Below are positions 1 to 64,000 of a stretch of 64,000 nucleotides of DNA, in pieces (positions within the stretch are counted from its first letter, which is position 1; every line of letters starts with the position of its first letter). A program made the position numbers and the translations under genes. The DNA is taken from positions 1,178,001 to 1,242,000 of the forward strand of contig NZ_JAHZTD010000002.1 in the NCBI RefSeq assembly GCF_019599275.1. The letters run 5' to 3'. The notes below the pieces were generated by a model. The model did not search any database. It saw nothing but the letters and a program-made list of their open reading frames with translations, and was not told where the DNA came from. This DNA is from Hymenobacter sp. HSC-4F20 (lineage in GTDB: Bacteria > Bacteroidota > Bacteroidia > Cytophagales > Hymenobacteraceae).

Positions 1-2
1 AG

Positions 3-170
3 CGCCAACCCAACGCCCCGGGCCAAGTATCGGAGCACATGGGCGGGCAAGCCACGGATGTGCCCGTGCAGGCTGCCGAAGGCGGTAGCCACGACCAGCC
101 GGCGGCTCCTTCCTCCGACCCGGCCGAAGAAATGAAGAATCGTCCGCAAAGCTCGGGAGTGGGCTCGTAA
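3..170 (+). CDS. C-terminal end of an unidentified protein (partial)
   Basis: An open frame enters from the left edge and ends at TAA 168-170. The visible 55 residues are hydrophilic and rich in Gly, Ala, Gln and Ser, ending in SSGVGS, with no recognisable domain. Codon use fits the neighbours, and a good intrinsic terminator follows 26 bases after the stop, which supports a real gene end. The family cannot be told from this tail; it looks like a low-complexity or disordered C-terminus. Confidence 0.55.
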   Translation, partial: RQPNAPGQVSEHMGGQATDVPVQAAEGGSHDQPAAPSSDPAEEMKNRPQSSGVGS

Positions 171-196
171 GCTCCCGGCTTAGCAGGAGCGCCTGC

Positions 197-226
197 AAGC
201 CGGCTCGCGTACGTGAGCCGGCTTTT
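197..226 (+). terminator. Intrinsic terminator after the partial gene
   Basis: A 10-base arm AAGCCGGCTC and its exact reverse complement GAGCCGGCTT are separated by 8 bases. The second arm runs into TTTT and a T-rich stretch on the plus strand, as expected for factor-independent termination. Confidence 0.75.
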
Positions 227-491
227 GCGTTTTCTCTGCCTACCAGCTTGGAGCAAGCAAGCTTGCGGAACCTACCCCTCCCGGCCAGGCAAACGAGCTC
301 CTGGTTAAGCAATGGCTCAGCTTCTGACGGCGGCTGGGCAAGCCCTTAACCTAGTCGAAAAAGAAGCACAGTCGGGCTACCTCAAAAAGCAACCAGGTGC
401 CCCCGAGCCCAATGTAATATAGCCGCCCCCCGATTTAGGCCGTAAAAAGAAAGCTACACCCGGTTTTACTTCTCACTTCACCTTCTGCACC
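227..491. other. Intergenic region before the TPM gene
   Basis: With the terminator, this makes about 320 bases without a gene. I see no convincing ORF, RNA or clear TAnnTTTG promoter box. The last 60 bases are pyrimidine-rich and must hold the leader of the TPM gene. Confidence 0.4.
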
Positions 492-1793
492 ATGCCCCGC
501 ACTATTCTTCTCTTACTGCTATGGGTAGCAGCCGTTCTGAGCTGGCCCACCCAAGCAGCCGCGGCCGATGAGCTGCCGCCGCGCCCTACCCCCTTCCGGT
601 TTGTAAATGACCAAGCGCAGTTGCTACCCGCCGCTGATGCCAAAACTTTGGAAAACGGCTTGCGCCGCTACGCTGATAAAACCGGTACGCAAATAGTGGT
701 GGTAACTGTTCCTTCCCTAGGCGGCCAAGATGTAGCCGACTATGCCCGGTCTTTGGGCACAGCCTGGGGCATTGGCCAACGCGAGAAAAACAACGGCGTG
801 GTGGTACTGCTGGGGGCCCAGGAACATAAAGTAACCATTCAGGCCGGTTCGGGCCTGCAAAGCCAAATCACGCCGGAGCTGACTTCGCGCGTCATTAACC
901 AGCAGATGACGCCCAGCTTTAAGCAGGGCCGCTATTTTGCCGGCCTTCGCTCGGGGCTTAATGCCCTGATGCTGGCCGCCGACCCTAACCCACGCCCTGA
1001 TGCCTCAGCGGCTACTGCCACTACTGAAAGTGGCGCCGCGGCTACCGGCTCCAGCGGCCTAAGCGCGGGCGCTTCAGGCAGTGGCCTAACCGATGAACTA
1101 CCATCCCAGGCTGGACCTACTAACCCAGTAGCAACTCCTGTTCCGGTTTCCGAACCTAGCTCATCGGGCTTTGGCCTGGGGACGCTGGTGTTGGGCGCAG
1201 TTGTTGTGCTAGGAGGCATCTGGCTTGTATCGAAGCTGTTTCGTCGGCGCACTCCTACCCCCGAGGCTGGCCCCAGTAGCAATGGTCCCGACTTTCTTCC
1301 TCGTCAGCCCAACGGCCCTGCCCGGGGGGGCTACGGTGGCCAGCAGCCCCCGATGCAGCAGGGCGGCGGACCGAACTTCTTCCCTAACTCTGGCCCTGGC
1401 CTGGGCGGGGGTGGCGGCAGCGGAGTAGGCGGCATGCTGATGACCGGAGCCGCGGCGGCAGCCGGTGCTTACCTAGGCAACCGCATGGCCCAGGGCCACG
1501 ACACGCACGATACAACTGCTTTCAACCCTGATACAGCCCCACACAACCTCGACCCAGGTGCCGCCGCTGCCGGGGCGGCAGGAGGAGCGGTAGGCGGTGG
1601 TTTCCCGGCCCTCGATGACTCCGCCGCTACCCCCGACGCGGGCCCAGACTACTTCGCCGACGACTACACCTCCGCCAACGACTCCGCTGACTACTTTTCA
1701 TCGGACGAAAGTGGTTCCTACGACGATATGTCATCCGACGACACAGGTGGCGGTGGGTTCGATAGTGACGATGACAACAGTGGTTCCTGGTAA
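492..1793 (+). CDS. Secreted, membrane-anchored TPM-domain protein
   Basis: Residues 1-25 form a signal peptide (hydrophobic LLLLLWVAAVLSW, Ala-rich cleavage region). Residues about 37-160 match the TPM domain (YgcG/Psb32-like), including the VVVTVPSLGG, NNGVVVLL and VTIQAGSGL stretches typical of the fold. A low-complexity linker follows, then one membrane helix (about 228-250) followed by basic residues, and a long Gly/Ala/Asp/Ser-rich tail. Known members sit in the envelope; proposed roles include phosphatase activity and help in assembling membrane complexes, but the bacterial function is poorly defined. The gene stands alone and converges on a small minus-strand gene across a strong hairpin. 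The fold is secure, the function is not. Confidence 0.85.
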   Translation: MPRTILLLLLWVAAVLSWPTQAAAADELPPRPTPFRFVNDQAQLLPAADAKTLENGLRRYADKTGTQIVVVTVPSLGGQDVADYARSLGTAWGIGQREKNNGVVVLLGAQEHKVTIQAGSGLQSQITPELTSRVINQQMTPSFKQGRYFAGLRSGLNALMLAADPNPRPDASAATATTESGAAATGSSGLSAGASGSGLTDELPSQAGPTNPVATPVPVSEPSSSGFGLGTLVLGAVVVLGGIWLVSKLFRRRTPTPEAGPSSNGPDFLPRQPNGPARGGYGGQQPPMQQGGGPNFFPNSGPGLGGGGGSGVGGMLMTGAAAAAGAYLGNRMAQGHDTHDTTAFNPDTAPHNLDPGAAAAGAAGGAVGGGFPALDDSAATPDAGPDYFADDYTSANDSADYFSSDESGSYDDMSSDDTGGGGFDSDDDNSGSW

Positions 1794-1871
1794 CGGCTAC
1801 TGACCAGGCCCAGGCTTACAACTGCCCATTGTACTTGGGGCTGCCTGTTTTTCGTGATAGTGTTGCTAGTA

Positions 1872-1915
1872 AACACCAAGGCCGGTTCCGTGCGTACGGA
1901 ACCGGCCTTGGTGTT
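1872..1915. terminator. Perfect 20-bp hairpin, bidirectional terminator
   Basis: Positions 1872-1891 are the exact reverse complement of 1896-1915, with a 4-base loop GCGT. It lies between convergent genes and probably ends transcription from both sides. There is no long T-run, so it may act as a strong stem or in mRNA 3'-end protection. Confidence 0.75.
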
Positions 1916-1928
1916 ATGAGGTGTAACC

Positions 1929-2237
1929 CTATTTCTTCTGGAGGGAGCGGGTAGGCACGCCTACTTTCACGCTGGGGGTAAGCTGCTTGCGTTTGCGCTG
2001 CGCCTTCCGCCGAAGCTTCCACCGACGCAGCGGGCCCAGCTTTTTCATTTTATGCCGGCTGTTGCCCCGGTACGGCTTATAGTTGGGCCGGCCGCGCTTG
2101 TAAGAGCGCCGTATGAACGGCGTGCTCACCACCATTTCCGTATTAACTGACGCACTACTGCCCGTTTCAGCCCGGGCCGGCTCTGGTTCCAGAAACATCA
2201 GGAAGGCCAAAAGCAACAAGAGTATCGTTTTGAACAT
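1929..2237 (-). CDS. Small exported basic protein of unknown function
   Basis: This 102-residue protein has a clear signal peptide (MFKTILLLLLAFLMFL, cleavage near ARA-E). The mature part is short and very basic, with a dense Lys/Arg segment (KKLGPLRRWKLRRKAQRKRK) in the C-terminal half. I recognise no family. The charge suggests binding to an anionic polymer such as surface polysaccharide or nucleic acid, but that is inference only. Upstream lies a markedly AT-rich intergenic region that probably contains its promoter. The downstream hairpin at 1872-1915 is its likely terminator. Confidence 0.6.
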   Translation of the reverse strand: MFKTILLLLLAFLMFLEPEPARAETGSSASVNTEMVVSTPFIRRSYKRGRPNYKPYRGNSRHKMKKLGPLRRWKLRRKAQRKRKQLTPSVKVGVPTRSLQKK

Positions 2238-2670
2238 AAGAAAGAATGAGTGGTGAGAAGAAGATTACTTACAAGGCGTTTCTAAGATAGAAGTAATCTC
2301 ACTATAATTCTCACTATCAGCCTGTATAAAGTTTTTATATAAGAATAGTTATAAATATCACAGTGTGCCACAGCCCTGCTATTAACAATATTTTATATGA
2401 CATTTTTCATAAAACCGATGTATATACTTACGTTTCAGCGAGCAGAAATATCCGCAGGTGACCTATTTAGGCCCTCCGCTTCGGTATACCCAGCACCAGA
2501 AGCTGGCTACAGCAGTAATTGTCCGTGCTACGTTTGGCGCAGCTTGCTCCGGTGCAGTGCCTAACACCTCCCCGCACTTTCAGAAAGCCAACAGACCGCA
2601 CCCATACGCCACTCACTGAACAGTGCGTACGCTTGGCCTGGCTTGCCAGGCTACCTGTAGCGTGCCCTAC
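2238..2670. other. AT-rich intergenic region
   Basis: About 430 bases lie between two minus-strand genes. The part 2280-2440 is far more AT-rich than the surrounding genome and has no convincing ORF; the rest is ordinary GC-rich DNA. It most likely holds the promoter of the small basic protein. I found no palindrome or RNA structure in it. Confidence 0.45.
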
Positions 2671-3090
2671 CTACCGCTGGGCAAGCAGCCACCGTACCGC
2701 CTCGCCTTCGTCGGTGAACTGGTTTAGCGAGCAATAATTGCCGTGGGTGTAAGGAAGCGGGGGCAACGTATCGTCGTGCACATCCTCCAGCTGGTAAGGC
2801 GCCACCAGGAACGCCAGGTAGGTATGGTCGCCGAGGTGCTGGCGCAGCAAGGGGTAGAACACCGTAGTTAACCAGTGCACGTCGCGGGCATCTACTTCCA
2901 ACCGACGGCGTGAGTCAATCAGCCAGCGGCGGCAGGAGTCGCAGGTGGCTGCGTAGCGCAGTACTTCCTGGTAGCCGGCCCGCAGCTCGTGCGAGGCAGT
3001 GGGGCGGGTCCACCGGGCCGCCACAATGCCCAGGTCGGGGCGGTGCGTCAGATGCAGGAAGTCGGCGAGGGTAGTGGACGTGGAGGTCAT
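2671..3090 (-). CDS. Unknown conserved protein, paralogue of the gene at 17054-17476
   Basis: This is a 139-residue soluble protein with no signal peptide. It shares a core with the protein at 17054-17476: RWLIDSRRRLEVD here against YWLLDARRRFNTD there, then a conserved Trp, F-x-P-x-LR, LG and YLA-x-L-x-AP. The order of predicted strands and helices, with an early Asp-Arg-Arg-Arg motif, recalls STAS or SpoIIAA-like folds, but I cannot establish that. It has no operon partner. The start ATG at 3090 gives an N-terminus that aligns with the paralogue's alternative start. The function is unknown. Confidence 0.65.
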   Translation of the reverse strand: MTSTSTTLADFLHLTHRPDLGIVAARWTRPTASHELRAGYQEVLRYAATCDSCRRWLIDSRRRLEVDARDVHWLTTVFYPLLRQHLGDHTYLAFLVAPYQLEDVHDDTLPPLPYTHGNYCSLNQFTDEGEAVRWLLAQR

Positions 3091-3358
3091 GCCAGGTGAA
3101 AGGTAAGAACTAAACGCAACAAGTATTCTGAGTACGGCCCCGGGTGGCCCCTTGTTGGCCTTGCTACCTTACTCAGTGCCTCTGTACTTGTCCGGCGGTA
3201 TGCTGCTTGGTGGTTTATGCCCTCCGGAGGTCACCCTCCCCCGTCAGGCGAATACCGTGGCCAGAGCCCGCCCCCGTCCGAAACCAGCCTGCCAGGCAAC
3301 GCAACCGGCCCGACTACCACAAGGCAGCCGGGCCGGAAAAACAGAAGTCGGGGCGCCG

Positions 3359-4945
3359 CTATTTGGTGCTGATTATAATGGCGCCCTGGCGGCCTTTCGC
3401 TCCGTATTTCTTGGTAGCACGCTCCGCATCCAGCACGTTCACCGATATGATCTGGTCGACCGGGATGTTGGCTTGCTCTACCGTTGCCTCCTTATCATTA
3501 ATGATCAGCAGACGCCCGGCCAGGTCAGCCGAGCTGATGCCCCGACCGGCCCCTACTGAGCTGAGTACGCGCTGATCGGCCGCTGCGGCTGGCCTCATAA
3601 CGATGTTGTGCTCCTTGATGAAGGTCTGCACGGCCGCCGAGTCTTTGTTCTTTTTTGTGATGATGAGAATGGCGCCGTCTGCTGCTTTTTCCCCAAAGGC
3701 TTTGCGGCCTTGTTCACCTGTCAGCACGTTCATGCTCTCAATGGCTTTCGGATCAAGGGCGTACACGGCCTCTTTCGTGCTGGGCTGCCCATCCAGGAAG
3801 TACAGCGGCTCGGCAGCAGCGGCGGTCAGCGGCTGTCCATCGGCCGAAAACAACACTTTCTCCGGCCGCCGGCCGTAGGCAATTTCGGCCCGGTAGCGCA
3901 GGTTGCTACCGTCGGCAGCACGCACTTCGGTCAGGCCAATGAGGCGGTAGCCCGGGTACTGCTGCACAATGTACGCCAGCGCTGCCGGGGGTAGGGCGCT
4001 GATGGGGGCAGGCGTTTCTACCTCCGTACTGACAGCCGGCGCGGGGGCACTCAGCATGGCAGAGGTAGCCTCGGGGGCCGAAAAGCTAAGCAGGCCCAGG
4101 GCCAGGGGCAGGACGAGCAGGTAGCGGCTGGCCTGCACCCGCGACGATTTCAGGGAATTCATCATCTGGATACGGTTTTTGAGGGTGATAAATGAGAAGG
4201 GAGTAACCAGCGCCGGCCCCGGCGCAAGAGTGCTGAGCTGCACCAGGCTGTATTGATAGTCGCGGGGGCTGACGTGGCCAGCCCGCAGCACGGCAGCATC
4301 AGTAATAAACTCCAGGTTTTCCTGTATGGCCCGCAGCAGCAGCCACGCTCCCGGGTTCCACCACCCGAAAATGCGCTGTGCGTGGCCCAGCAGCACGTCC
4401 AAGGTGTGCCACTGCCGCACATGCACCTGCTCGTGCAGCAGAATGGCTGGTAATTCCGCCCGTGCGTGCTGGGCCGGATTCAGATAGATGGTGCGCCAAA
4501 AGGAAAACGGGTTGATAGCGGCAGCCACTTCCCGAAACCTTACCCCCGCTACCTGTGCCGGGCGGGAGGCGCGGTGCACCCCAGCCAGCGAGGCACCCTG
4601 CACCAGCAGGCGTAGCGTCATGAACCCTACCCCTACCCAGTAGATAGCCAGCAGCCAGAACCCACCCGTAACGCTCGTTCCGGCGGGGGGCATCGACGCT
4701 GCGGCGCTGCTTCCTGCCCAGCTGGGCAGCAGCACACTCAGCTGATTTTCCAGAGCTGCCGGCCGGGGTAGCAGCACCGATACATCCAGCAGCGGGTATG
4801 TGGCCGAGAATAGCACTACCCCTGCCAGATACAGCCGGTTCAGCGTATGAAACGTAAGCCGACGCAACAGGGCGTAGTACAGCCCAAGCAGCACCGACAG
4901 CGCCAAGTTGGCCTTAATCAGATACAGTAACAAAGCCGGAATCAT
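3359..4945 (-). CDS. M56 (BlaR1-type) membrane metallopeptidase with plug-like C-terminal repeats
   Basis: The protein has 528 residues with membrane helices at about 5-27, 38-60, 96-118 and 270-290. The zinc site is HEQVH (171-175), followed by the conserved NPGAW and ENLEF-TDAAVL motifs of BlaR1/M56 proteases. Such proteins cleave the partner BlaI repressor after sensing an envelope signal. There is no penicillin-binding sensor domain; instead the periplasmic part carries two repeats (about 380-445 and 480-528) resembling TonB-receptor plug domains (PLYFLDGQPS..., GAILIITKK and again GAIIISTK). Its start overlaps the blaI-like stop as ATGA, so the two are co-translated. The signal sensed is unknown, and no beta-lactamase is nearby. 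Confidence 0.88.
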   Translation of the reverse strand: MIPALLLYLIKANLALSVLLGLYYALLRRLTFHTLNRLYLAGVVLFSATYPLLDVSVLLPRPAALENQLSVLLPSWAGSSAAASMPPAGTSVTGGFWLLAIYWVGVGFMTLRLLVQGASLAGVHRASRPAQVAGVRFREVAAAINPFSFWRTIYLNPAQHARAELPAILLHEQVHVRQWHTLDVLLGHAQRIFGWWNPGAWLLLRAIQENLEFITDAAVLRAGHVSPRDYQYSLVQLSTLAPGPALVTPFSFITLKNRIQMMNSLKSSRVQASRYLLVLPLALGLLSFSAPEATSAMLSAPAPAVSTEVETPAPISALPPAALAYIVQQYPGYRLIGLTEVRAADGSNLRYRAEIAYGRRPEKVLFSADGQPLTAAAAEPLYFLDGQPSTKEAVYALDPKAIESMNVLTGEQGRKAFGEKAADGAILIITKKNKDSAAVQTFIKEHNIVMRPAAAADQRVLSSVGAGRGISSADLAGRLLIINDKEATVEQANIPVDQIISVNVLDAERATKKYGAKGRQGAIIISTK

Positions 4946-5313
4946 GACTGCGGGGGCTGTTGTTGCTCAATCATCCGCACAATCTCCTTGAGCTCCTCAG
5001 CACTGATTTTCTGCTCCTTGGCAAAAAACGAAACCAGCTCTTTGTAGGAGTTGCGGAAGTAGTCGCCCACGAAGGTGCCCAGGAACCGCTTGCGGTAATC
5101 TTCGGCCGGAATCAGGGGCGTGAAGCGGTAAGTGTTGCCCAGCTTTTCGCTGCGCAGGTAGCCTTTGCGCTCCAGGTTGCGCACTGTGGAGGCCAGGGTA
5201 GTGTAAGGCGGGCGGGGCTCGGGCAACAGCTCCAGCACGTCTTTGATAAAGCCGCCATTAAGCTGCCAGAAGCCGCGCATAGCCTCCTCCTCGGGTTGGG
5301 TAAGTCGTTCCAT
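4942..5313 (-). CDS. BlaI/MecI/CopY-family transcriptional repressor
   Basis: This 123-residue winged-helix repressor has the family signature near the N-terminus (MERLTQPEEEAMRGFWQLNG) and the segment PPYTTLASTVRNLERKGYLR, the recognition helix and wing. The C-terminal half is the dimerisation region where the partner M56 protease normally cleaves. It is the first gene of a two-gene operon, with a 4-base ATGA overlap to the protease. A palindrome just upstream (5332-5347) is the likely operator, giving autoregulation. The regulon beyond this operon cannot be seen here. Confidence 0.9.
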   Translation of the reverse strand: MERLTQPEEEAMRGFWQLNGGFIKDVLELLPEPRPPYTTLASTVRNLERKGYLRSEKLGNTYRFTPLIPAEDYRKRFLGTFVGDYFRNSYKELVSFFAKEQKISAEELKEIVRMIEQQQPPQS

Positions 5314-5331
5314 ATCAGAATTTACTATCTT

Positions 5332-5347
5332 TTCGTAATACTACGAA
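5332..5347. promoter_or_regulatory. Probable BlaI-type operator
   Basis: TTCGTAATACTACGAA is an inverted repeat with 6-base arms TTCGTA/TACGAA, about 20 bases upstream of the repressor start. TTCGTA recurs at 5351-5356. Dyads with TAC/GTA cores are typical of BlaI/MecI operators, so autorepression is likely. Confidence 0.6.
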
Positions 5348-5394
5348 CATTTCGTAAATAGATATAAAAAGTAGACGACTATTTTTCGATAGCG

Positions 5395-5432
5395 CCCAAA
5401 AAAGGCGACCTACTTCGTGCAGGTCGCCTTTT
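5395..5432 (-). terminator. Terminator of the first M13 gene
   Basis: Arms 5400-5411 and 5421-5432 (AGGTCGCC core) form a 12-bp stem with a 9-base loop. On the minus strand the stem is followed by a run of six T, ending transcription that arrives from the M13 gene ending at 5553. Confidence 0.8.
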
Positions 5433-5552
5433 ATATGTCTCGTATAGGGTCATCCTGCCACGATTGGCGAAGCACGACAGCCGGTGTAGCAAGCTCAGCA
5501 TCGCCGAGGCGCCAGAGGTTGCGTTTCTACAGAGGTTGGGCTGCTCGCGGGC

Positions 5553-7673
5553 TTACCAAACGCGGGCGCGCACATTCTGGGCGCGTACCATTTTGGCATC
5601 CTCTTTACAGCCGAACGCCTCGTAGAACTCGGGCATGTTCATGAGCGGGCCGTTGGTGCGGAATTGGGCCGGGGAGTGCGGATCGGTCAGCACCTGCTGC
5701 CGTAGATATTCGGGGCGGGCGTTGGTACGCCAGATCTGAGCCCAGGCCAGGAAGAAGCGCTGCTCCGGTGTGAAACCATCGTACTTGGGCCGGGGGCCGT
5801 TGCCGTATTTCTGCTGCAATTGCTTTTGTAGGGCGCTGTAGGCCACACTCAATCCTCCGAAGTCGGCCAGGTTTTCGCCCATAGTCAGCTTGCCGTTCAC
5901 GTACACGGAATCCAAGGGCTGGAAGGCCGAGTACTGCTTGCCTACCAGGTCGGCACGCTGGGTAAACTTCTCAGCATCCTCCTTGGTCCACCAGTCGCGC
6001 AGGTTGCCTTCGGCGTCGGACTGGCGGCCCTGGTCGTCGAAGCCATGGGTGATTTCGTGGCCGATAACGGCTCCCATGCCGCCGTAGTTGACCGCATCAT
6101 CGGCCTTGGGGTCGAAGAACGGGGGCTGCATGATGCCCGCGGGGAAGGTAATGTCGTTCATGGATGAGTTGTAGGAAGCATTCACCGTGGGCGGGGTGAA
6201 GCGCCATTCGGTACGGTCAATCGGCTTACCGTACTTGCTCACGTTGTCGTTGTAGGACCACTGCCGGGCGGCCAGCACGTTTTTCAGGTACGACTCGCGC
6301 GAGATGGTCAGGGCCGAGTAGTCCTTCCACTTATCGGGGTAACCGATTTTCACGGTGAAAGCATTCAGCTTTTTCAGGGCCTCCTGTTTGGTCGCGTCGC
6401 TCATCCAGTCAAGCTGCTGAATGTGCTCCGCCATGGAGGCCTTGATGTTGTTGACCATTTCCAGGGCCTTCTGCTTGGTTTCCGGCGTGAAAGTCTTATC
6501 CACGTAGAGCTGGCCGAAGGCCTGGCCCAGGGCCTGGTCGGTGGCGCCCAGCATACGTTTCCAGCGGGGCTGCTGCTGCTTGGCACCCGTCAGCGTCTGC
6601 TGAAAGCGGAAGGCTTCGTCGGCGTAAGCTTTGGGTAGGGCCGAGCTAACGGAGCTTACCAGCTGCCAGTCGAGGTAGCTTTTGAGGTTGGCCAGCGGCT
6701 CTTGCTTCATAAGGGTACTCACTTCCTTAAAGAAAGCCGGCTGGCCCACAATGACTTCCTTAGCTGCCCCCAGCTTGTTTTGCGCCAGCAGGGTAGGCAG
6801 ACCGATGTTGGGGAACTGCTGGTTGGCCTCGGCCACCGTCATCTTGTTGTAATTCGCATACGGGTCGCGCAGCTCCACGCGGCTCTTGCTGGCCTTGGCC
6901 AGGCGCGTTTCAATGGCCAACACGGCCGCGGCTTTCTTGGTAGCCGTAGCCTCCGGGTCGCCCATAAGCTTGAACGTGTTGGTCATGTAGGCCACGTAGG
7001 CGTTACGCACGGCTTTAGAGCGGGCATCGTCCTTGAGGTAGTAGTCTCGGTCGGGCATGACCAGGCCACCCTGGCCCAGGTTCACGGCGTACACGGTGCT
7101 GTTTTTCCGGTCGGGGCTCACGCCGGCCCGGAAAAAAGCGCCCGTACCCAGAGCCTGGTGGCGGGCTACTACGGCTTGCAACTCCTTGACATTCTTAGCG
7201 GCGGCAATGCGGGCCAACTCCGGTTTGAGAGGCGTGATGCCAGCACGCTCAATGGCCACTGAGTCCATGGCCGAGGCGTAGTAGTCGCCGACTTTCTGCA
7301 GGTTGCTGCCTTTAGGCGCATTGCGATTGGCGGCGGCTTCCTCCAGAATCTGCCGGCTCACGGCGTTGTTCTGGTCGGCCAGCTGCTGGAAGCTGCCCCA
7401 GCGGACCTCGCTAGCCGGAATGGCCGTGTTCTTGAGCCAGGTGCCGCTAGCGAAATGGAAAAAATCGTCGCAGGGTGCCACCGAACGGTCGATGTTGGCA
7501 ACGGCCAGGCCCACCCCGGGTACGCTGGGCGCTTCTGGGGTAGTAGTGGTGGTAGCTGCCACCGCCGTAGTAGGTGTGGCCGCCGTAGCAGCCGGTTTCG
7601 ATGATTTACAGCTGGTTACGGCCAAGCTTGCCACCGACAGGGCTGCCAGCGCCAGGGTATTCTGGTTTTTCAT
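5553..7673 (-). CDS. M13-family zinc metallopeptidase lipoprotein, copy 1
   Basis: This 706-residue neprilysin/PepO-like peptidase has a lipoprotein signal with Cys22 (AVTSC). It carries the M13 catalytic set: HEITH at 539-543 in the context VIGHEITHGFDDQGR, the third zinc ligand in ENLADFGG (Glu600), and a conserved C-terminal region ending in the family's tryptophan. Family members cleave oligopeptides; the lipid anchor places this one in the envelope. The N-terminal linker is a low-complexity Thr/Ala stretch. It is the last of three tandem paralogues, each with its own signal peptide and spacing, so probably separately transcribed. Its 3' third is almost identical to copy 2. Confidence 0.93.
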   Translation of the reverse strand: MKNQNTLALAALSVASLAVTSCKSSKPAATAATPTTAVAATTTTTPEAPSVPGVGLAVANIDRSVAPCDDFFHFASGTWLKNTAIPASEVRWGSFQQLADQNNAVSRQILEEAAANRNAPKGSNLQKVGDYYASAMDSVAIERAGITPLKPELARIAAAKNVKELQAVVARHQALGTGAFFRAGVSPDRKNSTVYAVNLGQGGLVMPDRDYYLKDDARSKAVRNAYVAYMTNTFKLMGDPEATATKKAAAVLAIETRLAKASKSRVELRDPYANYNKMTVAEANQQFPNIGLPTLLAQNKLGAAKEVIVGQPAFFKEVSTLMKQEPLANLKSYLDWQLVSSVSSALPKAYADEAFRFQQTLTGAKQQQPRWKRMLGATDQALGQAFGQLYVDKTFTPETKQKALEMVNNIKASMAEHIQQLDWMSDATKQEALKKLNAFTVKIGYPDKWKDYSALTISRESYLKNVLAARQWSYNDNVSKYGKPIDRTEWRFTPPTVNASYNSSMNDITFPAGIMQPPFFDPKADDAVNYGGMGAVIGHEITHGFDDQGRQSDAEGNLRDWWTKEDAEKFTQRADLVGKQYSAFQPLDSVYVNGKLTMGENLADFGGLSVAYSALQKQLQQKYGNGPRPKYDGFTPEQRFFLAWAQIWRTNARPEYLRQQVLTDPHSPAQFRTNGPLMNMPEFYEAFGCKEDAKMVRAQNVRARVW

Positions 7674-7705
7674 AGATGCAGGAAATACGAAGAAGAGAAA
7701 AAGAG

Positions 7706-7735
7706 AAAAGCGAGCTACCTGGGTAGCCCGCTTTT
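7706..7735 (-). terminator. Terminator of the second M13 gene
   Basis: Arms 7706-7719 and 7722-7735 form a 14-bp stem (one G-U pair when read on the minus strand), followed on the minus strand by a T-rich tract. It ends the gene stopping at 7768 and separates it from copy 1. Confidence 0.7.
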
Positions 7736-7767
7736 CAATCTACTTATTTACACTATCTTACCCAATA

Positions 7768-9903
7768 CTACCAAACGCGGGCGCGCACATTCTGGGCGCG
7801 CACCATTTTGGCGTCTTCTTTACAGCCGAACGCCTGGTAGAACTCGGGCATGTTCATCAAGGGGCCGTTGGTGCGGTACTGCGCGGGTGAGTGCGGGTCG
7901 GTCAGGACCTGCTGGCGGATGTACTCGGGACGGGCATTCGTACGCCACACTTGCGCCCAGGCCAGGAAGAAGCGCTGCTCCGGTGTGAGGCCGTCGTACT
8001 GGGGGCGGGGCTCATTGCCGTACTTTTTCTGTAGCTGCTTTTGCAGAGCCGAGTACGCCAGGGCCGTGCCCCCGAAGTCGGCCAGGTTTTCGCCCATCGT
8101 CAGCTTGCCGTTCACGAACACCGAGTCCAGGGGCTGGAAGGCCGAGTACTGCTTGCCTACCAGATCCGTACGCTTCGCGAATTCGGCGGCGTCTTCCTTG
8201 GTCCACCAGTCGCGCAGGTTGCCTTCGGCGTCGGACTGGCGGCCCTGGTCGTCGAAGCCGTGGGTGATTTCGTGGCCGATGACCGCGCCCATGCCGCCGT
8301 AGTTGACCGCATCGTCGGCCTTGGGGTCGAAGAACGGGGGCTGCATGATGCCGGCCGGAAACACGATTTCGTTCATCGTGGAGTTGTAGTAGGCGTTTAC
8401 CGTGGGCGGGGTCATGCCCCACTCGGTGCGGTCAATCGGCTTGCCGTAGTGCCCCACATTGTCCTTGAACTCCCATTCACGAGCGGCCAGCACGTTTTTC
8501 AGGTACGACTCGCGCGAGATGGTGAGGGCCGAGTAGTCTTTCCACTTGTCGGGGTAGCCAATCTTTACCGTGAAGCCGTTAAGCTTCTTCATGGCTTCCT
8601 GCTTGGTGGCCGGACTCATCCACTCCAGGGCCTGAATATGTTCGCCCATAGCCTCCTTGATGTTGGCTACCATTTCCAGGGCCTTCTGCTTGGTTTCCGG
8701 CGTAAAGGCCTTTTCTACGTAAATCTGGCCGAAAGCTTCGCCCAGGGTGCCATCGGTAGCGCGCAGCATGCGCTTCCAGCGGGGCTGCTGCTGCTTGGCT
8801 CCGCTCATCACCTGCTGGAACCGGAACGACTCATCCACGTACGCCTTCGGCAAGGCCGAGGCTACGGAGTTCACCAGGTGAGCCCGCAGGTAGGTTTTCC
8901 AGTCGGCCACGGGCTCCTGCTGCAGGGCCGCGCTGGCTTCCTTCATGAACTCCGGCTGGCCCACAATCACCTCTTTGGCCGAGCCCAGCCCTATCTGGGG
9001 TAGCATGGCCGATAGCCCTAAGTTCGGGAACTGCTTGTTGGCTTCCGCTACGGTCATTTTGTTGTAGTTGGCGTACCGGTCGCGCAGAGATACGCGGTCC
9101 TTGCTGGCTTTAGCTAAGCGCGTTTCCAAACGGAGTACGGTAGCCGCATTCTTGGTAGCGGTGGCCTCACTGTCGCCCAACAGCTTGAACATGTTGGTCA
9201 GGTAGGTAGTGTAGGCCGTGCGGATGGTTTTGGAGCGGGCGTCGTCCTTGAGGTAGTAGTCCCGGTCAGGCAAGGTGAGGCCGCCCTGGCCGAGGTAGAG
9301 GGCGTACTCGGTGCTTTTCTTGGAATCCTGGCGCACGCCTAGGCCGAATACCGAGCGGGTTTGCAGCATCTGCTGGCGCACCAGTTGGTTTTGCAGGCCT
9401 TTCAGGTCTTTCACGCCGTTGATGCGGGCCAATTCGGGCTGCAGATACTTCAGGCCGGCCTTTTCAATGGCCACCGTGTCCATAGCCGAGGCGTAGAAAT
9501 CACCTACTTTCTGCGCATTGGAGCCTTTGGCGGCCGACTTGTTTGCGGCGGCAGCTTCCAGAATGTTGCGCAGCACGGCGTTGTTCTGGTCAATCAGCGT
9601 GTTCCAGGAGCCCCACGACGATTCGGCGGCCGGAATGGGCGTGTTCTTAAGCCAAGTGCCGCTGGCATACTGAAAGAAATTGTCGCAGGGCGACACGGAT
9701 AAGTCGCGGGTCGAGAGGTCGAGGCCCACGCCGGGCAGTACCGGACCCTTCGGTGCTTCCGAGGGGGTAGTAGTGGTAGCGGCCGTAGCCGTAGTTGTGG
9801 TGGCCGAAGTAGCCGTAGTAGCCGGAGTGCTGGAAGCGCAGCCCGTGAGGGCCAGGCCAGCGGCAGTACCCAACGTAAGCAACAGGTAGCTTTTGGAGGT
9901 CAT
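7768..9903 (-). CDS. M13-family zinc metallopeptidase lipoprotein, copy 2
   Basis: The protein has 711 residues when started at the ATG at 9903. A longer frame to 9948 exists, but its first codon lies inside a dispersed repeat and would put 15 polar residues ahead of the signal peptide, so I reject it. The signal is MTSKSYLLLTLG...LTGC (lipobox), followed by a Thr/Ala linker. The catalytic motifs are VIGHEITHGFDDQGR and ENLADFGG, as in copy 1. Its N-terminal half differs clearly from copy 1 (for example RSVFGLGVRQDSKKSTEY), whereas the last third matches copy 1 almost base for base. It should be an envelope-anchored oligopeptidase; the substrate is unknown. Confidence 0.92.
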   Translation of the reverse strand: MTSKSYLLLTLGTAAGLALTGCASSTPATTATSATTTTATAATTTTPSEAPKGPVLPGVGLDLSTRDLSVSPCDNFFQYASGTWLKNTPIPAAESSWGSWNTLIDQNNAVLRNILEAAAANKSAAKGSNAQKVGDFYASAMDTVAIEKAGLKYLQPELARINGVKDLKGLQNQLVRQQMLQTRSVFGLGVRQDSKKSTEYALYLGQGGLTLPDRDYYLKDDARSKTIRTAYTTYLTNMFKLLGDSEATATKNAATVLRLETRLAKASKDRVSLRDRYANYNKMTVAEANKQFPNLGLSAMLPQIGLGSAKEVIVGQPEFMKEASAALQQEPVADWKTYLRAHLVNSVASALPKAYVDESFRFQQVMSGAKQQQPRWKRMLRATDGTLGEAFGQIYVEKAFTPETKQKALEMVANIKEAMGEHIQALEWMSPATKQEAMKKLNGFTVKIGYPDKWKDYSALTISRESYLKNVLAAREWEFKDNVGHYGKPIDRTEWGMTPPTVNAYYNSTMNEIVFPAGIMQPPFFDPKADDAVNYGGMGAVIGHEITHGFDDQGRQSDAEGNLRDWWTKEDAAEFAKRTDLVGKQYSAFQPLDSVFVNGKLTMGENLADFGGTALAYSALQKQLQKKYGNEPRPQYDGLTPEQRFFLAWAQVWRTNARPEYIRQQVLTDPHSPAQYRTNGPLMNMPEFYQAFGCKEDAKMVRAQNVRARVW

Positions 9904-9941
9904 GGAGAAGGGAAATGTGGGATGTGAAATGCTGTTGTTTT

Positions 9942-10038
9942 CTGTCATTCTGAACCCGGGGCAGAACCTTTACTGCCTTATTAGGAGTAGCAGGATTACC
10001 TTTTATTACGGGTCCTTTGCTCAGGCTCAGAACGACAG
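9942..10038. repeat. Degenerate intergenic inverted repeat, related to 36169-36248
   Basis: The left end TGTCATTCTGAACC and right end CTCAGAACGACAG are imperfect inverted copies about 65 bases apart. The sequence after the left arm (CCTTTACTG) matches CCTCTACTG in the element at 36169, so both belong to one dispersed family that has diverged here. Confidence 0.6.
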
Positions 10039-10060
10039 GTGAATACTCAGTAGCGTTAAA

Positions 10061-12175
10061 CTACCAAATAACCGCGCGCTCCGCATCAGGGCGCACCATT
10101 TTTTGACCTTGCTGGCAGCCGAACGCCTGGTAGAAGGCGGGCATGTTCATCAGGGGGCCGATGGTGCGGTACTGGCCGGGCGAGTGGGGGTCGGTAAGAA
10201 TTTGCTGGCGTAGGGCCGCCGGCCGGATGTTCTGGCGGCGCAGTTGGGCCCAGCTCAGGAAAAAGCGCTGCTCGGGCGTAAACCCGTCAATCAGGGGGCG
10301 GTTGCCTTTGCCATACGTTTTGTCGAGCTGCTTCTGCAGGGCGCCGTACACAATGGTCAGGCCCGCGAAGTCGGCCAGGTTTTCGCCCATGGTCAGCTTG
10401 CCGTTTACGTGCACCGAGTCCAGGGGCGAGAAGGCGTCGTACTGGCGGCCCACTACGGCGGCTCGGCGGGTAAACTCCTCGCCGTCGGCCTTGGTCCACC
10501 AGTCGCGCAGGTTGCCCTCCGAGTCGTACTGCCGGCCCTGGTCGTCGAAGCCGTGGGTCATTTCGTGGCCCATCACCCCGCCAATGGCGCCGTAGTTTAC
10601 CGCGTCGTCGGCGGCAGGGTCAAAGAAGGGCGGCTGCAGGTAGCCCGCCGGAAACACGATTTCGTTCATGGGCGGGTTGTAGTAGGCGTTGATGGTCGGC
10701 GGGGTCATGCCCCACTCGTTGCGGTCAATGGGCCCGCCGAACTTCTTCACGTTCTGGCGGTAGTTCCACTGGCGGGCGGCCAGCACGTTTTTCAGGTACG
10801 ACTCGCGGGAAATGTTTAGCTCCGAGTAGTCCTTCCACTTGTCGGGGTAGCCGATTTTCACCCGCAGGGCGTTCAACTTCTTGAGGGCTTCGGCTTTGGT
10901 GGCGTCGCTCATCCAGGTGTTGGTCTGGATGTGCTCGGCCATGCTTTCCTTGATGTTGGCCACCATTTCCAGGGCCTTGCGCTTGGCTTCCGGCGAAAAC
11001 GCCTTGTCCACGTACAGCTGCCCGAATGCCTCCCCGAGGGTAGCATCGGTGGCCGATTGCATGCGTTTCCAGCGGGCCGCCTGCTGCTTGGCTCCGCTCT
11101 GCACCTGCTGGAAGCGGAAGGCTTCGTCGGCGTAGGCTTTGGGCAAAGCCGAGGGTAGGGAGCTGACGAGCTGCCAGGTCAGGTAAGTTTTGAGGTCGGC
11201 CACGGGCTCCTCTTTCAGCATGGCGCTGACTTCCCGGAAGAAATCAGGCTGGCCCACAATTACCTCCTTGGCGGCCCCAAGGCCGTTTTGGGCCAGCATG
11301 GCGGGTAGGCCGATGTTGGGGAACTGCACGTTAGCCTCCGCCAACGTCATCTTGTTGTAGGTCGAGTTGGGGTCGCGCAGGGCCACGCGGTCCTTGCTGG
11401 CTTTGGCCAGGCGGGTTTCCACGCGCAGCACAGTAGCGGCTTTCTGGGCGGCGGTGGCCTCGCTGTCGCCCATCAGCTTAAAGGTGTTGGTGAGGTAGGT
11501 GATATAGGCCGAGCGCACGGCTTTGGAGCGCGGATCGTCTTTGAGATAGTAGTCCCGGTCGGGCATGCCCAGGCCACCCTGGCTCAGGTTCACGGCATAC
11601 ACGGTGCTCTGCTTGCGGTCGGGGCCCACCCCAGCCCGGAAAAAGGCACCCGTGCCCAGGGTCTGCTGGCGGGCCAGCTCGGATTGCAGACTTTTCAGGT
11701 CTTTGATGGCGGCAATGCGCTTGAGCTCGGGCTGCAGGTATTTCAGACCCGCCTGCTCAATGGCGGCGGAGTCCATGCCCGAAGCGTAGAAGTCGCCGAC
11801 CTTTTGGGCATTGGAGCCTTTGGGGGCTGAGGTATTGGCGGCGGCTTCTTCCAAAATCTGCCGGAGGGTGGCCTGAGTCCGGTCGCCGAGCAGGTTGCGC
11901 GGGCCCCAGCTGGAGGCGTAGGCCGGCACAGGGTTATTCTTGAGCCAGTTACCGCCCGAAAACTGAAAGAAATCCTCGCAGGGCGACACCGAGCGGTCCA
12001 CGTCCTGGGGGTTGATACTGCGCCCGCCGGTAGTGGAGGCCACAGCAACCGGGTTGGCGGCAGCGGCGGGGGTAGCAGTAGTGGCAGTGGTTGTGAGTTG
12101 GCTGGTAGCGCAGCCCGCCAGCGTGAGCAGCAGGGCCGCAGCCCCGGCGCGCGGTGAGGCAGAACGGTTTTTCAT
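10061..12175 (-). CDS. M13-family zinc metallopeptidase lipoprotein, copy 3
   Basis: This 704-residue protein is the first gene of the tandem array in transcription order. The lipoprotein signal is MKNRSASPRAGAAALLLTLAGC. The zinc motif is HEMTH (VMGHEMTHGFDDQGR) and the third ligand lies in ENLADFAG, with the rest of the M13 fold present. In the segment LGTGAFFRAGVGPDRKQSTV it is close to copy 1, while AGLKYLQPEL matches copy 2, so the three genes form a mosaic. The C-terminus is the most divergent (AERAVIW). It is expected to be an outer-surface or periplasmic oligopeptidase. No terminator is obvious after its stop, where the repeat at 9942-10038 sits. Confidence 0.92.
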   Translation of the reverse strand: MKNRSASPRAGAAALLLTLAGCATSQLTTTATTATPAAAANPVAVASTTGGRSINPQDVDRSVSPCEDFFQFSGGNWLKNNPVPAYASSWGPRNLLGDRTQATLRQILEEAAANTSAPKGSNAQKVGDFYASGMDSAAIEQAGLKYLQPELKRIAAIKDLKSLQSELARQQTLGTGAFFRAGVGPDRKQSTVYAVNLSQGGLGMPDRDYYLKDDPRSKAVRSAYITYLTNTFKLMGDSEATAAQKAATVLRVETRLAKASKDRVALRDPNSTYNKMTLAEANVQFPNIGLPAMLAQNGLGAAKEVIVGQPDFFREVSAMLKEEPVADLKTYLTWQLVSSLPSALPKAYADEAFRFQQVQSGAKQQAARWKRMQSATDATLGEAFGQLYVDKAFSPEAKRKALEMVANIKESMAEHIQTNTWMSDATKAEALKKLNALRVKIGYPDKWKDYSELNISRESYLKNVLAARQWNYRQNVKKFGGPIDRNEWGMTPPTINAYYNPPMNEIVFPAGYLQPPFFDPAADDAVNYGAIGGVMGHEMTHGFDDQGRQYDSEGNLRDWWTKADGEEFTRRAAVVGRQYDAFSPLDSVHVNGKLTMGENLADFAGLTIVYGALQKQLDKTYGKGNRPLIDGFTPEQRFFLSWAQLRRQNIRPAALRQQILTDPHSPGQYRTIGPLMNMPAFYQAFGCQQGQKMVRPDAERAVIW

Positions 12176-12366
12176 TCAGCGAATTAGGGGAAGGGATTTC
12201 CGCTAAGGTCGCAGGTTGCGCCGGGAAGGTTGCGCGGGTTGGTGTGGGGGTGTGAGGGGCCGGTGTCAGGTGAGTTAAATGGACCAGCTAGTCACTGATG
12301 CCGTGATTACTTCTACCTTTTGCTACAGCTTGATTTTACTTAACATAGTTTTACTTATCGGACAAC

Positions 12367-12708
12367 TTAGCGGGTAAACAGCGTATCACTATGGACAGGT
12401 ACCCACTGGCCATGTTTCTTGATGGCATAGCCCGTGATACGCATTTTCCCTTCAGTCCCTCGCAAGGAAAAGGTATAGGGCAGCGAGTCGGAAGCCAAGT
12501 CCCTCTGGTTGAAAGTTACTTCAAAGAGGGCGTCCTCCCCCAGTCGGGCAACGAGGCGCGGGTGCTGGGGAAGTGTTTCCTCCATTTCTGCTAAAAAAGG
12601 GGGAATGTCTTTCCATATCAGGTAGTGCGTGAACTGCTGCATGCTCAAGCAAAGAGCCGCGAAGAGAACCACGTACGGGATAAATTTTTTATAGGTAGCA
12701 AAAGTCAT
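12367..12708 (-). CDS. Small single-pass membrane protein, possibly Coa1/Tim21-like
   Basis: This 113-residue protein starts with an uncleaved-looking hydrophobic helix (about 10-30, IPYVVLFAALCLSM). An extracytoplasmic domain follows with HPRLVARLGEDALFEVTF... and a C-terminal KHGQWVPVHSDTLF strand pair. The pattern of one helix, a LG-x(n)-FEV strand and a final G-x-W-x-P strand resembles the Coa1/Tim21 fold linked to cytochrome oxidase assembly, but the likeness is weak. There is no respiratory gene nearby. It is separated by more than 180 bases from both neighbours, so it is monocistronic. The local DNA is more AT-rich than the flanking genes. Confidence 0.55.
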   Translation of the reverse strand: MTFATYKKFIPYVVLFAALCLSMQQFTHYLIWKDIPPFLAEMEETLPQHPRLVARLGEDALFEVTFNQRDLASDSLPYTFSLRGTEGKMRITGYAIKKHGQWVPVHSDTLFTR

Positions 12709-12937
12709 GCGGTAGAGGATATAGTGTTTGAAAGTTAGACAGAAGGCTGAAAATGGACCATAGTCAGGCTGTCTGGTTTCTGCGAATTGTCCCTTTACAT
12801 AATCGAAGTTATTCGATGCTTATGAGAATTTCACTAATCTCTAGGGTTACTATTTCTCTATACGGATAGTACTTTACCTACCAAATTCTCTCTGGAGGCA
12901 ACGGAGGCAGATTACATATAGCCTTCGAACAAATCTT

Positions 12938-12973
12938 TAGGGTAGGAAGGGTTCGCCTCCCCTTCCTACCCTA
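12938..12973 (-). terminator. Perfect 14-bp hairpin after the flavin reductase gene
   Basis: Arms 12938-12951 (TAGGGTAGGAAGGG) and 12960-12973 are exact complements with an 8-base loop. It lies 20 bases after the stop of the minus-strand gene. The T-run is poor, so it is a stem-dominated terminator. Confidence 0.6.
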
Positions 12974-12993
12974 GTAAACCTCCCAAACCTCAG

Positions 12994-14067
12994 CTACCGC
13001 CGGCGCGGCTTGGCTCGCTCGTACTGCTCGGGCCATTCTATGTCAACGCCCAATTCATAGGCAGCGTGCAGCGGGAAGTGGGGGTCGCGGAGGGACTCGC
13101 GGGCCAGTAGGATTAGGTCGGCCTGGTTGGTGGCAATGATGTCTTCGGCTTGCTGGGCTTCGGTAATCATGCCCACGGCGCCGGTAGCCAGGCCGGTTTC
13201 GCGCTTGATTTGCTCGGCGAACTGCACCTGGTAGCCGGGGCCCACGGGAATATCGGCGCGGGGTACGTTGCCGCCGGTGGAGCAGTCCAGTAGGTCCACA
13301 CCTTTATCTTTCAGGATGGCGGCCAGTTGCACCGAGTCGTCGGCAGTCCAGCCGCCCTCGGTCCAGTCGGTGGCGGAAATGCGCACCAACAGGGGCAGGT
13401 GGTCGGGCAGCTCGGCGCGGGTAGCGGCCACTACTTCCAGCAGCAGCCGGATGCGGTTTTCGAAGGAGCCGCCGTACTGGTCGGTGCGCTGGTTGCTCAG
13501 GGGCGAGAGGAACTGGTGGAGCAGGTAGCCGTGGGCCGCGTGCAACTCAATTACCTCAAAGCCAACCGACAAGGCCCGGCGTGTGCCCACCCGGAAGGCT
13601 TCTACTACCCCCTGAATATCGGCGAGGGTTAGCTCACGCGGGGCAGGTTCATCGGGGGTAAAGGGCAAGGGACTGGGGGCTACCGTCTGCCAGCCGCCTT
13701 CAGCTTCGGGCACCACGGTGCCGCCTTTCCAGGGGCTGCTGTGGCTGGCTTTGCGGCCGGCGTGGGCCAGCTGAATGCCCGCCACGCAGTTCTCGCTTTT
13801 CAGGAAGTCCACGATGCGGCGCAGGCCGGGCAGGTGCTCGTCTTTCCAGATGCCCAGGTCGTCGGGCGTGATGCGGCCTTCGGGCACGACGGCCGTAGCT
13901 TCCAGCAAGATAAGTGCGGCGCCGCCCATGGCCCGGGCTCCCAGGTGCACCAGGTGCCAGTCGTTGGTAAAGCCATCTTCGGCGCTGTACTGGCACATGG
14001 GCGAGATGACAATGCGGTTTTTCAGGGTGAGGCCGCGCAGGGTGAGCGGCGTGAATAGTTGAGCCAT
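12994..14067 (-). CDS. namA: YqjM-type NADPH:flavin oxidoreductase (old yellow enzyme family)
   Basis: This 357-residue TIM-barrel flavoenzyme begins KNRIVISPMCQYSAEDG, the signature of the thermophilic-like (YqjM/NamA) OYE class with a cysteine beside the FMN. The FMN/substrate motif HAAHGYLLHQFLSPLSN is present, as are the QLAHAGRKA and VRISATDW segments. These enzymes use NADPH to reduce the C=C bond of unsaturated aldehydes, ketones and related electrophiles in the cytoplasm. It is divergently transcribed from the pirin gene with a shared upstream region. The symbol is given for the family; the physiological substrate is not known. Confidence 0.92.
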   Translation of the reverse strand: MAQLFTPLTLRGLTLKNRIVISPMCQYSAEDGFTNDWHLVHLGARAMGGAALILLEATAVVPEGRITPDDLGIWKDEHLPGLRRIVDFLKSENCVAGIQLAHAGRKASHSSPWKGGTVVPEAEGGWQTVAPSPLPFTPDEPAPRELTLADIQGVVEAFRVGTRRALSVGFEVIELHAAHGYLLHQFLSPLSNQRTDQYGGSFENRIRLLLEVVAATRAELPDHLPLLVRISATDWTEGGWTADDSVQLAAILKDKGVDLLDCSTGGNVPRADIPVGPGYQVQFAEQIKRETGLATGAVGMITEAQQAEDIIATNQADLILLARESLRDPHFPLHAAYELGVDIEWPEQYERAKPRRR

Positions 14068-14284
14068 TATATGGAGCGAAGAATGAAGTCAAAGTGGAAG
14101 CCTGATAAACCGAGGGCCGGGGCCAAGGGTTTTCACGGAGGAGGTTGTGCGCCAACTTGGGGGTAGCCCGAGAAGTAACCAGAGACAGAGAGTAAAAACC
14201 ATTCGGGCCGGCAAATGGTATGCATCAGGCGCTGGCGGCAAGCCGCCCGGCGCTTTCCCCTCGACCTTCTCCTTCCCCCGCCGC

Positions 14285-15139
14285 ATGCGCACCATCAAAA
14301 CCCAGCACCGCGCTCAGAACGCGCCCATTGCCGACCTGGTCACGTACCGGGCCCTCCCCACCAACTCGGTCGAACACCTCGACCCGTTTTTGTTTCTGAA
14401 CCACCACGGCCCCCAGGTGTACCGCCCCAATACCCAGGGTCTACCCTTCGGCCCCCACCCCCACCGCGGCTTTGAAACCGTAACGTTTATTCTGGACGGC
14501 GACATTATGCACCAGGATACGGGCGGGCACCAGAGCATTATCGGGCCGGGCGGCATTCAGTGGATGACGGCCGGTAGGGGCCTGATCCATGCTGAAGTTT
14601 CCTCGCCGGAGTTCAAGCGCACGGGCGGCCCGCTGGAAATTCTGCAGCTGTGGGTGAACCTGCCGGCCAAGGACAAGATGGTGGAGCCCCGCTACCTTGG
14701 GCTGCAGGAACCGGAAATTCCAACGGTGGCGCTAGATGAAGGCCGGGTTACCATTCACGCCGTATCGGGCAACTGGGCTGGTACGGCCGGGGCCGTTACG
14801 CCCCTGGCCGATATTCAGCTGGCTACCATTGATTTCCGGGCCGGCGGCAGGCTCGACCTGACCATTCCCGCTGAGCGCACCATTTTCTTTTATACCGTGC
14901 GGGGCCGCCTACGCGTGAATGGGCAAGAAACGGAAGCCCGCCGGTTGGTAGAATTCAACTACGACGGTGACGACCTGCAGATTGAGGCCCTGGAAGATGC
15001 CGTGCTGCTGCTGGGCCACGCCGAGCCCTTCCGGGAGCCCATTGTGTCGTACGGGCCTTTCGTGATGAATACCGAGCAGGAAATTCGCCAGGCCTATCAG
15101 GACTACCAGGCGGGCACGTTTGGGCGCTGGGCCGAATAA
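14285..15139 (+). CDS. Pirin family protein
   Basis: A bicupin of 284 residues when started at the ATG at 14285; the frame extends further upstream but the family N-terminus begins here. The iron ligands of pirin are all visible: His58 and His60 (FGPHPHRGFETVT), His102 and Glu104 (RGLIHAE). The second cupin and a C-terminal domain (GPFVMNTEQEIRQAYQDYQAGTFG) follow. Bacterial pirins are iron proteins; some have quercetinase activity and others bind metabolic enzymes. It diverges from the OYE gene, and the pairing suggests a redox or electrophile-response context. The exact role is unknown. Confidence 0.93.
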   Translation: MRTIKTQHRAQNAPIADLVTYRALPTNSVEHLDPFLFLNHHGPQVYRPNTQGLPFGPHPHRGFETVTFILDGDIMHQDTGGHQSIIGPGGIQWMTAGRGLIHAEVSSPEFKRTGGPLEILQLWVNLPAKDKMVEPRYLGLQEPEIPTVALDEGRVTIHAVSGNWAGTAGAVTPLADIQLATIDFRAGGRLDLTIPAERTIFFYTVRGRLRVNGQETEARRLVEFNYDGDDLQIEALEDAVLLLGHAEPFREPIVSYGPFVMNTEQEIRQAYQDYQAGTFGRWAE

Positions 15140-15261
15140 ATACTTGCCTGCTTAAGGTAAAGAAACGGGAAAACCGTCTGTCAGGGTAGGCCGGTTGTTG
15201 GCTGGCCTACCCTCCCTATGGCACACTGTATACACGCTGTTTCGAGTACGACTACGATTAG

Positions 15262-15293
15262 ATTGCGCGCAATCTTTTTGCAGCGTATATTTG
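15262..15293 (+). promoter_or_regulatory. Bacteroidota-type promoter of the Rrf2 gene
   Basis: The -7 box TATATTTG (15286-15293) matches TAnnTTTG exactly. ATTG at 15262-15265 stands 20 bases upstream as the -33 element and lies inside a perfect 14-base palindrome GATTGCGCGCAATC (15261-15274), a possible second regulator site. Confidence 0.75.
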
Positions 15294-15309
15294 TAACCGA
15301 ATCTGTTAC
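15293..15309. promoter_or_regulatory. Operator 1, probably for the Rrf2 regulator
   Basis: GTAACCGAATCTGTTAC begins at the last base of the -7 box and covers the expected start of transcription. It matches the site at 15792-15808 at 15 of 17 positions, which argues for autorepression. Confidence 0.72.
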
Positions 15310-15318
15310 CAATTCCTC

Positions 15319-15768
15319 ATGAATACCCGCTTCGCCGTTGCAACGCACATGCTGGCTTACCTGGCCCACGCCCAGGGGCAGCCGGTTTCGTCGGAGGTGC
15401 TGGCTAGTAGCGCGGGTACGCACCCGGTAGTGGTGCGGCGGCTGATGAGCACCCTGCGCGACGCGGGCTTCGTGCAAAGCCAGCGCGGGGCCGGTGGGGG
15501 CACCGTGCTAGCCCGGCCGGCTGCTGAAATTACCTTGCTGGATGTGTTTCGGGCCGTGCAGGAAACTGAGCCTGACCTGTTCCAGGTGGGTAGCACAAAT
15601 CCTAACGCCCACTGCGACCTGGGCCGGGTGATGCAACAAACCCTGGAGGGTATGTTCGGGCCTGCCATTGAGGCCATGCGGGCCGCGCTGGCAGCCGTGA
15701 CGGTACAGCAGGTAATGCAGGAGCTGGGCAAGCGCCTTCCCAATGGGTGCGCCGGGGCTTCGGGTTGA
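15319..15768 (+). CDS. Rrf2-family transcriptional regulator
   Basis: The 149-residue protein has the Rrf2 winged helix: MNTRFAVATHMLAYLA, then VSSEVLASSAGTHPVVVRRLMSTL (helix-turn-helix) and the wing GFVQSQRGAGGGTVLARP. A single Cys lies in the effector region (NAHCDLG) and another near the C-terminus, not the three-Cys iron-sulphur pattern of IscR or NsrR, so it is more like the YwnA type. Its own promoter overlaps a 17-base dyad, and a matching dyad lies just beyond its stop, ahead of the next two genes. I infer that it represses itself and the downstream pair. The effector is unknown. Confidence 0.92.
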   Translation: MNTRFAVATHMLAYLAHAQGQPVSSEVLASSAGTHPVVVRRLMSTLRDAGFVQSQRGAGGGTVLARPAAEITLLDVFRAVQETEPDLFQVGSTNPNAHCDLGRVMQQTLEGMFGPAIEAMRAALAAVTVQQVMQELGKRLPNGCAGASG

Positions 15769-15791
15769 CCTGTTTTTATTTGGCAAGAAAT

Positions 15792-15808
15792 GTAACCAAA
15801 TCGGTTAC
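15792..15808. promoter_or_regulatory. Operator 2, probably for the Rrf2 regulator
   Basis: GTAACCAAATCGGTTAC is a perfect inverted repeat with 6-base arms and a 5-base spacer, 23 bases after the regulator's stop. A TTTG at 15779-15782 could be a -33 box, which would place the operator between the -33 and -7 regions of a promoter for the membrane-fusion-like gene. Confidence 0.7.
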
Positions 15809-15915
15809 TATCTGTCTTTCACCATGTTTCGCTCGGCCTACGGGCCTGCGACTATCATTTGCCGGACTGCGCGGTTGCGTAGTTCGGGTTGCCGGGTCAG
15901 CCGGTAGTTATACCC

Positions 15916-16494
15916 ATGAAAAAGATACTTGGCGTGGGGCTTGTCCTCCTCGTCGCGGTGAGCAGCTTCCTGTTGCCCCTCTGGCTTACCCCGGCCGATG
16001 CGCCGGCCCCTGGCCTACCTATCGTGGCTACTTCGCACTTTCTGCCGAAGCAAGCTGCTGCCTCTGCTACTACTCAGCCTATTCGCACGGAGTATGCCGG
16101 CCGGGTGTGGGAGGTGTATTTTCATGAGGGCCAGCGTGTGCGTAAAGGCCAAGTGCTGCTGAAACTCATCGAAAAGCTTCCCAGCGTAGCCCAGCAGCAG
16201 CTACAGGCCCGCCTGCGCCAGCAACAACACGCTTACGATGCTCTGGTGGCTGGCGCCTCAACTTCCGACTCGGCCTTGGCGGCGGCTCGGGAGCAGCTAG
16301 CCTCCACCCGCGACCAGCTGGCCCGGGCCGTGCCCCTGCTCAGCTACGTCTTCGTGACGGCCCCGGCCGACGGCATTGTTTCCGGCCAGCTGGTTCGCAT
16401 TGGCGACTACCTCGCGGCCCAAACGCCGGTAGCGCAGCTTTCCTCGGCCCTGTTAACTGCGGATACCACGCTTCTGCTTTCCAGCGTTGAGTAG
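15916..16494 (+). CDS. Short membrane-fusion-like (biotinyl-lipoyl) periplasmic protein
   Basis: The protein has 192 residues when started at ATG 15916 (MKKILGVGLVLLVAVSSFLL), giving a proper N-terminal membrane anchor; the frame opens nine codons earlier. The lipoyl-like half-motif GRVWEVYFHEGQRVRKGQVLLKL is followed by a helical hairpin (QQQLQARLRQQQHAYDAL... REQLASTRDQLARA) and the return strand TAPADGIVSGQLVRIGDYL. It therefore has the tip of an HlyD/AcrA-type adaptor but ends before the beta-barrel and membrane-proximal domains (usual length 350-400). No pump or outer membrane channel is adjacent. It follows the second Rrf2 operator and precedes an acyl carrier protein. Confidence 0.75.
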   Translation: MKKILGVGLVLLVAVSSFLLPLWLTPADAPAPGLPIVATSHFLPKQAAASATTQPIRTEYAGRVWEVYFHEGQRVRKGQVLLKLIEKLPSVAQQQLQARLRQQQHAYDALVAGASTSDSALAAAREQLASTRDQLARAVPLLSYVFVTAPADGIVSGQLVRIGDYLAAQTPVAQLSSALLTADTTLLLSSVE

Positions 16495-16552
16495 TACCGC
16501 CTACCCGCTCTTTTTTCGCTTTTCTCGTTTTTCACTGTTACCGTACCGGACT

Positions 16553-16801
16553 ATGGAACAGCTCGTTCGCTACCAAGTAGAGCGCATGTTGCGCCGCAAA
16601 CACCGCAACCCTGCCCTCCAGCTTACTCCTACCTCCCGCCTGCACGAAGATGTGGGCCTCGACTCCATCGACATGGTCGAGCTGGTCATTAATTTAGAAC
16701 ACCGCTTCCACATCGAAATTCCGGACCCGGAGCTGGAAACCCTGCGCACCGTACAGGATGTGCTCAACTGCGTGGATGAGCACCTGGCAGAGGTGATTTA
16801 A
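16553..16801 (+). CDS. Acyl carrier protein, stand-alone
   Basis: This is an 82-residue carrier protein with start ATG 16553 (MEQLVRYQVERMLRRKH); an earlier in-frame ATG would add an unlikely aromatic-rich extension. The 4'-phosphopantetheine site is the Ser in DVGLDSIDMVELVI, followed by the acidic helix HRFHIEIPDPELETL. It is not next to fabF or other fatty-acid genes, so it is not the housekeeping AcpP. It lies 58 bases after the membrane-fusion-like gene and may share its transcript and Rrf2 control. The N-terminus is more basic than in ordinary ACP. Its partner enzyme is unknown; it could serve a lipid- or natural-product-related acyl transfer. Confidence 0.85.
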   Translation: MEQLVRYQVERMLRRKHRNPALQLTPTSRLHEDVGLDSIDMVELVINLEHRFHIEIPDPELETLRTVQDVLNCVDEHLAEVI

Positions 16802-17053
16802 GAGCACTAAGGAAGTTCTTTTTTCACCTTCTACGCTTACCCCGCAAGCAACCCGAGCCCCTACTCTCACGCAGAAGGCAGAGGCTCAGGTTGCCTGCGG
16901 GCTTCTCTGGCCCCTTAACACCAAATCCTGCGCCAGCCGGTATAGTACTCCTGAACAGCTGCTGCCTAAGCGTAGCATGAGCCCTCACCCTACGAGGCGA
17001 CACTTTGCATAACTGCCTGCAAACTACCTGGTAGCGCTGTTTGCTTAACCAGC

Positions 17054-17476
17054 TTATGCTAGCAACTGCTGCCCTTCTTGCAACCACTGAATAGCCAGGC
17101 GCTCGTCTACAAACCGCTCGGCGGTATATGGCTTGTCCTGAAAAAAGCTGGCTGCCGGGAAAGCCGCGTCTGCCTCAGCGTCACGCAAGGTCACTGGGGC
17201 CAATAGGTAGGCCAAGTAGGCGCGGCCCCCCAGCCTAGCGCGCAGCTGGGGCAGGAAGGTAGCCACCATCCACTGGGCACCCTCACGGTCGGTATTGAAG
17301 CGACGACGGGCATCCAGCAGCCAGTAGCGGCACTGGTGATGGGCCGCTACCTCCAGCAGGTAGAAGTAGCCCCGGCACATTTCCTCCAGCTCCACCTTGC
17401 GCATCCACCGGATCAGCAGCACGTCCAGGTCAGTGCGGTAGGCAACTTCGATAAACTCCGGGGCGGCTGGCAGCAT
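17054..17476 (-). CDS. Unknown conserved protein, paralogue of the gene at 2671-3090
   Basis: The protein has 140 residues from ATG 17476. A TTG-initiated extension to 17506 would start inside a -7 box and is rejected. It shares with the protein at 2671-3090 the motif LLDARRRFNTD, a following Trp, FLPQLRARLG, YLAYLLAP and a C-terminal DERLAIQWL (DEGEAVRWL in the other). There is no signal peptide and no membrane helix. The shape suggests a small alpha/beta domain, possibly STAS-like. It is monocistronic with its own promoter and diverges from the GNAT gene. The function is unknown. Confidence 0.7.
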   Translation of the reverse strand: MLPAAPEFIEVAYRTDLDVLLIRWMRKVELEEMCRGYFYLLEVAAHHQCRYWLLDARRRFNTDREGAQWMVATFLPQLRARLGGRAYLAYLLAPVTLRDAEADAAFPAASFFQDKPYTAERFVDERLAIQWLQEGQQLLA

Positions 17477-17503
17477 TAGGGAAGATGTGAAGGGGGATTG
17501 GTT

Positions 17504-17511
17504 CAAAGGTA
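17504..17511 (-). promoter_or_regulatory. -7 promoter box of the gene at 17054-17476
   Basis: The minus strand reads TACCTTTG, an exact TAnnTTTG match, 27 bases upstream of the ATG at 17476. I see no clear -33 box. Confidence 0.6.
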
Positions 17512-17585
17512 CTGGTTCACGGGAGCATCAAGGCGTAGAACAACGTTATTTTGCCGTTTTCTCGACCAAACCCGTATTCTCTCCC

Positions 17586-18161
17586 ATGATTCCGCTGATT
17601 GCCTATACGCCCCGTCTGACGCTAATTGCCGCCAGCCGCGCGCTGCTCACGGCTGAACTCACGAAGCCACAATATTTCCCGATGCTGCTCGGCGCCACCC
17701 TACCCCAGCACTGGCCCCCGGGCCACCACACTGAGGAAGCCATGCGCTACTTCCTGGAGCAGCTTACGGCCGGGGGCCGCACGGCGGCTGGGTGGTATAG
17801 CTGGTACGCCATCCTGCGGGCAGAAAATGAGGGAGTTAGGAACACGCTCATCGGGGTTGGTGGCTTTCATGGCCCGCCCCAGAATGGAACTGTGGCGCTG
17901 AGCTTTTCCGTAGCCGATGACTGGCGCGGGCGCGGCCTGGGCTCCGAACTAGTCGCGGGCCTCGTGCGCCACGTTGCCGATACGGGCTTGGTACGCCAAC
18001 TTACGGCCCGCACTGCTCCGGCCAACACAGCATCCCAACGAATTCTGGAGCGCAACCGCTTCGAGCCGACGGCCCCTGCCCCCGATGCCGAGGGCTTGCT
18101 GCGGTTTCAGCGCGCAATTGTGGCGGCCGATAAAACGCCCCCGTCCGCTCCAACTTCCTGA
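17586..18161 (+). CDS. GNAT-family N-acetyltransferase
   Basis: This 191-residue protein starts at ATG 17586 (MIPLIAYTPRLTLIAASRAL); the reading frame continues upstream into the divergent promoter. It has the N-terminal TPRLTL-type strand of the RimJ/L-like GNAT group, a central beta region (LIGVGGFHGPP, GTVALSFSVADDW) and the acetyl-CoA loop RGRGLGSELVAGLV, then NTASQRILERNRFE, the usual motif B region. It should transfer an acetyl group to a small molecule or protein N-terminus in the cytoplasm; the substrate cannot be predicted. It stands alone, divergent from the gene ending at 17476. Confidence 0.88.
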   Translation: MIPLIAYTPRLTLIAASRALLTAELTKPQYFPMLLGATLPQHWPPGHHTEEAMRYFLEQLTAGGRTAAGWYSWYAILRAENEGVRNTLIGVGGFHGPPQNGTVALSFSVADDWRGRGLGSELVAGLVRHVADTGLVRQLTARTAPANTASQRILERNRFEPTAPAPDAEGLLRFQRAIVAADKTPPSAPTS

Positions 18162-18258
18162 CCAGGGCCGGCTCAAGCCAACTGCTAATTTCAGCCTACC
18201 CCGATAGGTGGCACCGGTACGCAGGGTATTTTTACACTCTCACTTACCCTGCTTTCCT

Positions 18259-19362
18259 ATGCCTGAGCCTGCCGGCGCTCCTACTGCGTATCACACTGAA
18301 CTGAACGGGGCGCGGGCTATTGCCATTTGGCTGGTAGTGCTGCAGCACTGGATTGCGCCACCAGTTATGATGGGGGAAATGGGCCGGCAGATCTTGTTTG
18401 TCCTGAGCGGATACCTGATTTCCAGCATTGTGTGGGAGAAACAGGCCTACCCTGGGGCCCCTGGCAACTGGCGGCAACGGCTGGGCACTTTTTACTTGCG
18501 GCGAGTACTGCGCATCATCCCTCCCTACTACTGCACCCTGGCCCTAAGTGCCCTGCTCCCCCTGGCAACCGTGCAGGAGTACCCCGCCTGGTTTATGCTG
18601 CCCGTCGCTAATCAACTTTTCTACCACCTGCAACGCTGGGGTGAGGGCTGCGGCCACCTCTGGACGCTGGCCGTTGAGGAACAGTTCTACCTTATTTGGC
18701 CCTTGCTGCTAGCATTCGTGGGCCAGCGGTGGCGGTGGCTGCTCTTGGTGGGCATAGCCGGGCTAGCCTTCCGTATAGGATGGGGCCTGCTGGTTACCTC
18801 CGGCTTCCTGCTGGTGCTGCTGCCCTCGTCCCTGGACCTATTCACGGCGGGTACGCTGCTGCGACTTTTCGAGAAATCAGGGCAGCTGGAGCAGTGGGTA
18901 CGCGGCTGGCATGTGCTGCTGGCCTGGGCCGTTTGGTGGACGCTGTGGGCTCTGCTACACAACTATCACGGCGGCGCCACCTGGCTGATGGTATTCCCGG
19001 CAGTGGGAGCAGTAGCGGCCTCCCTGACCCTGGGGTGGCTACTTTGCTACCCGGCAGCGGCCCGGCGACTGGGCTTAGTGCATCCGGTGTTGCTATGGGT
19101 AGGAAAACGGAGTTTCGGAGTGTATTTGTATCATCTGATGCTACCTGTGCTTTGGCAGCGCGTCGTATTCAAACTATGCGCTGCCGGCTCGGAGTGGCGG
19201 GTGTTGCTCCTGAAGCCACTACCAACAGTACTTGTGCTCATCCCCTTACTTCTGCTGATAACGGCTGCTTCCTGGCGTTTCGTTGAGGAGCCGCTTAGCC
19301 AGTTCAAGCGCTACCTCACCTACTCCCCTATTCGCGCCAAACAAGCTTCGGCACGCTCCTAA
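18259..19362 (+). CDS. Acyltransferase-3 family integral membrane protein (OafA-like)
   Basis: This 367-residue protein has about ten hydrophobic segments. The start is taken at ATG 18259 (MPEPAGAPTAYHTELNGARA) rather than an upstream GTG, because family members begin with a short cytosolic tail before L-N-G-x-R-A. The catalytic-site region NGARAIAIWLVVLQHW includes the conserved Arg and His (His30), and the second signature FYLRRVLRIIPPYYC is also present, as is the HLWTLAVEEQFYLIWPLL motif. Such enzymes O-acylate sugars of surface polysaccharides or other envelope molecules. No polysaccharide genes flank it, so its acceptor is unknown. Confidence 0.9.
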   Translation: MPEPAGAPTAYHTELNGARAIAIWLVVLQHWIAPPVMMGEMGRQILFVLSGYLISSIVWEKQAYPGAPGNWRQRLGTFYLRRVLRIIPPYYCTLALSALLPLATVQEYPAWFMLPVANQLFYHLQRWGEGCGHLWTLAVEEQFYLIWPLLLAFVGQRWRWLLLVGIAGLAFRIGWGLLVTSGFLLVLLPSSLDLFTAGTLLRLFEKSGQLEQWVRGWHVLLAWAVWWTLWALLHNYHGGATWLMVFPAVGAVAASLTLGWLLCYPAAARRLGLVHPVLLWVGKRSFGVYLYHLMLPVLWQRVVFKLCAAGSEWRVLLLKPLPTVLVLIPLLLLITAASWRFVEEPLSQFKRYLTYSPIRAKQASARS

Positions 19363-19615
19363 CTTTCCTCAACCCGAAAGGTAATAGCTCACTGACAGGT
19401 CAGGTAAGACGCCCCGCTTGGATGAGCGTTCTACTAATTTTCTAAGCTAAGCAGCACGTAGATATGTCTATTACTTGCGCCAGAATGACCGAATTAGATA
19501 GATTTCAACTGTATTTCATAGACTTTTTGACATAAAACATGGGTTACAGCTTCCTCTTTCAGGTTGGTACAGGATTTGAAATAAGCCTTGTACACCTTAA
19601 GAGAGGAACCTGACC

Positions 19616-19999
19616 ATGAATCTTATCAGCAAGGATTTTATCCGCAACATCGCCCCGCAACTCGACCTGCTTAATACGCTGGGTGGAGGCATTGCCCAGG
19701 CCTCGATGCGGATTGACAAGCGGGAAAAGGGCGTGGTGGTCCGGGTGGCTGCCCCGTCGGTAAGCCCCGACAACTTCCACGTAGTACTTAACAATAACGT
19801 CCTGACCGTATTTGCCGAGTACCGTCATTCGCCCGAAGACAAGCTGGCGGCTCCGCTATTCACCCGCACGCTGAACCTGCCCGCCACCCTCGACTACAGC
19901 CGCATCGATGCCGTGTTTGAGGGCCAGGAACTGCAGATCCGCATTCCCTACCGCGACGCAGCTACCGAGCCGCGCGAAATCAACATCAAGCAGCGCTAA
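19616..19999 (+). CDS. Small heat-shock protein, Hsp20/alpha-crystallin family
   Basis: The protein has 127 residues with the alpha-crystallin domain over most of its length: RIDKREKGVVVRVAAPSVSPDNFHVVLNNNVLTVFAEY, then LPATLDYSRIDAVFEGQELQIRIPY. The N-terminal arm is short and the C-terminal extension ends EINIKQR, containing the I-x-I oligomerisation motif. It is an ATP-independent holdase in the cytoplasm. A purine-rich GAGAGGAAC lies before the start. The upstream 250 bases are AT-rich and probably carry a stress-responsive promoter, though I cannot assign boxes. A good terminator follows. Confidence 0.92.
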   Translation: MNLISKDFIRNIAPQLDLLNTLGGGIAQASMRIDKREKGVVVRVAAPSVSPDNFHVVLNNNVLTVFAEYRHSPEDKLAAPLFTRTLNLPATLDYSRIDAVFEGQELQIRIPYRDAATEPREINIKQR

Positions 20000-20055
20000 G
20001 TAAGTCTAGCTGCCTATAACGCCGGGACCGACCGGCATGCTTTATGGTATCACCT

Positions 20056-20083
20056 GCCACTGCCCCCCGGTAGTGGCTTTTTT
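20056..20083 (+). terminator. Intrinsic terminator of the Hsp20 gene
   Basis: GCCACT/AGTGGC arms extended by three pairs make a 9-bp stem with a 4-base loop, followed by six T at 20078-20083. Confidence 0.85.
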
Positions 20084-20093
20084 GTGTTCTATC

Positions 20094-20417
20094 TTAATTG
20101 AATAAGGGCCATAACAGCAGAAAACCAGTGAGCAGCGACAGATAGAACCAGCCCATTAGTTGGCTCCGGTGGCGGCGGGGTAGGCGGTTGCTGAGTACCA
20201 GCACGGCCACTACTACCAGCGTAAGGTGCAGGAGCAGAAACACTACCGTTTTCACCCAGTTGCTGACGATTGTGTTTTCCGGCTGAAGCTGGTTGCTCAT
20301 GCCCAGACCGGAGGTAGCGAAGCGCAGCACCTGGTATGCTACTACCTCGAACAGCACAAACAAGCCGGCTCCCGCCAACAGGGCTAATGGCCCGGATTTC
20401 TGCGATACATCAGCCAT
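20094..20417 (-). CDS. Small membrane protein with three predicted helices
   Basis: The protein has 107 residues with hydrophobic segments at about 10-32, 52-77 and 84-105 and a basic loop (RLPRRHRSQ) between the last two. I recognise no family. It lies one base after the stop of the VF530-type gene and is surely co-transcribed with it. A PRRHR-type loop facing the cytoplasm would fit the positive-inside rule. The function is unknown. Confidence 0.6.
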   Translation of the reverse strand: MADVSQKSGPLALLAGAGLFVLFEVVAYQVLRFATSGLGMSNQLQPENTIVSNWVKTVVFLLLHLTLVVVAVLVLSNRLPRRHRSQLMGWFYLSLLTGFLLLWPLFN

Positions 20418-20418
20418 A

Positions 20419-20691
20419 TTATTTCTTAGCCAACACCTCCGCCGTCCGGGTCCGAATGTAGAGCTCTTCTACCTTGGCCCGGGCCCAGGGTGTGCGCCGC
20501 AGAAAGGTAAGGCTAGACTTGATACTTGGGTTGACGGCGAAGCAGTTAATCCGGATGCGGCGGTCCAGCTCGGGCCAGCCGTAGGCCGCTACCAGGTACT
20601 CCAGAATCTGGGCCAGCGTAACGCCGTGTAGCTCACGGATCAGGTGGCCCGATTCGTCGCGGGCGTCGGGCAGGTTGGGCAGGTCGGGCAT
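20419..20691 (-). CDS. VF530-family (DUF2132) small DNA-binding-like protein
   Basis: The protein has 90 residues from ATG 20691; the longer frame would overlap the divergent promoter region. The sequence LHGVTLAQILEYLVAAYGWPELDRRIRINCF, NPSIKSSLTFLRRTPWARAKVEELYI is the family signature over its whole length. The prototype from Vibrio fischeri has a known fold and was named a DNA-binding protein, but the physiological role is unclear. It is the first gene of a two-gene minus-strand unit and diverges from the lysozyme gene. Confidence 0.88.
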   Translation of the reverse strand: MPDLPNLPDARDESGHLIRELHGVTLAQILEYLVAAYGWPELDRRIRINCFAVNPSIKSSLTFLRRTPWARAKVEELYIRTRTAEVLAKK

Positions 20692-20788
20692 GAGGAATAG
20701 GCAACTTGTGTAAGTAAAAGTGCGAAAAAGCAGGCGTCTTTCGGGCCCACCCGCCCCGAAAACGTACCACACACCCCTTGCCTTGCGT

Positions 20789-20796
20789 TACCTTTG
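20789..20796 (+). promoter_or_regulatory. -7 promoter box of the GH25 lysozyme gene
   Basis: TACCTTTG matches TAnnTTTG and lies 19 bases before the ATG at 20816, giving a leader of about 14 bases. A -33 element is not clear. Confidence 0.6.
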
Positions 20797-20815
20797 GCAA
20801 CCTGCCATTGCCTTT

Positions 20816-21643
20816 ATGAGTGCTTCTCGTCGTTCCCGTTCTGGCTTGCCGCCTTTGTGGCGCCGGGCTTTGCTGCTGGCCTTCCTGGCTGCGCTGGCAG
20901 GTAGCCTGGTGTTTTACTGGCGGCACCAGCGGCAGCTCAACCGCTATATCCGCCGCACATACGCTTCCCTGATTAGCGGCCACCTCACGGGCCGCGAGAA
21001 AACTCCGTTGCTGGCCGGTTACTCGGTACATGGCATTGATGTCTCGGCGTACCAAGGGCGCATTGACTGGGGCCAAGTAGCTGAGCACCACGTGCGGTTT
21101 GCGTTCATCAAGGCCACGGAAGGAGTAACCCTGCGTGATGCGCGCTTCAAGCGAAACTGGCAGGGCGCCCAGGCCGCGGGCATCTACCGGGGCGCCTACC
21201 ATTACTTCCAACCTAACTACGATGGCGCGAAGCAGGCCAACTTGTTTACGCGCACCGTGCCCCTGTCGCCCGGCGACTTACCGCCCGTCCTGGATGTAGA
21301 ACACGCCGAGTTTCATGATGTGGCCCAGATGCGCCAGGGCGTGGCTATCTGGCTGCGGTTGGTGGAGCGTCATTACGGGGTGCGCCCCATTCTCTACTCC
21401 AACTATAGCTTCTATAAGCGCCACCTGGCCGGCCATTTCGATAAGTACCCGTTGTGGCTGGCGCACTACGAGGTGTCGCAACCTTCTCTGCCCCGCGAAA
21501 AGTGGATTATCTGGCAGCATTCCGATGAGGCCTACGTGCCCGGCATTCGGGGCACGGTCGACTTTAACGTATTTCAGGGCAACTTTGAGCGCCTGCTGGC
21601 CTTGCGCATTCCGGCTCGAAGTCAGGGGTCGGTGCCTAATTAA
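20816..21643 (+). CDS. GH25-family lysozyme, membrane anchored
   Basis: The protein has 275 residues from ATG 20816; the frame is open upstream but a -7 box at 20789 decides for this start. A basic N-terminus and one membrane helix (16-34) form a signal anchor. The GH25 barrel begins HGIDVSAYQGRIDW with the conserved Asp75, and the catalytic pair of the family is seen in PPVLDVEHAE (Glu162). YSNYSFYKRHLAG and WQHSDEAYVPGI complete the fold. It hydrolyses the MurNAc-GlcNAc bond of peptidoglycan. It is followed 11 bases later by rlpA, so the two form a cell-wall remodelling unit. Confidence 0.93.
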   Translation: MSASRRSRSGLPPLWRRALLLAFLAALAGSLVFYWRHQRQLNRYIRRTYASLISGHLTGREKTPLLAGYSVHGIDVSAYQGRIDWGQVAEHHVRFAFIKATEGVTLRDARFKRNWQGAQAAGIYRGAYHYFQPNYDGAKQANLFTRTVPLSPGDLPPVLDVEHAEFHDVAQMRQGVAIWLRLVERHYGVRPILYSNYSFYKRHLAGHFDKYPLWLAHYEVSQPSLPREKWIIWQHSDEAYVPGIRGTVDFNVFQGNFERLLALRIPARSQGSVPN

Positions 21644-21654
21644 TTTGCTCTCCT

Positions 21655-22047
21655 ATGTTCCTTTCCGCACTGGCTACCCGTCTCCCCTTTCGCTACCTAC
21701 TGCCTGCCGCCTTGGCGGTTTCCTCTTGCGCTGGAGGGGGTAGCACGTTCACGCAGTCGGGCAAGGCTTCGTATTACGCCGATAAATTTGCGGGCCGCAA
21801 AACAGCCAGCGGCTCCGTGTATCGGCCCAGCAAACGCACCGCTGCGCACAACTCCTTGCCGTTCGGCACCATTGTTCGCGTAACAAACCCGCGTAACCAC
21901 CGCTCCGTGAAAGTAAAGATAACCGACCGGGGGCCGCACGCTAAGGGCCGCGTCATCGACCTTTCCCGCAAAGCAGCCCGTAAAATTGGGCTGGTGGAGG
22001 CGGGAGTAGCTCCCGTTGAGTTAAAAGTAGTTCGTAAGGTTAAGTAA
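21655..22047 (+). CDS. rlpA: RlpA-like lipoprotein with double-psi beta-barrel
   Basis: The protein has 130 residues. The signal ends in a lipobox AVSSC (Cys25). The DPBB domain of RlpA follows: [37 protein letters not shown] and [20 protein letters not shown] with the key Asp of the family. RlpA proteins bind or cleave denuded peptidoglycan strands at the septum. There is no C-terminal SPOR domain, as in many Bacteroidota members. It is transcribed with the GH25 lysozyme upstream and probably with the small gene downstream. Symbol by family. Confidence 0.88.
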
Positions 22048-22076
22048 GTAGCCTTTCTTTCAAGCCCCAGTTACTC

Positions 22077-22280
22077 ATGCGCATTCGTAAGAAAGTTCAG
22101 TGGACCATTCCGGCCGAAGCCAACCGTTTCATCCAGCTCGGGGTCTTTGTAAAAGCGGCGGAAGCCCAGGGCTGGACAGAAGCCGAAATTCAGTTTGTAA
22201 TGGATGAAATTGTGGAAGCCCACGACGAAGCCGAGGCCCTGCTCATCTTCCAGGACTACACTCAGCAAGCCCGCCACTAA
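22077..22280 (+). CDS. Small unknown protein, 67 residues
   Basis: This is a short acidic, helical protein ([20 protein letters not shown] ... ending QDYTQQARH) with no signal peptide. It begins 29 bases after the rlpA stop on the same strand and ends just before a strong hairpin, so it is probably the last gene of the GH25-rlpA unit. Codon use is normal and the reading frame is uninterrupted. I recognise no family. The [20 protein letters not shown] stretch would form an amphipathic helix. The function is unknown. Confidence 0.6.
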
Positions 22281-22285
22281 CAGCG

Positions 22286-22320
22286 CGGGGCAGCCCGGCC
22301 ATTGCGGCCGGGCTGCCCCG
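22286..22320. terminator. Perfect 15-bp GC-rich hairpin between convergent genes
   Basis: Arms 22286-22300 and 22306-22320 are exact complements around the 5-base loop ATTGC. There is no T-run on either side. It separates the plus-strand lysozyme unit from the minus-strand gene ending at 22356. Confidence 0.7.
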
Positions 22321-22355
22321 TAGTATTCTGAGACCAGGCTGAAGAAGGAAGCGGC

Positions 22356-22772
22356 TTACTTTACCTTCTTCTTCATTTTGACCTTGCCCCCATTTTTCGA
22401 CAGTTGCATCAGGCTGTCTTGCTCCGCCTTCATGGCTTTGGTTGTCATGCGGCCAGTTAAGGACATATAGTCGCCTTCTTTGAGCATGGTAGTGGTACCG
22501 TTGGCCATTGTCACGGTGCCGTCGGCATTGATTTTCGTGCCATTCACCAAGGCTGTTTCGGCGGTCAGGGGCTCGGTATGGGCGTCGCGGGTCACCATTA
22601 CCTTCCCATCTTTCATCATGAACCCGTCTTTGAGGGTAACACCTTGGGGAGCGGCCGCTTTGGGGCGGGGCTGCACGGGGCGGCGGGGCGGCAGCTTCGT
22701 TTGGGCGTGGGCGCTAAGGGTAGCCGCCGCCGTGAGAAGCAGGCCAGCCAGAAGGGTACGATATACTTTCAT
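22356..22772 (-). CDS. Secreted DUF6799-like protein
   Basis: This 138-residue protein has a signal peptide (MKVYRTLLAGLLLTAAATLSAHAQ) and a Pro/Arg-rich linker. Two short repeats follow, GVTLKDGFMMKDGKVMVTRD and KINADGTVTMANGTTTMLKEGDY, each a beta-turn-beta unit ending in Met-rich strands. This is the pattern of DUF6799 proteins of Bacteroidota; the number is from memory and should be checked. The C-terminus is Lys-rich (KVKMKKKVK). It is predicted to lie in the periplasm or outside the cell. Methionine richness could suggest metal binding, but that is a guess. Confidence 0.7.
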   Translation of the reverse strand: MKVYRTLLAGLLLTAAATLSAHAQTKLPPRRPVQPRPKAAAPQGVTLKDGFMMKDGKVMVTRDAHTEPLTAETALVNGTKINADGTVTMANGTTTMLKEGDYMSLTGRMTTKAMKAEQDSLMQLSKNGGKVKMKKKVK

Positions 22773-22959
22773 AAGAGGTGAGACTAAAATAAATGTGAGA
22801 GAAAAGCAGCGGTAGCCAGGTAGCGTAACTTACAAAATACGGACCGAATTCTACTGTGTTGGTCGGGTAACCCCGGTTCCGTCGTACTCGTTTTACGGAG
22901 AGAATCCCAGCTTCCGGCACTGCGCCGGGAGCTTTCTTCCCGTTTAGCCTCGCTCGCCC

Positions 22960-23868
22960 GTGGATTACAAAGACTATTATCAGATTCTGGGCCTTGATAA
23001 AACGGCCACTAAAGACCAGATCAAGAAAGCCTACCGCAAGCTAGCCCGCCAGTACCACCCCGACGTAAATCCTAACGACGCGGAGGCGGAGCGCAAGTTC
23101 AAGGAAATCAACGAAGCGCACGAAGTACTCAGCGACGATGAAAAGCGCCAGAAGTACGACCAGCTAGGGGCCGACTGGCAGCGCTACCAACAAGCAGGTG
23201 GCAGCCGGGGCGGCCAGCCCGGCGGGGGCTTCGACTGGTCGCAGTATACCCAGGGCGGCGGATTCAGTGGCGAAGACAACCCCTTCGGCGGCACCGATTT
23301 TTCGGAGTTTTTCAGCTCCATGTTCGGCGGGATGGGCGGCGGCGGCACCCGCCCCCGCGCGGGCCAAGATTACCAAGCCGAGTTGGAGCTGACGCTGGAA
23401 GAAGCCTACCACGGCGGACCGCGCACCCTCACCGTCAACGGTAAAAACCTGCGCATTACCATTCATCCGGGCGTAGAAGACGGGCAGACCATCCGGCTGC
23501 GTGACCAAGGTGGGCCCGGGCGCAACGGCGGCCCTACTGGCTCACTGTACATTACCCTGCGCATTCTGCCGGATGCCCGCTATTCCCGCGCTGGCAACGA
23601 CCTGACCATGGACGTCCCGGTGAGTATCTACACGGCTTTGCTGGGTGGAGAACAGGTAGTAGAAACCTTATCGGGTCCGGTAAAAATCAACATCAAGCCC
23701 GAAACCCAGAACGGCACCCGCCTGCGCCTGCGCGGCAAGGGCTTCCCAGTGTACCGGCAGGCAGGCCAGTTCGGCGACTTGTACCTGCGCCTGAATCTCA
23801 CCTTGCCTCAAAACCTTACAGAGCAGGAAAAGGCCCTCTTCCGCCAGCTTGCGGAGCTGCGCAAGTAG
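22960..23868 (+). CDS. cbpA: CbpA-type DnaJ co-chaperone
   Basis: The protein has 302 residues and starts at GTG 22960 ([12 protein letters not shown]), the normal family N-terminus. The J domain spans 1-70 with the HPD motif at 33-35. A Gly/Phe-rich linker follows ([20 protein letters not shown]), then two DnaJ C-terminal beta domains with no CxxCxGxG zinc finger. This is the architecture of CbpA/type II J proteins, which stimulate DnaK ATPase and bind clients or DNA. It is followed closely by cbpM, its usual modulator gene, which supports the assignment. Confidence 0.92.
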
Positions 23869-23926
23869 GGCCCCCGTGGCTTGCGCTCCGTATTTCCTAC
23901 CCCTTTACGGCTACCCAACCTCTGCT

Positions 23927-24253
23927 ATGGAAACCCATATCATCACCCTCACTTTTCACGACTGTGCGATCCGCTACGGCTTAAGCGAAGCCGATGTGCA
24001 CGAGTTTGTAGATCTGGGCCTACTGCATCCAGCCCCCGACACCCCGAACGCTCTGCGCGAAGAGCCTGACCACATTGCCCGCCTGGCCCGCCTGCACCAC
24101 GAGCTAGGGCTGAGCAAGGATAGCCTGGAGGTGATTATGGCCATGCGCCAGCGTCTGGAGCAACTGCAGCAGGAGCTTACCCAGCAGCGTGCACGCGTGC
24201 GCCAACTTGAGCTGTTTCTGCGCGGCTCGGGGCCCATGCTCGACCTCGATTAA
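23927..24253 (+). CDS. cbpM: CbpM-like chaperone modulator (MerR-like fold)
   Basis: The protein has 108 residues from ATG 23927; an upstream in-frame ATG inside the end of cbpA is less likely. The pattern ALREEPDHIARLARLHHELGLSKDSLEVIMAM followed by a coiled-coil QRLEQLQQELTQQRARVRQLELFL is that of CbpM, which binds the J domain of CbpA and blocks its action on DnaK. It lies 58 bases after cbpA. The family is well known in Proteobacteria; the pairing here implies the same control. Confidence 0.88.
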   Translation: METHIITLTFHDCAIRYGLSEADVHEFVDLGLLHPAPDTPNALREEPDHIARLARLHHELGLSKDSLEVIMAMRQRLEQLQQELTQQRARVRQLELFLRGSGPMLDLD

Positions 24254-24436
24254 ACTTCCAGGGTGAATTTCTTGCCCTACCGCAGAGCTTCGGCGTGGGC
24301 TGTTTCACCGCTTGTTTTGCAGGATTCCTAGGCACGCTTGTACGCAGCTAGGCAACTTTTCCGGGTAAGGCCGGTATAAAGTCCCAGTTTGGCCCCTCCG
24401 GTCGGGCTAATCATGTGTCACCTTTTTCACTTTTAT

Positions 24437-26020
24437 ATGCCTCCACGCATTCCCCTCTCCAAGGCGCTGACGCTTGGGCTTTCGGCCTGGGCCCTGGCTC
24501 CACTGGCTTCGCAGGCGCAAACCGCTGACCGCAAAACGGCCATCGGCATCAACGTAAGTGCCATGCAGTACAAGGGTAACTTTGGCTCCGATTACTGGAA
24601 CTGGAGCGAAAACAAGTACGCCCCCGGTATCACCATCAGCCAGTACCTTTCCAAAGGTCTCGACCTGCAGCTGAGCGGGAATTATGTAGAGTTCAAGAAA
24701 AACGCCCCGGCCGGTGCTCCGTACTTCGGCAGCAACTTCGCTACCAACGTGGTGAACGTGAACCTGGGCCTGAAATTCAAGCTCCTCAAGGAAGAATCCT
24801 TCCTGCGGCCTTACCTGCTGGCTGCTCCCGGCTGGACTTACACCAGCCGCGAAGGCACCATCTTCCGCAACAACCAAACCATCAACACGGATCAGGACAA
24901 GAGCTACTTCGATTTGTTCGGGGCTGCTGGCCTGGATTTCCGTCTGGGCGAGGCTGTGCACCTGTTTGTGCAAACCGGGCAGCATATTCCACTTAAGGCA
25001 AACCTTGATGGCGACCCAGCCCGCGACGATAACAGCTGGGACGACAAATTCTTGCAGCACACCGTGGGCCTGAATGTTGCCTTAGGCAAAGTGAAGGATG
25101 AGGATAATGACGGTGTTGCTGACCGCAAAGACAAGTGCCCCGGCACCCCAGCTGGGGTAGCAGTTGATGCCAACGGTTGCCCCCTCGATGGTGACGGCGA
25201 CGGTGTTCCGGATTACCAGGATAAGTGCCCCACCGAAAAAGGCCTCGCTAGCCTGGAAGGGTGCCCCGACCGTGACGGTGACGGTGTGCGTGACGGCGAC
25301 GACAAGTGCCCCGACACGCCTGGCAAAGCAGAACTGCAAGGCTGCCCCGACTCGGATAACGACGGTGTAATTGACCAGAACGATAAGTGCCCCGATACCC
25401 CCGGCGGCGTGAAAGTAGATGCCAATGGCTGCCCCGTTGACTCCGACGGCGACGGTGTTCCCGACTATCAGGACCGCTGCCCGCAGCGCCCCGGCCCGGC
25501 CTCGAACAAAGGCTGCCCGGAAATGAAAATAGAGGAAAAGAAGCGCCTGCAGGAAGCTACCAAGTACATCCAGTTCGAGTTCAACAAGGCAACCCTGAAG
25601 CCGATTTCGTTCCCGACCCTCGATGGCCTGGTGCAAATCCTGAACGACTACCCGGATTACTTCCTCGGTATCTCGGCTCACGCCGATAACGTGGGTAACG
25701 ACGACTACAACCTGCGTCTGTCGGATGAGCGTGCTGCCTCGGCCCGGGCCTATATGCTGCGCAAAGGCATACCTGAAAACCGCATCGTATCGCACGGCTA
25801 CGGGGAAAGCAAGCCGATTGCTCCGAACACCACGGAAGCCGGCCGCGCCCTTAACCGCCGCGTAGAGTTCGACGTGTATCTGCCCGGCGACCCGAACCCC
25901 GCCGAAACCAAGTACGGTCCCGCTCCGGAAATTCCGGCTGCTCCCGTGAAAGCGGCTACTCCGGCCAAGAAAGCCCCCGCGAAAAAGGCTCCGGTCCGCC
26001 GCCCCGCCTCGCGCCGGTAG
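24437..26020 (+). CDS. OmpA-family outer membrane protein with thrombospondin type 3 repeats
   Basis: The protein has 527 residues from ATG 24437, giving the signal MPPRIPLSKALTLGLSAW...SQAQ. Residues about 30-215 are a beta-barrel-like domain with alternating aromatic strands. Next come four to five calcium-binding TSP3 repeats of the type DxDxDGVxDxxDKCP, each ending in a Cys-Pro. The OmpA peptidoglycan-binding domain follows (FEFNKATLKPIS, ISAHADNVGNDDYNLRLSDERA, NRRVEFDVYL), ending in a Lys/Ala/Pro tail. Such proteins tether the outer membrane to peptidoglycan. A strong terminator follows, so it is monocistronic. Confidence 0.93.
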   Translation: MPPRIPLSKALTLGLSAWALAPLASQAQTADRKTAIGINVSAMQYKGNFGSDYWNWSENKYAPGITISQYLSKGLDLQLSGNYVEFKKNAPAGAPYFGSNFATNVVNVNLGLKFKLLKEESFLRPYLLAAPGWTYTSREGTIFRNNQTINTDQDKSYFDLFGAAGLDFRLGEAVHLFVQTGQHIPLKANLDGDPARDDNSWDDKFLQHTVGLNVALGKVKDEDNDGVADRKDKCPGTPAGVAVDANGCPLDGDGDGVPDYQDKCPTEKGLASLEGCPDRDGDGVRDGDDKCPDTPGKAELQGCPDSDNDGVIDQNDKCPDTPGGVKVDANGCPVDSDGDGVPDYQDRCPQRPGPASNKGCPEMKIEEKKRLQEATKYIQFEFNKATLKPISFPTLDGLVQILNDYPDYFLGISAHADNVGNDDYNLRLSDERAASARAYMLRKGIPENRIVSHGYGESKPIAPNTTEAGRALNRRVEFDVYLPGDPNPAETKYGPAPEIPAAPVKAATPAKKAPAKKAPVRRPASRR

Positions 26021-26044
26021 TACTTCCCGGTTTGTTAATTCATG

Positions 26045-26075
26045 AAAAAGCCCGCTCATAAGAGCGGGCTTTTTT
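26045..26075 (+). terminator. Intrinsic terminator of the OmpA gene
   Basis: A 13-bp perfect stem (arms 26045-26057 and 26062-26074, GCCCGCTC core) with loop ATAA, ending in a run of T. Confidence 0.9.
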
Positions 26076-26099
26076 GTTGCCTTGCAGTGCTACTCCTGC

Positions 26100-26496
26100 T
26101 TATCTCTCTGAACTATTTGTCCGCTGCCGGAGGTAGTCGGCGTACTCGTCTTGCAGCGTACTCTCCGCAACGTACCGTTGGTCAGAAGCCCCGTAGGAAT
26201 TCCGGGCGAAAGACAAGGCTTCTTCTACAGTGTCAAACTCTGTCGTAATGCCGTACGGTTCGTCTTCATCCGGCTCCGTGAAGCTGAAGATATCAAGGTA
26301 GTTTTCCTCTCCTTCGTCCTCGGTTTCGTGGTAGCAGACGGCAAAGGCTTTGTCGTCGCCCCTATCCAGCGTCAGCTATTCCAGCACCGTGTAGTCCGGC
26401 GTAACCTCATAGCCCAGAAACTGAGCTATTGACTTGCCCAGGGAAAGCCGCGCCCGCGCCTCTTGTTCGTGTAGGCAGCGGTTTATAGCATAGTTG
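26100..26496 (-). pseudogene. Broken gene for a small acidic protein, in-frame amber stop
   Basis: Read on the minus strand, one frame runs from a TAA just upstream of 26496 to TAA at 26100-26102 and encodes about 130 protein-like residues, interrupted once by TAG at 26376-26378. Before the stop it reads RLSLGKSIAQFLGYEVTPDY; after it come KAFAVCYHETEDEGEENYLD and YGASDQRYVAESTLQDEYAD. The context GAA-TAG-CTG would be Glu-Gln-Leu with a single T to C change. No ATG or GTG precedes the first part and none follows the stop, so no full product is expected. I do not recognise the family. It lies directly after the ZIP transporter gene. Confidence 0.65.
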
Positions 26497-26509
26497 AGTT
26501 AGTATACTC

Positions 26510-27241
26510 CTACCCCACATCTACCAGCAAGGCCAGCAGCAGGCCCGCCAGCGTGGCAACCAACTTGCGCACGTTCAGGCTGTGGTCGGGGCTGGTTTCG
26601 AAGAGGATGGTGGTAGAAACGTGCAGGAAGTTGCCGGCCACCAGGCCCAGCAGGCCGGCGTACAGCCCGCCGGTAAGCAGCTGTTCCAGCACCACGTAGT
26701 TACTGACGATAATGCCCGCCGGACCGGCCACGGCAAACAGCAGCAGGTAGGGCAAGGCCCGGCGGAAGGAGCCCAGCCGTAGCAGTAAGGCCGCCATCAG
26801 GGCGAAAGCCGCCGGAATGTGGTGCAGGGCTACCCCAGCCAGAATAGCGTAGAAATTCCGGCTGACGTCGCCGGCCTCCGGCGTTTTTACCAGAATGCTA
26901 CCTTCCAAAAAGGAGTGCAGTACCAAAGAAAACAGTAGCAGAAACGGCACTCGCCCTGCGTGCTCGGTGTGATGATGCACGTGCCCGTGCTCCACACCCT
27001 GCGAGAATACTTCCAGCAGCATCTGCCCGAAAAACCCTGCCAGCACAAAGTAGCCCACTCGGTGGCCGGGGAGCATTTGCAAGGCCTCCGGCAGTAGGTG
27101 GGTAACGGTAAGAGTAAACAGGTAGGCTCCACTAAAAGCCAGCAGGGGCTTCATCCAGGTGGTACGAGCCGTTGGCACCAGGCGGGTCAGCCAGCCGGCT
27201 CCCAGCACGGTTAGAAACAACGCGAAAACGGCAAACCACAT
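26510..27241 (-). CDS. ZIP-family divalent metal transporter
   Basis: This 243-residue protein has about eight hydrophobic helices. Helices with the family's metal-site pattern are visible: LVLHSFLEGSIL (helix IV, His and Glu) and GVALHHIPAAFALM (helix V, HHIPA). A His-rich loop HGHVHHHTEH lies between helices, typical for ZIP proteins binding zinc. It should import Zn or a related cation across the inner membrane. It appears monocistronic apart from the broken gene just downstream. No zinc-uptake regulator site is recognisable. Confidence 0.88.
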   Translation of the reverse strand: MWFAVFALFLTVLGAGWLTRLVPTARTTWMKPLLAFSGAYLFTLTVTHLLPEALQMLPGHRVGYFVLAGFFGQMLLEVFSQGVEHGHVHHHTEHAGRVPFLLLFSLVLHSFLEGSILVKTPEAGDVSRNFYAILAGVALHHIPAAFALMAALLLRLGSFRRALPYLLLFAVAGPAGIIVSNYVVLEQLLTGGLYAGLLGLVAGNFLHVSTTILFETSPDHSLNVRKLVATLAGLLLALLVDVG

Positions 27242-27371
27242 ACAAACGAGAGGGGATACTAGGTACGCAGGTAATCAGTACCTGCTGGCGGATGATACGA
27301 GTGGAGGAAACAGCCGGTGGGCCCATCCGGTTTGCGCAGCCTAGTGCACCCACTCTACCACTCAGTTCTAT

Positions 27372-28115
27372 TTATTTTTTAAGCACGAAAATCATCCGGG
27401 GGCTGGTGGCGGCCTCGAATGGTGCCAGCTGGTAGTCGCCAAGCACTTCAACCAGGCGCAGTCCGGCCATCTGGAAGTAACTCTCAAACTGCTCCCGGCG
27501 CAGGGCCCGCACCCGTTCCTCGAAGTATTGCTCCTGCTGCGCCTCATCCTGGAATCGGATTTCCTTCACGATGAAGCCGTTGTGAAAGTGCCGGTACAAG
27601 TGAAACTCGGTGCCCTCCACCTGCTTGGTTTCGTGCGCTACCAGCGTCTGTACTGTCAACGCGGTATTGAGAAAGTCGATAACCATTTTCCCACCGGGCC
27701 GCAAGGCCGCAGCTGCGTTGCGCAGGGCCAGTACGTTATCGGTTTCCTGCGCGAAGTAGCCGAAACTGGTAAACAGGTTCAGCACAAAATCAAACGGACC
27801 GGCGGGCAGCGGCTCGCGCATATCGTGCACGTAGAACTGCAATTGCGCGTGCTCGAACTGCCGGGCGTACTGAATGCTTGCCGCCGAGAGGTCTACGCCC
27901 GTTACGTGGTAGCCCTGCGCGCTCAGGTAGCGGGCGTGGCGTCCTTTGCCGCAGGCCAGATCCAGCAGGTGCGTCCCGGGTTTCGGGTGCAGGTACTGCA
28001 GCAGCTTATCCAGAAAGGCCTGGGCCTCCGCCTGGTCCCGGTTCTGGTACAGGCGGTGGTAATAGGGCGAGTCAAACCAGGTGCTAAACCATTCGATGGG
28101 GGAGGCCGCGAGCAT
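27372..28115 (-). CDS. Class I SAM-dependent methyltransferase
   Basis: The protein has 247 residues from ATG 28115 (MLAASPIEWFSTWFDSPYYH); the frame runs on upstream through a terminator hairpin, so the longer start is unlikely. Motif I is LLDLACGKGRHARYL (52-58 for DLACGKG), the acidic loop end is VTGVDLS, and FDFVLNLFTSFGYF and LRPGGKMVIDFLN are the later core motifs. The Y-Y-H-x-L-Y opening is seen in a family common in Bacteroidota. The substrate is unknown; it is a soluble small-molecule or protein methyltransferase. Confidence 0.88.
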   Translation of the reverse strand: MLAASPIEWFSTWFDSPYYHRLYQNRDQAEAQAFLDKLLQYLHPKPGTHLLDLACGKGRHARYLSAQGYHVTGVDLSAASIQYARQFEHAQLQFYVHDMREPLPAGPFDFVLNLFTSFGYFAQETDNVLALRNAAAALRPGGKMVIDFLNTALTVQTLVAHETKQVEGTEFHLYRHFHNGFIVKEIRFQDEAQQEQYFEERVRALRREQFESYFQMAGLRLVEVLGDYQLAPFEAATSPRMIFVLKK

Positions 28116-28139
28116 GAGTGGGTGGGGAAGGTAAAAATG

Positions 28140-28165
28140 AAAAAGGGCGTTTACACGCCCTTTTT
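28140..28165 (-). terminator. Intrinsic terminator of the lipoprotein cluster
   Basis: An 11-bp stem (28140-28150 and 28155-28165, GGGCGT core) with a 4-base loop, A-run before and T-run after on both strands. It ends the minus-strand unit above and precedes the methyltransferase gene. Confidence 0.8.
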
Positions 28166-28183
28166 GCCGGATAGCAGCAGGCA

Positions 28184-28226
28184 CGGGGCTTCATATTTGC
28201 AACAATGCTGCAAATATGAAGCCCCG
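28184..28226. repeat. Perfect 18-bp inverted repeat without T-run
   Basis: Arms 28184-28201 and 28209-28226 are exact complements with a 7-base loop. It sits 10 bases beyond the stop of the HMBD lipoprotein gene and 18 bases before the ordinary terminator at 28140-28165 in the direction of transcription. It could be an RNA 3'-end protector or a protein-binding site. Confidence 0.65.
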
Positions 28227-28236
28227 CGGGTTCAAA

Positions 28237-28509
28237 TCAAAGTGCAGTTCCTGCCTTGGCGGCTGGGTTAGGCTCCAGGTCCATGTCGCAGACCGGGCAC
28301 TTGCCGGGCTTGTCGCTGGCGCTACCTTCGCAGCCCATAGGGCAGATGTAGGCGGCCGTAGCAGTGGGCAGTGCCGTGCTATCGGCTGCGGAGGCAGCCG
28401 ACGTTTCGGGGGTAGCAGCCTGCTCAGCGGGCTTCGATTGGCAGCCGGTCAGGGTAGTGCCAAAGGTGAGCAGCGTAGCGGCTACAGCTGATTTCCAGAA
28501 AGGTATCAT
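28237..28509 (-). CDS. Lipoprotein with heavy-metal-binding (HMBD) motif
   Basis: The protein has 90 residues. The lipobox is LTGC (Cys23), followed by an Ala/Thr/Pro-rich linker. The C-terminal domain YICPMGCEGSASDKPGKCPVCDMDLEP is the short Cys-rich heavy-metal-binding domain often found fused to copper efflux proteins; here it stands alone on a lipid anchor. It would bind Cu or a similar metal in the envelope. It lies 9 bases after another lipoprotein gene and is co-transcribed with it. No copper ATPase or Cus genes are in the window. Confidence 0.85.
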   Translation of the reverse strand: MIPFWKSAVAATLLTFGTTLTGCQSKPAEQAATPETSAASAADSTALPTATAAYICPMGCEGSASDKPGKCPVCDMDLEPNPAAKAGTAL

Positions 28510-28518
28510 CGCAGAAGA

Positions 28519-28899
28519 TTACTGCTTGGGAGCCGGCTCGGCGGTTTCAGCCTTCTGGTCGTCCACGCCCTTTTTGTCGCTCTTGATAGCCTGGGAGCTG
28601 TTGGTGTGGGTAGCATCCTCGGCATCGGCCGTGCGGGCTTCTTCGGCCGTTACCCGGTCGCGCTGGTTGGTTTCATCCAGCGTAACCTCCGAGCTAATCG
28701 GACGCTCAATGGCCCCGCCCTTCGACTGGTCGGCAGCTTCGGATGTATGCTGGTCGAAATTGTCGGAGGAGCGGCTGCCGGGCTCTACCATATCCAGCGA
28801 CACCTTTTTATCAGGACGCCAGTCCGAGGGTTCGCTGCTGCACGCGTTGAGGGCCAGCGTAGCCAGGGCCAGGGCGGAAAGTACGAGTTGCTTGCTCAT
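28519..28899 (-). CDS. Hydrophilic lipoprotein of unknown function
   Basis: The protein has 126 residues with a lipoprotein signal (ALATLALNAC). The mature part is very polar, rich in Asp, Glu, Ser, Thr and Lys, with no hydrophobic core, so it is probably disordered on the membrane. I recognise no domain. It is upstream of, and 9 bases from, the HMBD lipoprotein gene, so both belong to one unit. Acidic disordered lipoproteins can act as spacers or metal buffers; that is speculation. Confidence 0.65.
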   Translation of the reverse strand: MSKQLVLSALALATLALNACSSEPSDWRPDKKVSLDMVEPGSRSSDNFDQHTSEAADQSKGGAIERPISSEVTLDETNQRDRVTAEEARTADAEDATHTNSSQAIKSDKKGVDDQKAETAEPAPKQ

Positions 28900-28965
28900 G
28901 GGAAGAGAAAAGAAATCTGTAAGAAGTAAGGACGAAAAAACAACGCCGGAGGTTAGTGCCGGGCT

Positions 28966-29586
28966 TTACGCGGCAACCGGTCCGCCGCCGGGCAGCAGGT
29001 TCTTACGGCGCAGCATGGCATCAAACAGCTTCTGGTCGTTGGGCGAGTTGAAGATGCGGTCCGGGACCTGCAGGAAAATGGGTGTATCGAAGGTTTTGGC
29101 CATCCACAGGCGCCAGCCTTTCAGTTCCTGGGGCAGCTCCGGGGCGCGCAACGAGAGCAGATAACCGTCGGCCTCGCGCTTTACGTCGCCAATCATGTCC
29201 CAGGTCAGGCGCATGCCTTCCTTCTCGTTGCGGCGCAGCACAATCTGCTTGTTATCAAACTCGTAGCCCAGCTTTTCGAACAGGGGCTTGGTTTGCTCTA
29301 CCTGCGTAACGCCGGTTACCTGGGCCGAGCGGAAGAGCACATACAGCAGCGTAAGCAGTAGCGCACCCGCCAGCCACCACCACGAGGGCCAGATAAGGGC
29401 CGGCAGCAGCCCCACGGCAAACGGAATCAGGGCGTACCACCACTCCCGCCGCCACACCCGAGCCATAGCCAGGCGGGTGTAGGTATCGGTATCGAGCTGA
29501 TGTTTTTTGGTGCGGATAGCCAGCGGCGAAGCGCCCCCTTGCTGGACTTGCTGCCGGTAGGCGCCGCGTTGGTTGGGAAGTTGCAT
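28966..29586 (-). CDS. Membrane protein, possibly YcxB-like
   Basis: The protein has 206 residues: a polar N-terminus, two adjacent membrane helices (about 48-65 and 68-86; Trp-rich IPFAVGLLPALIWPSWWWLAG region), then a soluble domain of beta strands (YEFDNKQIVLRRNEKEGMRLTWDMIGDVKREADGYLLSL). The two-helix plus PH-like beta domain is the arrangement of YcxB-type proteins, but sequence alone leaves this uncertain. It lies 66 bases before the lipoprotein pair and 111 bases after nadC. The function is unknown. Confidence 0.6.
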   Translation of the reverse strand: MQLPNQRGAYRQQVQQGGASPLAIRTKKHQLDTDTYTRLAMARVWRREWWYALIPFAVGLLPALIWPSWWWLAGALLLTLLYVLFRSAQVTGVTQVEQTKPLFEKLGYEFDNKQIVLRRNEKEGMRLTWDMIGDVKREADGYLLSLRAPELPQELKGWRLWMAKTFDTPIFLQVPDRIFNSPNDQKLFDAMLRRKNLLPGGGPVAA

Positions 29587-29697
29587 TTGAGGAAATGTGA
29601 AAAAGATGTTGAATGTGGCTGAAAGGTGAAAATGCGCTCGGCCGGCTCGGGCCGGAACGACTGTCTATCACATCTTCCACATTGCTCACACTAAAAG

Positions 29698-30558
29698 TTA
29701 ATAGGCTTTCAGGCTCATATCGAGGCTCCGAATGGAGTGCGTCAGGGCGCCCACGGAAATGTAATCGACGCCGGTGGCGGCTACCTCGGCAATCGTTTCT
29801 TCGGTAATGCCACCGCTGGCTTCCAGAGGGTAGCGGCCCGCCACCAGGGCCACGGCCTCGCGCAGTTGCGCCGGAGCCATGTTGTCAAGCATAATCCGGT
29901 CGATGCCGCCGGTGTCCAGGGCCTGCTGTACTTCGGCCAGGCTACGGGTTTCAATTTCGATGGGCAACTGCCGGCCGGTGCGGGCGAGGTAGGCGCGGGA
30001 AGCCTCAATGGCCTGCCGGATGCCACCGGCGTAGTCGACGTGGTTGTCCTTGAGGATGATCATATCGAACAGCCCGTAGCGGTGGTTAACGCCGCCGCCA
30101 ATCAACACGGCCCACTTCTCGCAGAGGCGGAAGTTGGGGGTAGTCTTGCGGGTATCGAGCAGGCGGGCCTTGGTGCCGGCCAGCAGGCTGGTCAGGTGGG
30201 CCGTGCGCGTGGCAATACCGCTCATGCGCTGCATGCAGTTAAGCACCAGCCGCTCGCCGGTCAGGATGCTCTGGGCCCTACCCTCCACGGTAAAGGCAAT
30301 ATCGCCGTGCTTGACCAGGGCCCCGTCCTCCAAGCGGGTTACCAGGCGCAGATCGGCATCTACCTCGCGGAAAATGCGGCGGGCCAGCTCTACCCCGGCC
30401 AGTACGCCCTCATCTTTGATAAGCAAGTGGGCGCGGTTACGGGCCTCCGCCGGAATAGCCGACAGGGCTGAATGGTCACCGTCGCCGACATCTTCGGCCA
30501 AGGCCGTGCGGATAAACGAGGATAACGCCTCGGGGGTAAGGTAGGTGGGTGTCTGCAC
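29698..30558 (-). CDS. nadC: Nicotinate-nucleotide pyrophosphorylase (carboxylating)
   Basis: This 286-residue enzyme converts quinolinate and PRPP to nicotinate mononucleotide, CO2 and PPi in de novo NAD synthesis. Visible family motifs are LAEDVGDGDHS, RLVLNCMQRMSGIATRT, LDTRKTTPNFR, EKWAVLIGGGVNHRYGLFD and DNHVDYAGG, then IDRIMLDN and LEASGGITEETI. The start is GTG at 30558. A -7 box ends only four bases before this GTG, suggesting a leaderless transcript. NadA and NadB genes are not in the window. Confidence 0.96.
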   Translation of the reverse strand: MQTPTYLTPEALSSFIRTALAEDVGDGDHSALSAIPAEARNRAHLLIKDEGVLAGVELARRIFREVDADLRLVTRLEDGALVKHGDIAFTVEGRAQSILTGERLVLNCMQRMSGIATRTAHLTSLLAGTKARLLDTRKTTPNFRLCEKWAVLIGGGVNHRYGLFDMIILKDNHVDYAGGIRQAIEASRAYLARTGRQLPIEIETRSLAEVQQALDTGGIDRIMLDNMAPAQLREAVALVAGRYPLEASGGITEETIAEVAATGVDYISVGALTHSIRSLDMSLKAY

Positions 30559-30562
30559 GGGG

Positions 30563-30570
30563 CAAAAATA
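30563..30570 (-). promoter_or_regulatory. -7 promoter box of nadC
   Basis: The minus strand reads TATTTTTG, matching TAnnTTTG. Its last base is four bases from the GTG start, so transcription would begin at or next to the start codon. Confidence 0.5.
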
Positions 30571-30700
30571 GTCAAAATTGCCCCCACTTACTTACTGCCT
30601 CTTTCCCTGTTCTCCGGCGCTGCCCTGCGGGGTAGGCGGCCATCTTCCTGGCCTGCCTCAACCACAAGCCAGGCGCGGGCCCGGGTTCTGGGGCAAGCAC

Positions 30701-30733
30701 AAAAAAACGCCGCGAAAACAAAGTCTCGCGGCG
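30701..30733 (-). terminator. Intrinsic terminator of the DUF4783 gene
   Basis: Arms CGCCGCGA (30708-30715) and TCGCGGCG (30726-30733) form an 8-bp stem. On the minus strand the stem is followed by seven T. Confidence 0.85.
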
Positions 30734-30758
30734 CTGGGAGAGGTAGGGAAACAAGGAG

Positions 30759-31160
30759 CTAGTTCTCCTTGGTGAAGTCAATAGTTGCTATTTTCATGCT
30801 GCCGCCCGCACCTTTCATTTTCACGAACATGCGGTAGGCACCATCCTTCCCCGTGTATTTGCCCACGGCATAGGGCGTTCCTTCGGTACTACCGCCGTAG
30901 TGAATGAAGTCAAAAGAGGCTGGAGAATGCTTCGCGAAAAAATCCTTCATCACGAACTCCGCCTGCGTGGCGCTGTAGCTCTGCTTGTCCCCGTCGAAGC
31001 CCAGCTCCACAGTGGGCGCAAAGAACTGCGCTAAGTCGCGGGAGGAGCTGCTGCGGATGGCATTACGCACGGGAACAAAAGCTTCGCCCTGCGCCAGGGC
31101 TCCCACTGACAGCAACAGGCTCCACGCCAGGGCGAAGGCCAAAAAGAAGTTGCGTTTCAT
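30759..31160 (-). CDS. Secreted DUF4783-like protein
   Basis: The protein has 133 residues with a signal peptide (MKRNFFLAFALAWSLLLSVGALAQ). The mature part reads VPVRNAIRSSSSRDLAQFFAPTVELGFDGDKQSYSATQAEFVMKDFFAKH, then YAVGKYTGKDGAYRMFVKMKG, which matches the NTF2-like DUF4783 fold common in Bacteroidota. It is periplasmic or exported. It is monocistronic, transcribed away from gpmI, and has a strong terminator. The function is unknown. Confidence 0.8.
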   Translation of the reverse strand: MKRNFFLAFALAWSLLLSVGALAQGEAFVPVRNAIRSSSSRDLAQFFAPTVELGFDGDKQSYSATQAEFVMKDFFAKHSPASFDFIHYGGSTEGTPYAVGKYTGKDGAYRMFVKMKGAGGSMKIATIDFTKEN

Positions 31161-31291
31161 GTTAGTGTAAAGGGTACGTCATGCAGTGCACTAAAACTAT
31201 GCCAACCTGTTACTGGTTATTGCTTGGGCTCCGCAACGAGGTAGCTTGGCTGCCAAGTTAGGAAAATGCGGGCGTTTTGGCCCATCTGGTC

Positions 31292-31299
31292 TATCTTTG
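31292..31299 (+). promoter_or_regulatory. -7 promoter box of gpmI
   Basis: TATCTTTG matches TAnnTTTG and ends five bases before the ATG at 31305, implying a leaderless or nearly leaderless mRNA. No matching -33 box stands at the usual distance. Confidence 0.5.
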
Positions 31300-31304
31300 C
31301 TGCC

Positions 31305-32852
31305 ATGAACAAACAGGTATTGTTGGTGATTCTGGACGGCTGGGGTCTGGCGCAGAATAAAGAGGTATCGGCTATTGATCAGGCGCGTACGCCGTTCGTC
31401 GACTCACTGTTTCAGCGCTTTCCGCACAGCCGCCTGCAGGCCTCCGGCGAGGCCGTAGGTTTGCCCGATGGGCAAATGGGCAACTCCGAAGTAGGCCACA
31501 TGAACATTGGGGCCGGCCGCGTGGTGTACCAGGACCTGGTGCGGATCAACAAATCCATCCGGGAGCGGAAGCTGGGGGCCATGCCTGCCCTGGCCAAGGC
31601 CTTCGAGTACGCCCGCCTCAATAATAAGCCCGTGCACCTGATGGGCCTGCTCTCCGATGGCGGGGTGCACTCCCACATCGAGCACCTGAAAGCTCTGTGC
31701 ACCCTGGCCCACGACGCGGAGGTGTACAATGTGTTCATCCATGCCTTCACCGACGGCCGCGACACCGACCCCAAGGGGGGCGTCAGCTACGTCAACGACC
31801 TGGAACAGCATCTGCAGCGCGGAGCCAGCGGCAAGATAGCCTCCATTGTGGGCCGCTACTACGCCATGGACCGCGACAACCGCTGGGAGCGGGTGAAAAT
31901 TGCCTACGACCTGCTGGTAAACGGCAAGGGTACCCCCTCCCAGAACCTGATTCAGAGCATGCAGGACTCCTACAAGGAGGGCGTTACGGATGAATTCCTG
32001 AAGCCTATTGTGAAGGTAGGGGCCGACGGGCAGCCGCTGGCCACTATCAAGGAGGGCGACGTGGTTATCTGCTTTAACTTCCGCACCGACCGGGGCCGGG
32101 AAATTACCCAGGCCCTGACCCAGCAGGATTTCCACGCCTTTGAGATGCGCCGGCTCAGCCTGCACTACCTCACCATGACCAACTACGACGCTACCTTTAC
32201 CGGCGTCACGCCCATTTTCGAGAAAGATAACCTGGAGGAAACCCTGGGCGAAGTGCTGGCAGCCAACCACAAAACCCAGATTCGTATTGCCGAGACGGAG
32301 AAGTATCCGCACGTAACGTTCTTTTTCTCGGGGGGCCGCGAAGTAGAGTTCGAGGGCGAGAAGCGCATCATGCGGGCTTCGCCCAAAGTAGCAACCTACG
32401 ACCTGCAACCCGAAATGAGCGCCTACGAGCTGCGTGACGCCCTGATTCCGGAACTACAAGCCAAGTCGGCTGATTTTGTGGTGCTTAACTTCGCAAACAC
32501 GGACATGGTGGGCCACACCGGCGTGTTTGCCGCCGCCGTGAAAGCCGCCGAAGCCGTAGACGAGTGCGCCCGCGGCGTGGTAGAGGCGGCCCTGGCCTCC
32601 GACTACGCCTGCATCATCATTGCCGACCATGGCAACGCCGATATGATGATCAATCCGGACGGCACACCCAACACGGCCCACACTACCAACCTGGTGCCCT
32701 GCATTCTGGCTTCTAACGACTACCGCGGCACCCTGTCCGATGGCAAGCTGGGCGATATTGCTCCCACCGTGCTGCAGCTTATGGGTTTGCCCCAGCCGGA
32801 GGTAATGGCCGGCCAGAGCCTGCTGCGCCCCGAAACTGCTTTGAATGCGTAG
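31305..32852 (+). CDS. gpmI: 2,3-bisphosphoglycerate-independent phosphoglycerate mutase
   Basis: This 515-residue enzyme interconverts 3- and 2-phosphoglycerate in glycolysis and uses Mn. ATG 31305 gives the standard N-terminus MNKQVLLVILDGWGL with metal ligand Asp11. The phosphorylated serine is Ser61 in GQMGNSEVGHMNIGAGR. Later metal-site motifs are FTDGRDTDPKGG, GRYYAMDRDNRWERV, NFANTDMVGHTG and IADHGNADMM. The length is normal for the family. A lipoprotein gene overlaps its 3' end by eight bases and is probably translated with it. Confidence 0.97.
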   Translation: MNKQVLLVILDGWGLAQNKEVSAIDQARTPFVDSLFQRFPHSRLQASGEAVGLPDGQMGNSEVGHMNIGAGRVVYQDLVRINKSIRERKLGAMPALAKAFEYARLNNKPVHLMGLLSDGGVHSHIEHLKALCTLAHDAEVYNVFIHAFTDGRDTDPKGGVSYVNDLEQHLQRGASGKIASIVGRYYAMDRDNRWERVKIAYDLLVNGKGTPSQNLIQSMQDSYKEGVTDEFLKPIVKVGADGQPLATIKEGDVVICFNFRTDRGREITQALTQQDFHAFEMRRLSLHYLTMTNYDATFTGVTPIFEKDNLEETLGEVLAANHKTQIRIAETEKYPHVTFFFSGGREVEFEGEKRIMRASPKVATYDLQPEMSAYELRDALIPELQAKSADFVVLNFANTDMVGHTGVFAAAVKAAEAVDECARGVVEAALASDYACIIIADHGNADMMINPDGTPNTAHTTNLVPCILASNDYRGTLSDGKLGDIAPTVLQLMGLPQPEVMAGQSLLRPETALNA

Positions 32853-33426
32853 CCCATGCTGGTGGCTGGCAGCTACCGTGGTCTTGCTCGCGGCCTGTGA
32901 CTCGGGACAGGATGCTACCGTGCGCCCTAACCCCGCTAACCGCAAACCGGCGTACTTCAATCTGTTGGGCTTTCTGCAAACCCAGGCTACCCTGCTCAAC
33001 CAGCGCCGGCCCGCCGTGGAAAAGCAGGTGCTCCTGCGCGACGGACAACGGGAAACCACCCGGGTAGCTACCACCGACTGGGCCAAGGAGCTCCAGATTT
33101 TCCAGCAGGCCGACATCAACAAGCCCGCCCTGCGTGGGTTGTATTTGGTTGATTCGGCTACTACCCCTCAGGGATTCATCCGCCGCAGCTACCGCCGGCA
33201 GACCGGCACCGAGCACCCGGTGGAGCAGCTGACAGTGGTCAGCGAGGGCCCTACCGTACGGGAACTCACGGCCACTGTTGCGCAGGATAATCCACTGGTA
33301 TACTCCGCCAAAACCCTAACCCTGCAGTGCCAGAACGGACAGGTGGTGCGCTACGGCGTGCGAGGCGTGCAGAAGCTCGTGCTCTTCGACTCGGTGCGCT
33401 ACGCCGTGCAGGCCCGGGTGCTGTAA
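32845..33426 (+). CDS. Lipoprotein of unknown function, overlapping gpmI
   Basis: The protein has 193 residues; the start ATG lies within the last codons of gpmI, an eight-base overlap that implies translational coupling. The signal MRSPCWWLAATVVLLAAC carries a lipobox (Cys18). The mature protein has regular beta strands (QVLLRDGQRETTRV, YLVDSATTPQGFIRRSY, EQLTVVSEGPTVRELTATV, QVVRYGVRGVQKLVLF), looking like a small beta-sandwich or barrel. I recognise no family. A perfect palindromic hairpin follows the stop. Confidence 0.7.
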   Translation: MRSPCWWLAATVVLLAACDSGQDATVRPNPANRKPAYFNLLGFLQTQATLLNQRRPAVEKQVLLRDGQRETTRVATTDWAKELQIFQQADINKPALRGLYLVDSATTPQGFIRRSYRRQTGTEHPVEQLTVVSEGPTVRELTATVAQDNPLVYSAKTLTLQCQNGQVVRYGVRGVQKLVLFDSVRYAVQARVL

Positions 33427-33447
33427 GCAGACCAGAGTAGACCAATG

Positions 33448-33479
33448 CATAAGGCCGCGGGGCGCCCCGCGGCCTTATG
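33448..33479. terminator. Perfect 32-base palindrome between convergent genes
   Basis: 33448-33463 is the exact reverse complement of 33464-33479, with no spacer; the arm begins CATAAGGCCGCGG. It can form a stem of about 14 pairs and should end transcription from both sides. No T-run is present. Confidence 0.7.
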
Positions 33480-33494
33480 TGGTAGCGGGAAGTT

Positions 33495-34085
33495 TTAGTC
33501 TAGGTAAGGCTCCACGCGCACGGCACTTAGTCGGCCGCTCTGGTAGAGTACCGACACGTAGTTGGTGCGCTCGGTGTCGCCGATGCGGACTTTGTCAGAG
33601 GTAGCGGCGGCGGCTCGGCAGGCGGGCTCCAGGCGAGTGCGCAGGCGGCGGCCATAGGCCGGCTGAAAATTGGTAATGGTAGCGTCGCGGAGCAGGTCTT
33701 TCTCTGGGGCCCGGTAGAACTCGAACACGTTGCCCTGGTGACGCACGAGCAGAATAGTATCTACCTGCCCTGCCTCGTGCAAATTCTTGAAAGGCCGCCG
33801 GGCCACTACCTTGGCCCCGGAAGCCAGCAGTTCCTGCATCGTTGGCTCCTCTCCGAAGGGCTGGCCGGCCAATGAGTCATTGGTGAGGCGTGCCACCCGC
33901 ACTACGCGACCAGCCAGGGGTGCCGAGGCAGCAGGGCGGCTAATTCTGGGCCGCTGCGTGGCCGATTTCCGGGCCGGCTCGCCGGTGCCGGCTGCCACTG
34001 GCGGGCTGGCACTCAGCAGTACCACGGCGCAGAGCGAGGTAGCCGAAACGACTTTAGCAGCAAACGATACCAGGGCGGCAAACAT
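33495..34085 (-). CDS. Exported protein of unknown function
   Basis: The protein has 196 residues with a signal-like N-terminus (ATSLCAVVLLSASPPVAAG). A basic Arg/Pro/Ala linker is followed by a domain with EEPTMQELLASGAKVVARRPF, VDTILLVRHQGNVFEFYRAPEKDLLRDATI and YVSVLYQSGRLSAVRVEPYLD. The pattern of strands suggests a compact alpha/beta domain. I recognise no family. It is monocistronic and converges on the lipoprotein downstream of gpmI. Confidence 0.6.
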   Translation of the reverse strand: MFAALVSFAAKVVSATSLCAVVLLSASPPVAAGTGEPARKSATQRPRISRPAASAPLAGRVVRVARLTNDSLAGQPFGEEPTMQELLASGAKVVARRPFKNLHEAGQVDTILLVRHQGNVFEFYRAPEKDLLRDATITNFQPAYGRRLRTRLEPACRAAAATSDKVRIGDTERTNYVSVLYQSGRLSAVRVEPYLD

Positions 34086-34184
34086 AACACGCGAATTTTC
34101 TGACCTATACGCAAAGCTCGGAGCCGTGGCCTGCTTATAGCTCGTTATTTCGCTTGAATAGTGTGAGTTGCCGGTCAGCTGAGC

Positions 34185-34607
34185 CTACTCGCCCATCAGC
34201 GTTGCCAGCACCCAACGACGCCCGCCGTGGTTGCGGTGCTCCCCCAGGTAAATACCCTGCCAGGTACCCAGGGCCAGTTCGCCCTTGCTGATGGGCACAC
34301 TCACGGCGTGGCCTAGCAGGCTGGCCTTGAGGTGGGCCGGCATATCGTCGGGGCCTTCCAGGGTGTGGCGGAAGTAGGGAGCATTTTCGGGCACCGTGCG
34401 GTTAAAAAACTGCTCGAAATCGTGGCGCACGGTAGGGTCCGCATTTTCGTTGATGCTCAGGCTGGCGGAGGTGTGCTGGATAAAGAAGTGGGCCGTGCCC
34501 ACCCGCAGCTGCTCCAGCTCCGGCAGCTCCGCCACCAGCAAGTCGGTAATTAAATGAAAGCCCCGGCTCAGGGCCGGCAGGCGCAGGCGTTTCTGAATAA
34601 AGTGCAT
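34185..34607 (-). CDS. YjbQ/UPF0047 family protein
   Basis: The protein has 140 residues and matches UPF0047 along its length: GFHLITDLLVAELPEL, GTAHFFIQHTSASLSINENADPTVRHDFEQFF, SLLGHAVSVPISKGELALGTWQGIYLGEHRNHGGRRWVLATLMG. Conserved His, Asn and Glu residues form the family's active-site-like cluster; E. coli YjbQ is reported to have thiamine-phosphate synthase activity, though the true role is unsettled. It starts eight bases after the beta-helix lipoprotein gene stops and so is co-transcribed with it. Confidence 0.92.
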   Translation of the reverse strand: MHFIQKRLRLPALSRGFHLITDLLVAELPELEQLRVGTAHFFIQHTSASLSINENADPTVRHDFEQFFNRTVPENAPYFRHTLEGPDDMPAHLKASLLGHAVSVPISKGELALGTWQGIYLGEHRNHGGRRWVLATLMGE

Positions 34608-34615
34608 AGGCTACA

Positions 34616-36142
34616 CTACGGATTTTTTCGCTCGTAGGCACCAATATCCGGCGGACTCAGGCGCGGGCGGTTCAGCAGGTCCGTCGTCGGGCTGGGTAGG
34701 GCGGCGGCACGGTTGCTGGCCGGTGAAAGCGTATCCAGCTGGTAGTCGAAGGTTTTGCCGCGTGGGCGGTAGGGCGTACTGCGGAACAGATAGGTGGGAC
34801 CCTCCACGGGGTTGAGGATGTTGCCATTCTTAGCCTGCCCCAGCGCCCCGGTATTGTCGTACTTTTTGGTGCGCAGGACGCTGGTGCTGATGCTGATACT
34901 GCCGGCGTACTGCTCCCCATTGACGAAGGATAGCTCTTCCATATCGCGCGCGTTGCCCCACACAATGGAGTTGCGCATGGTCAGGCGCGGGGCAATGGCG
35001 GGGCGGGCCTGGCCGTTTACTTCAATGGCATCGGCCAGCAGGAAGGTAGGCGTTTGCCGGTTAGCCTGGGTAGTGTAGTTGGCAATAGTGCAGTAATCGA
35101 ACTGATAGATACCGCCCTGCACGCCGTACACGGCGTACTGCTCGCAGTTGGCCAGCAGCGTGTTGCGCACCGTGAAATCGGCCGACAAGCCCAAGATGGC
35201 TGCCCCTTCCAGGCCAATGGCCAGCCCTGCATTGGTGAAGGCTTGCTTGGCGCTGGAAATGTTCTGAATAGTAGTATTTTCTACCCGAACGCTGGGAAAC
35301 GGCCGCAATGCCCGCGGGTTGATGACCAGTAGCCCAAAAGCGCTGTTCTTGATGTCGGCGTAGCGTACTACGTTGTTGCGGCTGCTGGACAGAAACCAGA
35401 TACCAGCCCATTGCCCCGGGGTATCGGCGTACATGGCCTCGCGCCGGTCGCCCTGAAAGCGAACGAAGTTACGGTTGTCCGGCTTCAGCTCCCCGGTAGG
35501 CTGGTAGGCAGGGTTCACCAACAGCTGCCCGCCTACCAGCAAGGCGGCCCCGGCGTGGCTGTATATGCGGGCCCCTGGCTCAATGGTCAGCGTCACGGCC
35601 GAATCCACCAGGGCGTAGTCGTAAATAACGTGGGGCTTGTCGGCCTTCCACACCGCATCCTTGGTTATCTCCTCACGGTTGTGGAAGTAGGCGTTCTGCC
35701 CGTAGCTCACAATTTTTACCTGCTGGTCGTTGCCATTAGTGCGGAAGCGCAGGTCGTCGACCAGCAGAAAGGGCTTCAGGTCGCCGGGGGTAGGATCAAT
35801 GGTGGCACGCACCAGCACCAGCAGGCTGTCTTTGCCCCGGATTTCCACGTCGCGGGCCACGGATCCGGCGTCGCCGTTGATGAGCAGGCTGTAGGTGATG
35901 CCAGGCTGGTTTTGCAGGCTGATTTCCGACACCTTCACGGCCTGAGGGTTGCGGTTATACACCCATAGGCGCTTGCTTACCGTGCCTATCGTCACGAACA
36001 CAGTATCAAACTTCACCGTGTCCAGGGAAAACTCCAGCCGGGCGCTACCATCCGTTGTAAGCAGATCTTCCTTGGGCTCGCAGCCGGGGAGCAGCACTGT
36101 AACGGCTGAAAGCAACAAAAGCAGCGGGAGTAGAAAGCGCAT
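34616..36142 (-). CDS. Right-handed beta-helix lipoprotein
   Basis: The protein has 508 residues. The lipobox is VLLPGC (Cys21). An Ig-like domain comes first (LEFSLDTVKFDTVFVTIGTVSKRL...), then a parallel beta-helix with repeated turns (LTIEPGARIYSHAGAALLVGG, NVVRYADIKNSAFGLLVIN, VENTTIQNISS, VRNTLLANCEQYAVYGV, MRNSIVWGN). The C-terminus PPDIGAYERK is the DIGAYE motif typical of choice-of-anchor/beta-helix surface proteins in Bacteroidota. It probably sits on the outer membrane and binds or cleaves a polysaccharide; no catalytic triad is evident. It is the first gene of the unit with the YjbQ gene. Confidence 0.85.
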   Translation of the reverse strand: MRFLLPLLLLLSAVTVLLPGCEPKEDLLTTDGSARLEFSLDTVKFDTVFVTIGTVSKRLWVYNRNPQAVKVSEISLQNQPGITYSLLINGDAGSVARDVEIRGKDSLLVLVRATIDPTPGDLKPFLLVDDLRFRTNGNDQQVKIVSYGQNAYFHNREEITKDAVWKADKPHVIYDYALVDSAVTLTIEPGARIYSHAGAALLVGGQLLVNPAYQPTGELKPDNRNFVRFQGDRREAMYADTPGQWAGIWFLSSSRNNVVRYADIKNSAFGLLVINPRALRPFPSVRVENTTIQNISSAKQAFTNAGLAIGLEGAAILGLSADFTVRNTLLANCEQYAVYGVQGGIYQFDYCTIANYTTQANRQTPTFLLADAIEVNGQARPAIAPRLTMRNSIVWGNARDMEELSFVNGEQYAGSISISTSVLRTKKYDNTGALGQAKNGNILNPVEGPTYLFRSTPYRPRGKTFDYQLDTLSPASNRAAALPSPTTDLLNRPRLSPPDIGAYERKNP

Positions 36143-36168
36143 AGAGAGAAACGGAAACCCATAAAAGC

Positions 36169-36248
36169 TGTCATCCTGAGCCGTGCGAAGGGCCTCTACT
36201 GGTACTAACTACCTTCTGCAGAGAACCTTCGCACGGCTCAGGATGACA
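36169..36248. repeat. Palindromic dispersed repeat with perfect 23-bp arms
   Basis: 36169-36191 and 36226-36248 are exact complements (TGTCATCCTGAGCC... and ...GGCTCAGGATGACA), with a 34-base centre that adds four more pairs after a small internal loop. A diverged relative lies at 9942-10038. It sits between prfA and the beta-helix gene and may be a non-autonomous element or REP-like unit. Confidence 0.75.
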
Positions 36249-36269
36249 AACGAGTGGCTGGCAATAAAA

Positions 36270-37340
36270 TTACGCTACGCCTTCCTGTAGGCGCTCGGCG
36301 CTTTCAGCAATGCGCAGTTGCTCCACAAAATCATCAATGCTACCGTCCATCACGGCGCTCAGGTTGTACACCGTGTAGCCGATGCGGTGGTCGGTTACGC
36401 GGCCCTGCGGGTAGTTGTACGTGCGAATTTTGTCCGACCGGTCGCCGCCGCCAATCATGCTCTTACGGGCGGCGCCTTCGGCTTCGTTCTTTTTGGCCAG
36501 CTCAATTTCGTAGAGGCGGGAGCGAAGTACCTGTAAGGCCTTATCAAAGTTCTTGAGCTGCGACTTCTGATCCTGGCACTGCGCTACAATGCCGGTAGGA
36601 ATGTGGGTAAGGCGCACAGCCGAATAGGTAGTGTTTACCGACTGCCCTCCCGGGCCCGACGACATAAACAGGTCCTTGCGCACGTCGTTCATGTCGATTT
36701 CCACGTCCAGTTCTTCAGCCTCCGGCATCACCACTACCGAAGCCACCGAGGTGTGAATGCGGCCCTGGGTTTCGGTAGCTGGCACGCGCTGTACGCGGTG
36801 CACCCCCGACTCGAACTTGAGTTTGCCGTACACGTCTTCGCCCTTCACGGCCAGAATAATTTCTTTGTAGCCGCCCGAAGTGCCTTCGGTAGCGTCCACC
36901 AGCTCCATCTTCCAGCCGTGCTTTTCGGCAAAGCGCATGTACATGCGCTGCAAGTCGCCGGCGAAGATGGCCGCCTCGTCGCCGCCGGCCCCGGCCCGGA
37001 TTTCCATGATAATGTCCTTGGAGTCGTTGGGGTCTTTGGGGATAAGCAGCTCCTTGATGACGGTTTCCAGCCGCTCCTGCTCGGGGTAGAGCGTTTCCAG
37101 CTCGTCCTTCGCCATCTGGCGGAAGTCCTCGTCCTTCTCAGTGGCAATAACCTCCTTCGCGCCGTCGATGTTGGCCAACACATTCTGGTAGGCCTTGTAC
37201 TCGACCACGATTTTGTTCAGGTCCTTGTATTCTTTGTTGAGGGCCTTGAAGCGTTTCATGTCGCTCATGGCTTCGGGTTGGGTAAGCTGTTCGCTCACGT
37301 CCTCAAAGCGCTTTTGGATGGCCTCCAGTTTGTCTAGCAT
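36270..37340 (-). CDS. prfA: Peptide chain release factor 1
   Basis: This 356-residue class I release factor reads UAA and UAG. The peptidyl-hydrolysis motif GGQ is at 231-233 (SSGPGGQSVNTTYSAVRL) and the RF1 stop-recognition motif P-x-T is seen as PAT (187-189) in RVPATETQGRIHTSVASV. The N-terminal coiled domain and the EIRAGAGGDEAAIFAGDL core are intact. The length is normal. A TACCTTTG -7 box lies at 37369-37376. Confidence 0.97.
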   Translation of the reverse strand: MLDKLEAIQKRFEDVSEQLTQPEAMSDMKRFKALNKEYKDLNKIVVEYKAYQNVLANIDGAKEVIATEKDEDFRQMAKDELETLYPEQERLETVIKELLIPKDPNDSKDIIMEIRAGAGGDEAAIFAGDLQRMYMRFAEKHGWKMELVDATEGTSGGYKEIILAVKGEDVYGKLKFESGVHRVQRVPATETQGRIHTSVASVVVMPEAEELDVEIDMNDVRKDLFMSSGPGGQSVNTTYSAVRLTHIPTGIVAQCQDQKSQLKNFDKALQVLRSRLYEIELAKKNEAEGAARKSMIGGGDRSDKIRTYNYPQGRVTDHRIGYTVYNLSAVMDGSIDDFVEQLRIAESAERLQEGVA

Positions 37341-37368
37341 CTTGCCTTCAGAAAATGTATTGGGAGTG

Positions 37369-37376
37369 CAAAGGTA
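37369..37376 (-). promoter_or_regulatory. -7 promoter box of prfA
   Basis: The minus strand reads TACCTTTG (TAnnTTTG), 28 bases upstream of the prfA ATG. A -33 box is not evident. Confidence 0.55.
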
Positions 37377-37609
37377 CGGAAACGCCGCTGACCTTGAACA
37401 GGGCGAAAGTAGTTGAGTAGAAAGCTGCTGCCCCGGCCTCCGCTACGGCCCCAGGCCGCTGGATTCGGCCTCGGGTAGGAGCAGCCCAGGGCCCGCCCCG
37501 ACCCCGGCCATGACGGGCTAGGGTAGCTTCCGCAAAAATTAAATTATTTATATCTTAAACGCTTATCGTTTTAAAAAATTCCTACTTTGCAGCCATCAAC
37601 CCCGCGCTC

Positions 37610-37699
37610 ATGGCCCTGCTTCGTGCCTTTTATGCTCCTACCCGCGCACTGCCCATCCTGCTGATGGGCACAGGAACAACCGTGATTACAACCCGCTAA
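37610..37699 (+). CDS. Threonine-rich leader peptide of the thr operon
   Basis: This is a 29-codon reading frame, ATG 37610 to TAA 37697-37699, too short for usual gene finders. Its end reads MGTGTTVITTR: five of the last nine codons are Thr and one is Ile. Thr and Ile codons are the regulatory codons of the E. coli thrL leader, which controls the same genes. The AT-rich stretch at 37535-37580 just upstream should hold the promoter (a near -7 box TACTTTG lies at 37583-37589). The leader ends inside the hairpins of the attenuator. The protein itself probably has no function. Confidence 0.8.
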   Translation: MALLRAFYAPTRALPILLMGTGTTVITTR

Positions 37700-37797
37700 A
37701 GCGGGCCGCGGAACTCCATTCTTCTCACTGTATTCGCCGCCCGCCTCGCCGGTACTCCTCTTACTTAGGATGCCGGGCCGACGCGGGCCTTTTCTTG
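37692..37797 (+). promoter_or_regulatory. Transcription attenuator of the thr operon
   Basis: Three competing stems are visible. (1) Protector: CCCGC 37692-37696 with GCGGG 37701-37705, the leader stop codon in its loop. (2) Antiterminator: 37701-37711 with 37734-37744, ten pairs around one mismatch. (3) Terminator: 37739-37752 with 37773-37788, starting with six GC pairs and ending before CTTTTCTTG. Segment 37739-37744 pairs in either (2) or (3), never both. A ribosome stalled at the Thr codons frees 37701-37711 and favours (2); a ribosome at the stop covers it and favours (3). Confidence 0.78.
37739..37797 (+). terminator. Terminator stem of the thr attenuator
   Basis: GCCCGC (37739-37744) pairs with GCGGGC (37783-37788) and continues as TCG/CGA and CC-GG pairs after a mismatch and bulges. 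The loop is about 20 bases. The T-rich tract CTTTTCTTG follows, 25 bases before the thrA start. Confidence 0.72.
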
Positions 37798-37821
37798 TTC
37801 CTACCTATGACGCTACAGGCT

Positions 37822-40266
37822 ATGCAGGTTCTAAAATTCGGAGGCTCGTCGGTGGCGACGGCCGAAACCATTCGCCAAGTGCTGGCGCTGGCGGAAGCCG
37901 CTGCCCGGCGGCACCCAACAGTCGTGGTAGTATCGGCCCTGAGCGGGGTGACGGACGCCCTGATTCGGGCCGGCCACCAAGCGGCCACGAACGACGTGGG
38001 TTACCAGGAGCAGCTGCGGGAGCTGGAGCACCGCCACTTAGCCCTGGTGCGGGAGTTGCTACCCCTCACGGGGCAGAGCAGCGTGCTAAGCTTCGTCAAA
38101 ACACATTGTAACGAACTGGAAAGCCTCTGCAACGGCGTTTTTGCGCTGGGCGAGTTGTCGGCGCGGGCCTTGGACCGGCTGGTGAGCTACGGGGAGCTGC
38201 TTTCCTCCCGGATAGTAGCGGCGGGGCTGGCAGCGCGGGGCACGGCCCACCAGTGGCTCGATAGCCGCCAGTTGATCCGCACGGACGCCCGCTACGGCCA
38301 CGCGGCCGTCGACTTTGCTACCACCAATGCCCAGATTCAGGCCGCCGTGAACGGGGCCGAGGTAGCACTCTACGTAGCCCCCGGCTTTGTGGCCGCCGCC
38401 CCGGACGGCAGCACCACCACCCTGGGCCGCGGCGGCTCCGATTATACGGCGGCCATTTTCGCCGGAGCCCTGGGCGCCAGCCAGCTGGAAATCTGGACCG
38501 ATGTAAGCGGCATGATGACGGCCGACCCGCGGCTGGTGCGGGCCGCCCGGCCTATTCCGCGCATCTCCTACCAGGAGGCCATGGAACTCTCGCACTTCGG
38601 GGCCAAGGTGCTATACCCGCCTACCATCCAGCCGGTTATGCGCCGGGGCATTCCGCTCTGGATCAAGAACACGTTTGCGCCCCAGGACGAGGGCACGCTG
38701 GTGGAGGTGGCCCCGCCGGCCCATCAGGCCATCGTGCGGGGCATTTCCAGCATCGGGCCGGTGGCGTTGCTACGGCTGGAAGGCAGCGGCATGGTGGGCA
38801 TTCCGGGGTTTTCGCGCCGCTTGTTTGCCGCCCTGGCCCAGGAGCAAATCAACGTAATTCTCATTACCCAAAGCTCCTCGGAGCACTCCATTTCGGTGGC
38901 CGTGAGTACGGCCGAGGCCACGCGCGCCCAGCAGGCGGCTAATGCCGAGTTTGCTGCTGAAATCGGGGCTGGCCGCCTCGATCCGCTGTACCGGGAGGAC
39001 GAGCTGGCTATTGTGGCGCTGGTGGGGGAGCAGATGAAAAACCACCCCGGCATCAGTGGCCGCCTGTTCGGGGCGCTGGGGCAGAATGGGGTCAACATCC
39101 GGGCCATTGCCCAGGGCTCCTCGGAGAAGAACATTTCCACCGTTATCCGGCAGCAGGATGTGCGCAAGGCCATCAACGTGCTGCACGAAACGTTCTTCGA
39201 GGCCACTACCCGGCAGGTAAACGTGGTAGTTACCGGCGTGGGCAATGTAGGTGGCAAGCTGCTGGAGCAACTGGCCCGGCAGCAGCGCTGGCTGCGCGAG
39301 AAGCTGCGCCTGAACCTGCGGGTAGTGGGCCTGGCCAACAGCCGGCAGTTTGTGCTCGCCGAAGAGGGTATTGACTTGACCAATTGGCAACCGGCGCTGG
39401 CCGCCGGCGCCCCCCTGAGCCTGCCGGCCCTCACCGAGCAGCTGCTGGCCCTGAATCTGCGCAACACCGTGTTCGTGGATGTGACGGCCAGCGCCGAGGT
39501 AGCGCAGGTATACGCCGGACTGCTGGCCCGTAGCGTGGCGGTAGTAGCCTGCAACAAGGTAGCGGCATCCTCGGAGTACGAGAACTATGCCCACCTCAAG
39601 GCCTTGGCCCAGGAGTTCAACACGCAGTTTCTCTTTGAAACCAACGTAGGCGCAGGCCTGCCCGTCATCGGGACGCTAGGCGACCTGCTGCGCAGCGGCG
39701 ACGAGGTGCAACGCCTAGAAGCCGTGCTTTCGGGCACCCTGAACTTTGTGTTCAACCACTACGACGGGTCGCGGCCCTTCGCCGAGGTGGTGCGCCAGGC
39801 CCAGGCCGAAGGCTACACCGAGCCCGACCCCCGCCTTGATCTGACCGGGGTAGACGTGGCCCGCAAAATCCTGATTCTGGCCCGCGAGGCCGGCCACGCC
39901 CTGGAAATGAGCGACGTCGAGAATGCCTCCTTCCTGCCCGTTTCCTGCCTGGAGGGCGACGTGCCGGCTTTCTACGAGCAGTTGGCGGCGCACGAGCCCC
40001 ACTTCCGGGCTCTGTATGAGGCCGCGGCGGCCAACGGAGAGAAGCTGCGGTTTGTGGCCAGTTTTGCGGCGGGACAGGCCCGGGTGGGCCTCCAGGCCCT
40101 ACCTCCCCACCACGATTTGTATTCCCTGCAGGGCAAGGACAACGCGGTGCTGTTCTACACCAACCGCTACACTCAGCAGCCCCTCGTCATTAAAGGGGCC
40201 GGCGCCGGGGCCGAAGTAACAGCCTCGGGCGTATTTGCCGATATTCTGCGGGCGGTGCAGTCGTAG
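37822..40266 (+). CDS. thrA: Bifunctional aspartokinase/homoserine dehydrogenase
   Basis: The protein has 814 residues from ATG 37822 (MQVLKFGGSSVATAETIRQV), matching the E. coli ThrA start; ATG 37807 is an alternative. Aspartokinase comes first (KFGGSS, VVSALSGVTDAL, TTTLGRGGSDYTA), then two ACT domains (QEQINVILITQSSSEHSISVAV; LGQNGVNIRAIAQGSSEKNIS), then homoserine dehydrogenase (VVVTGVGNVGGKLLEQL, VACNKVAAS, ETNVGAGLPVI, GTLNFVFNHYDG, GYTEPDPRLDLTGVDVARK). It catalyses the first and third steps of the threonine branch and should be feedback-inhibited through the ACT domains. It is the first gene of thrABC, behind the attenuator. Confidence 0.96.
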   Translation: MQVLKFGGSSVATAETIRQVLALAEAAARRHPTVVVVSALSGVTDALIRAGHQAATNDVGYQEQLRELEHRHLALVRELLPLTGQSSVLSFVKTHCNELESLCNGVFALGELSARALDRLVSYGELLSSRIVAAGLAARGTAHQWLDSRQLIRTDARYGHAAVDFATTNAQIQAAVNGAEVALYVAPGFVAAAPDGSTTTLGRGGSDYTAAIFAGALGASQLEIWTDVSGMMTADPRLVRAARPIPRISYQEAMELSHFGAKVLYPPTIQPVMRRGIPLWIKNTFAPQDEGTLVEVAPPAHQAIVRGISSIGPVALLRLEGSGMVGIPGFSRRLFAALAQEQINVILITQSSSEHSISVAVSTAEATRAQQAANAEFAAEIGAGRLDPLYREDELAIVALVGEQMKNHPGISGRLFGALGQNGVNIRAIAQGSSEKNISTVIRQQDVRKAINVLHETFFEATTRQVNVVVTGVGNVGGKLLEQLARQQRWLREKLRLNLRVVGLANSRQFVLAEEGIDLTNWQPALAAGAPLSLPALTEQLLALNLRNTVFVDVTASAEVAQVYAGLLARSVAVVACNKVAASSEYENYAHLKALAQEFNTQFLFETNVGAGLPVIGTLGDLLRSGDEVQRLEAVLSGTLNFVFNHYDGSRPFAEVVRQAQAEGYTEPDPRLDLTGVDVARKILILAREAGHALEMSDVENASFLPVSCLEGDVPAFYEQLAAHEPHFRALYEAAAANGEKLRFVASFAAGQARVGLQALPPHHDLYSLQGKDNAVLFYTNRYTQQPLVIKGAGAGAEVTASGVFADILRAVQS

Positions 40267-40319
40267 CGCGCAGCTACCTGCCCCGTCCGTACTTGTTTTC
40301 CTACCTAGTCCTCCAGCCT

Positions 40320-41282
40320 ATGACTTTTTCCTCTGCTCCCCTCACCGTGCTGGCTCCCGCCACCGTCGCCAACGTGGTGTGTGGGTTTGATGTGCTGGGC
40401 TTTGCGCTAGCCGAGCCCAACGACACCATGCAGCTGCGCCTGACTGACCAGCCCGGCGTGGCCATCATTCACGAAGACGAATTTGGCCTGCCAACGGAGC
40501 CCTCGCGCAATGTGGCAGGCGCAGCTCTGTTGGCCATGCTTCGGGGCGTGCCCGAGGAGGTGGGCGTAGAAGTGCGGATTCGCAAAACCATTCGGCCGGG
40601 CAGCGGCATTGGCAGCAGCGCGGCCAGCGCGGCGGGGGCCGTAGTGGGGTTGAACCAGCTGCTCGGCCAGCGCTTCACACTGCCGGAGCTGGTACACTAC
40701 GCCATGTACGGAGAGGAAGTAGCCTCCGGGGTACGCCACGCCGACAACATTGCGCCCGCCATTTATGGCGGCGTAACTCTGATTCGGGCTACTGTGCCGG
40801 CGCCCGACATTGTGCCCCTGGACGCACCGCCCCTGTTCGTGACGGTAGTGCACCCCCAAATTGAGGTAAAGACCTCGGACGCCCGCCGGATTCTCAAGCA
40901 GGAAGTGCCCCTGCGCGACGCCATCCGGCAGTGGGGCAACGTGGGGGGACTGGTAGCGGGCCTACTTCAGCACGACTACAGCCTGATTAGCCGCTCCCTG
41001 GAAGACGTAATTGTGGAACCTGTGCGCAGCATCCTGATTCCGGGTTTTCAAGACGTGAAGGACGGCAGCCGGATAGCCGGTGCCCTGGGCGGCGGCATTT
41101 CCGGCTCGGGCCCGTCGCTGTTCATGCTCAGCCAGGACGAGGCTACTGCCCGAGCCGTGGAAAACGTCATGCACGCTACCTACCAGCGCCTGGGTCTGGC
41201 CTACCACACCTACGTCACGACGATTAACCCGGTGGGCTGCCAGATACTGGTGGAAAGCGCCAGTACGGCCCCCGTACTCTAA
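40320..41282 (+). CDS. thrB: Homoserine kinase
   Basis: The protein has 320 residues from ATG 40320 (MTFSSAPLTVLAPATVANVV); an upstream in-frame ATG lacks a family-like N-terminus. It is a GHMP kinase: the ATP-binding loop is RPGSGIGSSAASAAGAVVGLN, and the C-terminal GGGISGSGPSLFMLS is the third GHMP motif. It phosphorylates homoserine. It begins 53 bases after thrA and is followed by thrC, the standard operon order. Confidence 0.96.
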   Translation: MTFSSAPLTVLAPATVANVVCGFDVLGFALAEPNDTMQLRLTDQPGVAIIHEDEFGLPTEPSRNVAGAALLAMLRGVPEEVGVEVRIRKTIRPGSGIGSSAASAAGAVVGLNQLLGQRFTLPELVHYAMYGEEVASGVRHADNIAPAIYGGVTLIRATVPAPDIVPLDAPPLFVTVVHPQIEVKTSDARRILKQEVPLRDAIRQWGNVGGLVAGLLQHDYSLISRSLEDVIVEPVRSILIPGFQDVKDGSRIAGALGGGISGSGPSLFMLSQDEATARAVENVMHATYQRLGLAYHTYVTTINPVGCQILVESASTAPVL

Positions 41283-41401
41283 CCCCGTACTTCGGTCTAG
41301 CTTACTCGCAGTTCACCGCCGACGCCCGCGCGCCGGCCCAGCAGCCAAAATTGGCGTTCTGCCGCCGCGGCCTACCGCTTTTTTCTTCGCCTTCCCTTTT
41401 T

Positions 41402-42706
41402 ATGCGCTACTACAGCCTTAACCGCCGCGCCGAACCCGCCGATTTTCGCGCCGCTACTGTGGCGGGCCAGGCCCCGGATGGGGGCCTGTACTTCCCCGAA
41501 ACCATTCCGCGCTTTCCGACTGGTTTCGTAGAGCAGCTACCCCACCTGACCGCCGCCGAAGTAGCGTACGCTGTGCTGCAACCCTACGTGGGCAACGCTA
41601 TTCCGGCACCGGAGCTGCGCGCTATCTGCGCCGAGGCCTTGGACTTTCCACTCCCGGTGGTGCCGGTTACCGAGCGCATCAGTGCCCTGGAGTTGTTTCA
41701 CGGGCCCACGCTGGCGTTCAAGGACGTAGGGGCCCGCTTCATGAGCCGCTGCCTCGGCTACTTTTCCCGCCACGAAACCCGGTCCGTGACGGTGCTGGTA
41801 GCTACCTCCGGCGACACGGGCGGGGCCGTGGCCAGCGGCTTTTTAGGGGTAGAGGGAGTGGAAGTGGTTATTCTCTACCCCGCCGGCCGGGTGAGCCCGG
41901 TGCAGGAGCAGCAGCTCACGGCCCTGGGCCAGAACGTAACCGCTCTGGAAGTGCAGGGCAACTTCGACGACTGCCAGCGGCTGGTGAAGCAGGCCTTCCG
42001 GGATGCTGACTTACTGGCCCGGCGGCGCCTGACGTCGGCCAACTCTATCAATGTCGCCCGCTGGTTGCCTCAGCAGGTGTATTACTGCACCGGCGTGGCC
42101 CAGGCGCTGGCTGCCACGGGCCAGGCGCCGGTGGTAGCCGTGCCCAGCGGTAATTTCGGCAACCTCTGCGCGGGGCTGCTGGCCTACGTATCAGGGCTGC
42201 CGGTGCGGCATTTTGTGGCGGCCTGCAACGCCAACGCGGCCGTACCCGCCTACCTTACCACGGGGCAGTACGCGGCGCGCCCGGCCGTAGCCACGCTTTC
42301 CAACGCCATGGACGTGGGCGACCCGAGCAACTTTGGCCGTATCCTGGAGCTGTTTCGCCACGAGCACCCCGCTATCCGGGCCCTGCTCACGGGGTATTCC
42401 GTTTCGGATGAGGAAACCAGCGCCACCATTCAGCGGGTATACCAACACGCCGGATACCTGCTGGACCCCCACGGCGCAGTGGCCTTTTTCGCCCTGGAGG
42501 CCTACCTACGGCAGCACCCGGAGCAGCCCGGTATTTTCTTGGAAACGGCGCACCCAGTGAAATTCCCGGCGGCCGTAGAGCCGGCCACTGGCCAGCCCGT
42601 GCCCGTGCCGACGACGCTGCGGGAGCTGCTGGGCCAGCCCAAGCGTAGCATCTTGCTGGCACCCGAGTACGAGGCGTTGCGTAGCTATCTGCTGGCCGCA
42701 GGGTAG
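41402..42706 (+). CDS. thrC: Threonine synthase
   Basis: The protein has 434 residues from ATG 41402 (MRYYSLNRRAEPADFRAATV). The PLP lysine is Lys107 in HGPTLAFKDVGARFMSRCL. Other family motifs are LVATSGDTGGAVASGF, YPAGRVSPVQEQQLTALGQNV, RRLTSANSINVARWLPQQ and VPSGNFGNLCAG. It converts O-phosphohomoserine to threonine. It is the last gene of thrABC, 119 bases after thrB; that gap holds no clear terminator. Confidence 0.96.
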   Translation: MRYYSLNRRAEPADFRAATVAGQAPDGGLYFPETIPRFPTGFVEQLPHLTAAEVAYAVLQPYVGNAIPAPELRAICAEALDFPLPVVPVTERISALELFHGPTLAFKDVGARFMSRCLGYFSRHETRSVTVLVATSGDTGGAVASGFLGVEGVEVVILYPAGRVSPVQEQQLTALGQNVTALEVQGNFDDCQRLVKQAFRDADLLARRRLTSANSINVARWLPQQVYYCTGVAQALAATGQAPVVAVPSGNFGNLCAGLLAYVSGLPVRHFVAACNANAAVPAYLTTGQYAARPAVATLSNAMDVGDPSNFGRILELFRHEHPAIRALLTGYSVSDEETSATIQRVYQHAGYLLDPHGAVAFFALEAYLRQHPEQPGIFLETAHPVKFPAAVEPATGQPVPVPTTLRELLGQPKRSILLAPEYEALRSYLLAAG

Positions 42707-42837
42707 GCAGCAGACCAAGTAAAACAGTAGAGGAAGCATATTCCGGCGGGGCACCGTACATCATCTGGTAGTATCTTTTGGTTGACTCCGTAGAAGTCCG
42801 TCCCTTTGCCTTTTCGCCCTTTTATCTCTGCCTGCCC

Positions 42838-43515
42838 ATGCGCCCCGTGTTTCGTGCTGCCTTGCTGCTCCCGCTGCTTTCCGCCTGCAATGCCGACCAA
42901 GTCGACCACCTCAGCAACACCAAGGAGCTGGCCATTGAGGCAGAAAACTGGCAAGTAAAGCGCATCATGCCCGCCGATCTGCTGCGCGCCACCCGCTGGG
43001 CTGGCGACTCCCTGACCCGCACCGCCGAGCGGGAACTGCGCCAAGTGCTAACGGCCAAGCTGGACTCCGGCGGGGTAGCCGCGGCCCTTCCCTATTGCCG
43101 TCCCGCCGCCCTGCCGGCCACTGACTCGCTGGCGGGCGTTTTGCAGGCTACGCTTACCTGGGGCAGCCCGCGGCCTCGCAACCCCACTCATCGGTTGGCC
43201 GTGTCTGCCGCTGACCTTGCTCCCACCGACACAGTCCGGCGTGTGGCGCGCCCAAGCACCGAAGAATTTACTTACCAGCGCCCGGTTGTGCTTACTGCTG
43301 ACGTGTGCCTGCGCTGCCACGGCAAGGTAGGCCAGGATATTGCAGCCGCTGATTATGCCCTGATTCGCCAGCGCTACCCCCAGGACCAGGCCACTGGCTA
43401 CCGCCTCGGGCAGAGCATGGGCGTGTGGCGAGTTAGCCTGAAGCGGCCCGGCGTGGCGGAGTTTTACACCATGAAAACCCGGAAAGTGATGAAGAAGCGC
43501 CGCTCCCTATTTTAA
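42838..43515 (+). CDS. Monohaem c-type lipoprotein, DUF3365/Tll0287-like
   Basis: The protein has 225 residues from ATG 42838, giving a lipoprotein signal (MRPVFRAALLLPLLSAC, Cys17). The domain is the Tll0287-like haem fold: ALPYCRP, then one haem-c site CLRCH at 157-161 followed by GKVG, and YRLGQSMGVWRVSL near the end. In this family a PAS-like pocket holds one covalently bound haem, with a proposed sensor or electron-carrier role. It is about 130 bases downstream of thrC and may be a separate unit. Cytochrome maturation genes are not in the window. Confidence 0.85.
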   Translation: MRPVFRAALLLPLLSACNADQVDHLSNTKELAIEAENWQVKRIMPADLLRATRWAGDSLTRTAERELRQVLTAKLDSGGVAAALPYCRPAALPATDSLAGVLQATLTWGSPRPRNPTHRLAVSAADLAPTDTVRRVARPSTEEFTYQRPVVLTADVCLRCHGKVGQDIAAADYALIRQRYPQDQATGYRLGQSMGVWRVSLKRPGVAEFYTMKTRKVMKKRRSLF

Positions 43516-43581
43516 GCGGTGGCTCGGTAAAAGCCGCGCCGGGCAATCCTGCGCATTCCACGACTACTGTATCTCTAGTTT

Positions 43582-44382
43582 ATGTATTTAGCTCGACTCT
43601 TTTATCTGGTGGGGATACTGGCCTTCTCGGGTAGGGCGGCGCTGGCCCAGCAACCCGGACCGGCGCCGGGGGCAACGCCTAACCGGGCTAAGTACGCTCA
43701 GCCCTATCGAATTCTGGGCACCGACAGCGTAGCCCTGTTCTACACCGCCAACTACGAATTATGCCCGCCCGGCTGCGCGGCTATCCGCCGGCACGCCCGC
43801 CTCGACAGCACCGGCAATTTCTTCGGCTACGTGCGCGACTTCTGGATGCATAATGCCCAGCTAGCTCTTACCGGCACTTACCGCAGCGGGCGCAAGGACG
43901 GGGCCTTCGAAGTTTTCCATCCTAATGGAGAGCTGGCCGCCCGCGGCTACTACCGCGGCGGCCAGCAGGTAGGCAGTTGGGCGTACTGGTACCCCTCGGG
44001 GCAGAAGCGCCAGGTGCTAAGCTTCGGCAACGGTAGCACCCTGGGCATTGAGCAATTCTGGACCGAAGACGGGCAGCAGCTGGTGCAGAACGGCCAAGGC
44101 ACCTGGTACCGCACCGACGCGGGGTTGCGCGTGAGCGGTTCGGTAGCCACCGGCCGCCCTGAGGGCCGCTGGCGCGTGCAGGAAATTACTGGCGGTCAGA
44201 AAGTGCTAGCCGAGGAAACGTTCAAGAAGGGAGTGTTTCGGATGGGTTCCACGCGCGCTGTGCCAGGATATTACTACGACCAGTCACGCATTTACATCAC
44301 CGATTTGGACAGTTACAGCGAGACAGAGCGGTTTGTGCAGCGCCCCAGTTGCCCGCCCGACCCGCCCGAAACAGCTCAGTAA
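43582..44382 (+). CDS. Secreted YwqK/MORN-like repeat protein
   Basis: The protein has 266 residues with a signal peptide (MYLARLFYLVGILAFSGRAALAQ). A series of MORN-like repeats of about 23 residues follows: GTYRSGRKDGAFEVFHPNGELAA-type, then GYYRGGQQVGSWAYWYPSGQ and a degenerate copy with FWTEDGQQLVQNGQGTWY. Such repeats form a beta-meander; the YwqK name comes from a putative antitoxin, but in Bacteroidota most members are secreted proteins of unknown role. It lies 66 bases after the haem lipoprotein, perhaps in one unit with it. Confidence 0.82.
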   Translation: MYLARLFYLVGILAFSGRAALAQQPGPAPGATPNRAKYAQPYRILGTDSVALFYTANYELCPPGCAAIRRHARLDSTGNFFGYVRDFWMHNAQLALTGTYRSGRKDGAFEVFHPNGELAARGYYRGGQQVGSWAYWYPSGQKRQVLSFGNGSTLGIEQFWTEDGQQLVQNGQGTWYRTDAGLRVSGSVATGRPEGRWRVQEITGGQKVLAEETFKKGVFRMGSTRAVPGYYYDQSRIYITDLDSYSETERFVQRPSCPPDPPETAQ

Positions 44383-44449
44383 ACCCTATTGGAGCGGGCT
44401 GAGGAAACTCAGCCCAACCTTCCCGGCAGTTTCGGAGTTTGGGCTGAGT

Positions 44450-45730
44450 ATGACGACTGCTGCAACTACCTCCCCCCCACCCGTTATCATTATTGGCGCT
44501 GGCATGGCCGGCTTAACCTGTGCCTGCTACCTACACCGGGCGGGCCGCCCGGTGCTTGTGCTGGAAGCCGCTGATGCCGTTGGAGGCCGGGTCCGCACCG
44601 ACGTTACTGCCGAGGGCTTCCGCCTCGACCGGGGCTTTCAGGTGCTGCAAACCCGCTATCCGGAAGTACAGCACCTCCTCGACTATGGGGCCTTACAGCT
44701 CCACGCATTCCGGTCCGGGGCCGTTATTCGCCTGCCCGATGGCAAGCAGACCGTGCTGGTAAACCCGTTGCAGCAGCCTACGGCCGCCTTTTCGGCGCTT
44801 ACTTCCCGCGTGGGAACGCTGGCCGACAAGCTACGCATTGCCAGCCTGGCCCAGCATGTGCGCGGCGCTACCAACGGTCAGCTGCTAAGCCGCCACAGCA
44901 CCAATGCGCTTGATACGCTTACGTTTCTGCGCGAATACGGCTGGAGTGAGCAGATTATTGAGAACTTTTTCCAGCCTTTCTTCGGGGGCGTGTACCTGGA
45001 CCGGAGCCTGAGCACAGCGGCCAACTTCTTTGAATTTGTATTCAAGCAGTTTGTAGAAGGCGACGCCGCTATTCCGAGCCTGGGTATGCAGCAGATTCCG
45101 GAGCAATTAGCCGCCCGCCTGCCTGCGGGCTCCGTCCAACTCAACACCCGGGTTGTGGCCATCCGCGACGCGGCCGTGGAGTTGGCTACTGGCGAAACCT
45201 TGGCTGCCGCGGCCGTGGTAGTGGCCACCGATGGAGAAGCCGCAACCCGGCTGCTACCTGCCGTAGCCAACACCCCACCTCTGCGCTGGCGCTCCACCAC
45301 CTGCACCTATTTCGCCGCCCCGGCGCCGGCTGCCCAACCCGATAAGCTGCTGCGCCTCAACGCCGCACCTAATGCGCTGGCCCACAACGTCGCCCTTCCC
45401 TGCGAAGTAGCTCCTGCGTATGCCCCGCCCGGCCAGCAGCTGATATCCGTGAGTACCCACGGCGAACATGGCCTGCCCGAAGCAGAATTAACTAGCCGGC
45501 TGCTGCAGGAGCTAACGGCCTGGTTTGGCTCCCAGGCCAGCCAGTGGCGGCACCTGCGCACTTACACCATTCCGCAGGCGCTACCCGTGTACCCGGCCGG
45601 ACAGCCTGCCCGGCAGGCCCTTAAGCTCCACGCTACGCTCTATCGTTGTGGCGACCACACTGCCTATCCTTCCCTAAATGCCGCTATGGCCTCGGGCCGG
45701 GAGGTAGCCGAAGCTATTCTGAGTGCGTGA
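44450..45730 (+). CDS. FAD-dependent amine-oxidase/protoporphyrinogen-oxidase-like enzyme
   Basis: The protein has 426 residues from ATG 44450; an open frame runs further upstream but overlaps the previous gene. The FAD-binding motif is VIIIGAGMAGLTCACYLHRAGRPVLVLEAADAVGGRVRT, followed by GFRLDRGFQVLQTRYPEV. ENFFQPFFGGVYLDRSLSTA and the C-terminal CGDHTAYPSLNAAMASGREVAEAIL complete the fold. Members include phytoene-desaturase-like and flavin amine oxidases; no carotenoid or haem genes are nearby, so the substrate is open. A strong hairpin follows. Confidence 0.85.
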   Translation: MTTAATTSPPPVIIIGAGMAGLTCACYLHRAGRPVLVLEAADAVGGRVRTDVTAEGFRLDRGFQVLQTRYPEVQHLLDYGALQLHAFRSGAVIRLPDGKQTVLVNPLQQPTAAFSALTSRVGTLADKLRIASLAQHVRGATNGQLLSRHSTNALDTLTFLREYGWSEQIIENFFQPFFGGVYLDRSLSTAANFFEFVFKQFVEGDAAIPSLGMQQIPEQLAARLPAGSVQLNTRVVAIRDAAVELATGETLAAAAVVVATDGEAATRLLPAVANTPPLRWRSTTCTYFAAPAPAAQPDKLLRLNAAPNALAHNVALPCEVAPAYAPPGQQLISVSTHGEHGLPEAELTSRLLQELTAWFGSQASQWRHLRTYTIPQALPVYPAGQPARQALKLHATLYRCGDHTAYPSLNAAMASGREVAEAILSA

Positions 45731-45757
45731 GCAGCACAATAGTGTGAATACCGAATG

Positions 45758-45805
45758 CACGCTGGCCCGGCTCTCTTTAATACAAAGAGGAGCCGGGCCA
45801 GCGTG
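45758..45805. terminator. Long hairpin between convergent genes
   Basis: Arms 45758-45773 and 45790-45805 are exact complements (16 bp, CACGCTGGCCCGGCTC) and the loop adds five more pairs (TCTTT/AAAGA) after a one-base bulge. It separates the FAD enzyme gene from xth and should terminate both. Confidence 0.8.
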
Positions 45806-45825
45806 TCAAGGAGCACGGGAGCAGG

Positions 45826-46596
45826 CTATGCATCTAGCACTACCTGTGCGGGGCAATGGTCGGAGTGTACTACGTCGCGGAGCAGGTGGGCTTCCCGGAT
45901 TCGGGGCCGAAGGGTTTCGTCTACCAGTAAGTGGTCGAGGCGCCAGCCCACGTTGCGAGCCCGCGCCCCGGCCCGGTAGGTCCACCAGGAGTAATGGCCG
46001 GGAGCATCGCCGTGATGGTGGCGAAAAGAGTCGGCGTATCCGTCGGCCAGGAAGTCCTGGAACCACTGGCGTTCTTCAGGAGTGAAGCCAGGGCTCTGCT
46101 GATTGGCCTTGGGGTTGTGCAGGTCAATTTCGCGCTGGCAGCAGTTAAAGTCGCCCCCAATAATGAGCGGGGCAGTACCGGCCGCCCGCAGCTCCCGCAC
46201 GTACTGGCGGAAAAAGTGCAGACATGCTACCTTAAAAGTCTGCCGTTCCGCTCCGCTGGTACCCGAGGGCATGTACACGTTCAGCACCGAGCAAGTTGGG
46301 AAATCGAGGCGCAGCACCCGGCCTTCGGTGTCGTAGAGAGGGTTGCCGCAGCCTTCCACTACAGCTACAGGCCTCTGTTTCGAGAAGGTAGCCACGCCGC
46401 TGTAGCCGGGTTTCTGGGCCGGATGCAGGTAGGCGTAATAGCCCAGCGCCGTTAGCGCCGACACATCCAGCGCCTCACGGCCGGCCTTGATTTCCTGCAG
46501 GCACAGCACGTCCGGGTCAGCTTCCTGCACCCATTCCACCAGCCCCTTGCTCAGGGCGGAGCGCAGCCCGTTGACGTTGTAGGTAATGATGTTCAT
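45826..46596 (-). CDS. xth: Exodeoxyribonuclease III (AP endonuclease)
   Basis: This 256-residue base-excision-repair enzyme cuts DNA at abasic sites and has 3'-5' exonuclease activity. The EEP-fold motifs are visible: MNIITYNVNGLRSAL, LQEIK (metal ligand Glu35), YMPSGTS, IGGDFNCCQREIDLHNPK (Asp and Asn of the active site), NVGWRLDHLLVDE, and the final SDHCPAQ (Asp-His pair). The length is normal. Its C-terminus faces the hairpin at 45758-45805. Confidence 0.96.
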   Translation of the reverse strand: MNIITYNVNGLRSALSKGLVEWVQEADPDVLCLQEIKAGREALDVSALTALGYYAYLHPAQKPGYSGVATFSKQRPVAVVEGCGNPLYDTEGRVLRLDFPTCSVLNVYMPSGTSGAERQTFKVACLHFFRQYVRELRAAGTAPLIIGGDFNCCQREIDLHNPKANQQSPGFTPEERQWFQDFLADGYADSFRHHHGDAPGHYSWWTYRAGARARNVGWRLDHLLVDETLRPRIREAHLLRDVVHSDHCPAQVVLDA

Positions 46597-46707
46597 TCAA
46601 ATACATTCATGGCAATGCCCCCTCCTGCTACCCTGGCCGAACGATAGCAGCCCTTGAGCAGGTGAAAATACTACCGGGTGGTAGCTTCCGAAAACGCCGC
46701 CGGCTTG

Positions 46708-47064
46708 CTATTCCTCCTGCGAATCAAAGTACTCCAGTATGTGCCATTTGAGCATACGCTCCTGCTCCTTCAAGTTGGCGAAGGGCACTGGGTGTAGCAG
46801 GCGGTAGTGCGGCCAGCCATCCTCATCTACCCGCTCCAGCTCGTAGAAGCCCGAGAGGCTGAACAGGCGGCAGGTGGCAATGTGCATCAGGTCCTGCTTC
46901 TGCTCTTTGGTGAATGGGCCCGCGCCCTGCCCTAGCTCTTGCACGCCAATGAGCAGTAACAGGGCATTCAGGTCGGGCTTTTTACCGAACCGCTCCCGCA
47001 TCTGGTTCATCAGTTCCCACCAGCGCTGCTCGAACTGGGCCTCGGTTTCCTGGGGGTCCAGCAT
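46708..47064 (-). CDS. Conserved small protein of unknown function
   Basis: The protein has 118 residues from ATG 47064; the longer frame would overlap the upstream gene extensively. It reads RWWELMNQMRERFGKKPDLNALLLLIGVQELGQGAGPFTKEQKQDLMHIATCRLFSLSGFYELERVDEDGWPHY, with a mostly helical start and an amphipathic end (LKWHILEYFDSQEE). I recognise the pattern as a Bacteroidota-conserved hypothetical but know no name. It is separated by two bases from the AhpD-like gene and is surely co-transcribed with it. Confidence 0.7.
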   Translation of the reverse strand: MLDPQETEAQFEQRWWELMNQMRERFGKKPDLNALLLLIGVQELGQGAGPFTKEQKQDLMHIATCRLFSLSGFYELERVDEDGWPHYRLLHPVPFANLKEQERMLKWHILEYFDSQEE

Positions 47065-47066
47065 GG

Positions 47067-47444
47067 CTAGGCGTCGTGGGAATGGGGCGGAGCCAAGGCG
47101 GCAGCTTCCTCCTTCAGGGCCTCCCAGTATTCTACCGCGCGGCGGAAGTGCGGAATGACGATACTGCCCCCAATCAGGTTGGCAATGGCGAAGACCTCGT
47201 AGATTTCCTCGTCGTTGATGCCTTCCTCGTAGCACTTGCCCAGGTGATACTTAATGCAGTCGTCGCAGCGCAGCACCATGGAGCAGGCCAGGCCCAGCAT
47301 CTCCTTGGTTTTCACGTTGAGGGCCCCTTCCTGGTAGGTATTGGTGTCGAGGTTGAAAAACCGCTTGATGACCTTGTTGTCGGCCGCCATGATTTTTTCG
47401 TTCATGCGCTGGCGGTACTCGTTGAATTCGGAGACGAGGCTCAT
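47067..47444 (-). CDS. Carboxymuconolactone decarboxylase/AhpD-like protein
   Basis: The protein has 125 residues. The AhpD-fold signature is GLACSMVLRCDDCIKYHLGKCYEEGINDEEIYEVFAIANLIGGSIVIPHFRRAVE, with the redox CxxC at 60-63 followed by His67. The CxxCxxxH motif points to a peroxiredoxin-partner reductase activity rather than decarboxylation. It heads a two-gene unit and is divergent from comF across about 200 bases. The cognate peroxidase is not nearby. Confidence 0.9.
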   Translation of the reverse strand: MSLVSEFNEYRQRMNEKIMAADNKVIKRFFNLDTNTYQEGALNVKTKEMLGLACSMVLRCDDCIKYHLGKCYEEGINDEEIYEVFAIANLIGGSIVIPHFRRAVEYWEALKEEAAALAPPHSHDA

Positions 47445-47647
47445 AGGAGAAACAAAGGAGTGAAGTAAATAAATAGCCCAATTCGCCCCGTAGCAGCGCT
47501 ACGCCCTTTTCGGGTGGGCGAGCTAGCTCAACTACCAGCTCGCTCCGGGACGGCAGGGCAAATTTCCGGGAGTCGGGTTTAAACCTTAAAATTAGGGAGA
47601 AGTTCGCCAGCGCCGGGTTTTCCGCCGGCCAGCTTCTGCGCTACCTT

Positions 47648-48376
47648 ATGCAGCCGCCTCTTATCCGCCTTATGGTATTGCCCACTATGCTAGCCGATTT
47701 TATCGGCTTACTGTTTCCCCAGGTGTGTTTGGCCTGCCAGGAGCCGCTGGCCCGTGGTGAGGACCACCTCTGCACCGCCTGCCGGGCTCAGTTGCCTTAC
47801 ACCGACTACCACCGCCTTCCGCCGGCCGACAATCCGCTGGCCCGTCGCTTCTGGGGGAAGCTACCCGTGCAGCACGCTTTCAGCTATTTGCGCTTTCAGA
47901 AGCACGGCCGGGTCCAGCACCTGCTGCACCAGCTCAAGTATCGGGGCCAGCAGGAAGTAGGCCGGGTGCTGGGCCGCTGGTTTGGGCAGGAACTAGCGCA
48001 GGCTGGCTTCGGGCCCGAGTTTGATCTGATCCTGCCGGTTCCGTTGCACGCGCGCAAGCTGGCTTCTCGCGGCTACAACCAGGCCGACAGCTTTGCTGAG
48101 GGCTTGGCCGCCAGCCTAGGCTGCCCCTGGAGCGCCCACGGCCTGCGTCGCCTCACCCAAACAGAGTCACAAACACGCAAGAGCCGCCTGCAGCGCTGGC
48201 AAAACGTGGCCGAAGTGTTTGAAGTAGCAGATCCCGCCACTGTAGCCGGACGCCGGATTCTCATCGTGGACGATGTGCTAACCACTGGGGCAACCTTGGA
48301 AGCCTGCGCTGTCGTGCTCCTGGCCGCCGGGGCCAAGGCCGTCAGCGTTGCTACTATTGCCACCGCCGACCGCTGA
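47648..48376 (+). CDS. ComF family protein (phosphoribosyltransferase-like)
   Basis: The protein has 242 residues. An N-terminal zinc-finger-like pair CLAC (27-30) and CTAC (42-45) is followed by the double-zinc-ribbon spacing seen in ComF. The PRTase fold has FDLILPVPLHARKLASRGYNQAD and the PRPP-binding loop ILIVDDVLTTGATLEACA. ComF helps take up or process DNA during transformation in competent bacteria; in others its role is unclear. The gene is monocistronic. Confidence 0.93.
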   Translation: MQPPLIRLMVLPTMLADFIGLLFPQVCLACQEPLARGEDHLCTACRAQLPYTDYHRLPPADNPLARRFWGKLPVQHAFSYLRFQKHGRVQHLLHQLKYRGQQEVGRVLGRWFGQELAQAGFGPEFDLILPVPLHARKLASRGYNQADSFAEGLAASLGCPWSAHGLRRLTQTESQTRKSRLQRWQNVAEVFEVADPATVAGRRILIVDDVLTTGATLEACAVVLLAAGAKAVSVATIATADR

Positions 48377-48566
48377 GCAGGAAGTACTGCCAAGTTTATC
48401 GGAGTATCACGGATTTTGTGACTGGCACAGGTCCTGCGCTGCCAGAGCCGTATGGGCTAAAAGCGAGGTAGCCAAAACTGCCGCTTCTGGGCGGAACGTA
48501 ACGCCACTACCGATAACAACTTTGAACACCTAAGTAAGGTAGCCAAGCCCTGTTCTCCTCCAGCCC

Positions 48567-48614
48567 CGACAAACAGAAAGGCCACCTCTTGCGAGGTGGC
48601 CTTTCTGTTTGTCG
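48567..48614. terminator. Perfect 22-bp hairpin between comF and gldJ
   Basis: 48567-48588 and 48593-48614 are exact complements with loop TTGC. The stem contains AAACAGAAAG / CTTTCTGTTT, so both strands have T-rich ends for bidirectional termination. Confidence 0.85.
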
Positions 48615-48662
48615 TTCACAAAACCCGGGAAGCCTAATACGGCTCGCGGTAATGTGCACTTC

Positions 48663-49919
48663 TTACTTGTTCGAGCCGGCGTTGATCATGGCACAGCGGA
48701 AACCGATAGTAGCCGTAGCCGAGTCTTCAGCCATGAAGCGGCGCGTACCAGGAGAGAGCCAGTAGGCTACGTCGCGCCACGACCCGCCTTTGTACACACG
48801 AACGTGGTCGTCGATAAGAGACTGATAGCCTTTCTTGTCGTACTTCTCCGAGGGGTCGAGGAAGCCGTTGCGGCGGAAGGGGTTCAGGTCTTCCACGTCC
48901 TCGTAAGAAAGCGGACGATAGATGTCTTGCACCCACTCGTTCACGTTACCCGACATATTGTACAGGCCGTAGTCGTTGGGTGGGTAGTTGTAGATGTACT
49001 CCGTAATCATGGCGCCGTCGTTGAGCGAACCGGCAATACCGGCGTAGTCGCCACGGCCGCGCTTGAAGTTCGCCAGGAACTGGCCCATGCCCTTGCCATA
49101 GGCGTTCCGCACTTGGCGGCCATCCCAGGGGTAGATACGCTTGTTTTCCTGGTTTTCGTTGCCCGTTTCCTGCGTACCGATGAGGGCCTGCGCGGCGTAC
49201 TCCCACTCAGCCTCCGTGGGCAGGCGGTAGTTGGGCAGGGTGTTGCCATTTTCAATGGCAATTTTGGCTTTGCCACCGTCATCGGAAGTACCTTCAGCGG
49301 CGTCGCCACCTTTATTTTTCTTCCGGCCGAACAAGCCGCCACCTTTGCTGCCGCTGTCGCCCTCGTCGCCTTCACCGGCCAGGCGCTCGTTTACTTTTGC
49401 CGTGCGCCAGGTGCAGTAGTCATTGGCCTGCAACCAGCTCACGCCTACCACAGGGAAGTAACGGAAGCCAGGGTAACGCAGGTAGTAGTCTACGTAGGGG
49501 TCGTTGAACGACAGCTCGCGGGCCCATACGGTAGTGTCAGGCAGAGCCGACTGATAAAACTCCTCAGCCGAGTCTTTGCGTACGAAGTGCAGGTATTCCA
49601 ACCAGTGGATGTTCGCTACCTCGGCTTCGTCCATGTAGAAGGAAGCCAGCGTAACCGTACGCTCGATGTTGTCGTGCGTCATGGCTACATCTTCTTCGGC
49701 GGAGCCTAGCACGGTGCGGCCACCTTCGATGAATACCAGACCGGGACCTTCCGGGATGCCTTGGTAATCAGACACCTTCATGCCCTCCTCGGTATTGTAC
49801 TCAATACCCGTAGTGGAGCTGTACTTACCGGGTTTGGTGGCGGTAGGAGGCCCCCCCTTACAGGCGGCCAGCGCGCAGGCTCCTACTACAGCAAAGCGCA
49901 GGTACTTGGAAAAATTCAT
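48663..49919 (-). CDS. gldJ: GldJ-type gliding/T9SS lipoprotein (SUMF1 fold)
   Basis: The protein has 418 residues from ATG 49919 (MNFSKYLRFAVVGACALAAC, Cys20 lipobox). A formylglycine-enzyme-like (SUMF1) fold follows: GLVFIEGGRTVLGS, FYMDEAEVANIHWLEYLHF, ALPDTTVWARELSFNDPYVD, YPGFRYFPVVGVSWLQANDYCTWRTAKVNE, LPTEAEWEYAAQ, YGLYNMSGNVNEWVQDI, VYKGGSWRDVAYW. This closely follows GldJ of gliding Bacteroidota; GldK is the nearest alternative. It lacks the catalytic cysteines of true sulfatase modifiers. A Gly/Asp/Lys-rich insert splits the domain. It lies 68 bases after the PorP/SprF gene. Confidence 0.82.
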   Translation of the reverse strand: MNFSKYLRFAVVGACALAACKGGPPTATKPGKYSSTTGIEYNTEEGMKVSDYQGIPEGPGLVFIEGGRTVLGSAEEDVAMTHDNIERTVTLASFYMDEAEVANIHWLEYLHFVRKDSAEEFYQSALPDTTVWARELSFNDPYVDYYLRYPGFRYFPVVGVSWLQANDYCTWRTAKVNERLAGEGDEGDSGSKGGGLFGRKKNKGGDAAEGTSDDGGKAKIAIENGNTLPNYRLPTEAEWEYAAQALIGTQETGNENQENKRIYPWDGRQVRNAYGKGMGQFLANFKRGRGDYAGIAGSLNDGAMITEYIYNYPPNDYGLYNMSGNVNEWVQDIYRPLSYEDVEDLNPFRRNGFLDPSEKYDKKGYQSLIDDHVRVYKGGSWRDVAYWLSPGTRRFMAEDSATATIGFRCAMINAGSNK

Positions 49920-49987
49920 GATCAAGTTGAAACTACCTGTGAGAAAAGCGTTTAGACAAGGCAAGTCGGCTGCAATAATACAAAAAA

Positions 49988-51046
49988 TCAAAAGGCGGGG
50001 CAAGGAATTGACGGGTAATTCCGTCGTTTCAGCCGGCGCCAGGCGGCTTCCAGCGAATCAAACTCCCGAAGGGCCAAAGAAATTTCATGCGCTCCTCCTA
50101 AATCACGGCTGAACTGACTGAGGCTCACATCGTAGCTATAACCGAGCCGAAAACTACCAACTGCTACGCCCGCCACGGCCGTGAGAACCTGTTGAGGCTT
50201 GGGCGCCCCCGGCAACGGCACGCCCCGGTACACGGCCCCTACCGTGAGCGGCGTCGCGGTAAAGTACAGTCCGGCTTCGGCCCGCTGTGAGCCGCCTTGC
50301 CGGGCGTAGCTTACCGTTGGCGACAAGCTGATTTCGCGGGTTTCTCCTTTAGTAGTAGCCTGCACGAAGTAGTGTTTGTAGCCCGCCTGCAGGTTGAGCC
50401 GCAGCGGCAGGGTAGCCTGCGAGACAAAAGCCAGATCGGGTTGGTTTAGGTGGTGGGCCGCCGCGCCCAGCCAGAACCGGTTGGCGTAGAGCAGCCCGCC
50501 CACACTAGCCGTAACGTAGTGCACTGGTTTATAGTCTGCTACTTCCAAACTAAAATCACGCGTAACCCCTTCATCGGAAAGCTGGTCGCCGAAAATCAGG
50601 TTACCGTAGCTCACGCGCTGTAGTCCGTAGCTGACCGATACTCCGCCGCTTAGGCCCAGCTGCTCAGTGAGGCGCAGGTGGTGGGCATACACGCCCCCGG
50701 CCTGAAAACGGGTGTAGCCAATACCCCCGGTCCGGTCGTAGTTAACCAGCAGGCCCGCAGCGCTGTGCTGATTCTGGAAGCGGTAGTCGGCGGCCAGCTG
50801 GCTGCTTTGAAAAGTACCCGCTAGCGTCGGAAACTGGTTGCGGTAGCTGAGCGTGATGCTGTAGTCGTCGAGCAGGCCAGCGAAGGCCGGGTTGAGTTGC
50901 AGCCGGTTGGCGTAGGGCTGGGCAAAGTACAGATCCTGCGCCTGCCCCAAGCTGCACACACCTACTACCAGACTGGCGGCCAGTATTCCGCGGCGGAAGC
51001 GCTGAATTGTAGACAGGTACGGGGGGCGGAGCAGCAGCATAAGCAC
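49988..51046 (-). CDS. PorP/SprF-family T9SS outer membrane protein
   Basis: The protein has 352 residues with a signal peptide ending SLGQAQ-D. The mature protein begins DLYFAQPYANRLQLNPAFAGLLDDYSITLSYRNQFP, the family hallmark (FxxP...NPAxxG), and continues as a beta-barrel with GLLVNYDRTGGIGYTRFQAGGVYAHHLRL and GAVYRGVPLPGAPKPQQVLTAVAGVAVG. Such proteins sit in the outer membrane and tether T9SS/gliding machinery or adhesins. It is upstream of gldJ on the same strand. It diverges from the AsmA gene. Confidence 0.92.
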   Translation of the reverse strand: MLMLLLRPPYLSTIQRFRRGILAASLVVGVCSLGQAQDLYFAQPYANRLQLNPAFAGLLDDYSITLSYRNQFPTLAGTFQSSQLAADYRFQNQHSAAGLLVNYDRTGGIGYTRFQAGGVYAHHLRLTEQLGLSGGVSVSYGLQRVSYGNLIFGDQLSDEGVTRDFSLEVADYKPVHYVTASVGGLLYANRFWLGAAAHHLNQPDLAFVSQATLPLRLNLQAGYKHYFVQATTKGETREISLSPTVSYARQGGSQRAEAGLYFTATPLTVGAVYRGVPLPGAPKPQQVLTAVAGVAVGSFRLGYSYDVSLSQFSRDLGGAHEISLALREFDSLEAAWRRLKRRNYPSIPCPAF

Positions 51047-51215
51047 GAATCCTAACGGTAGAAGCCCCGGTTTTGGTACGCAGGGCGCGGCGTCCGGAGG
51101 TCTAAAATGGGATTTTCTTTCCTGACTTGTGGCACCAGCCCTGGGGGCAGCAGCGTTAAGAAACTCAACCTTATCGTTTTTTTGGGTCTTTTCCTCGGCT
51201 GGCAGGGTTTCGCAC

Positions 51216-51223
51216 TACTTTTG
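51216..51223 (+). promoter_or_regulatory. -7 promoter box of the AsmA-family gene
   Basis: TACTTTTG matches TAnnTTTG and lies 69 bases before the ATG at 51293, which supports that start over the longer open frame. Confidence 0.5.
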
Positions 51224-51292
51224 CCTAGCTCGTGCCGATTGGATTCTGGTGCCTCTGGCCTCTTCTTCGCTTCTCTTTTTTTCTCTACCGTT

Positions 51293-54200
51293 ATGCGTAA
51301 GTTCTTTGTTGGGCTGCTGATTTTTTTGGTGGTTCTGCTAGCCGGGCTGGCCCTGGCCCCGCTTCTGTTCAAGGATAAGATAAAAGCAGCTTTCGACCAG
51401 CAGCTGGCGCAACGGGTGAAAGCTACGGTGCAGTACGACCCGGCCAATGTAGACGTGACCCTGCTTAGCTCGTTTCCCAACCTGGCCCTGCAGCTCGATC
51501 AGCTGCGCGTGATTGGACAGGATTCCTTTGCCCGCGACACGCTGGCTTACCTGCCCCGGGTGCGGGTAGGACTGGATTTGATGAGCGTCATCGGAGGCAG
51601 GCAGATCAAGATCAAAAACGTGACCCTGGAGCAGCCCGACCTTAGCCTGCGCATGCTGAAAAGTGGCCGCGCCAACTGGGACGTGTACGTGTCGGACTCG
51701 GCAGCGGCCTCCAAGGGCCAGGATACTACGGCCGTAAGCCTGGCCATCCAGGGCTGGCAGATTAACAACGGCCGCCTGCGCTACGAGGACCTGACCATAC
51801 CGTTCGGGATGCAGCTGCGGGGTGTGAACCACTCCGGCGCCGGCGACTTCGAGCGGAACGTGTTTGACATGGTCAGCCAGACCACCGCCGAGAGCGTTTC
51901 GATGCAGTACGCCGGCACCGAGTACATAACCAATAAGAAGCTCGATGCCGACGTAACCCTGGCCATGAATCTGGAGAAGATGCTGTTCACCTTCAAGGAT
52001 AATAAGGTGAAGCTGAACGATTTTCCCGCTTCGTTCCAGGGCACCATCGGCCTGCCCAACGCCACCGACATCACCTACGACCTGACCTTCAAAGCCCTGG
52101 AAACCGACTTCAAGAACATTCTGAGTTTGGTGCCCGGCGCTTATACCGAGCAATTCAAAGACATAGAAGCCACGGGCAGGGTAGCCTTTGACGGCTACTT
52201 TAAGGGCGTGCAGAACGCGGTGAAAATGCCCGGCTACGGCGTGAACCTGCAGGTAAAAGAAGGCAGCTTCCACTACCCCCAACTACCCCAGCGGGCCCGC
52301 AACATCAACGTGGACTTGGCCGTGGACAACCCCTCGGGCTTCACCAACAACGTGAAAGTGAACGTGAAGCAATTTCACCTCGACCTGGGTAGCAACCCCA
52401 TTGACGGCAACGTGGCCATTGACGGGCTGGAGCCGATGCGGGTGGACGGCCGGGTGAAGGCCAACGTGGACCTGGCGGAAATGATGAAGGTGTACCCGGT
52501 GCAGGACCTGCTGCTGCGCGGCAAGCTGTTCGTGGATGGCACGGCCCGGGGCACGTACTCCAAAACCCAGATGCCGGTAGTACAGGCCAAGCTGAACCTG
52601 ACCAACGGCTACGTAAAGAGCAAGCAGTTCCCGGCCCCCATCGAGAACCTGACCCTGAGTGGTACCGTCACGAACCCCACGGGCCAGCTCAATGACACCC
52701 GCGTGGACATTCCGCAGTTCCGGATGCTGCTGGACGGCGAGCCGCTGCAGGGCCGCGTGGCTACCCAGGGCGTAGATAAGCTGCGCTTCGATACCGACGT
52801 GAAGGGCATCATCGACCTGACCAAGCTCACCAAAATATTCCCGCTGCAGGGCATGACCGTGACGGGCCGCCTCAACGGCAACGTGGCGGCCAAGGGCAAC
52901 ATGGCCGATATTGAGGCCGGCCGCTACCAGACGGTGGTAGCCTCCGGAACCGTAAACGCCCAGAACGTAACCTATAAGAGCACCGACCTACCCCAGGGCA
53001 TGAAGGTGACGCGGGCTACGGCTACCTTCAATAACGACCAGATAGTGCTCCGGAACATGGCCGGCTCGGTGGGCTCCTCCGACATCGCCGCCTCGGGCAC
53101 CATCAGCAACTACATGGGCTATATGTTCGTGCCCGGCCAGCCTCTGCGCGGCAACCTGACGGTCAGCAGCAACCGCTTCAACGTGAACGAGTGGATGGTG
53201 GACGAGGTGTCGCAGAAACCCACGGTAGCCGCTACCGGCGCCGCGCCGGCCAAGGCCGAAGGCGTACTGCAGATTCCGAAGGAGTTTGACCTGGTGCTGA
53301 ACACCACCGTGCAGCAGGTAGTGTACGACAACCTTAAGCTCGACAACGTGAAGGGCACCGTGACCGTGCGCGACCAGGCGGCCATCCTCAACGGGCTGAC
53401 CTTTAACACCCTGGGCGGCGCCTTTGCTACCAACGGCTCCTACAGCAGCAAGGACCTGGCCCACCCCAAGTTCAACCTGGGCCTGAACATCAAGAACCTG
53501 AACTTCCAGAATGCTTTCCAGGCCTTCAACTCCGTGAAGGCGATGGTGCCCCTGGCCAGCAGCCTGGAGGGCGTGTTCTCCACCAACTTCAATGTAAGCG
53601 GGGAAATGGGCCCCGACATGATGCCCCGCTACAACACGCTCACGGGCAAAGGCTTGTTTGAAGTGGTGCGGGCCGCGGTGGCTAACTCGGCGGTCCTCAA
53701 TAAAATCAGCACCCTGACCCAGTTTCAGGAACTGAAGAAGTTTGCCGTGGACAACAAGGACGTGGCCGCCGAAATCATCAACGGCAACTTTGTGGTGAAA
53801 CCCTTCGACCTGACGGTGGGCCAGATCAAGATGACGGTGGGCGGCTCCAACAACATCAGCAGCGGGGGGCTGGAATACGTCACGGCCCTGAACGTGCCCA
53901 CCGGCAAGCTCGGCAACCAGCTCAACTCCCAGCTGACCCGCCTCACGGGTGTCCAAAACCTGCAAGGCACCGACCGGGTAACCTTGGGCCTGACCATTGG
54001 CGGCACTATCACGAACCCGCAGGTAAAGCTTTCCAGCGGCAGCGTGAAGGCCCAGGCCAAGGAGTTGGTGAGCAACATCGTGCAGGCCAAAGTGGATGAC
54101 GCCAAGCTCAAGCTACAAGCCCAGGCCAAGGTAGCTCAGGACAGCCTCCAGCGGGAGCTGCAGCGCAAGCAGCAGGAGCTGGCCGATAAGGCCCGGCTGG

Positions 54201-54376
54201 AGCTGGAGAAAAAGCGCCTCGAAGCCCAGGCCAAGCTTCAGGACAAAGCCAAGCAAGGCCTTAACAACCTGCTGTTCGGCAAGCCCAAGCCCCAGCCGGC
54301 CAAGCCCGCCACGGAGCAGCCCAAACCAGCAGAGCCGACCCCAGCCACGCCGGATAGCACAAAATCCGGAGGGTAG
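51293..54376 (+). CDS. Large AsmA-family envelope protein
   Basis: The protein has 1027 residues from ATG 51293 (MRKFFVGLLIFLVVLLAGLAL), a signal anchor; the upstream open frame includes the promoter and is rejected. The AsmA N-terminal domain (KDKIKAAFDQQLAQRVKATVQYDPANVDVTLLSSFPNLALQL) is followed by a long series of beta strands of the bridge-like type and the AsmA-like C-terminal region (GTITNPQVKLSSGSVKAQAKE). A coiled-coil (QDSLQRELQRKQQELADKAR) and a Lys/Pro/Ala tail end it. Related proteins form periplasm-spanning lipid-transport bridges. It is monocistronic with a good terminator. Confidence 0.9.
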   Translation: MRKFFVGLLIFLVVLLAGLALAPLLFKDKIKAAFDQQLAQRVKATVQYDPANVDVTLLSSFPNLALQLDQLRVIGQDSFARDTLAYLPRVRVGLDLMSVIGGRQIKIKNVTLEQPDLSLRMLKSGRANWDVYVSDSAAASKGQDTTAVSLAIQGWQINNGRLRYEDLTIPFGMQLRGVNHSGAGDFERNVFDMVSQTTAESVSMQYAGTEYITNKKLDADVTLAMNLEKMLFTFKDNKVKLNDFPASFQGTIGLPNATDITYDLTFKALETDFKNILSLVPGAYTEQFKDIEATGRVAFDGYFKGVQNAVKMPGYGVNLQVKEGSFHYPQLPQRARNINVDLAVDNPSGFTNNVKVNVKQFHLDLGSNPIDGNVAIDGLEPMRVDGRVKANVDLAEMMKVYPVQDLLLRGKLFVDGTARGTYSKTQMPVVQAKLNLTNGYVKSKQFPAPIENLTLSGTVTNPTGQLNDTRVDIPQFRMLLDGEPLQGRVATQGVDKLRFDTDVKGIIDLTKLTKIFPLQGMTVTGRLNGNVAAKGNMADIEAGRYQTVVASGTVNAQNVTYKSTDLPQGMKVTRATATFNNDQIVLRNMAGSVGSSDIAASGTISNYMGYMFVPGQPLRGNLTVSSNRFNVNEWMVDEVSQKPTVAATGAAPAKAEGVLQIPKEFDLVLNTTVQQVVYDNLKLDNVKGTVTVRDQAAILNGLTFNTLGGAFATNGSYSSKDLAHPKFNLGLNIKNLNFQNAFQAFNSVKAMVPLASSLEGVFSTNFNVSGEMGPDMMPRYNTLTGKGLFEVVRAAVANSAVLNKISTLTQFQELKKFAVDNKDVAAEIINGNFVVKPFDLTVGQIKMTVGGSNNISSGGLEYVTALNVPTGKLGNQLNSQLTRLTGVQNLQGTDRVTLGLTIGGTITNPQVKLSSGSVKAQAKELVSNIVQAKVDDAKLKLQAQAKVAQDSLQRELQRKQQELADKARLELEKKRLEAQAKLQDKAKQGLNNLLFGKPKPQPAKPATEQPKPAEPTPATPDSTKSGG

Positions 54377-54424
54377 TATTCCATTTATTTCGCAGGGGGT
54401 AAAAGTTGGCTAACTTCTTGCCGC

Positions 54425-54469
54425 AACGGGGCAGTTGGTGCTACAATTGGCGCCAACTGCCCCGTTTTT
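54425..54469 (+). terminator. Intrinsic terminator of the AsmA-family gene
   Basis: A 14-bp perfect stem (54425-54438 and 54453-54466, GGGGCAGTTGG core) extended by further pairs in the loop, ending in five T. Confidence 0.85.
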
Positions 54470-54490
54470 CGTTCCTACTCCCTTTTCCGC

Positions 54491-55333
54491 ATGAAACCCG
54501 CCCGTTTACTTCCGCTCGCTTTATTTGCCCCGCTGGCCCTGGCTAGCTGCAGCAAAGACAATGACTCGTCTGGTGCCTCCTCGAAGCTGGAGGTGCGCCT
54601 GATGGACGCCCCCGGCGACTTTCGCAACGTGGTGCTGGATGTCCGCCAGATTGAAGTACACCTGAAAGAAGCCAACGACCCCGACGGCTGGCAGCTGCTG
54701 CCTTTCCAGGCCCAGACCATCAATGTGCTGGAGTACGTGAACGGCAAGTCGGCCCTGCTGGTCAGCACTGACTTTGCCCCCGGCGACCTAAAGGAAATCC
54801 GACTGATGCTGGGCCCCGACAGCTACGTTATTGGCCGCGACGGCCAGCGCTACGACCTGAAAACGCCCAGCGGCCAGACCTCAGGCGTGAAGCTGAAGCT
54901 GGATAAAGCCACCTTGCAGGAGCGTCAGACGTACCAGCTGCTCCTCGACTTCGATGTAGCTAAATCCATTGTGGAGCGCGGCAACTGGAAGCCCGGCAAC
55001 GACAAAAAGGAGCGCTACCTGCTCAAGCCCGTTATCCGGGTAGTGGCCCAGGATGTAGCCGGCGGCCTGCGCGGCACCGTTACGCCCGCCGCGGCCCTGC
55101 CCCAAGTACTGGCCATCCGCTCGTCCATCACCGTGCCGGATACCTTCAGCACCGCCGCCGACGCCTCGGGCGCGTTCCAGTTCAGCGGTATTCCCTCGGG
55201 CACCTACCGGGTCGAGTTTTTTCCTTCTACCACGGCCCCAACCGGGCAGCCGGCGTACCGCGTGGTAACCCGCACGGGCGTTACGGTTACCAACAACCAG
55301 GTAACGGAGCTGGGGGCCACCTCACTCAACTAG
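54491..55333 (+). CDS. DUF4382-containing lipoprotein
   Basis: The protein has 280 residues. The lipobox is ALASC (Cys19). DUF4382 covers about 30-180: KLEVRLMDAPGDFRNVVLDVRQIEVHL, WQLLPFQAQTINVLEYVNGKSALLVSTDFAPGDLKEIRLMLGPDSYV, then LLLDFDVAKSIVERGN. A carboxypeptidase-regulatory-like beta-sandwich follows (GLRGTVTPAAALPQVLAIRS, TAADASGAFQFSGIPSGTYRVEFFP). It is an outer-surface or periplasmic protein; the ligand is unknown. A strong hairpin follows. Confidence 0.9.
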   Translation: MKPARLLPLALFAPLALASCSKDNDSSGASSKLEVRLMDAPGDFRNVVLDVRQIEVHLKEANDPDGWQLLPFQAQTINVLEYVNGKSALLVSTDFAPGDLKEIRLMLGPDSYVIGRDGQRYDLKTPSGQTSGVKLKLDKATLQERQTYQLLLDFDVAKSIVERGNWKPGNDKKERYLLKPVIRVVAQDVAGGLRGTVTPAAALPQVLAIRSSITVPDTFSTAADASGAFQFSGIPSGTYRVEFFPSTTAPTGQPAYRVVTRTGVTVTNNQVTELGATSLN

Positions 55334-55349
55334 TCGGCCTGTCCAGGGG

Positions 55350-55400
55350 CAGCAAACAAAAAGCCCGGGCTGCTTAGCAGCCCGGGCTTTTTGTTTGCTG
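55350..55400. terminator. Perfect 24-bp hairpin between convergent genes
   Basis: 55350-55373 and 55377-55400 are exact complements around a 3-base loop. AAACAAAAAGCCCGGG and its complement give A-rich and T-rich flanks inside the stem, so it should terminate both strands. It is the longest perfect stem in the window. Confidence 0.9.
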
Positions 55401-55410
55401 TTACGCCTAC

Positions 55411-58400
55411 CTATTGCTTTACGATGCGCTGGGTGAAGCGGGCGCCCTGCTCGTCGCGGACGATAACAGTGTAGAAGCCCGCCGGCCACGTGCGCACTTC
55501 CAGGGGCCACTCCTGGCCACCGCTCAGCTGGCCGCTATACAGCACCCGGCCGGTAGCATCCACTATCGTTACCAGGCACGGTCCGGCAGCTAGCTGGCGC
55601 AGATCGAGGGTGGCCTTGTTACTGAAGGGATTGGGGGCTACCACTACGCCGCCGGGAGCTGCCTCGTAGGTTAGGGTACGCACTTGGCTATAGGCCGTTT
55701 CACTGGTAGTATCCACTTGCTTGAGGCGGTAGTACACCACCGTGGCACTGGTACGAACGGGCACAGTTTCATCGGAGAAGAGGTAGGTAGCGCCGACGCT
55801 GGTAGTACCGCGGCCGCGCACCTGCCCAATCTGCTCGAACCGGCGGCCATCGGTGCTACGCTCTACTTCAAACCGCTCGTTGTTTAGCTCAGCCGACGTT
55901 GCCCAGGTCAGTTGGGCGGTAGTGCCCACGGCCTTGGCGGTGAAGCCCACCAGTTGCACCGGTAGCGGACCAGCTACGGGCACCACGTAGGTGGCGATGT
56001 TGGAGGTGCCGCCCAGGTTGTCGGTGGCGTAGTAGGTGAACTGATACTGGCCGGTTTCAGTTTGCGGCGGCGAGTATGACAGCTCACTGGCCTGCTCGGG
56101 CCGGATGGTCTGGCCTGGCGAAACCCGTACTCCATTCAGCGTCAGGGCACCTTTGGCGGGTAAGTTGGCGATGGTATAGGAAGCAATCCAGCCGTCGGCA
56201 TCCGTCGACTCCAGGGCGCCCAGCGGGGCCGAGCTGGTGGTGTTGCGCATGCCCGGGGCCGACTTGTTCTGGGCTACTGGCATCTGGTTGCCAATCGGAA
56301 TGGTATAGATGGCCGTGTTAGACACGTTATTTTGGTTATCGACGGCGTAGTAGCTGAAGCTTACGTTGCCGGCGTAAGCGCCCGAAGGGTCGAAGGTGAG
56401 CTGCCCGAGCTGGCTGGGCAGCACTTCCCGCGGCAGGGTTGTAACTGGCGTACCGCCCACGGACAAGGTGCCGGCCAGTGCGTTCGGCGCCGACACCAGC
56501 ACGTACTTCACAATGGTACCGTCGCCGTCGGTGGCTACCAGCGGCTTGAGGACAGTAGCCCCGGCCGTATTCGGAATAGCCGGCGCCATCAGCACATTCT
56601 CGGCCAGCGGGGCCGTATTGCCCACAGGAATGGTGTAAGTAGCCGTGTTGCTGACAGAGCCCGTGTTGTCAGTGGCGTAGAAGGTAAACGTCACGTTGCC
56701 GTGCACGCTGCCGCTGGGGTCAAAGGAGAGGTGGCTGTTATCAGCCGGCAGTACTACCTGGCCCGCCCGGGCAGGCGCGCCGTTCACGTAGAGCGTACCA
56801 GCCGCCGAGGCGGGCAGTGCGGCAATGGTGTAGGAAACGATGGTACCGTCGGAGTCAGTAGCATCCAGAGGCGTAATGGCCGTAGCTGCCGCCGTGGCCG
56901 CAATAGGGCTGGTAGCCGTGTTGTTGGCAACCGGCACAGCGTTGCAGGTACCGAAATATAGGTCGTCAATCCCGATGTCGTTGCCTTGCAAATCCAGCGT
57001 CAGGTTGCGGATTTCGAACGTGGCCGTGGTGTTGTTGCCGGAGTACCACACGTCGGAATACTGCACCCACTGGTCCGGCGACTCGGGCACAGTGATGGTA
57101 CCGGAAGTAGAGGCCCCGTTGATAACAAAGCCCACAATTGGGTCGGCAATGTTGGCAGTGGGCGGAATCAGGTTGTTGAAGTAGGCTGAGAACGTGTAGT
57201 ACCGGTTGGGCTGCACCTTAAACGTCTGGGAGTACAGCGTCCGGATGGCCGAGGTAGCGTTGATCATCAAGAAGTTATCCGCCGCACCGCCGCGACCGTT
57301 CCCGCGGAACGAGCCGTGGTACTTGCTGGCATCGGGCCCGATGGCATAGGTGTTTTCCGGCGTCAGCTCGTCGGTGGAGTTGGGGTTATCAACTTTGAAC
57401 TCATAGTTGGTATTGAAGCCTACGTTGCCACTCTCGAAGCCGGGGTTCACCAGCTGATTCGGACCAGTAGCGGCAATGCACTGCACGGCCGGATCGTACA
57501 CGTTTAGGTGCACCGTAGCCGTAACGCACTGCGGGTTAGCCGTTTTGTCGCAAGCCTGGTACACAAAGCTGTCGGTCCCGAGAAAGTCAGTGGCGGGCTT
57601 GTAGGTGTACGAGCCGTCTGGGTTCAGCGTGAGGCTGCCGTGCAGCACGCCCTTCGCAAGCGACACGGTGAAGCCTGTGTTCTGCGGGTCGGTGTCGTTC
57701 AGAATCACGTTGCCGGAAACGGTGGTGTTCTTCTCTACCTCATTGCTGTCATCGTAGGCCGTCGTCACGTTATTGACGGTTACCCGAATAGAGGCCGCAT
57801 TCGAGGTCAGCCCCAGGTTGTCCTGCACGGTGTAGGTAATGGTGCTCGTACCGGCGTAGTTCAGCGCGGGCGTAAACGAGACAATACCCTGGGCCGAAAC
57901 CGTAAACTTGCCCTGGTTAGCAAGGGTGCGCTCCTGCTGGAGGCCGGGCTGGGTGGGGTCCAGGTCGACGGTAGCCGGGGCCAGCGCACCATCCGAATCC
58001 GAATCATTCTTGAGCACCTCAACAGTGGCAATGACGTTGCGGGCCACCGTGACGGTGGGGTCGTTAACGGCTACCGGAGGTACGTTAGCTACCGGAATGG
58101 TGTAGGTAGCCGCCGCGGATTCCAGCCCCTCGTTGTTAGTAGCGGTGTAGGTGAAGGAAAACTCCCCCGAGCTGGTACCGGCCGGGTCGAAGTGCAGTTG
58201 CGTGGCTTCCGTGGGCGTGAACGAACGCACGGCCGTGACGGGGGTAGTGTTCAGGTAGAGCGTGCCGGCGCTGGCGCTGGGCAGGGTCTTGAGCGTGTAG
58301 CTGCTGATGGTATTGCCGCCGGCCGCCGTAGCCGACAAAGCAGCAATGGCCGTGGAGCCGGCGCTGCTGAGCATGGCCCCCGTGCGCACGTTGGCGGCCG

Positions 58401-59196
58401 TAGGAGGAGTTACTACCCGAAACGTATAGGTAGCCACCGTGGCTGAAGTAGCCGCGCCCCCGTCCGTCACGGTGTAGCTTAGCTCCACATTGCCTACGTA
58501 GCCGGCTACGGGCGTAAACGTGAGCTGGGCGAGTTCGGCCGCGGTAAACCGGGCCGTGGCAGTGTTCAGAACCACGGGTGCCCCATTCTTCAGCAGCACC
58601 CCTTGGCTGGCTGTCGGCAACCCGCCCGTAATGGTGTAGTAGGCAATGTCGTTTTCCGCATCCGTAGCGGCAAACGTGGGGGCCAGAACCGTAGCACCCG
58701 CTGAGCTTAGGATACGATTGCCCGTTACGGTGGTCGCTACCGGCGCCGCGTTGGTGATGTTAATAGTGAAGGTGACAGGGGCCGAATAATGGTTGCCTGA
58801 GAAAATACCGTAGTCGGTTCCCACAAACCGGAAGCTCAGGCTCTGGCCAATGGCACTGCTGCCGGCCGGAGCGAAGCGGAGCTGCGGGGCGGGCGCATCG
58901 GGCACCGTTACCCCGTTGCTGTAAGGCTCGGCTGTGGCATTAACGGCGCCCACTGCGGTAGGGCTGCTGCCTACAAACAGGCTGCCCAGGGCGCCCGGTG
59001 TATACGTGATAATAATGTAGTCCTGAACAGTCCGTAGGTTTCCGGGCGTAACAGTAGGCAGCGTAATGTTGGCAGTTCCCTTGTACGGGACGGAAACCGT
59101 CCGGCCAGTGGTGGAGACAGTTTGTGCCTGTGAAGACAATGCTCCAGCTAGCAACCAACCCAATAAAAGTGGTCCCGCGCGGAAAAGTGTTTTCAT
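55411..59196 (-). CDS. Large exported protein with tandem beta repeats, carbohydrate-binding-like domain and T9SS sorting domain
   Basis: The protein has 1261 residues from ATG 59196, which gives the signal MKTLFRAGPLLLGWLLAGAL...QAQ. Five diverged repeats of about 80-100 residues (pattern SYTIAALPASAAGTLYVNG... FDPSG... FYATDN... TYTIPVGN) are interrupted by two cadherin-like/VCBS-type domains (VEVLKNDSDSDG; SGNVILNDTDPQNTG, NPDGSYTYKPATDFLGTDSF) and a jelly-roll domain (NQLVNPGFESGNVGFN ... NDIGIDDLYFG). A fibronectin-like domain and a type A sorting domain end it (VVVAPNPFSNKATLDL ... PAGFYTVIV). It should be secreted by the T9SS and attached to the surface as an adhesin-like protein. Confidence 0.9.
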   Translation of the reverse strand: MKTLFRAGPLLLGWLLAGALSSQAQTVSTTGRTVSVPYKGTANITLPTVTPGNLRTVQDYIIITYTPGALGSLFVGSSPTAVGAVNATAEPYSNGVTVPDAPAPQLRFAPAGSSAIGQSLSFRFVGTDYGIFSGNHYSAPVTFTINITNAAPVATTVTGNRILSSAGATVLAPTFAATDAENDIAYYTITGGLPTASQGVLLKNGAPVVLNTATARFTAAELAQLTFTPVAGYVGNVELSYTVTDGGAATSATVATYTFRVVTPPTAANVRTGAMLSSAGSTAIAALSATAAGGNTISSYTLKTLPSASAGTLYLNTTPVTAVRSFTPTEATQLHFDPAGTSSGEFSFTYTATNNEGLESAAATYTIPVANVPPVAVNDPTVTVARNVIATVEVLKNDSDSDGALAPATVDLDPTQPGLQQERTLANQGKFTVSAQGIVSFTPALNYAGTSTITYTVQDNLGLTSNAASIRVTVNNVTTAYDDSNEVEKNTTVSGNVILNDTDPQNTGFTVSLAKGVLHGSLTLNPDGSYTYKPATDFLGTDSFVYQACDKTANPQCVTATVHLNVYDPAVQCIAATGPNQLVNPGFESGNVGFNTNYEFKVDNPNSTDELTPENTYAIGPDASKYHGSFRGNGRGGAADNFLMINATSAIRTLYSQTFKVQPNRYYTFSAYFNNLIPPTANIADPIVGFVINGASTSGTITVPESPDQWVQYSDVWYSGNNTTATFEIRNLTLDLQGNDIGIDDLYFGTCNAVPVANNTATSPIAATAAATAITPLDATDSDGTIVSYTIAALPASAAGTLYVNGAPARAGQVVLPADNSHLSFDPSGSVHGNVTFTFYATDNTGSVSNTATYTIPVGNTAPLAENVLMAPAIPNTAGATVLKPLVATDGDGTIVKYVLVSAPNALAGTLSVGGTPVTTLPREVLPSQLGQLTFDPSGAYAGNVSFSYYAVDNQNNVSNTAIYTIPIGNQMPVAQNKSAPGMRNTTSSAPLGALESTDADGWIASYTIANLPAKGALTLNGVRVSPGQTIRPEQASELSYSPPQTETGQYQFTYYATDNLGGTSNIATYVVPVAGPLPVQLVGFTAKAVGTTAQLTWATSAELNNERFEVERSTDGRRFEQIGQVRGRGTTSVGATYLFSDETVPVRTSATVVYYRLKQVDTTSETAYSQVRTLTYEAAPGGVVVAPNPFSNKATLDLRQLAAGPCLVTIVDATGRVLYSGQLSGGQEWPLEVRTWPAGFYTVIVRDEQGARFTQRIVKQ

Positions 59197-59261
59197 AGAA
59201 AATTGTAAGAAGGAAAGATTCAACCACATAAGCGCTTGCCACCGCAGCACTATCAACCTTA

Positions 59262-59269
59262 CAAATCTA
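59262..59269 (-). promoter_or_regulatory. -7 promoter box of the T9SS cargo gene
   Basis: The minus strand reads TAGATTTG (TAnnTTTG), 65 bases upstream of the ATG at 59196. It lies outside the signal-peptide coding part and argues against the longer frame that begins at 59277. Confidence 0.5.
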
Positions 59270-59518
59270 AGACACATTATATAACTTTTCCATTTTCACT
59301 AAAAACCGACCCTTACCCTGATGCGTAGCTATCAGCTTATTTATCACCTATTGCTGAGCTAATTTGGTTGCTTATTCTCTATTATAGAATATATTCTCAA
59401 TATGAATTAATCAATCCACAGCTTCTTCCTATTATGAAACTACATTAGCACTACTACTGTCATAAAACCTATTGCAAATTGACTTTTACTACTATCGAGG
59501 TTATCGATATAAAATGAC
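59270..59518. other. AT-rich intergenic region upstream of the T9SS cargo gene
   Basis: With the leader and terminator this makes over 400 bases without a gene. The DNA is clearly AT-rich with no ORF or structure that I can see. It probably holds the -33 region and any activator sites of the large minus-strand gene. Confidence 0.4.
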
Positions 59519-59568
59519 CGGGCGGATAAAAATTTTCTCTGGCTACAGAGAAAATTTTTATCCGCCCG
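59519..59568 (-). terminator. Perfect 23-bp hairpin after the thioredoxin-like gene
   Basis: 59519-59541 and 59546-59568 are exact complements with loop GCTA. The stem has a GC-rich base and an AT-rich top (AAAAATTTTC). It ends the minus-strand gene that stops at 59616. Confidence 0.8.
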
Positions 59569-59615
59569 TTTGAGCCTACGCCCCGACCGGCCAGGTTCGG
59601 CCGATACTCTGTTTC

Positions 59616-60239
59616 TTATACTAAGCCACGCACAAGTGTTAGCAGCTCCTGTTGAGTATGCTGGGTTTTGTCCTTGGCATACCACCCGTGCAGCTTTTCG
59701 GCAAACTCTTCGTGGGTAGCGCCGGCTGCTTTCATTTCCAGAAACAGATCCTGCGCCAGGGCCGGGCGTGGGCCCCATTGCGCCGCCTCAGTAAGCGTAT
59801 CGGCGTACAGGATAATAAGCTTGGGGATGGATCGGCTGCCATTGGTGAGGTAGCGGTCCATCAGGTCCAGGTTTTCATCGCGCAGGAGGTAGTGCGTGGT
59901 AATGCGCCCCTGGCTGGCTTGCGCTATTTTTTCCAGCACCGGCACAATCTGAGCAGCATCTCCGCACCACCCCTCCGTTAGGATAACCCACGCATAGTTT
60001 TGCTCTAGCGCAGTAAGGGCCGTCTGCAACTCGGGCAACACCTCGGCTTTCTTGTCTAGGCGCTCCATGCGCTGAATGTTCAGCTGGGCATAGGCCGTAA
60101 GCGCTTCTGATTGGGTGGTACCGGTAGTCTTTCCCTCAGCCATAAGGCTGGTTATCAGTTGGCGATACGCCGAATAGGTATAAGCCTGCGCGAGGCGCTC
60201 GGAGCTTAACACCGGAGGGATGGAAGCAGCAGTGGTCAT
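59616..60239 (-). CDS. Thioredoxin-like protein with single-cysteine WCGD motif
   Basis: The protein has 207 residues from ATG 60239 (an earlier TTG gives no better N-terminus). A helical N-terminal part is followed by a thioredoxin fold: AWVILTEGWCGDAAQIVPVLEKIA has WCGD at 91-94, where the second catalytic Cys is replaced by Asp. RSIPKLIILYAD carries the cis-proline. This matches the Thioredoxin_9-like cytoplasmic family of Bacteroidota and Firmicutes. Without the second Cys it cannot act as a simple dithiol reductase. Monocistronic. Confidence 0.88.
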   Translation of the reverse strand: MTTAASIPPVLSSERLAQAYTYSAYRQLITSLMAEGKTTGTTQSEALTAYAQLNIQRMERLDKKAEVLPELQTALTALEQNYAWVILTEGWCGDAAQIVPVLEKIAQASQGRITTHYLLRDENLDLMDRYLTNGSRSIPKLIILYADTLTEAAQWGPRPALAQDLFLEMKAAGATHEEFAEKLHGWYAKDKTQHTQQELLTLVRGLV

Positions 60240-60275
60240 AGGATACAAAAGCCAGTACAGGGGAGATGGATAGCG

Positions 60276-60316
60276 AAAAACCCTTCCGGACGGCGAGTAC
60301 CGTCTCAGAAGGGTTT
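60276..60316 (-). terminator. Intrinsic terminator of the DinB-like gene
   Basis: AAACCCTTC (60278-60286) pairs with GAAGGGTTT (60308-60316) and ACGG with CCGT inside. On the minus strand the stem is followed by TTTTT (60276-60280). Confidence 0.75.
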
Positions 60317-60337
60317 AACAACTAGGGCAAGCTGAAG

Positions 60338-60841
60338 TTACAGGCTAGGCACATCGGCCGCGGCAGCCTTAGCCGACAGCTCGCGGCAGTACGTGATGAA
60401 GTCGGTGTTAATGGGCTCCAACCCGGCGGCGCGCAGCTCCTTGGCCACCTGGGCGCGGTGGTAGTTGCCATGCACCGGTACGTGGGTCAGGATGTCGGAA
60501 ACCTGGCTCGTGTAGCCTTCTCCAATAGAGTTGGTGTAGGTAATGAGGCGCTGCATCTCCGCGTCATCGGCGTTGATGCCGTACTGGTGAAAACGCTCCG
60601 ACGTTTGCTCGTGCCAGTGGTGCAGGGTAGCCAAATCGTGCTCCTGCCACACCTTCACGGGACTAGGCGTGTTGGTCATGCGACCCAGCCAAATAGCTTG
60701 CGCATTCAGCACGTGGCTGAACAGGCGCAGAGCGCCAGCCGGAATAGTAGCGCCCTGTGCCACCAGGCCGTCGAGGTGGCGGAGCAGGGTTTCGTTGGCC
60801 CACACGGTGTAGGCGCCTAACTTTTCAATGGTGTTGATCAT
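60338..60841 (-). CDS. DinB-family protein
   Basis: The protein has 167 residues from ATG 60841 (MINTIEKLGAYTVWANETLL). It is a four-helix bundle with the DinB metal-ligand histidines: the first in FSHVLNAQAIWLGRM, the other two in VPVHGNYHRAQVAKELR. Family members bind a divalent metal and include bacillithiol and other thiol transferases; most are of unknown function. It lies about 90 bases downstream of the Cys-rich lipoprotein gene. Confidence 0.9.
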   Translation of the reverse strand: MINTIEKLGAYTVWANETLLRHLDGLVAQGATIPAGALRLFSHVLNAQAIWLGRMTNTPSPVKVWQEHDLATLHHWHEQTSERFHQYGINADDAEMQRLITYTNSIGEGYTSQVSDILTHVPVHGNYHRAQVAKELRAAGLEPINTDFITYCRELSAKAAAADVPSL

Positions 60842-60930
60842 GGGTAAAAAAGAAGGGAAAGGGGTAGTGAAGTGATGAGGTAAAGAAGTCTGATGCCCTG
60901 TCATCTCACCACTTCATTACCTCCTTACTT

Positions 60931-61401
60931 TTAGCGCGGATCTTGCCAAACGAGCCGCTCCTCGGTTCGGTTTTTCGCGAAGTCAGGACAATTACCGTCG
61001 CCTTTTCCGGTTAGCCCTCCGTCGGGGTGACAGAGCAGCTTGCCATCAGCGGCGTAGAGGTTGGTGAACTGGTCGCAGCAGGGGCTGCTTTCGTAGTACA
61101 CCGTGGCTCCGTTGTACTGGTAGCTGTAAATGACGATGGGCGGGTTCTGCTTTTCGGCGTTGCTATGCTTTTGAATTCGATCTTCCAGCCACTTCGGACG
61201 CTTGGCGGCGTCAAACACGGCATCGGGGCGGGGGGTAGGCTCAATGGTGTTGGCGCTGGTAGGCGCGGGCGTCGACACGCTTCCGGCCAGCCCAGTTTGG
61301 GGCGCGTCGGTGGGGGTAGTAACGGCTACGTTGCGCTGGCAGGCCGCAGTATGAAGCAGAGCCATCACAGAAGCCACAACGAAGAAAGGAGAGAAGCGCA
61401 T
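60931..61401 (-). CDS. Cys-rich lipoprotein, DUF6970-like
   Basis: The protein has 156 residues from ATG 61401 (MRFSPFFVVASVMALLHTAAC, lipobox). A Thr/Pro-rich linker precedes a compact domain PKWLEDRIQKHSNAEKQNPPIVIYSYQYNGATVYYESSPCCDQFTNLYAADGKLLCHPDGGLTGKGDGNCPDF, with a CC-D pair and single Cys residues that probably form disulphides. This matches a family I know as DUF6970, from memory. The role is unknown; protease-inhibitor-like or structural roles are possible. It is monocistronic or joined to the DinB gene. Confidence 0.75.
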   Translation of the reverse strand: MRFSPFFVVASVMALLHTAACQRNVAVTTPTDAPQTGLAGSVSTPAPTSANTIEPTPRPDAVFDAAKRPKWLEDRIQKHSNAEKQNPPIVIYSYQYNGATVYYESSPCCDQFTNLYAADGKLLCHPDGGLTGKGDGNCPDFAKNRTEERLVWQDPR

Positions 61402-61511
61402 GAGCAAAGCAGGGTTGAAACGTTCCCCGCGCCCGAGGGCTAAAGGGGCGGCAAATATGCACACAAAGCTTGGTTACGCAGGTGGCCGCCAGTGGTTCTG
61501 CTACCTCTCCA

Positions 61512-61919
61512 TTACCAGCCAAGCAGAGCCCATACCCGCGGCCCGAATATCAGCAGCCCTACTACCAGAGCGGCTATGGCCATGACGAGTACAGCCCCGG
61601 CGGCCACATCCTTGGCACGGCCTGCCAAGGGGTGATACTCGGGCGAGACTAAATTCACTACGGCTTCAATGGCCGTATTCACCAGCTCGGCGCACCACAC
61701 CGCTCCCACGGCCAGGGCCACCGCTACCCATTCCCAGCGCTCCAACCCGAAATACAACCCTAGCCCAATTACTACTACCGTAGCCACGGCATGAAACCAC
61801 AGGTGCACCTCCGTGCGCAACGCGGCCCTCACACCCCGGAAGGCATAGCCAAAGCTAGCCGCCCGCTGGCGCATTAAGGCCGGAAACCGGCGCGGGGGGC
61901 GGGGCGTTGGCTCAGCCAC
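61512..61919 (-). CDS. DgkA-like diacylglycerol/undecaprenol kinase
   Basis: The protein has 135 residues with three membrane helices. The family signature is AELVNTAIEAVVNLVSPEYHPLAGRAKDVAAGAVLV, with the catalytic Glu and the Asp-Ala-Gly turn. In Gram-positives this group is undecaprenol kinase, in Proteobacteria diacylglycerol kinase; the substrate in Bacteroidota is unproven. Its start overlaps the GNAT gene's stop by eight bases, so the two are co-translated. Confidence 0.92.
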   Translation of the reverse strand: MAEPTPRPPRRFPALMRQRAASFGYAFRGVRAALRTEVHLWFHAVATVVVIGLGLYFGLERWEWVAVALAVGAVWCAELVNTAIEAVVNLVSPEYHPLAGRAKDVAAGAVLVMAIAALVVGLLIFGPRVWALLGW

Positions 61920-62508
61920 GGGCGTCGAACTGCTGGAATACCGTCTGGCGCAGGGTATCCCACTCGGACTTCAGGATGCTGAAATACACCGAGTCGCGGC
62001 GGAGGCCACCCTGGGTTTTCATGTGGCTGCGCAAGATGCCTTCCTCGGTGGCCCCCATGCGGCGCATGGCCTCGCGGCTCTGCCAGTTGCGGGCATCGGT
62101 TTTCAGTTCCACCCGCTCGCAGCCCAGCTCCCCGAAGGCATACTTCAACAGCAGGTGCTTGGCGGCGCGGTTGAGGCCCGTGCGCTGATAGGCGCGGCCC
62201 AGCCAGGTCCACCCAATTTCCAGGCGGCAGTCACCGAGGGCAATATTGCCGTAGCTGGTGCTACCCACTACGCGCCCCGTCTGCCGGTCCACAATGGCGA
62301 AAGGGTAGCGCCGCCCCGCCTCCCGGTCGCGGACGCTCTGGGTAAGCCAAGCCGCTAGTTCCACGCTGTTCTGGGGCATGGGGGTGGTCGTGAATTGCCA
62401 AATGGCCGGGTCGAAGGCTACCTCTTTCAGGTCGTCGAAGTCGGTGAGGTCGAGGGGGCGCAGGCGGACGCGGCTATTTTCCAGGGTAATACAGCGGGCG
62501 AAATCCAT
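61912..62508 (-). CDS. GNAT-family acetyltransferase (RimJ/L-like)
   Basis: The protein has 198 residues from ATG 62508 (MDFARCITLENSRVRLRPLD), the family's usual opening. Core motifs are FAIVDRQTGRVVGSTSYGNI, CRLEIGWTWLGRAYQRTGLNRAAKHLLLKYAF, ELKTDARNWQSREAMRRMGATEEGILR and RDSVYFSILKSEW. It acetylates an amine on a small molecule, antibiotic or protein. It is the first gene of a unit with the DgkA-like gene, and a TATCTTTG -7 box lies at 62536-62543. Confidence 0.92.
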   Translation of the reverse strand: MDFARCITLENSRVRLRPLDLTDFDDLKEVAFDPAIWQFTTTPMPQNSVELAAWLTQSVRDREAGRRYPFAIVDRQTGRVVGSTSYGNIALGDCRLEIGWTWLGRAYQRTGLNRAAKHLLLKYAFGELGCERVELKTDARNWQSREAMRRMGATEEGILRSHMKTQGGLRRDSVYFSILKSEWDTLRQTVFQQFDARG

Positions 62509-62535
62509 GAGCAGGCTGGAAGAGGGAAGACAGCT

Positions 62536-62543
62536 CAAAGATA
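62536..62543 (-). promoter_or_regulatory. -7 promoter box of the GNAT-dgkA unit
   Basis: The minus strand reads TATCTTTG (TAnnTTTG), 27 bases upstream of the ATG at 62508. It decides for this start over a longer frame to 62538. Confidence 0.6.
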
Positions 62544-62588
62544 AAGCACAGATTCCCGCTGATTTGCATGATTTCGCTGATTATGCCG

Positions 62589-63647
62589 CTAGTAGCCCAG
62601 GCCTTGCAGGAGCAGGGCATAGTCGGCAGCCGACAGGTGGCCGCCGCTGGCTTGGGGGTGGCCGTGGGCGAAATTGGCGGGCGGGGTAGCGCCTATCCGG
62701 TCAAAGGCTGCCCGCAGCAGATCCGGAATGTGCAGGTTGCCGGCAGCCCGCCCCGAAATAGCCACCATGCCATCGGGCAAGTAACCGAGGTTAGCGCACA
62801 ACACTACCCGGTCGGTGAGGCGGGAAATCCACTGCTGGGCAATAAGCGGATGGATCTGGCAGGGCGAGTTGATAGTGACAATGGCCACCGGAGCGGCCTC
62901 GGGGCCTTTGGGCGGAAACTTGGGGGGTAGCTTACGCGCGGCAGCTAGGGCAGCAGCTACTTCGGCCCGGTAACCAGCCAATACTTCATCTTGAGCCAAG
63001 CCGCGCGGGTTGTTATCGTGGAGGAGGTAGCGCAGGGGCAGGGCCAGATCGAACTCTCCGGCCCGGCGAGCGGCGTTGCACATGGCCACTGCCTCTTTGA
63101 GCCACTTGGCCGTGTATTGCTTTTTGACTGCCGCCAATGGAGGCCAGGCGGCTTGGTCGCCCAAATCCGAGAGAACCCCAATAGCTGCTACCCACTGCAA
63201 ATCCGTCACGTCAGCTTCGGCGGCCAGCAACTCATACGCTAGCCAAGCCGAGCAGGGTACCGGGTCCAGGCCGTAGCCCGTCAGCACGGTGCCACCAGCT
63301 GGGGGCTCGCCTTCCGGGATGTGGTGGTCAACGTAAAGAACCGGCACGCCGTGGGCTTCCAGGGTGCCGTGGGCGTGCACGCCCAAATCGGTAACTATCA
63401 GGGCATCGGGCTTACGGGCCAGCAGCCGCTCGTGGGCGCCGGGCGTCAGGAAAGCGTTTTCGCCTTTGCCGGAGGGTAGTACCTCCACCTGCCAGCTCGG
63501 GTTGACGCGGTTCAGGCCGCGCCCGAACAGCGCGCCGGCCGCCAACCCATCGGCATCGAAATGGCAGAACACGATAAGGCGACCACCTTCTGGCACCTGG
63601 TCCAGGAAAGCACGAAAAGGTGCGACAAACTGCGGATACGCGGGCAT
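62589..63647 (-). CDS. DHH-family phosphoesterase (RecJ-like)
   Basis: The protein has 352 residues. The DHH domain has FCHFDADGLAAGAL (DADG 31-34), IVTDLGV and the hallmark YVDHHIPEG (DHH 107-109), all metal ligands for Mn-dependent phosphoester hydrolysis. The DHHA1 domain ends with VAISGRAAG, FAHGHPQASGGHLSAA (the GGH substrate motif). It is shorter than RecJ and lacks its OB domain, so it could act on oligonucleotides or cyclic dinucleotides. It stands alone; two hairpins lie between it and fumC. Confidence 0.9.
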   Translation of the reverse strand: MPAYPQFVAPFRAFLDQVPEGGRLIVFCHFDADGLAAGALFGRGLNRVNPSWQVEVLPSGKGENAFLTPGAHERLLARKPDALIVTDLGVHAHGTLEAHGVPVLYVDHHIPEGEPPAGGTVLTGYGLDPVPCSAWLAYELLAAEADVTDLQWVAAIGVLSDLGDQAAWPPLAAVKKQYTAKWLKEAVAMCNAARRAGEFDLALPLRYLLHDNNPRGLAQDEVLAGYRAEVAAALAAARKLPPKFPPKGPEAAPVAIVTINSPCQIHPLIAQQWISRLTDRVVLCANLGYLPDGMVAISGRAAGNLHIPDLLRAAFDRIGATPPANFAHGHPQASGGHLSAADYALLLQGLGY

Positions 63648-63650
63648 GAA

Positions 63651-63684
63651 AACGGGCAGCCCGCATGGTAGCCGGCTGCCCGTT
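63651..63684. terminator. GC-rich hairpin between fumC and the DHH gene
   Basis: An 11-bp perfect stem (63651-63661 and 63674-63684) with a 12-base loop. It lies just upstream of the DHH gene's ATG and probably ends transcription from fumC; there is no clear T-run. Confidence 0.55.
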
Positions 63685-63736
63685 GTTCGTAAACTAAGCG
63701 GTGGAGGTTGTACGCTCCTAGACTATTAAGCCAGAC

Positions 63737-63768
63737 CTAGCTTCCCTCTTCAGAGAAGCTAGTTTTTT
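63737..63768. terminator. Hairpin with T-run downstream of fumC
   Basis: CTAGCTTC (63737-63744) pairs with GAAGCTAG (63755-63762), followed by six T on the plus strand. The T-run is on the strand opposite to fumC, so its direction does not match a known upstream gene; it may still act as fumC's 3' stem. Confidence 0.5.
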
Positions 63769-63779
63769 AGCCTCTGTTC

Positions 63780-64000
63780 TTACTTCTTGATTTCGCCTAC
63801 CATGTCCTCGGGCTTGAGCCACTCGTTGAACTGCTCCTCGGTGAGGTAGCCCAGTTGCAGAGCGGTTTCCTTGAGGGTTGAGCCGTTTTTGTGGGCCGTC
63901 TGGGCAATTTCGGCGGCTTTGTAGTAGCCGATGTGGGGATTCAGGGCCGTAACCAGCATCAACGACGAATCAACGTGCTTCTTGATGTTGGCTTCCAGGG
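63780..64000 (-). CDS. fumC: Fumarate hydratase class II, C-terminal part
   Basis: The frame enters from the right edge (reading from the boundary: [21 protein letters not shown]) and ends at 63780. The segment [52 protein letters not shown] is the conserved FumC C-terminus. The enzyme hydrates fumarate to malate in the TCA cycle. Most of the gene, including the active-site loop, lies outside the window. Confidence 0.93.

Follow-up and report, generated by a model that had tools for sequence, protein, structure and literature searches.

A probable threonine attenuator upstream of thrABC in Hymenobacter and a possible second leader layout in Bacteroidota

How the threonine operon of Hymenobacter sp. 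HSC-4F20 is adjusted to the supply of its end product is the question raised by the DNA ahead of its thrA gene. The window analyzed here is a stretch of 64,000 nt (GCF_019599275.1, contig NZ_JAHZTD010000002.1, positions 1,178,001–1,242,000 of the forward strand), and all positions given below are counted from its first letter. In E. coli, the leader peptide thrL, with its Thr and Ile codons, controls the thr operon by attenuation, and a preliminary description of the window had claimed a complete attenuator of the same design. We consider, with high confidence, that the thr leader is a ribosome-mediated transcription attenuator sensing charged tRNA-Thr, a reading that joins an observed anatomy to an inferred action. 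The locus would thus provide a complete thr attenuator, open to testing, in a phylum whose RNA regulation has been little studied. As Bacteroidota use Shine-Dalgarno pairing little, such an element may also allow ribosome–polymerase coupling to be examined in this phylum.

The anatomy of the locus is collected in Table 1. The three genes of the operon were identified by NCBIfam models, all with scores over the cut-off, and together with the 29-codon Thr-rich open reading frame (ORF), the protector stem, and the T-rich tract they appear in the sequence as the preliminary description had it. The element lies between a promoter-like block, here a putative promoter, and thrA, the first gene of the cognate operon; the start of thrA that is kept in relatives is the tabulated one (ATGCAG), and a further in-frame ATG is present at 37807. 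We take the TACTTTG block to be the Bacteroidota -7 element (TAnnTTTG), and no clear -33 box was seen in the window. Either this block, TACTTTA, or TAGCTT[AT] is found 190 to 40 nt upstream of the stop codon in all 47 Hymenobacter leaders described below, in 46 of which the 5'-most in-frame ATG follows 18–24 nt past the block (20 nt in the window). Among 2506 stop-terminated frames of the window, the leader ORF is one of four with at least five Thr in the final 10 codons, and one of two with at least six Thr or Ile codons there. The neighboring divergent gene is that of release factor 1, which may be noted beside a leader whose working hinges on events at a stop codon; as all three stop codons, TAA, TAG, and TGA, occur at the ends of leaders in relatives, a preference for one release factor is not apparent.

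Table 1. Positions of the thr leader elements and neighboring genes in the window
Feature	Position	Strand	Basis or remark
prfA, peptide chain release factor 1	36270-37340	divergent from thr leader	
Promoter -7-like block TACTTTG	37583..37589	+	register kept when 33 distinct upstream sequences from Hymenobacter are aligned
Leader peptide ORF, 29 codons, MALLRAFYAPTRALPILLMGTGTTVITTR, C-terminus GTGTTVITTR before the stop	37610..37699	+	ORF call, Hymenobacter alignment, codon-position variation
Regulatory codons Thr, Thr, Thr, Ile, Thr, Thr (ACA ACA ACC ATT ACA ACC)	37670..37693	+	
Segment 1 CCCGC, 5' arm of the protector hairpin at the stop codon	37692..37696	+	96.3% of cells pair with segment 2, 32 sequences
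Leader stop codon TAA	37697-37699	+	
Segment 2 GCGGGCCGCGG, partner of 1 or of 3	37701..37711	+	computed folds, covariation
Segment 3 TCGCCGCCCGC, antiterminator 3' arm	37734..37744	+	37739-37744 doubles as terminator 5' arm
3:4 intrinsic terminator hairpin	37739..37788	+	predicted, -28.2 kcal/mol in window scan
Segment 4 GCGGGC	37783-37788	+	
Terminator U-rich tract CTTTTCTTG	37789..37797	+	read from sequence
thrA, bifunctional aspartate kinase/homoserine dehydrogenase I	37822..40266	+	NF006959, 1019.9 bits, cut-off 726
thrB, homoserine kinase	40320..41282	+	NF002288, 362.2 bits, cut-off 194
thrC, threonine synthase	41402..42706	+	TIGR00260, 280.3 bits, cut-off 167.1

Folded alone, the three stems reach -8.9 (1:2), -19.4 (2:3), and -29.3 kcal/mol (3:4), and the computed folds agree with the antiterminator, the terminator, and the shared segment that had been proposed. 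The antiterminator 2:3 and the terminator 3:4 are mutually exclusive, and the protector hairpin 1:2 lies at the end of the leader. When segment 1 is covered (RNA from 37701 on), the optimum fold contains 2:3; when the leader RNA is fully free, or begins at 37712 as with a ribosome at the stop codon, the optimum contains 3:4. With the first two bases of segment 2 also covered (first free base 37703), the optimum is already 3:4 again, and the exact stalling codon therefore matters. The 201-nt leader folds at -71.2 kcal/mol, compared with -59.2 +/- 3.8 in dinucleotide shuffles (z -3.1; 2 of 200 shuffles as good). The U tract of the window is short, which counts against an attenuator; five or more consecutive T follow the terminator in most of the 32 aligned relatives.

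From this arrangement we infer the transcription start, the stalling, the termination, and the direction of the response. RNA polymerase would start approximately 10–14 nt ahead of the leader ATG, and the leader would be translated while it emerges. If threonyl-tRNA is ample, the ribosome would reach the stop codon and cover segments 1 and 2, upon which the 3:4 terminator would fold and the transcript would stop after approximately 195 nt; to judge from the sequence, plentiful threonine very probably switches the thr genes off through the leader. If threonyl-tRNA is scarce, the ribosome would stall on the Thr codons, among which the rare ACA is frequent, so as to cover segment 1 and leave segment 2 free, and the resulting 2:3 pairing would block the terminator and permit transcription of thrABC. 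If there is no translation, 1:2 would form and the terminator would be protected. We know of no other reading that accounts at once for the pattern of coding variation, the choice of Thr codons, and the alternation of stems, and the occurrence of His-, Trp-, and Phe/Tyr-rich ORFs upstream of hisG, trpE, and pheA in the same genome also counts in favor of an attenuator.

The proposal that charged tRNA-Thr acts through ribosome stalling is supported by comparative tests on relatives, in which both a conserved short ORF with Thr codons and covarying stems, named at the outset as points to check, were found. A search of 120 Hymenobacter genomes with the N-terminal part of ThrA gave 102 close ThrA matches and 18 genomes with only a weaker aspartate-kinase match; 100 of the 102 loci were read, two that start at a contig end being left out, and a leader was called where the last 12 residues of an ORF scored at least 3.5 (Thr 1, Ile 0.8). 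A short leader ORF, predicted to be translated and rich in codons for the operon's amino acid, stands upstream of thrA in 47 of these 100 loci, namely in 30/30 of one set (L002–L031) and 17/70 of another (L142–L211). These 47 loci coincide exactly with the 47 best-scoring ThrA matches (E <=6.2e-79), the 53 leaderless ones having E values of 2.2e-78 and weaker, so that leader presence tracks the ThrA group. The 53 loci without a Thr leader (L159–L211) form a second group, indicating loss or replacement inside one genus, in which the leader is evidently dispensable. In two loci (L028 and G061:C1:1419756), the thrA frame spans only 352 and 313 codons, probably owing to a sequencing frameshift. 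Across 80 named contigs, 52 carry a leader, comprising 10 of 27 from Hymenobacter and 42 of 53 from Chitinophagaceae genera and metagenome-assembled Bacteroidetes; a leader called by the script at L109 was discarded as spurious.

The three stems are kept among 32 distinct Hymenobacter sequences, with 96.3% (1:2), 96.1% (2:3), and 96.8% (3:4) of cells paired, compared with at most 51.1%, 59.3%, and 52.4%, respectively, in slid registers. Pairs changed on both sides number one, three, and one. The covariation score and the count of both-side-changed cells exceed all 500 shuffles for each stem, a result whose significance is overstated, as is that of the codon tests, because the sequences share ancestry. 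The count of both-side-changed pairs is equalled in 339 (1:2), 4 (2:3), and 152 (3:4) of 500 shuffles, and that of further pair types is not above the shuffles, being reached in 465, 123, and 500 of 500, respectively. In one relative (L041) the columns look broken, but the stems are re-registered, 2:3 as GGCUGCUC:GAGCAGCC and 3:4 as AGCAGC:GCUGCU, and remain mutually exclusive. The hairpin ahead of the T run lies between -21.9 and -39.9 kcal/mol in every one of the 47 leaders; the corresponding medians are -8.3 for the 53 regions upstream of leaderless thrA and 0.0 for 20 leaders after shuffling.

The codons of the leader vary as those of a coding sequence do. When 46 distinct leaders from Hymenobacter are compared, the variation summed from codon -9 to codon -4 is 5.02, 7.37, and 9.73 bits at codon positions 1, 2, and 3, and Thr occupies codon -2 in 46/46 and codon -3 in 42/46. 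As the leaders were picked by their Thr/Ile content, their Thr richness is by itself partly circular. The choice among Thr codons is biased: with the last three codons left out because the hairpin constrains them, 53 of the 133 Thr codons counted in 30 Hymenobacter leaders are ACA, versus 32 of 1109 in thrA stretches, an enrichment for which a P value is indicative only, the sequences being related. In the same leaders, A is the third base in 26 of 244 other fourfold codons. Outside Hymenobacter, the ACA excess is small (78/206 in 40 leaders versus 392/1554).

These data also bear on four other readings. That the leader senses isoleucine besides threonine, as in E. coli thrL, or responds chiefly to a general slowing of translation, is unlikely without being far-fetched: over codons -20 to -4 of the 46 leaders, Ile accounts for 70 of 782 codons compared with 87 of 1924 in four window genes, and it occupies codon -4 in 14 of 46; this enrichment is nevertheless about twofold, against about fivefold for Thr (203/782 versus 100/1924), and only one Ile codon (ATT) is present in the regulatory tail of the window's leader. 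Isoleucine may act as a second signal, but the case for it is weak. A plain spacer terminator beside a chance ORF, with no regulation, would draw on the readiness of GC-rich intergenic DNA to form hairpins, as 14 of the 53 leaderless regions and 2 of the 20 shuffled leaders reach -15 kcal/mol ahead of a T run; the retention of the ORF and its Thr tail in 47 loci, the covarying alternative stems, and the codon-position pattern make this explanation very improbable. Nearly the same must be said of a functional small protein, with which a conserved ORF of coding-type variation would agree: what is kept is the Thr/Ile-rich C-terminal tail, while codons -20 to -11 are highly variable, as in leader peptides, and we regard such a protein as highly unlikely.

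Control by a T-box or a small-molecule riboswitch would suit the location of the element and the presence of a terminator. At the gathering score, Rfam searches of the window returned no match, whether to a family for the thr element, to a T-box, or to Thr_leader, which we take to be RF00506. At E <=10, the region 37500–37900 likewise gave no thr family or T-box, its two matches, a viral frameshift element and RsmY (other strand), being weak and far under the gathering score. A survey counts T-boxes in 0/7 Bacteroidetes/Chlorobi genomes (PMC2494555), and control of the thr operon by either kind of element appears extremely improbable.

Attenuation by ribosome stalling, the reading preferred here, places the Hymenobacter element close to E. 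coli thrL in its Thr/Ile leader, its stop-codon hairpin, its mutually exclusive antiterminator and terminator, and its position upstream of thrABC. It differs from thrL in having fewer Ile codons, and further in its GC-rich stems, its ACA bias, and its lack of a match to the Rfam thr family even at E <=10. Comparative prediction of amino-acid attenuators, reportedly including those of threonine operons and covering Bacteroidetes/Chlorobi, is said to have been carried out by Vitreschak et al. in 2004 (FEMS Microbiol Lett). Rfam searches of 18, 19, and 13 further loci matched no family to the thr element, the only matches being a tRNA (L140) and Bacteroid-trp (L258). The latter model matched one of the six trp loci scanned (L258, 80.1 bits), which indicates that such a search is able to detect leaders in this phylum. 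The Bacteroid-trp leader (RF01692) has been described as a cis-regulatory element that Bacteroidota use for an amino-acid operon (PMC2864571). It belongs to another operon and another amino acid, and its model matched neither the thr element nor the trp loci of Hymenobacter. For Flavobacterium psychrophilum, leader-peptide attenuation of amino-acid operons has been proposed from structured 5' regions, upstream of pheA and hisG among others and without Rfam matches; the proposed mechanism and the phylum are those of the window element and the species is another, and the words "threonine" and "thrA" are absent from the main text of that report (PMC9723704). In Bacteroides thetaiotaomicron, short ORFs in long 5' untranslated regions have been likened to attenuation leader peptides in an article whose excerpted passages contain no thr case and whose main text lacks the word "threonine" (PMC7366714). 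Among the matches listed in a search of the open literature, which most subscription papers lie outside, no thr leader of Hymenobacter or other Bacteroidota was found, and this absence is accordingly no proof of novelty. The principle of attenuation is textbook knowledge and has already been proposed in Bacteroidota; the Hymenobacter thr element is a further case.

Thr leaders are also present elsewhere in the phylum. A covariance model (R1) built from 41 thr leaders from outside Hymenobacter matched 59 of 395 genomes at E <=1, and all 30 places fetched lie shortly upstream of thrA; in one of these matches (L139), the stop codon of the hairpin has been lost. In a family of the same order, no R1 match was obtained among the genomes listed, yet a Thr/Ile leader was found in 24 of the 30 thrA loci fetched (out of 52 with a match), one or two of the 24 looking spurious; these leaders usually end in ITG or TTG, and their stop hairpin is inverted (ACGGG..CCCGT), a change that also favors an attenuator. 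Strong terminators are rare outside Hymenobacter, with 3/40, 0/10, and 0/9 leaders of three groups reaching -8 kcal/mol, a cut that underrates AU-rich terminators and is reached by 31 of 53 GC-rich leaderless Hymenobacter controls, in a scan that permitted no unpaired base ahead of the T run and put 3 of the 47 Hymenobacter leaders above -8. The claim of a complete, E. coli-like attenuator thus does not extend to Bacteroidota in general, as leaders outside Hymenobacter mostly show no strong terminator.

What the leaders of other lineages keep is the stop-codon hairpin, with the motif CATAT shortly beyond it. CATAT starts 12–18 nt past the stop in 35/42 thr leaders outside Hymenobacter, 13/21 thr leaders of the same-order family, 23/30 Hymenobacter his leaders, and 6/27 his leaders of the same-order family, or 77/120 in all, versus 298 of 42632 stop triplets of any frame in the same loci; R1 matches were excluded here, CATAT being part of that model. 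In 45 distinct thr leaders from Hymenobacter, the motif is absent from the 45 nt past the stop. On these grounds it is conceivable, and we put it forward tentatively and with more doubt than conviction, that Bacteroidota have a second kind of attenuator, lacking a classical terminator and serving thr and his operons, in which a hairpin causes RNA polymerase to pause at or release from CATAT, and that the window leader is a Hymenobacter conversion of this older layout. The regulatory codons in such leaders would reach the stop codon inside a short hairpin, which would form only when its 5' arm is free of a stalled ribosome, and the polymerase would then pause or release at CATAT shortly past the hairpin; this mode might operate in thr operons of several families and in his operons of Hymenobacter and another family of its order. 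We read the two layouts as two exits for one sensing principle, the window thr leader using the classical exit, and our best guess is that CATAT is a hairpin-dependent RNA polymerase pause or release site. If so, it would be a natural system in which to study how a hairpin makes the polymerase of Bacteroidota pause.

The spacing of the motif is informative in this respect. The distance from hairpin to CATAT, which depends on a simple hairpin finder, is 7–9 nt in 60 of 77 measured leaders (range 5–12), and a spacing of 7–9 nt would fit the geometry of E. coli pause and terminator hairpins. In the 23 Hymenobacter his leaders, this distance is steady at 7–9 while that from the stop varies (13, 14, or 17), which favors placement of CATAT relative to the hairpin. 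The thr leaders argue against a strict hairpin spacing because they spread over 5–12 nt and keep a steady distance from the stop: 35 from outside Hymenobacter have hairpin distances of 5–10 and a stop distance of 14 in 28 cases, and 13 of the sister family have hairpin distances of 8–12 and stop distances of 14–17. RNAalifold found only three pairs in the 41 non-Hymenobacter thr leaders, and in several single sequences GGGUUGUA folds with UAUYACC as a candidate antiterminator. In the non-Hymenobacter stop hairpin, 88.2% of cells are paired (reached by 67/500 shuffles) and the covariation score is reached in 6/500; pairs changed on both sides are not above the shuffles (286/500), and the covariation signal is weak. 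A pattern search for CATAT..GGGC in six genomes gave 64 places versus 33 for the reversed pattern, and as only one of the 30 places fetched has the layout (L290, a thr leader), the pattern alone reveals no further operons. In AT-rich genomes of one or two families (L128–L138), the Thr leaders mostly end in TTP and have a hairpin ACCCC-UUA-GGGGU followed by CATAT; in several of them, an AU-rich stretch precedes TTTTTT, possibly an intermediate between the two layouts.

For these counts, his loci were taken from Hymenobacter, where 30 were fetched out of 61 genomes, and from the other family, where 39 genomes carry HisG and 29 new loci were fetched. Among them, leaders with CATAT mostly carry the ending HHSS or HHSSF; their stop codon is spanned by a hairpin (for instance, ATTCCTCT-ttct-AGAGGAAT), and in most of them no T run lies close by. 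In the window's own genome (L254), a His-rich leader ending in QQHHHHGHHSSF precedes hisG, its stop codon lies inside that same hairpin, and CATATTGACCCCGTTGGGC follows 14 nt past the stop with no T run seen nearby, which is the layout of the other Bacteroidota thr leaders; most of the other Hymenobacter his loci (L303–L332) agree with it. In another his layout, HHHHH stands at a greater distance from the stop and the terminator has a U tract; Trp leaders, too, have terminators. Upstream of trpE in the window genome (L263), a Trp leader, MTFSMTQQAWWWPYGNSGRDSMCVR, is followed by a GC-rich terminator and is unmatched by the Bacteroid-trp model. This genome seems to hold attenuators of two layouts, those of thr, trp, and phe with terminators and that of his without. 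At ilvD, 2 of 23 loci have a candidate leader: in L393 and L394, which belong to two genomes from a different family of the order, an Ile/Leu/Val-rich ORF precedes a terminator made of a hairpin with a T run. Neither has the CATAT layout, and nothing convincing was seen in the remaining 21. Convincing leaders were found at 4 of 16 pheA loci, all in Hymenobacter and without the CATAT layout: near position 1250320 of the contig, approximately 8 kb past the window, a Phe/Tyr-rich leader ending in GRFFFSYYFYYATT and a terminator stand upstream of pheA (L375), and a similar phe leader is present in three further Hymenobacter genomes examined.
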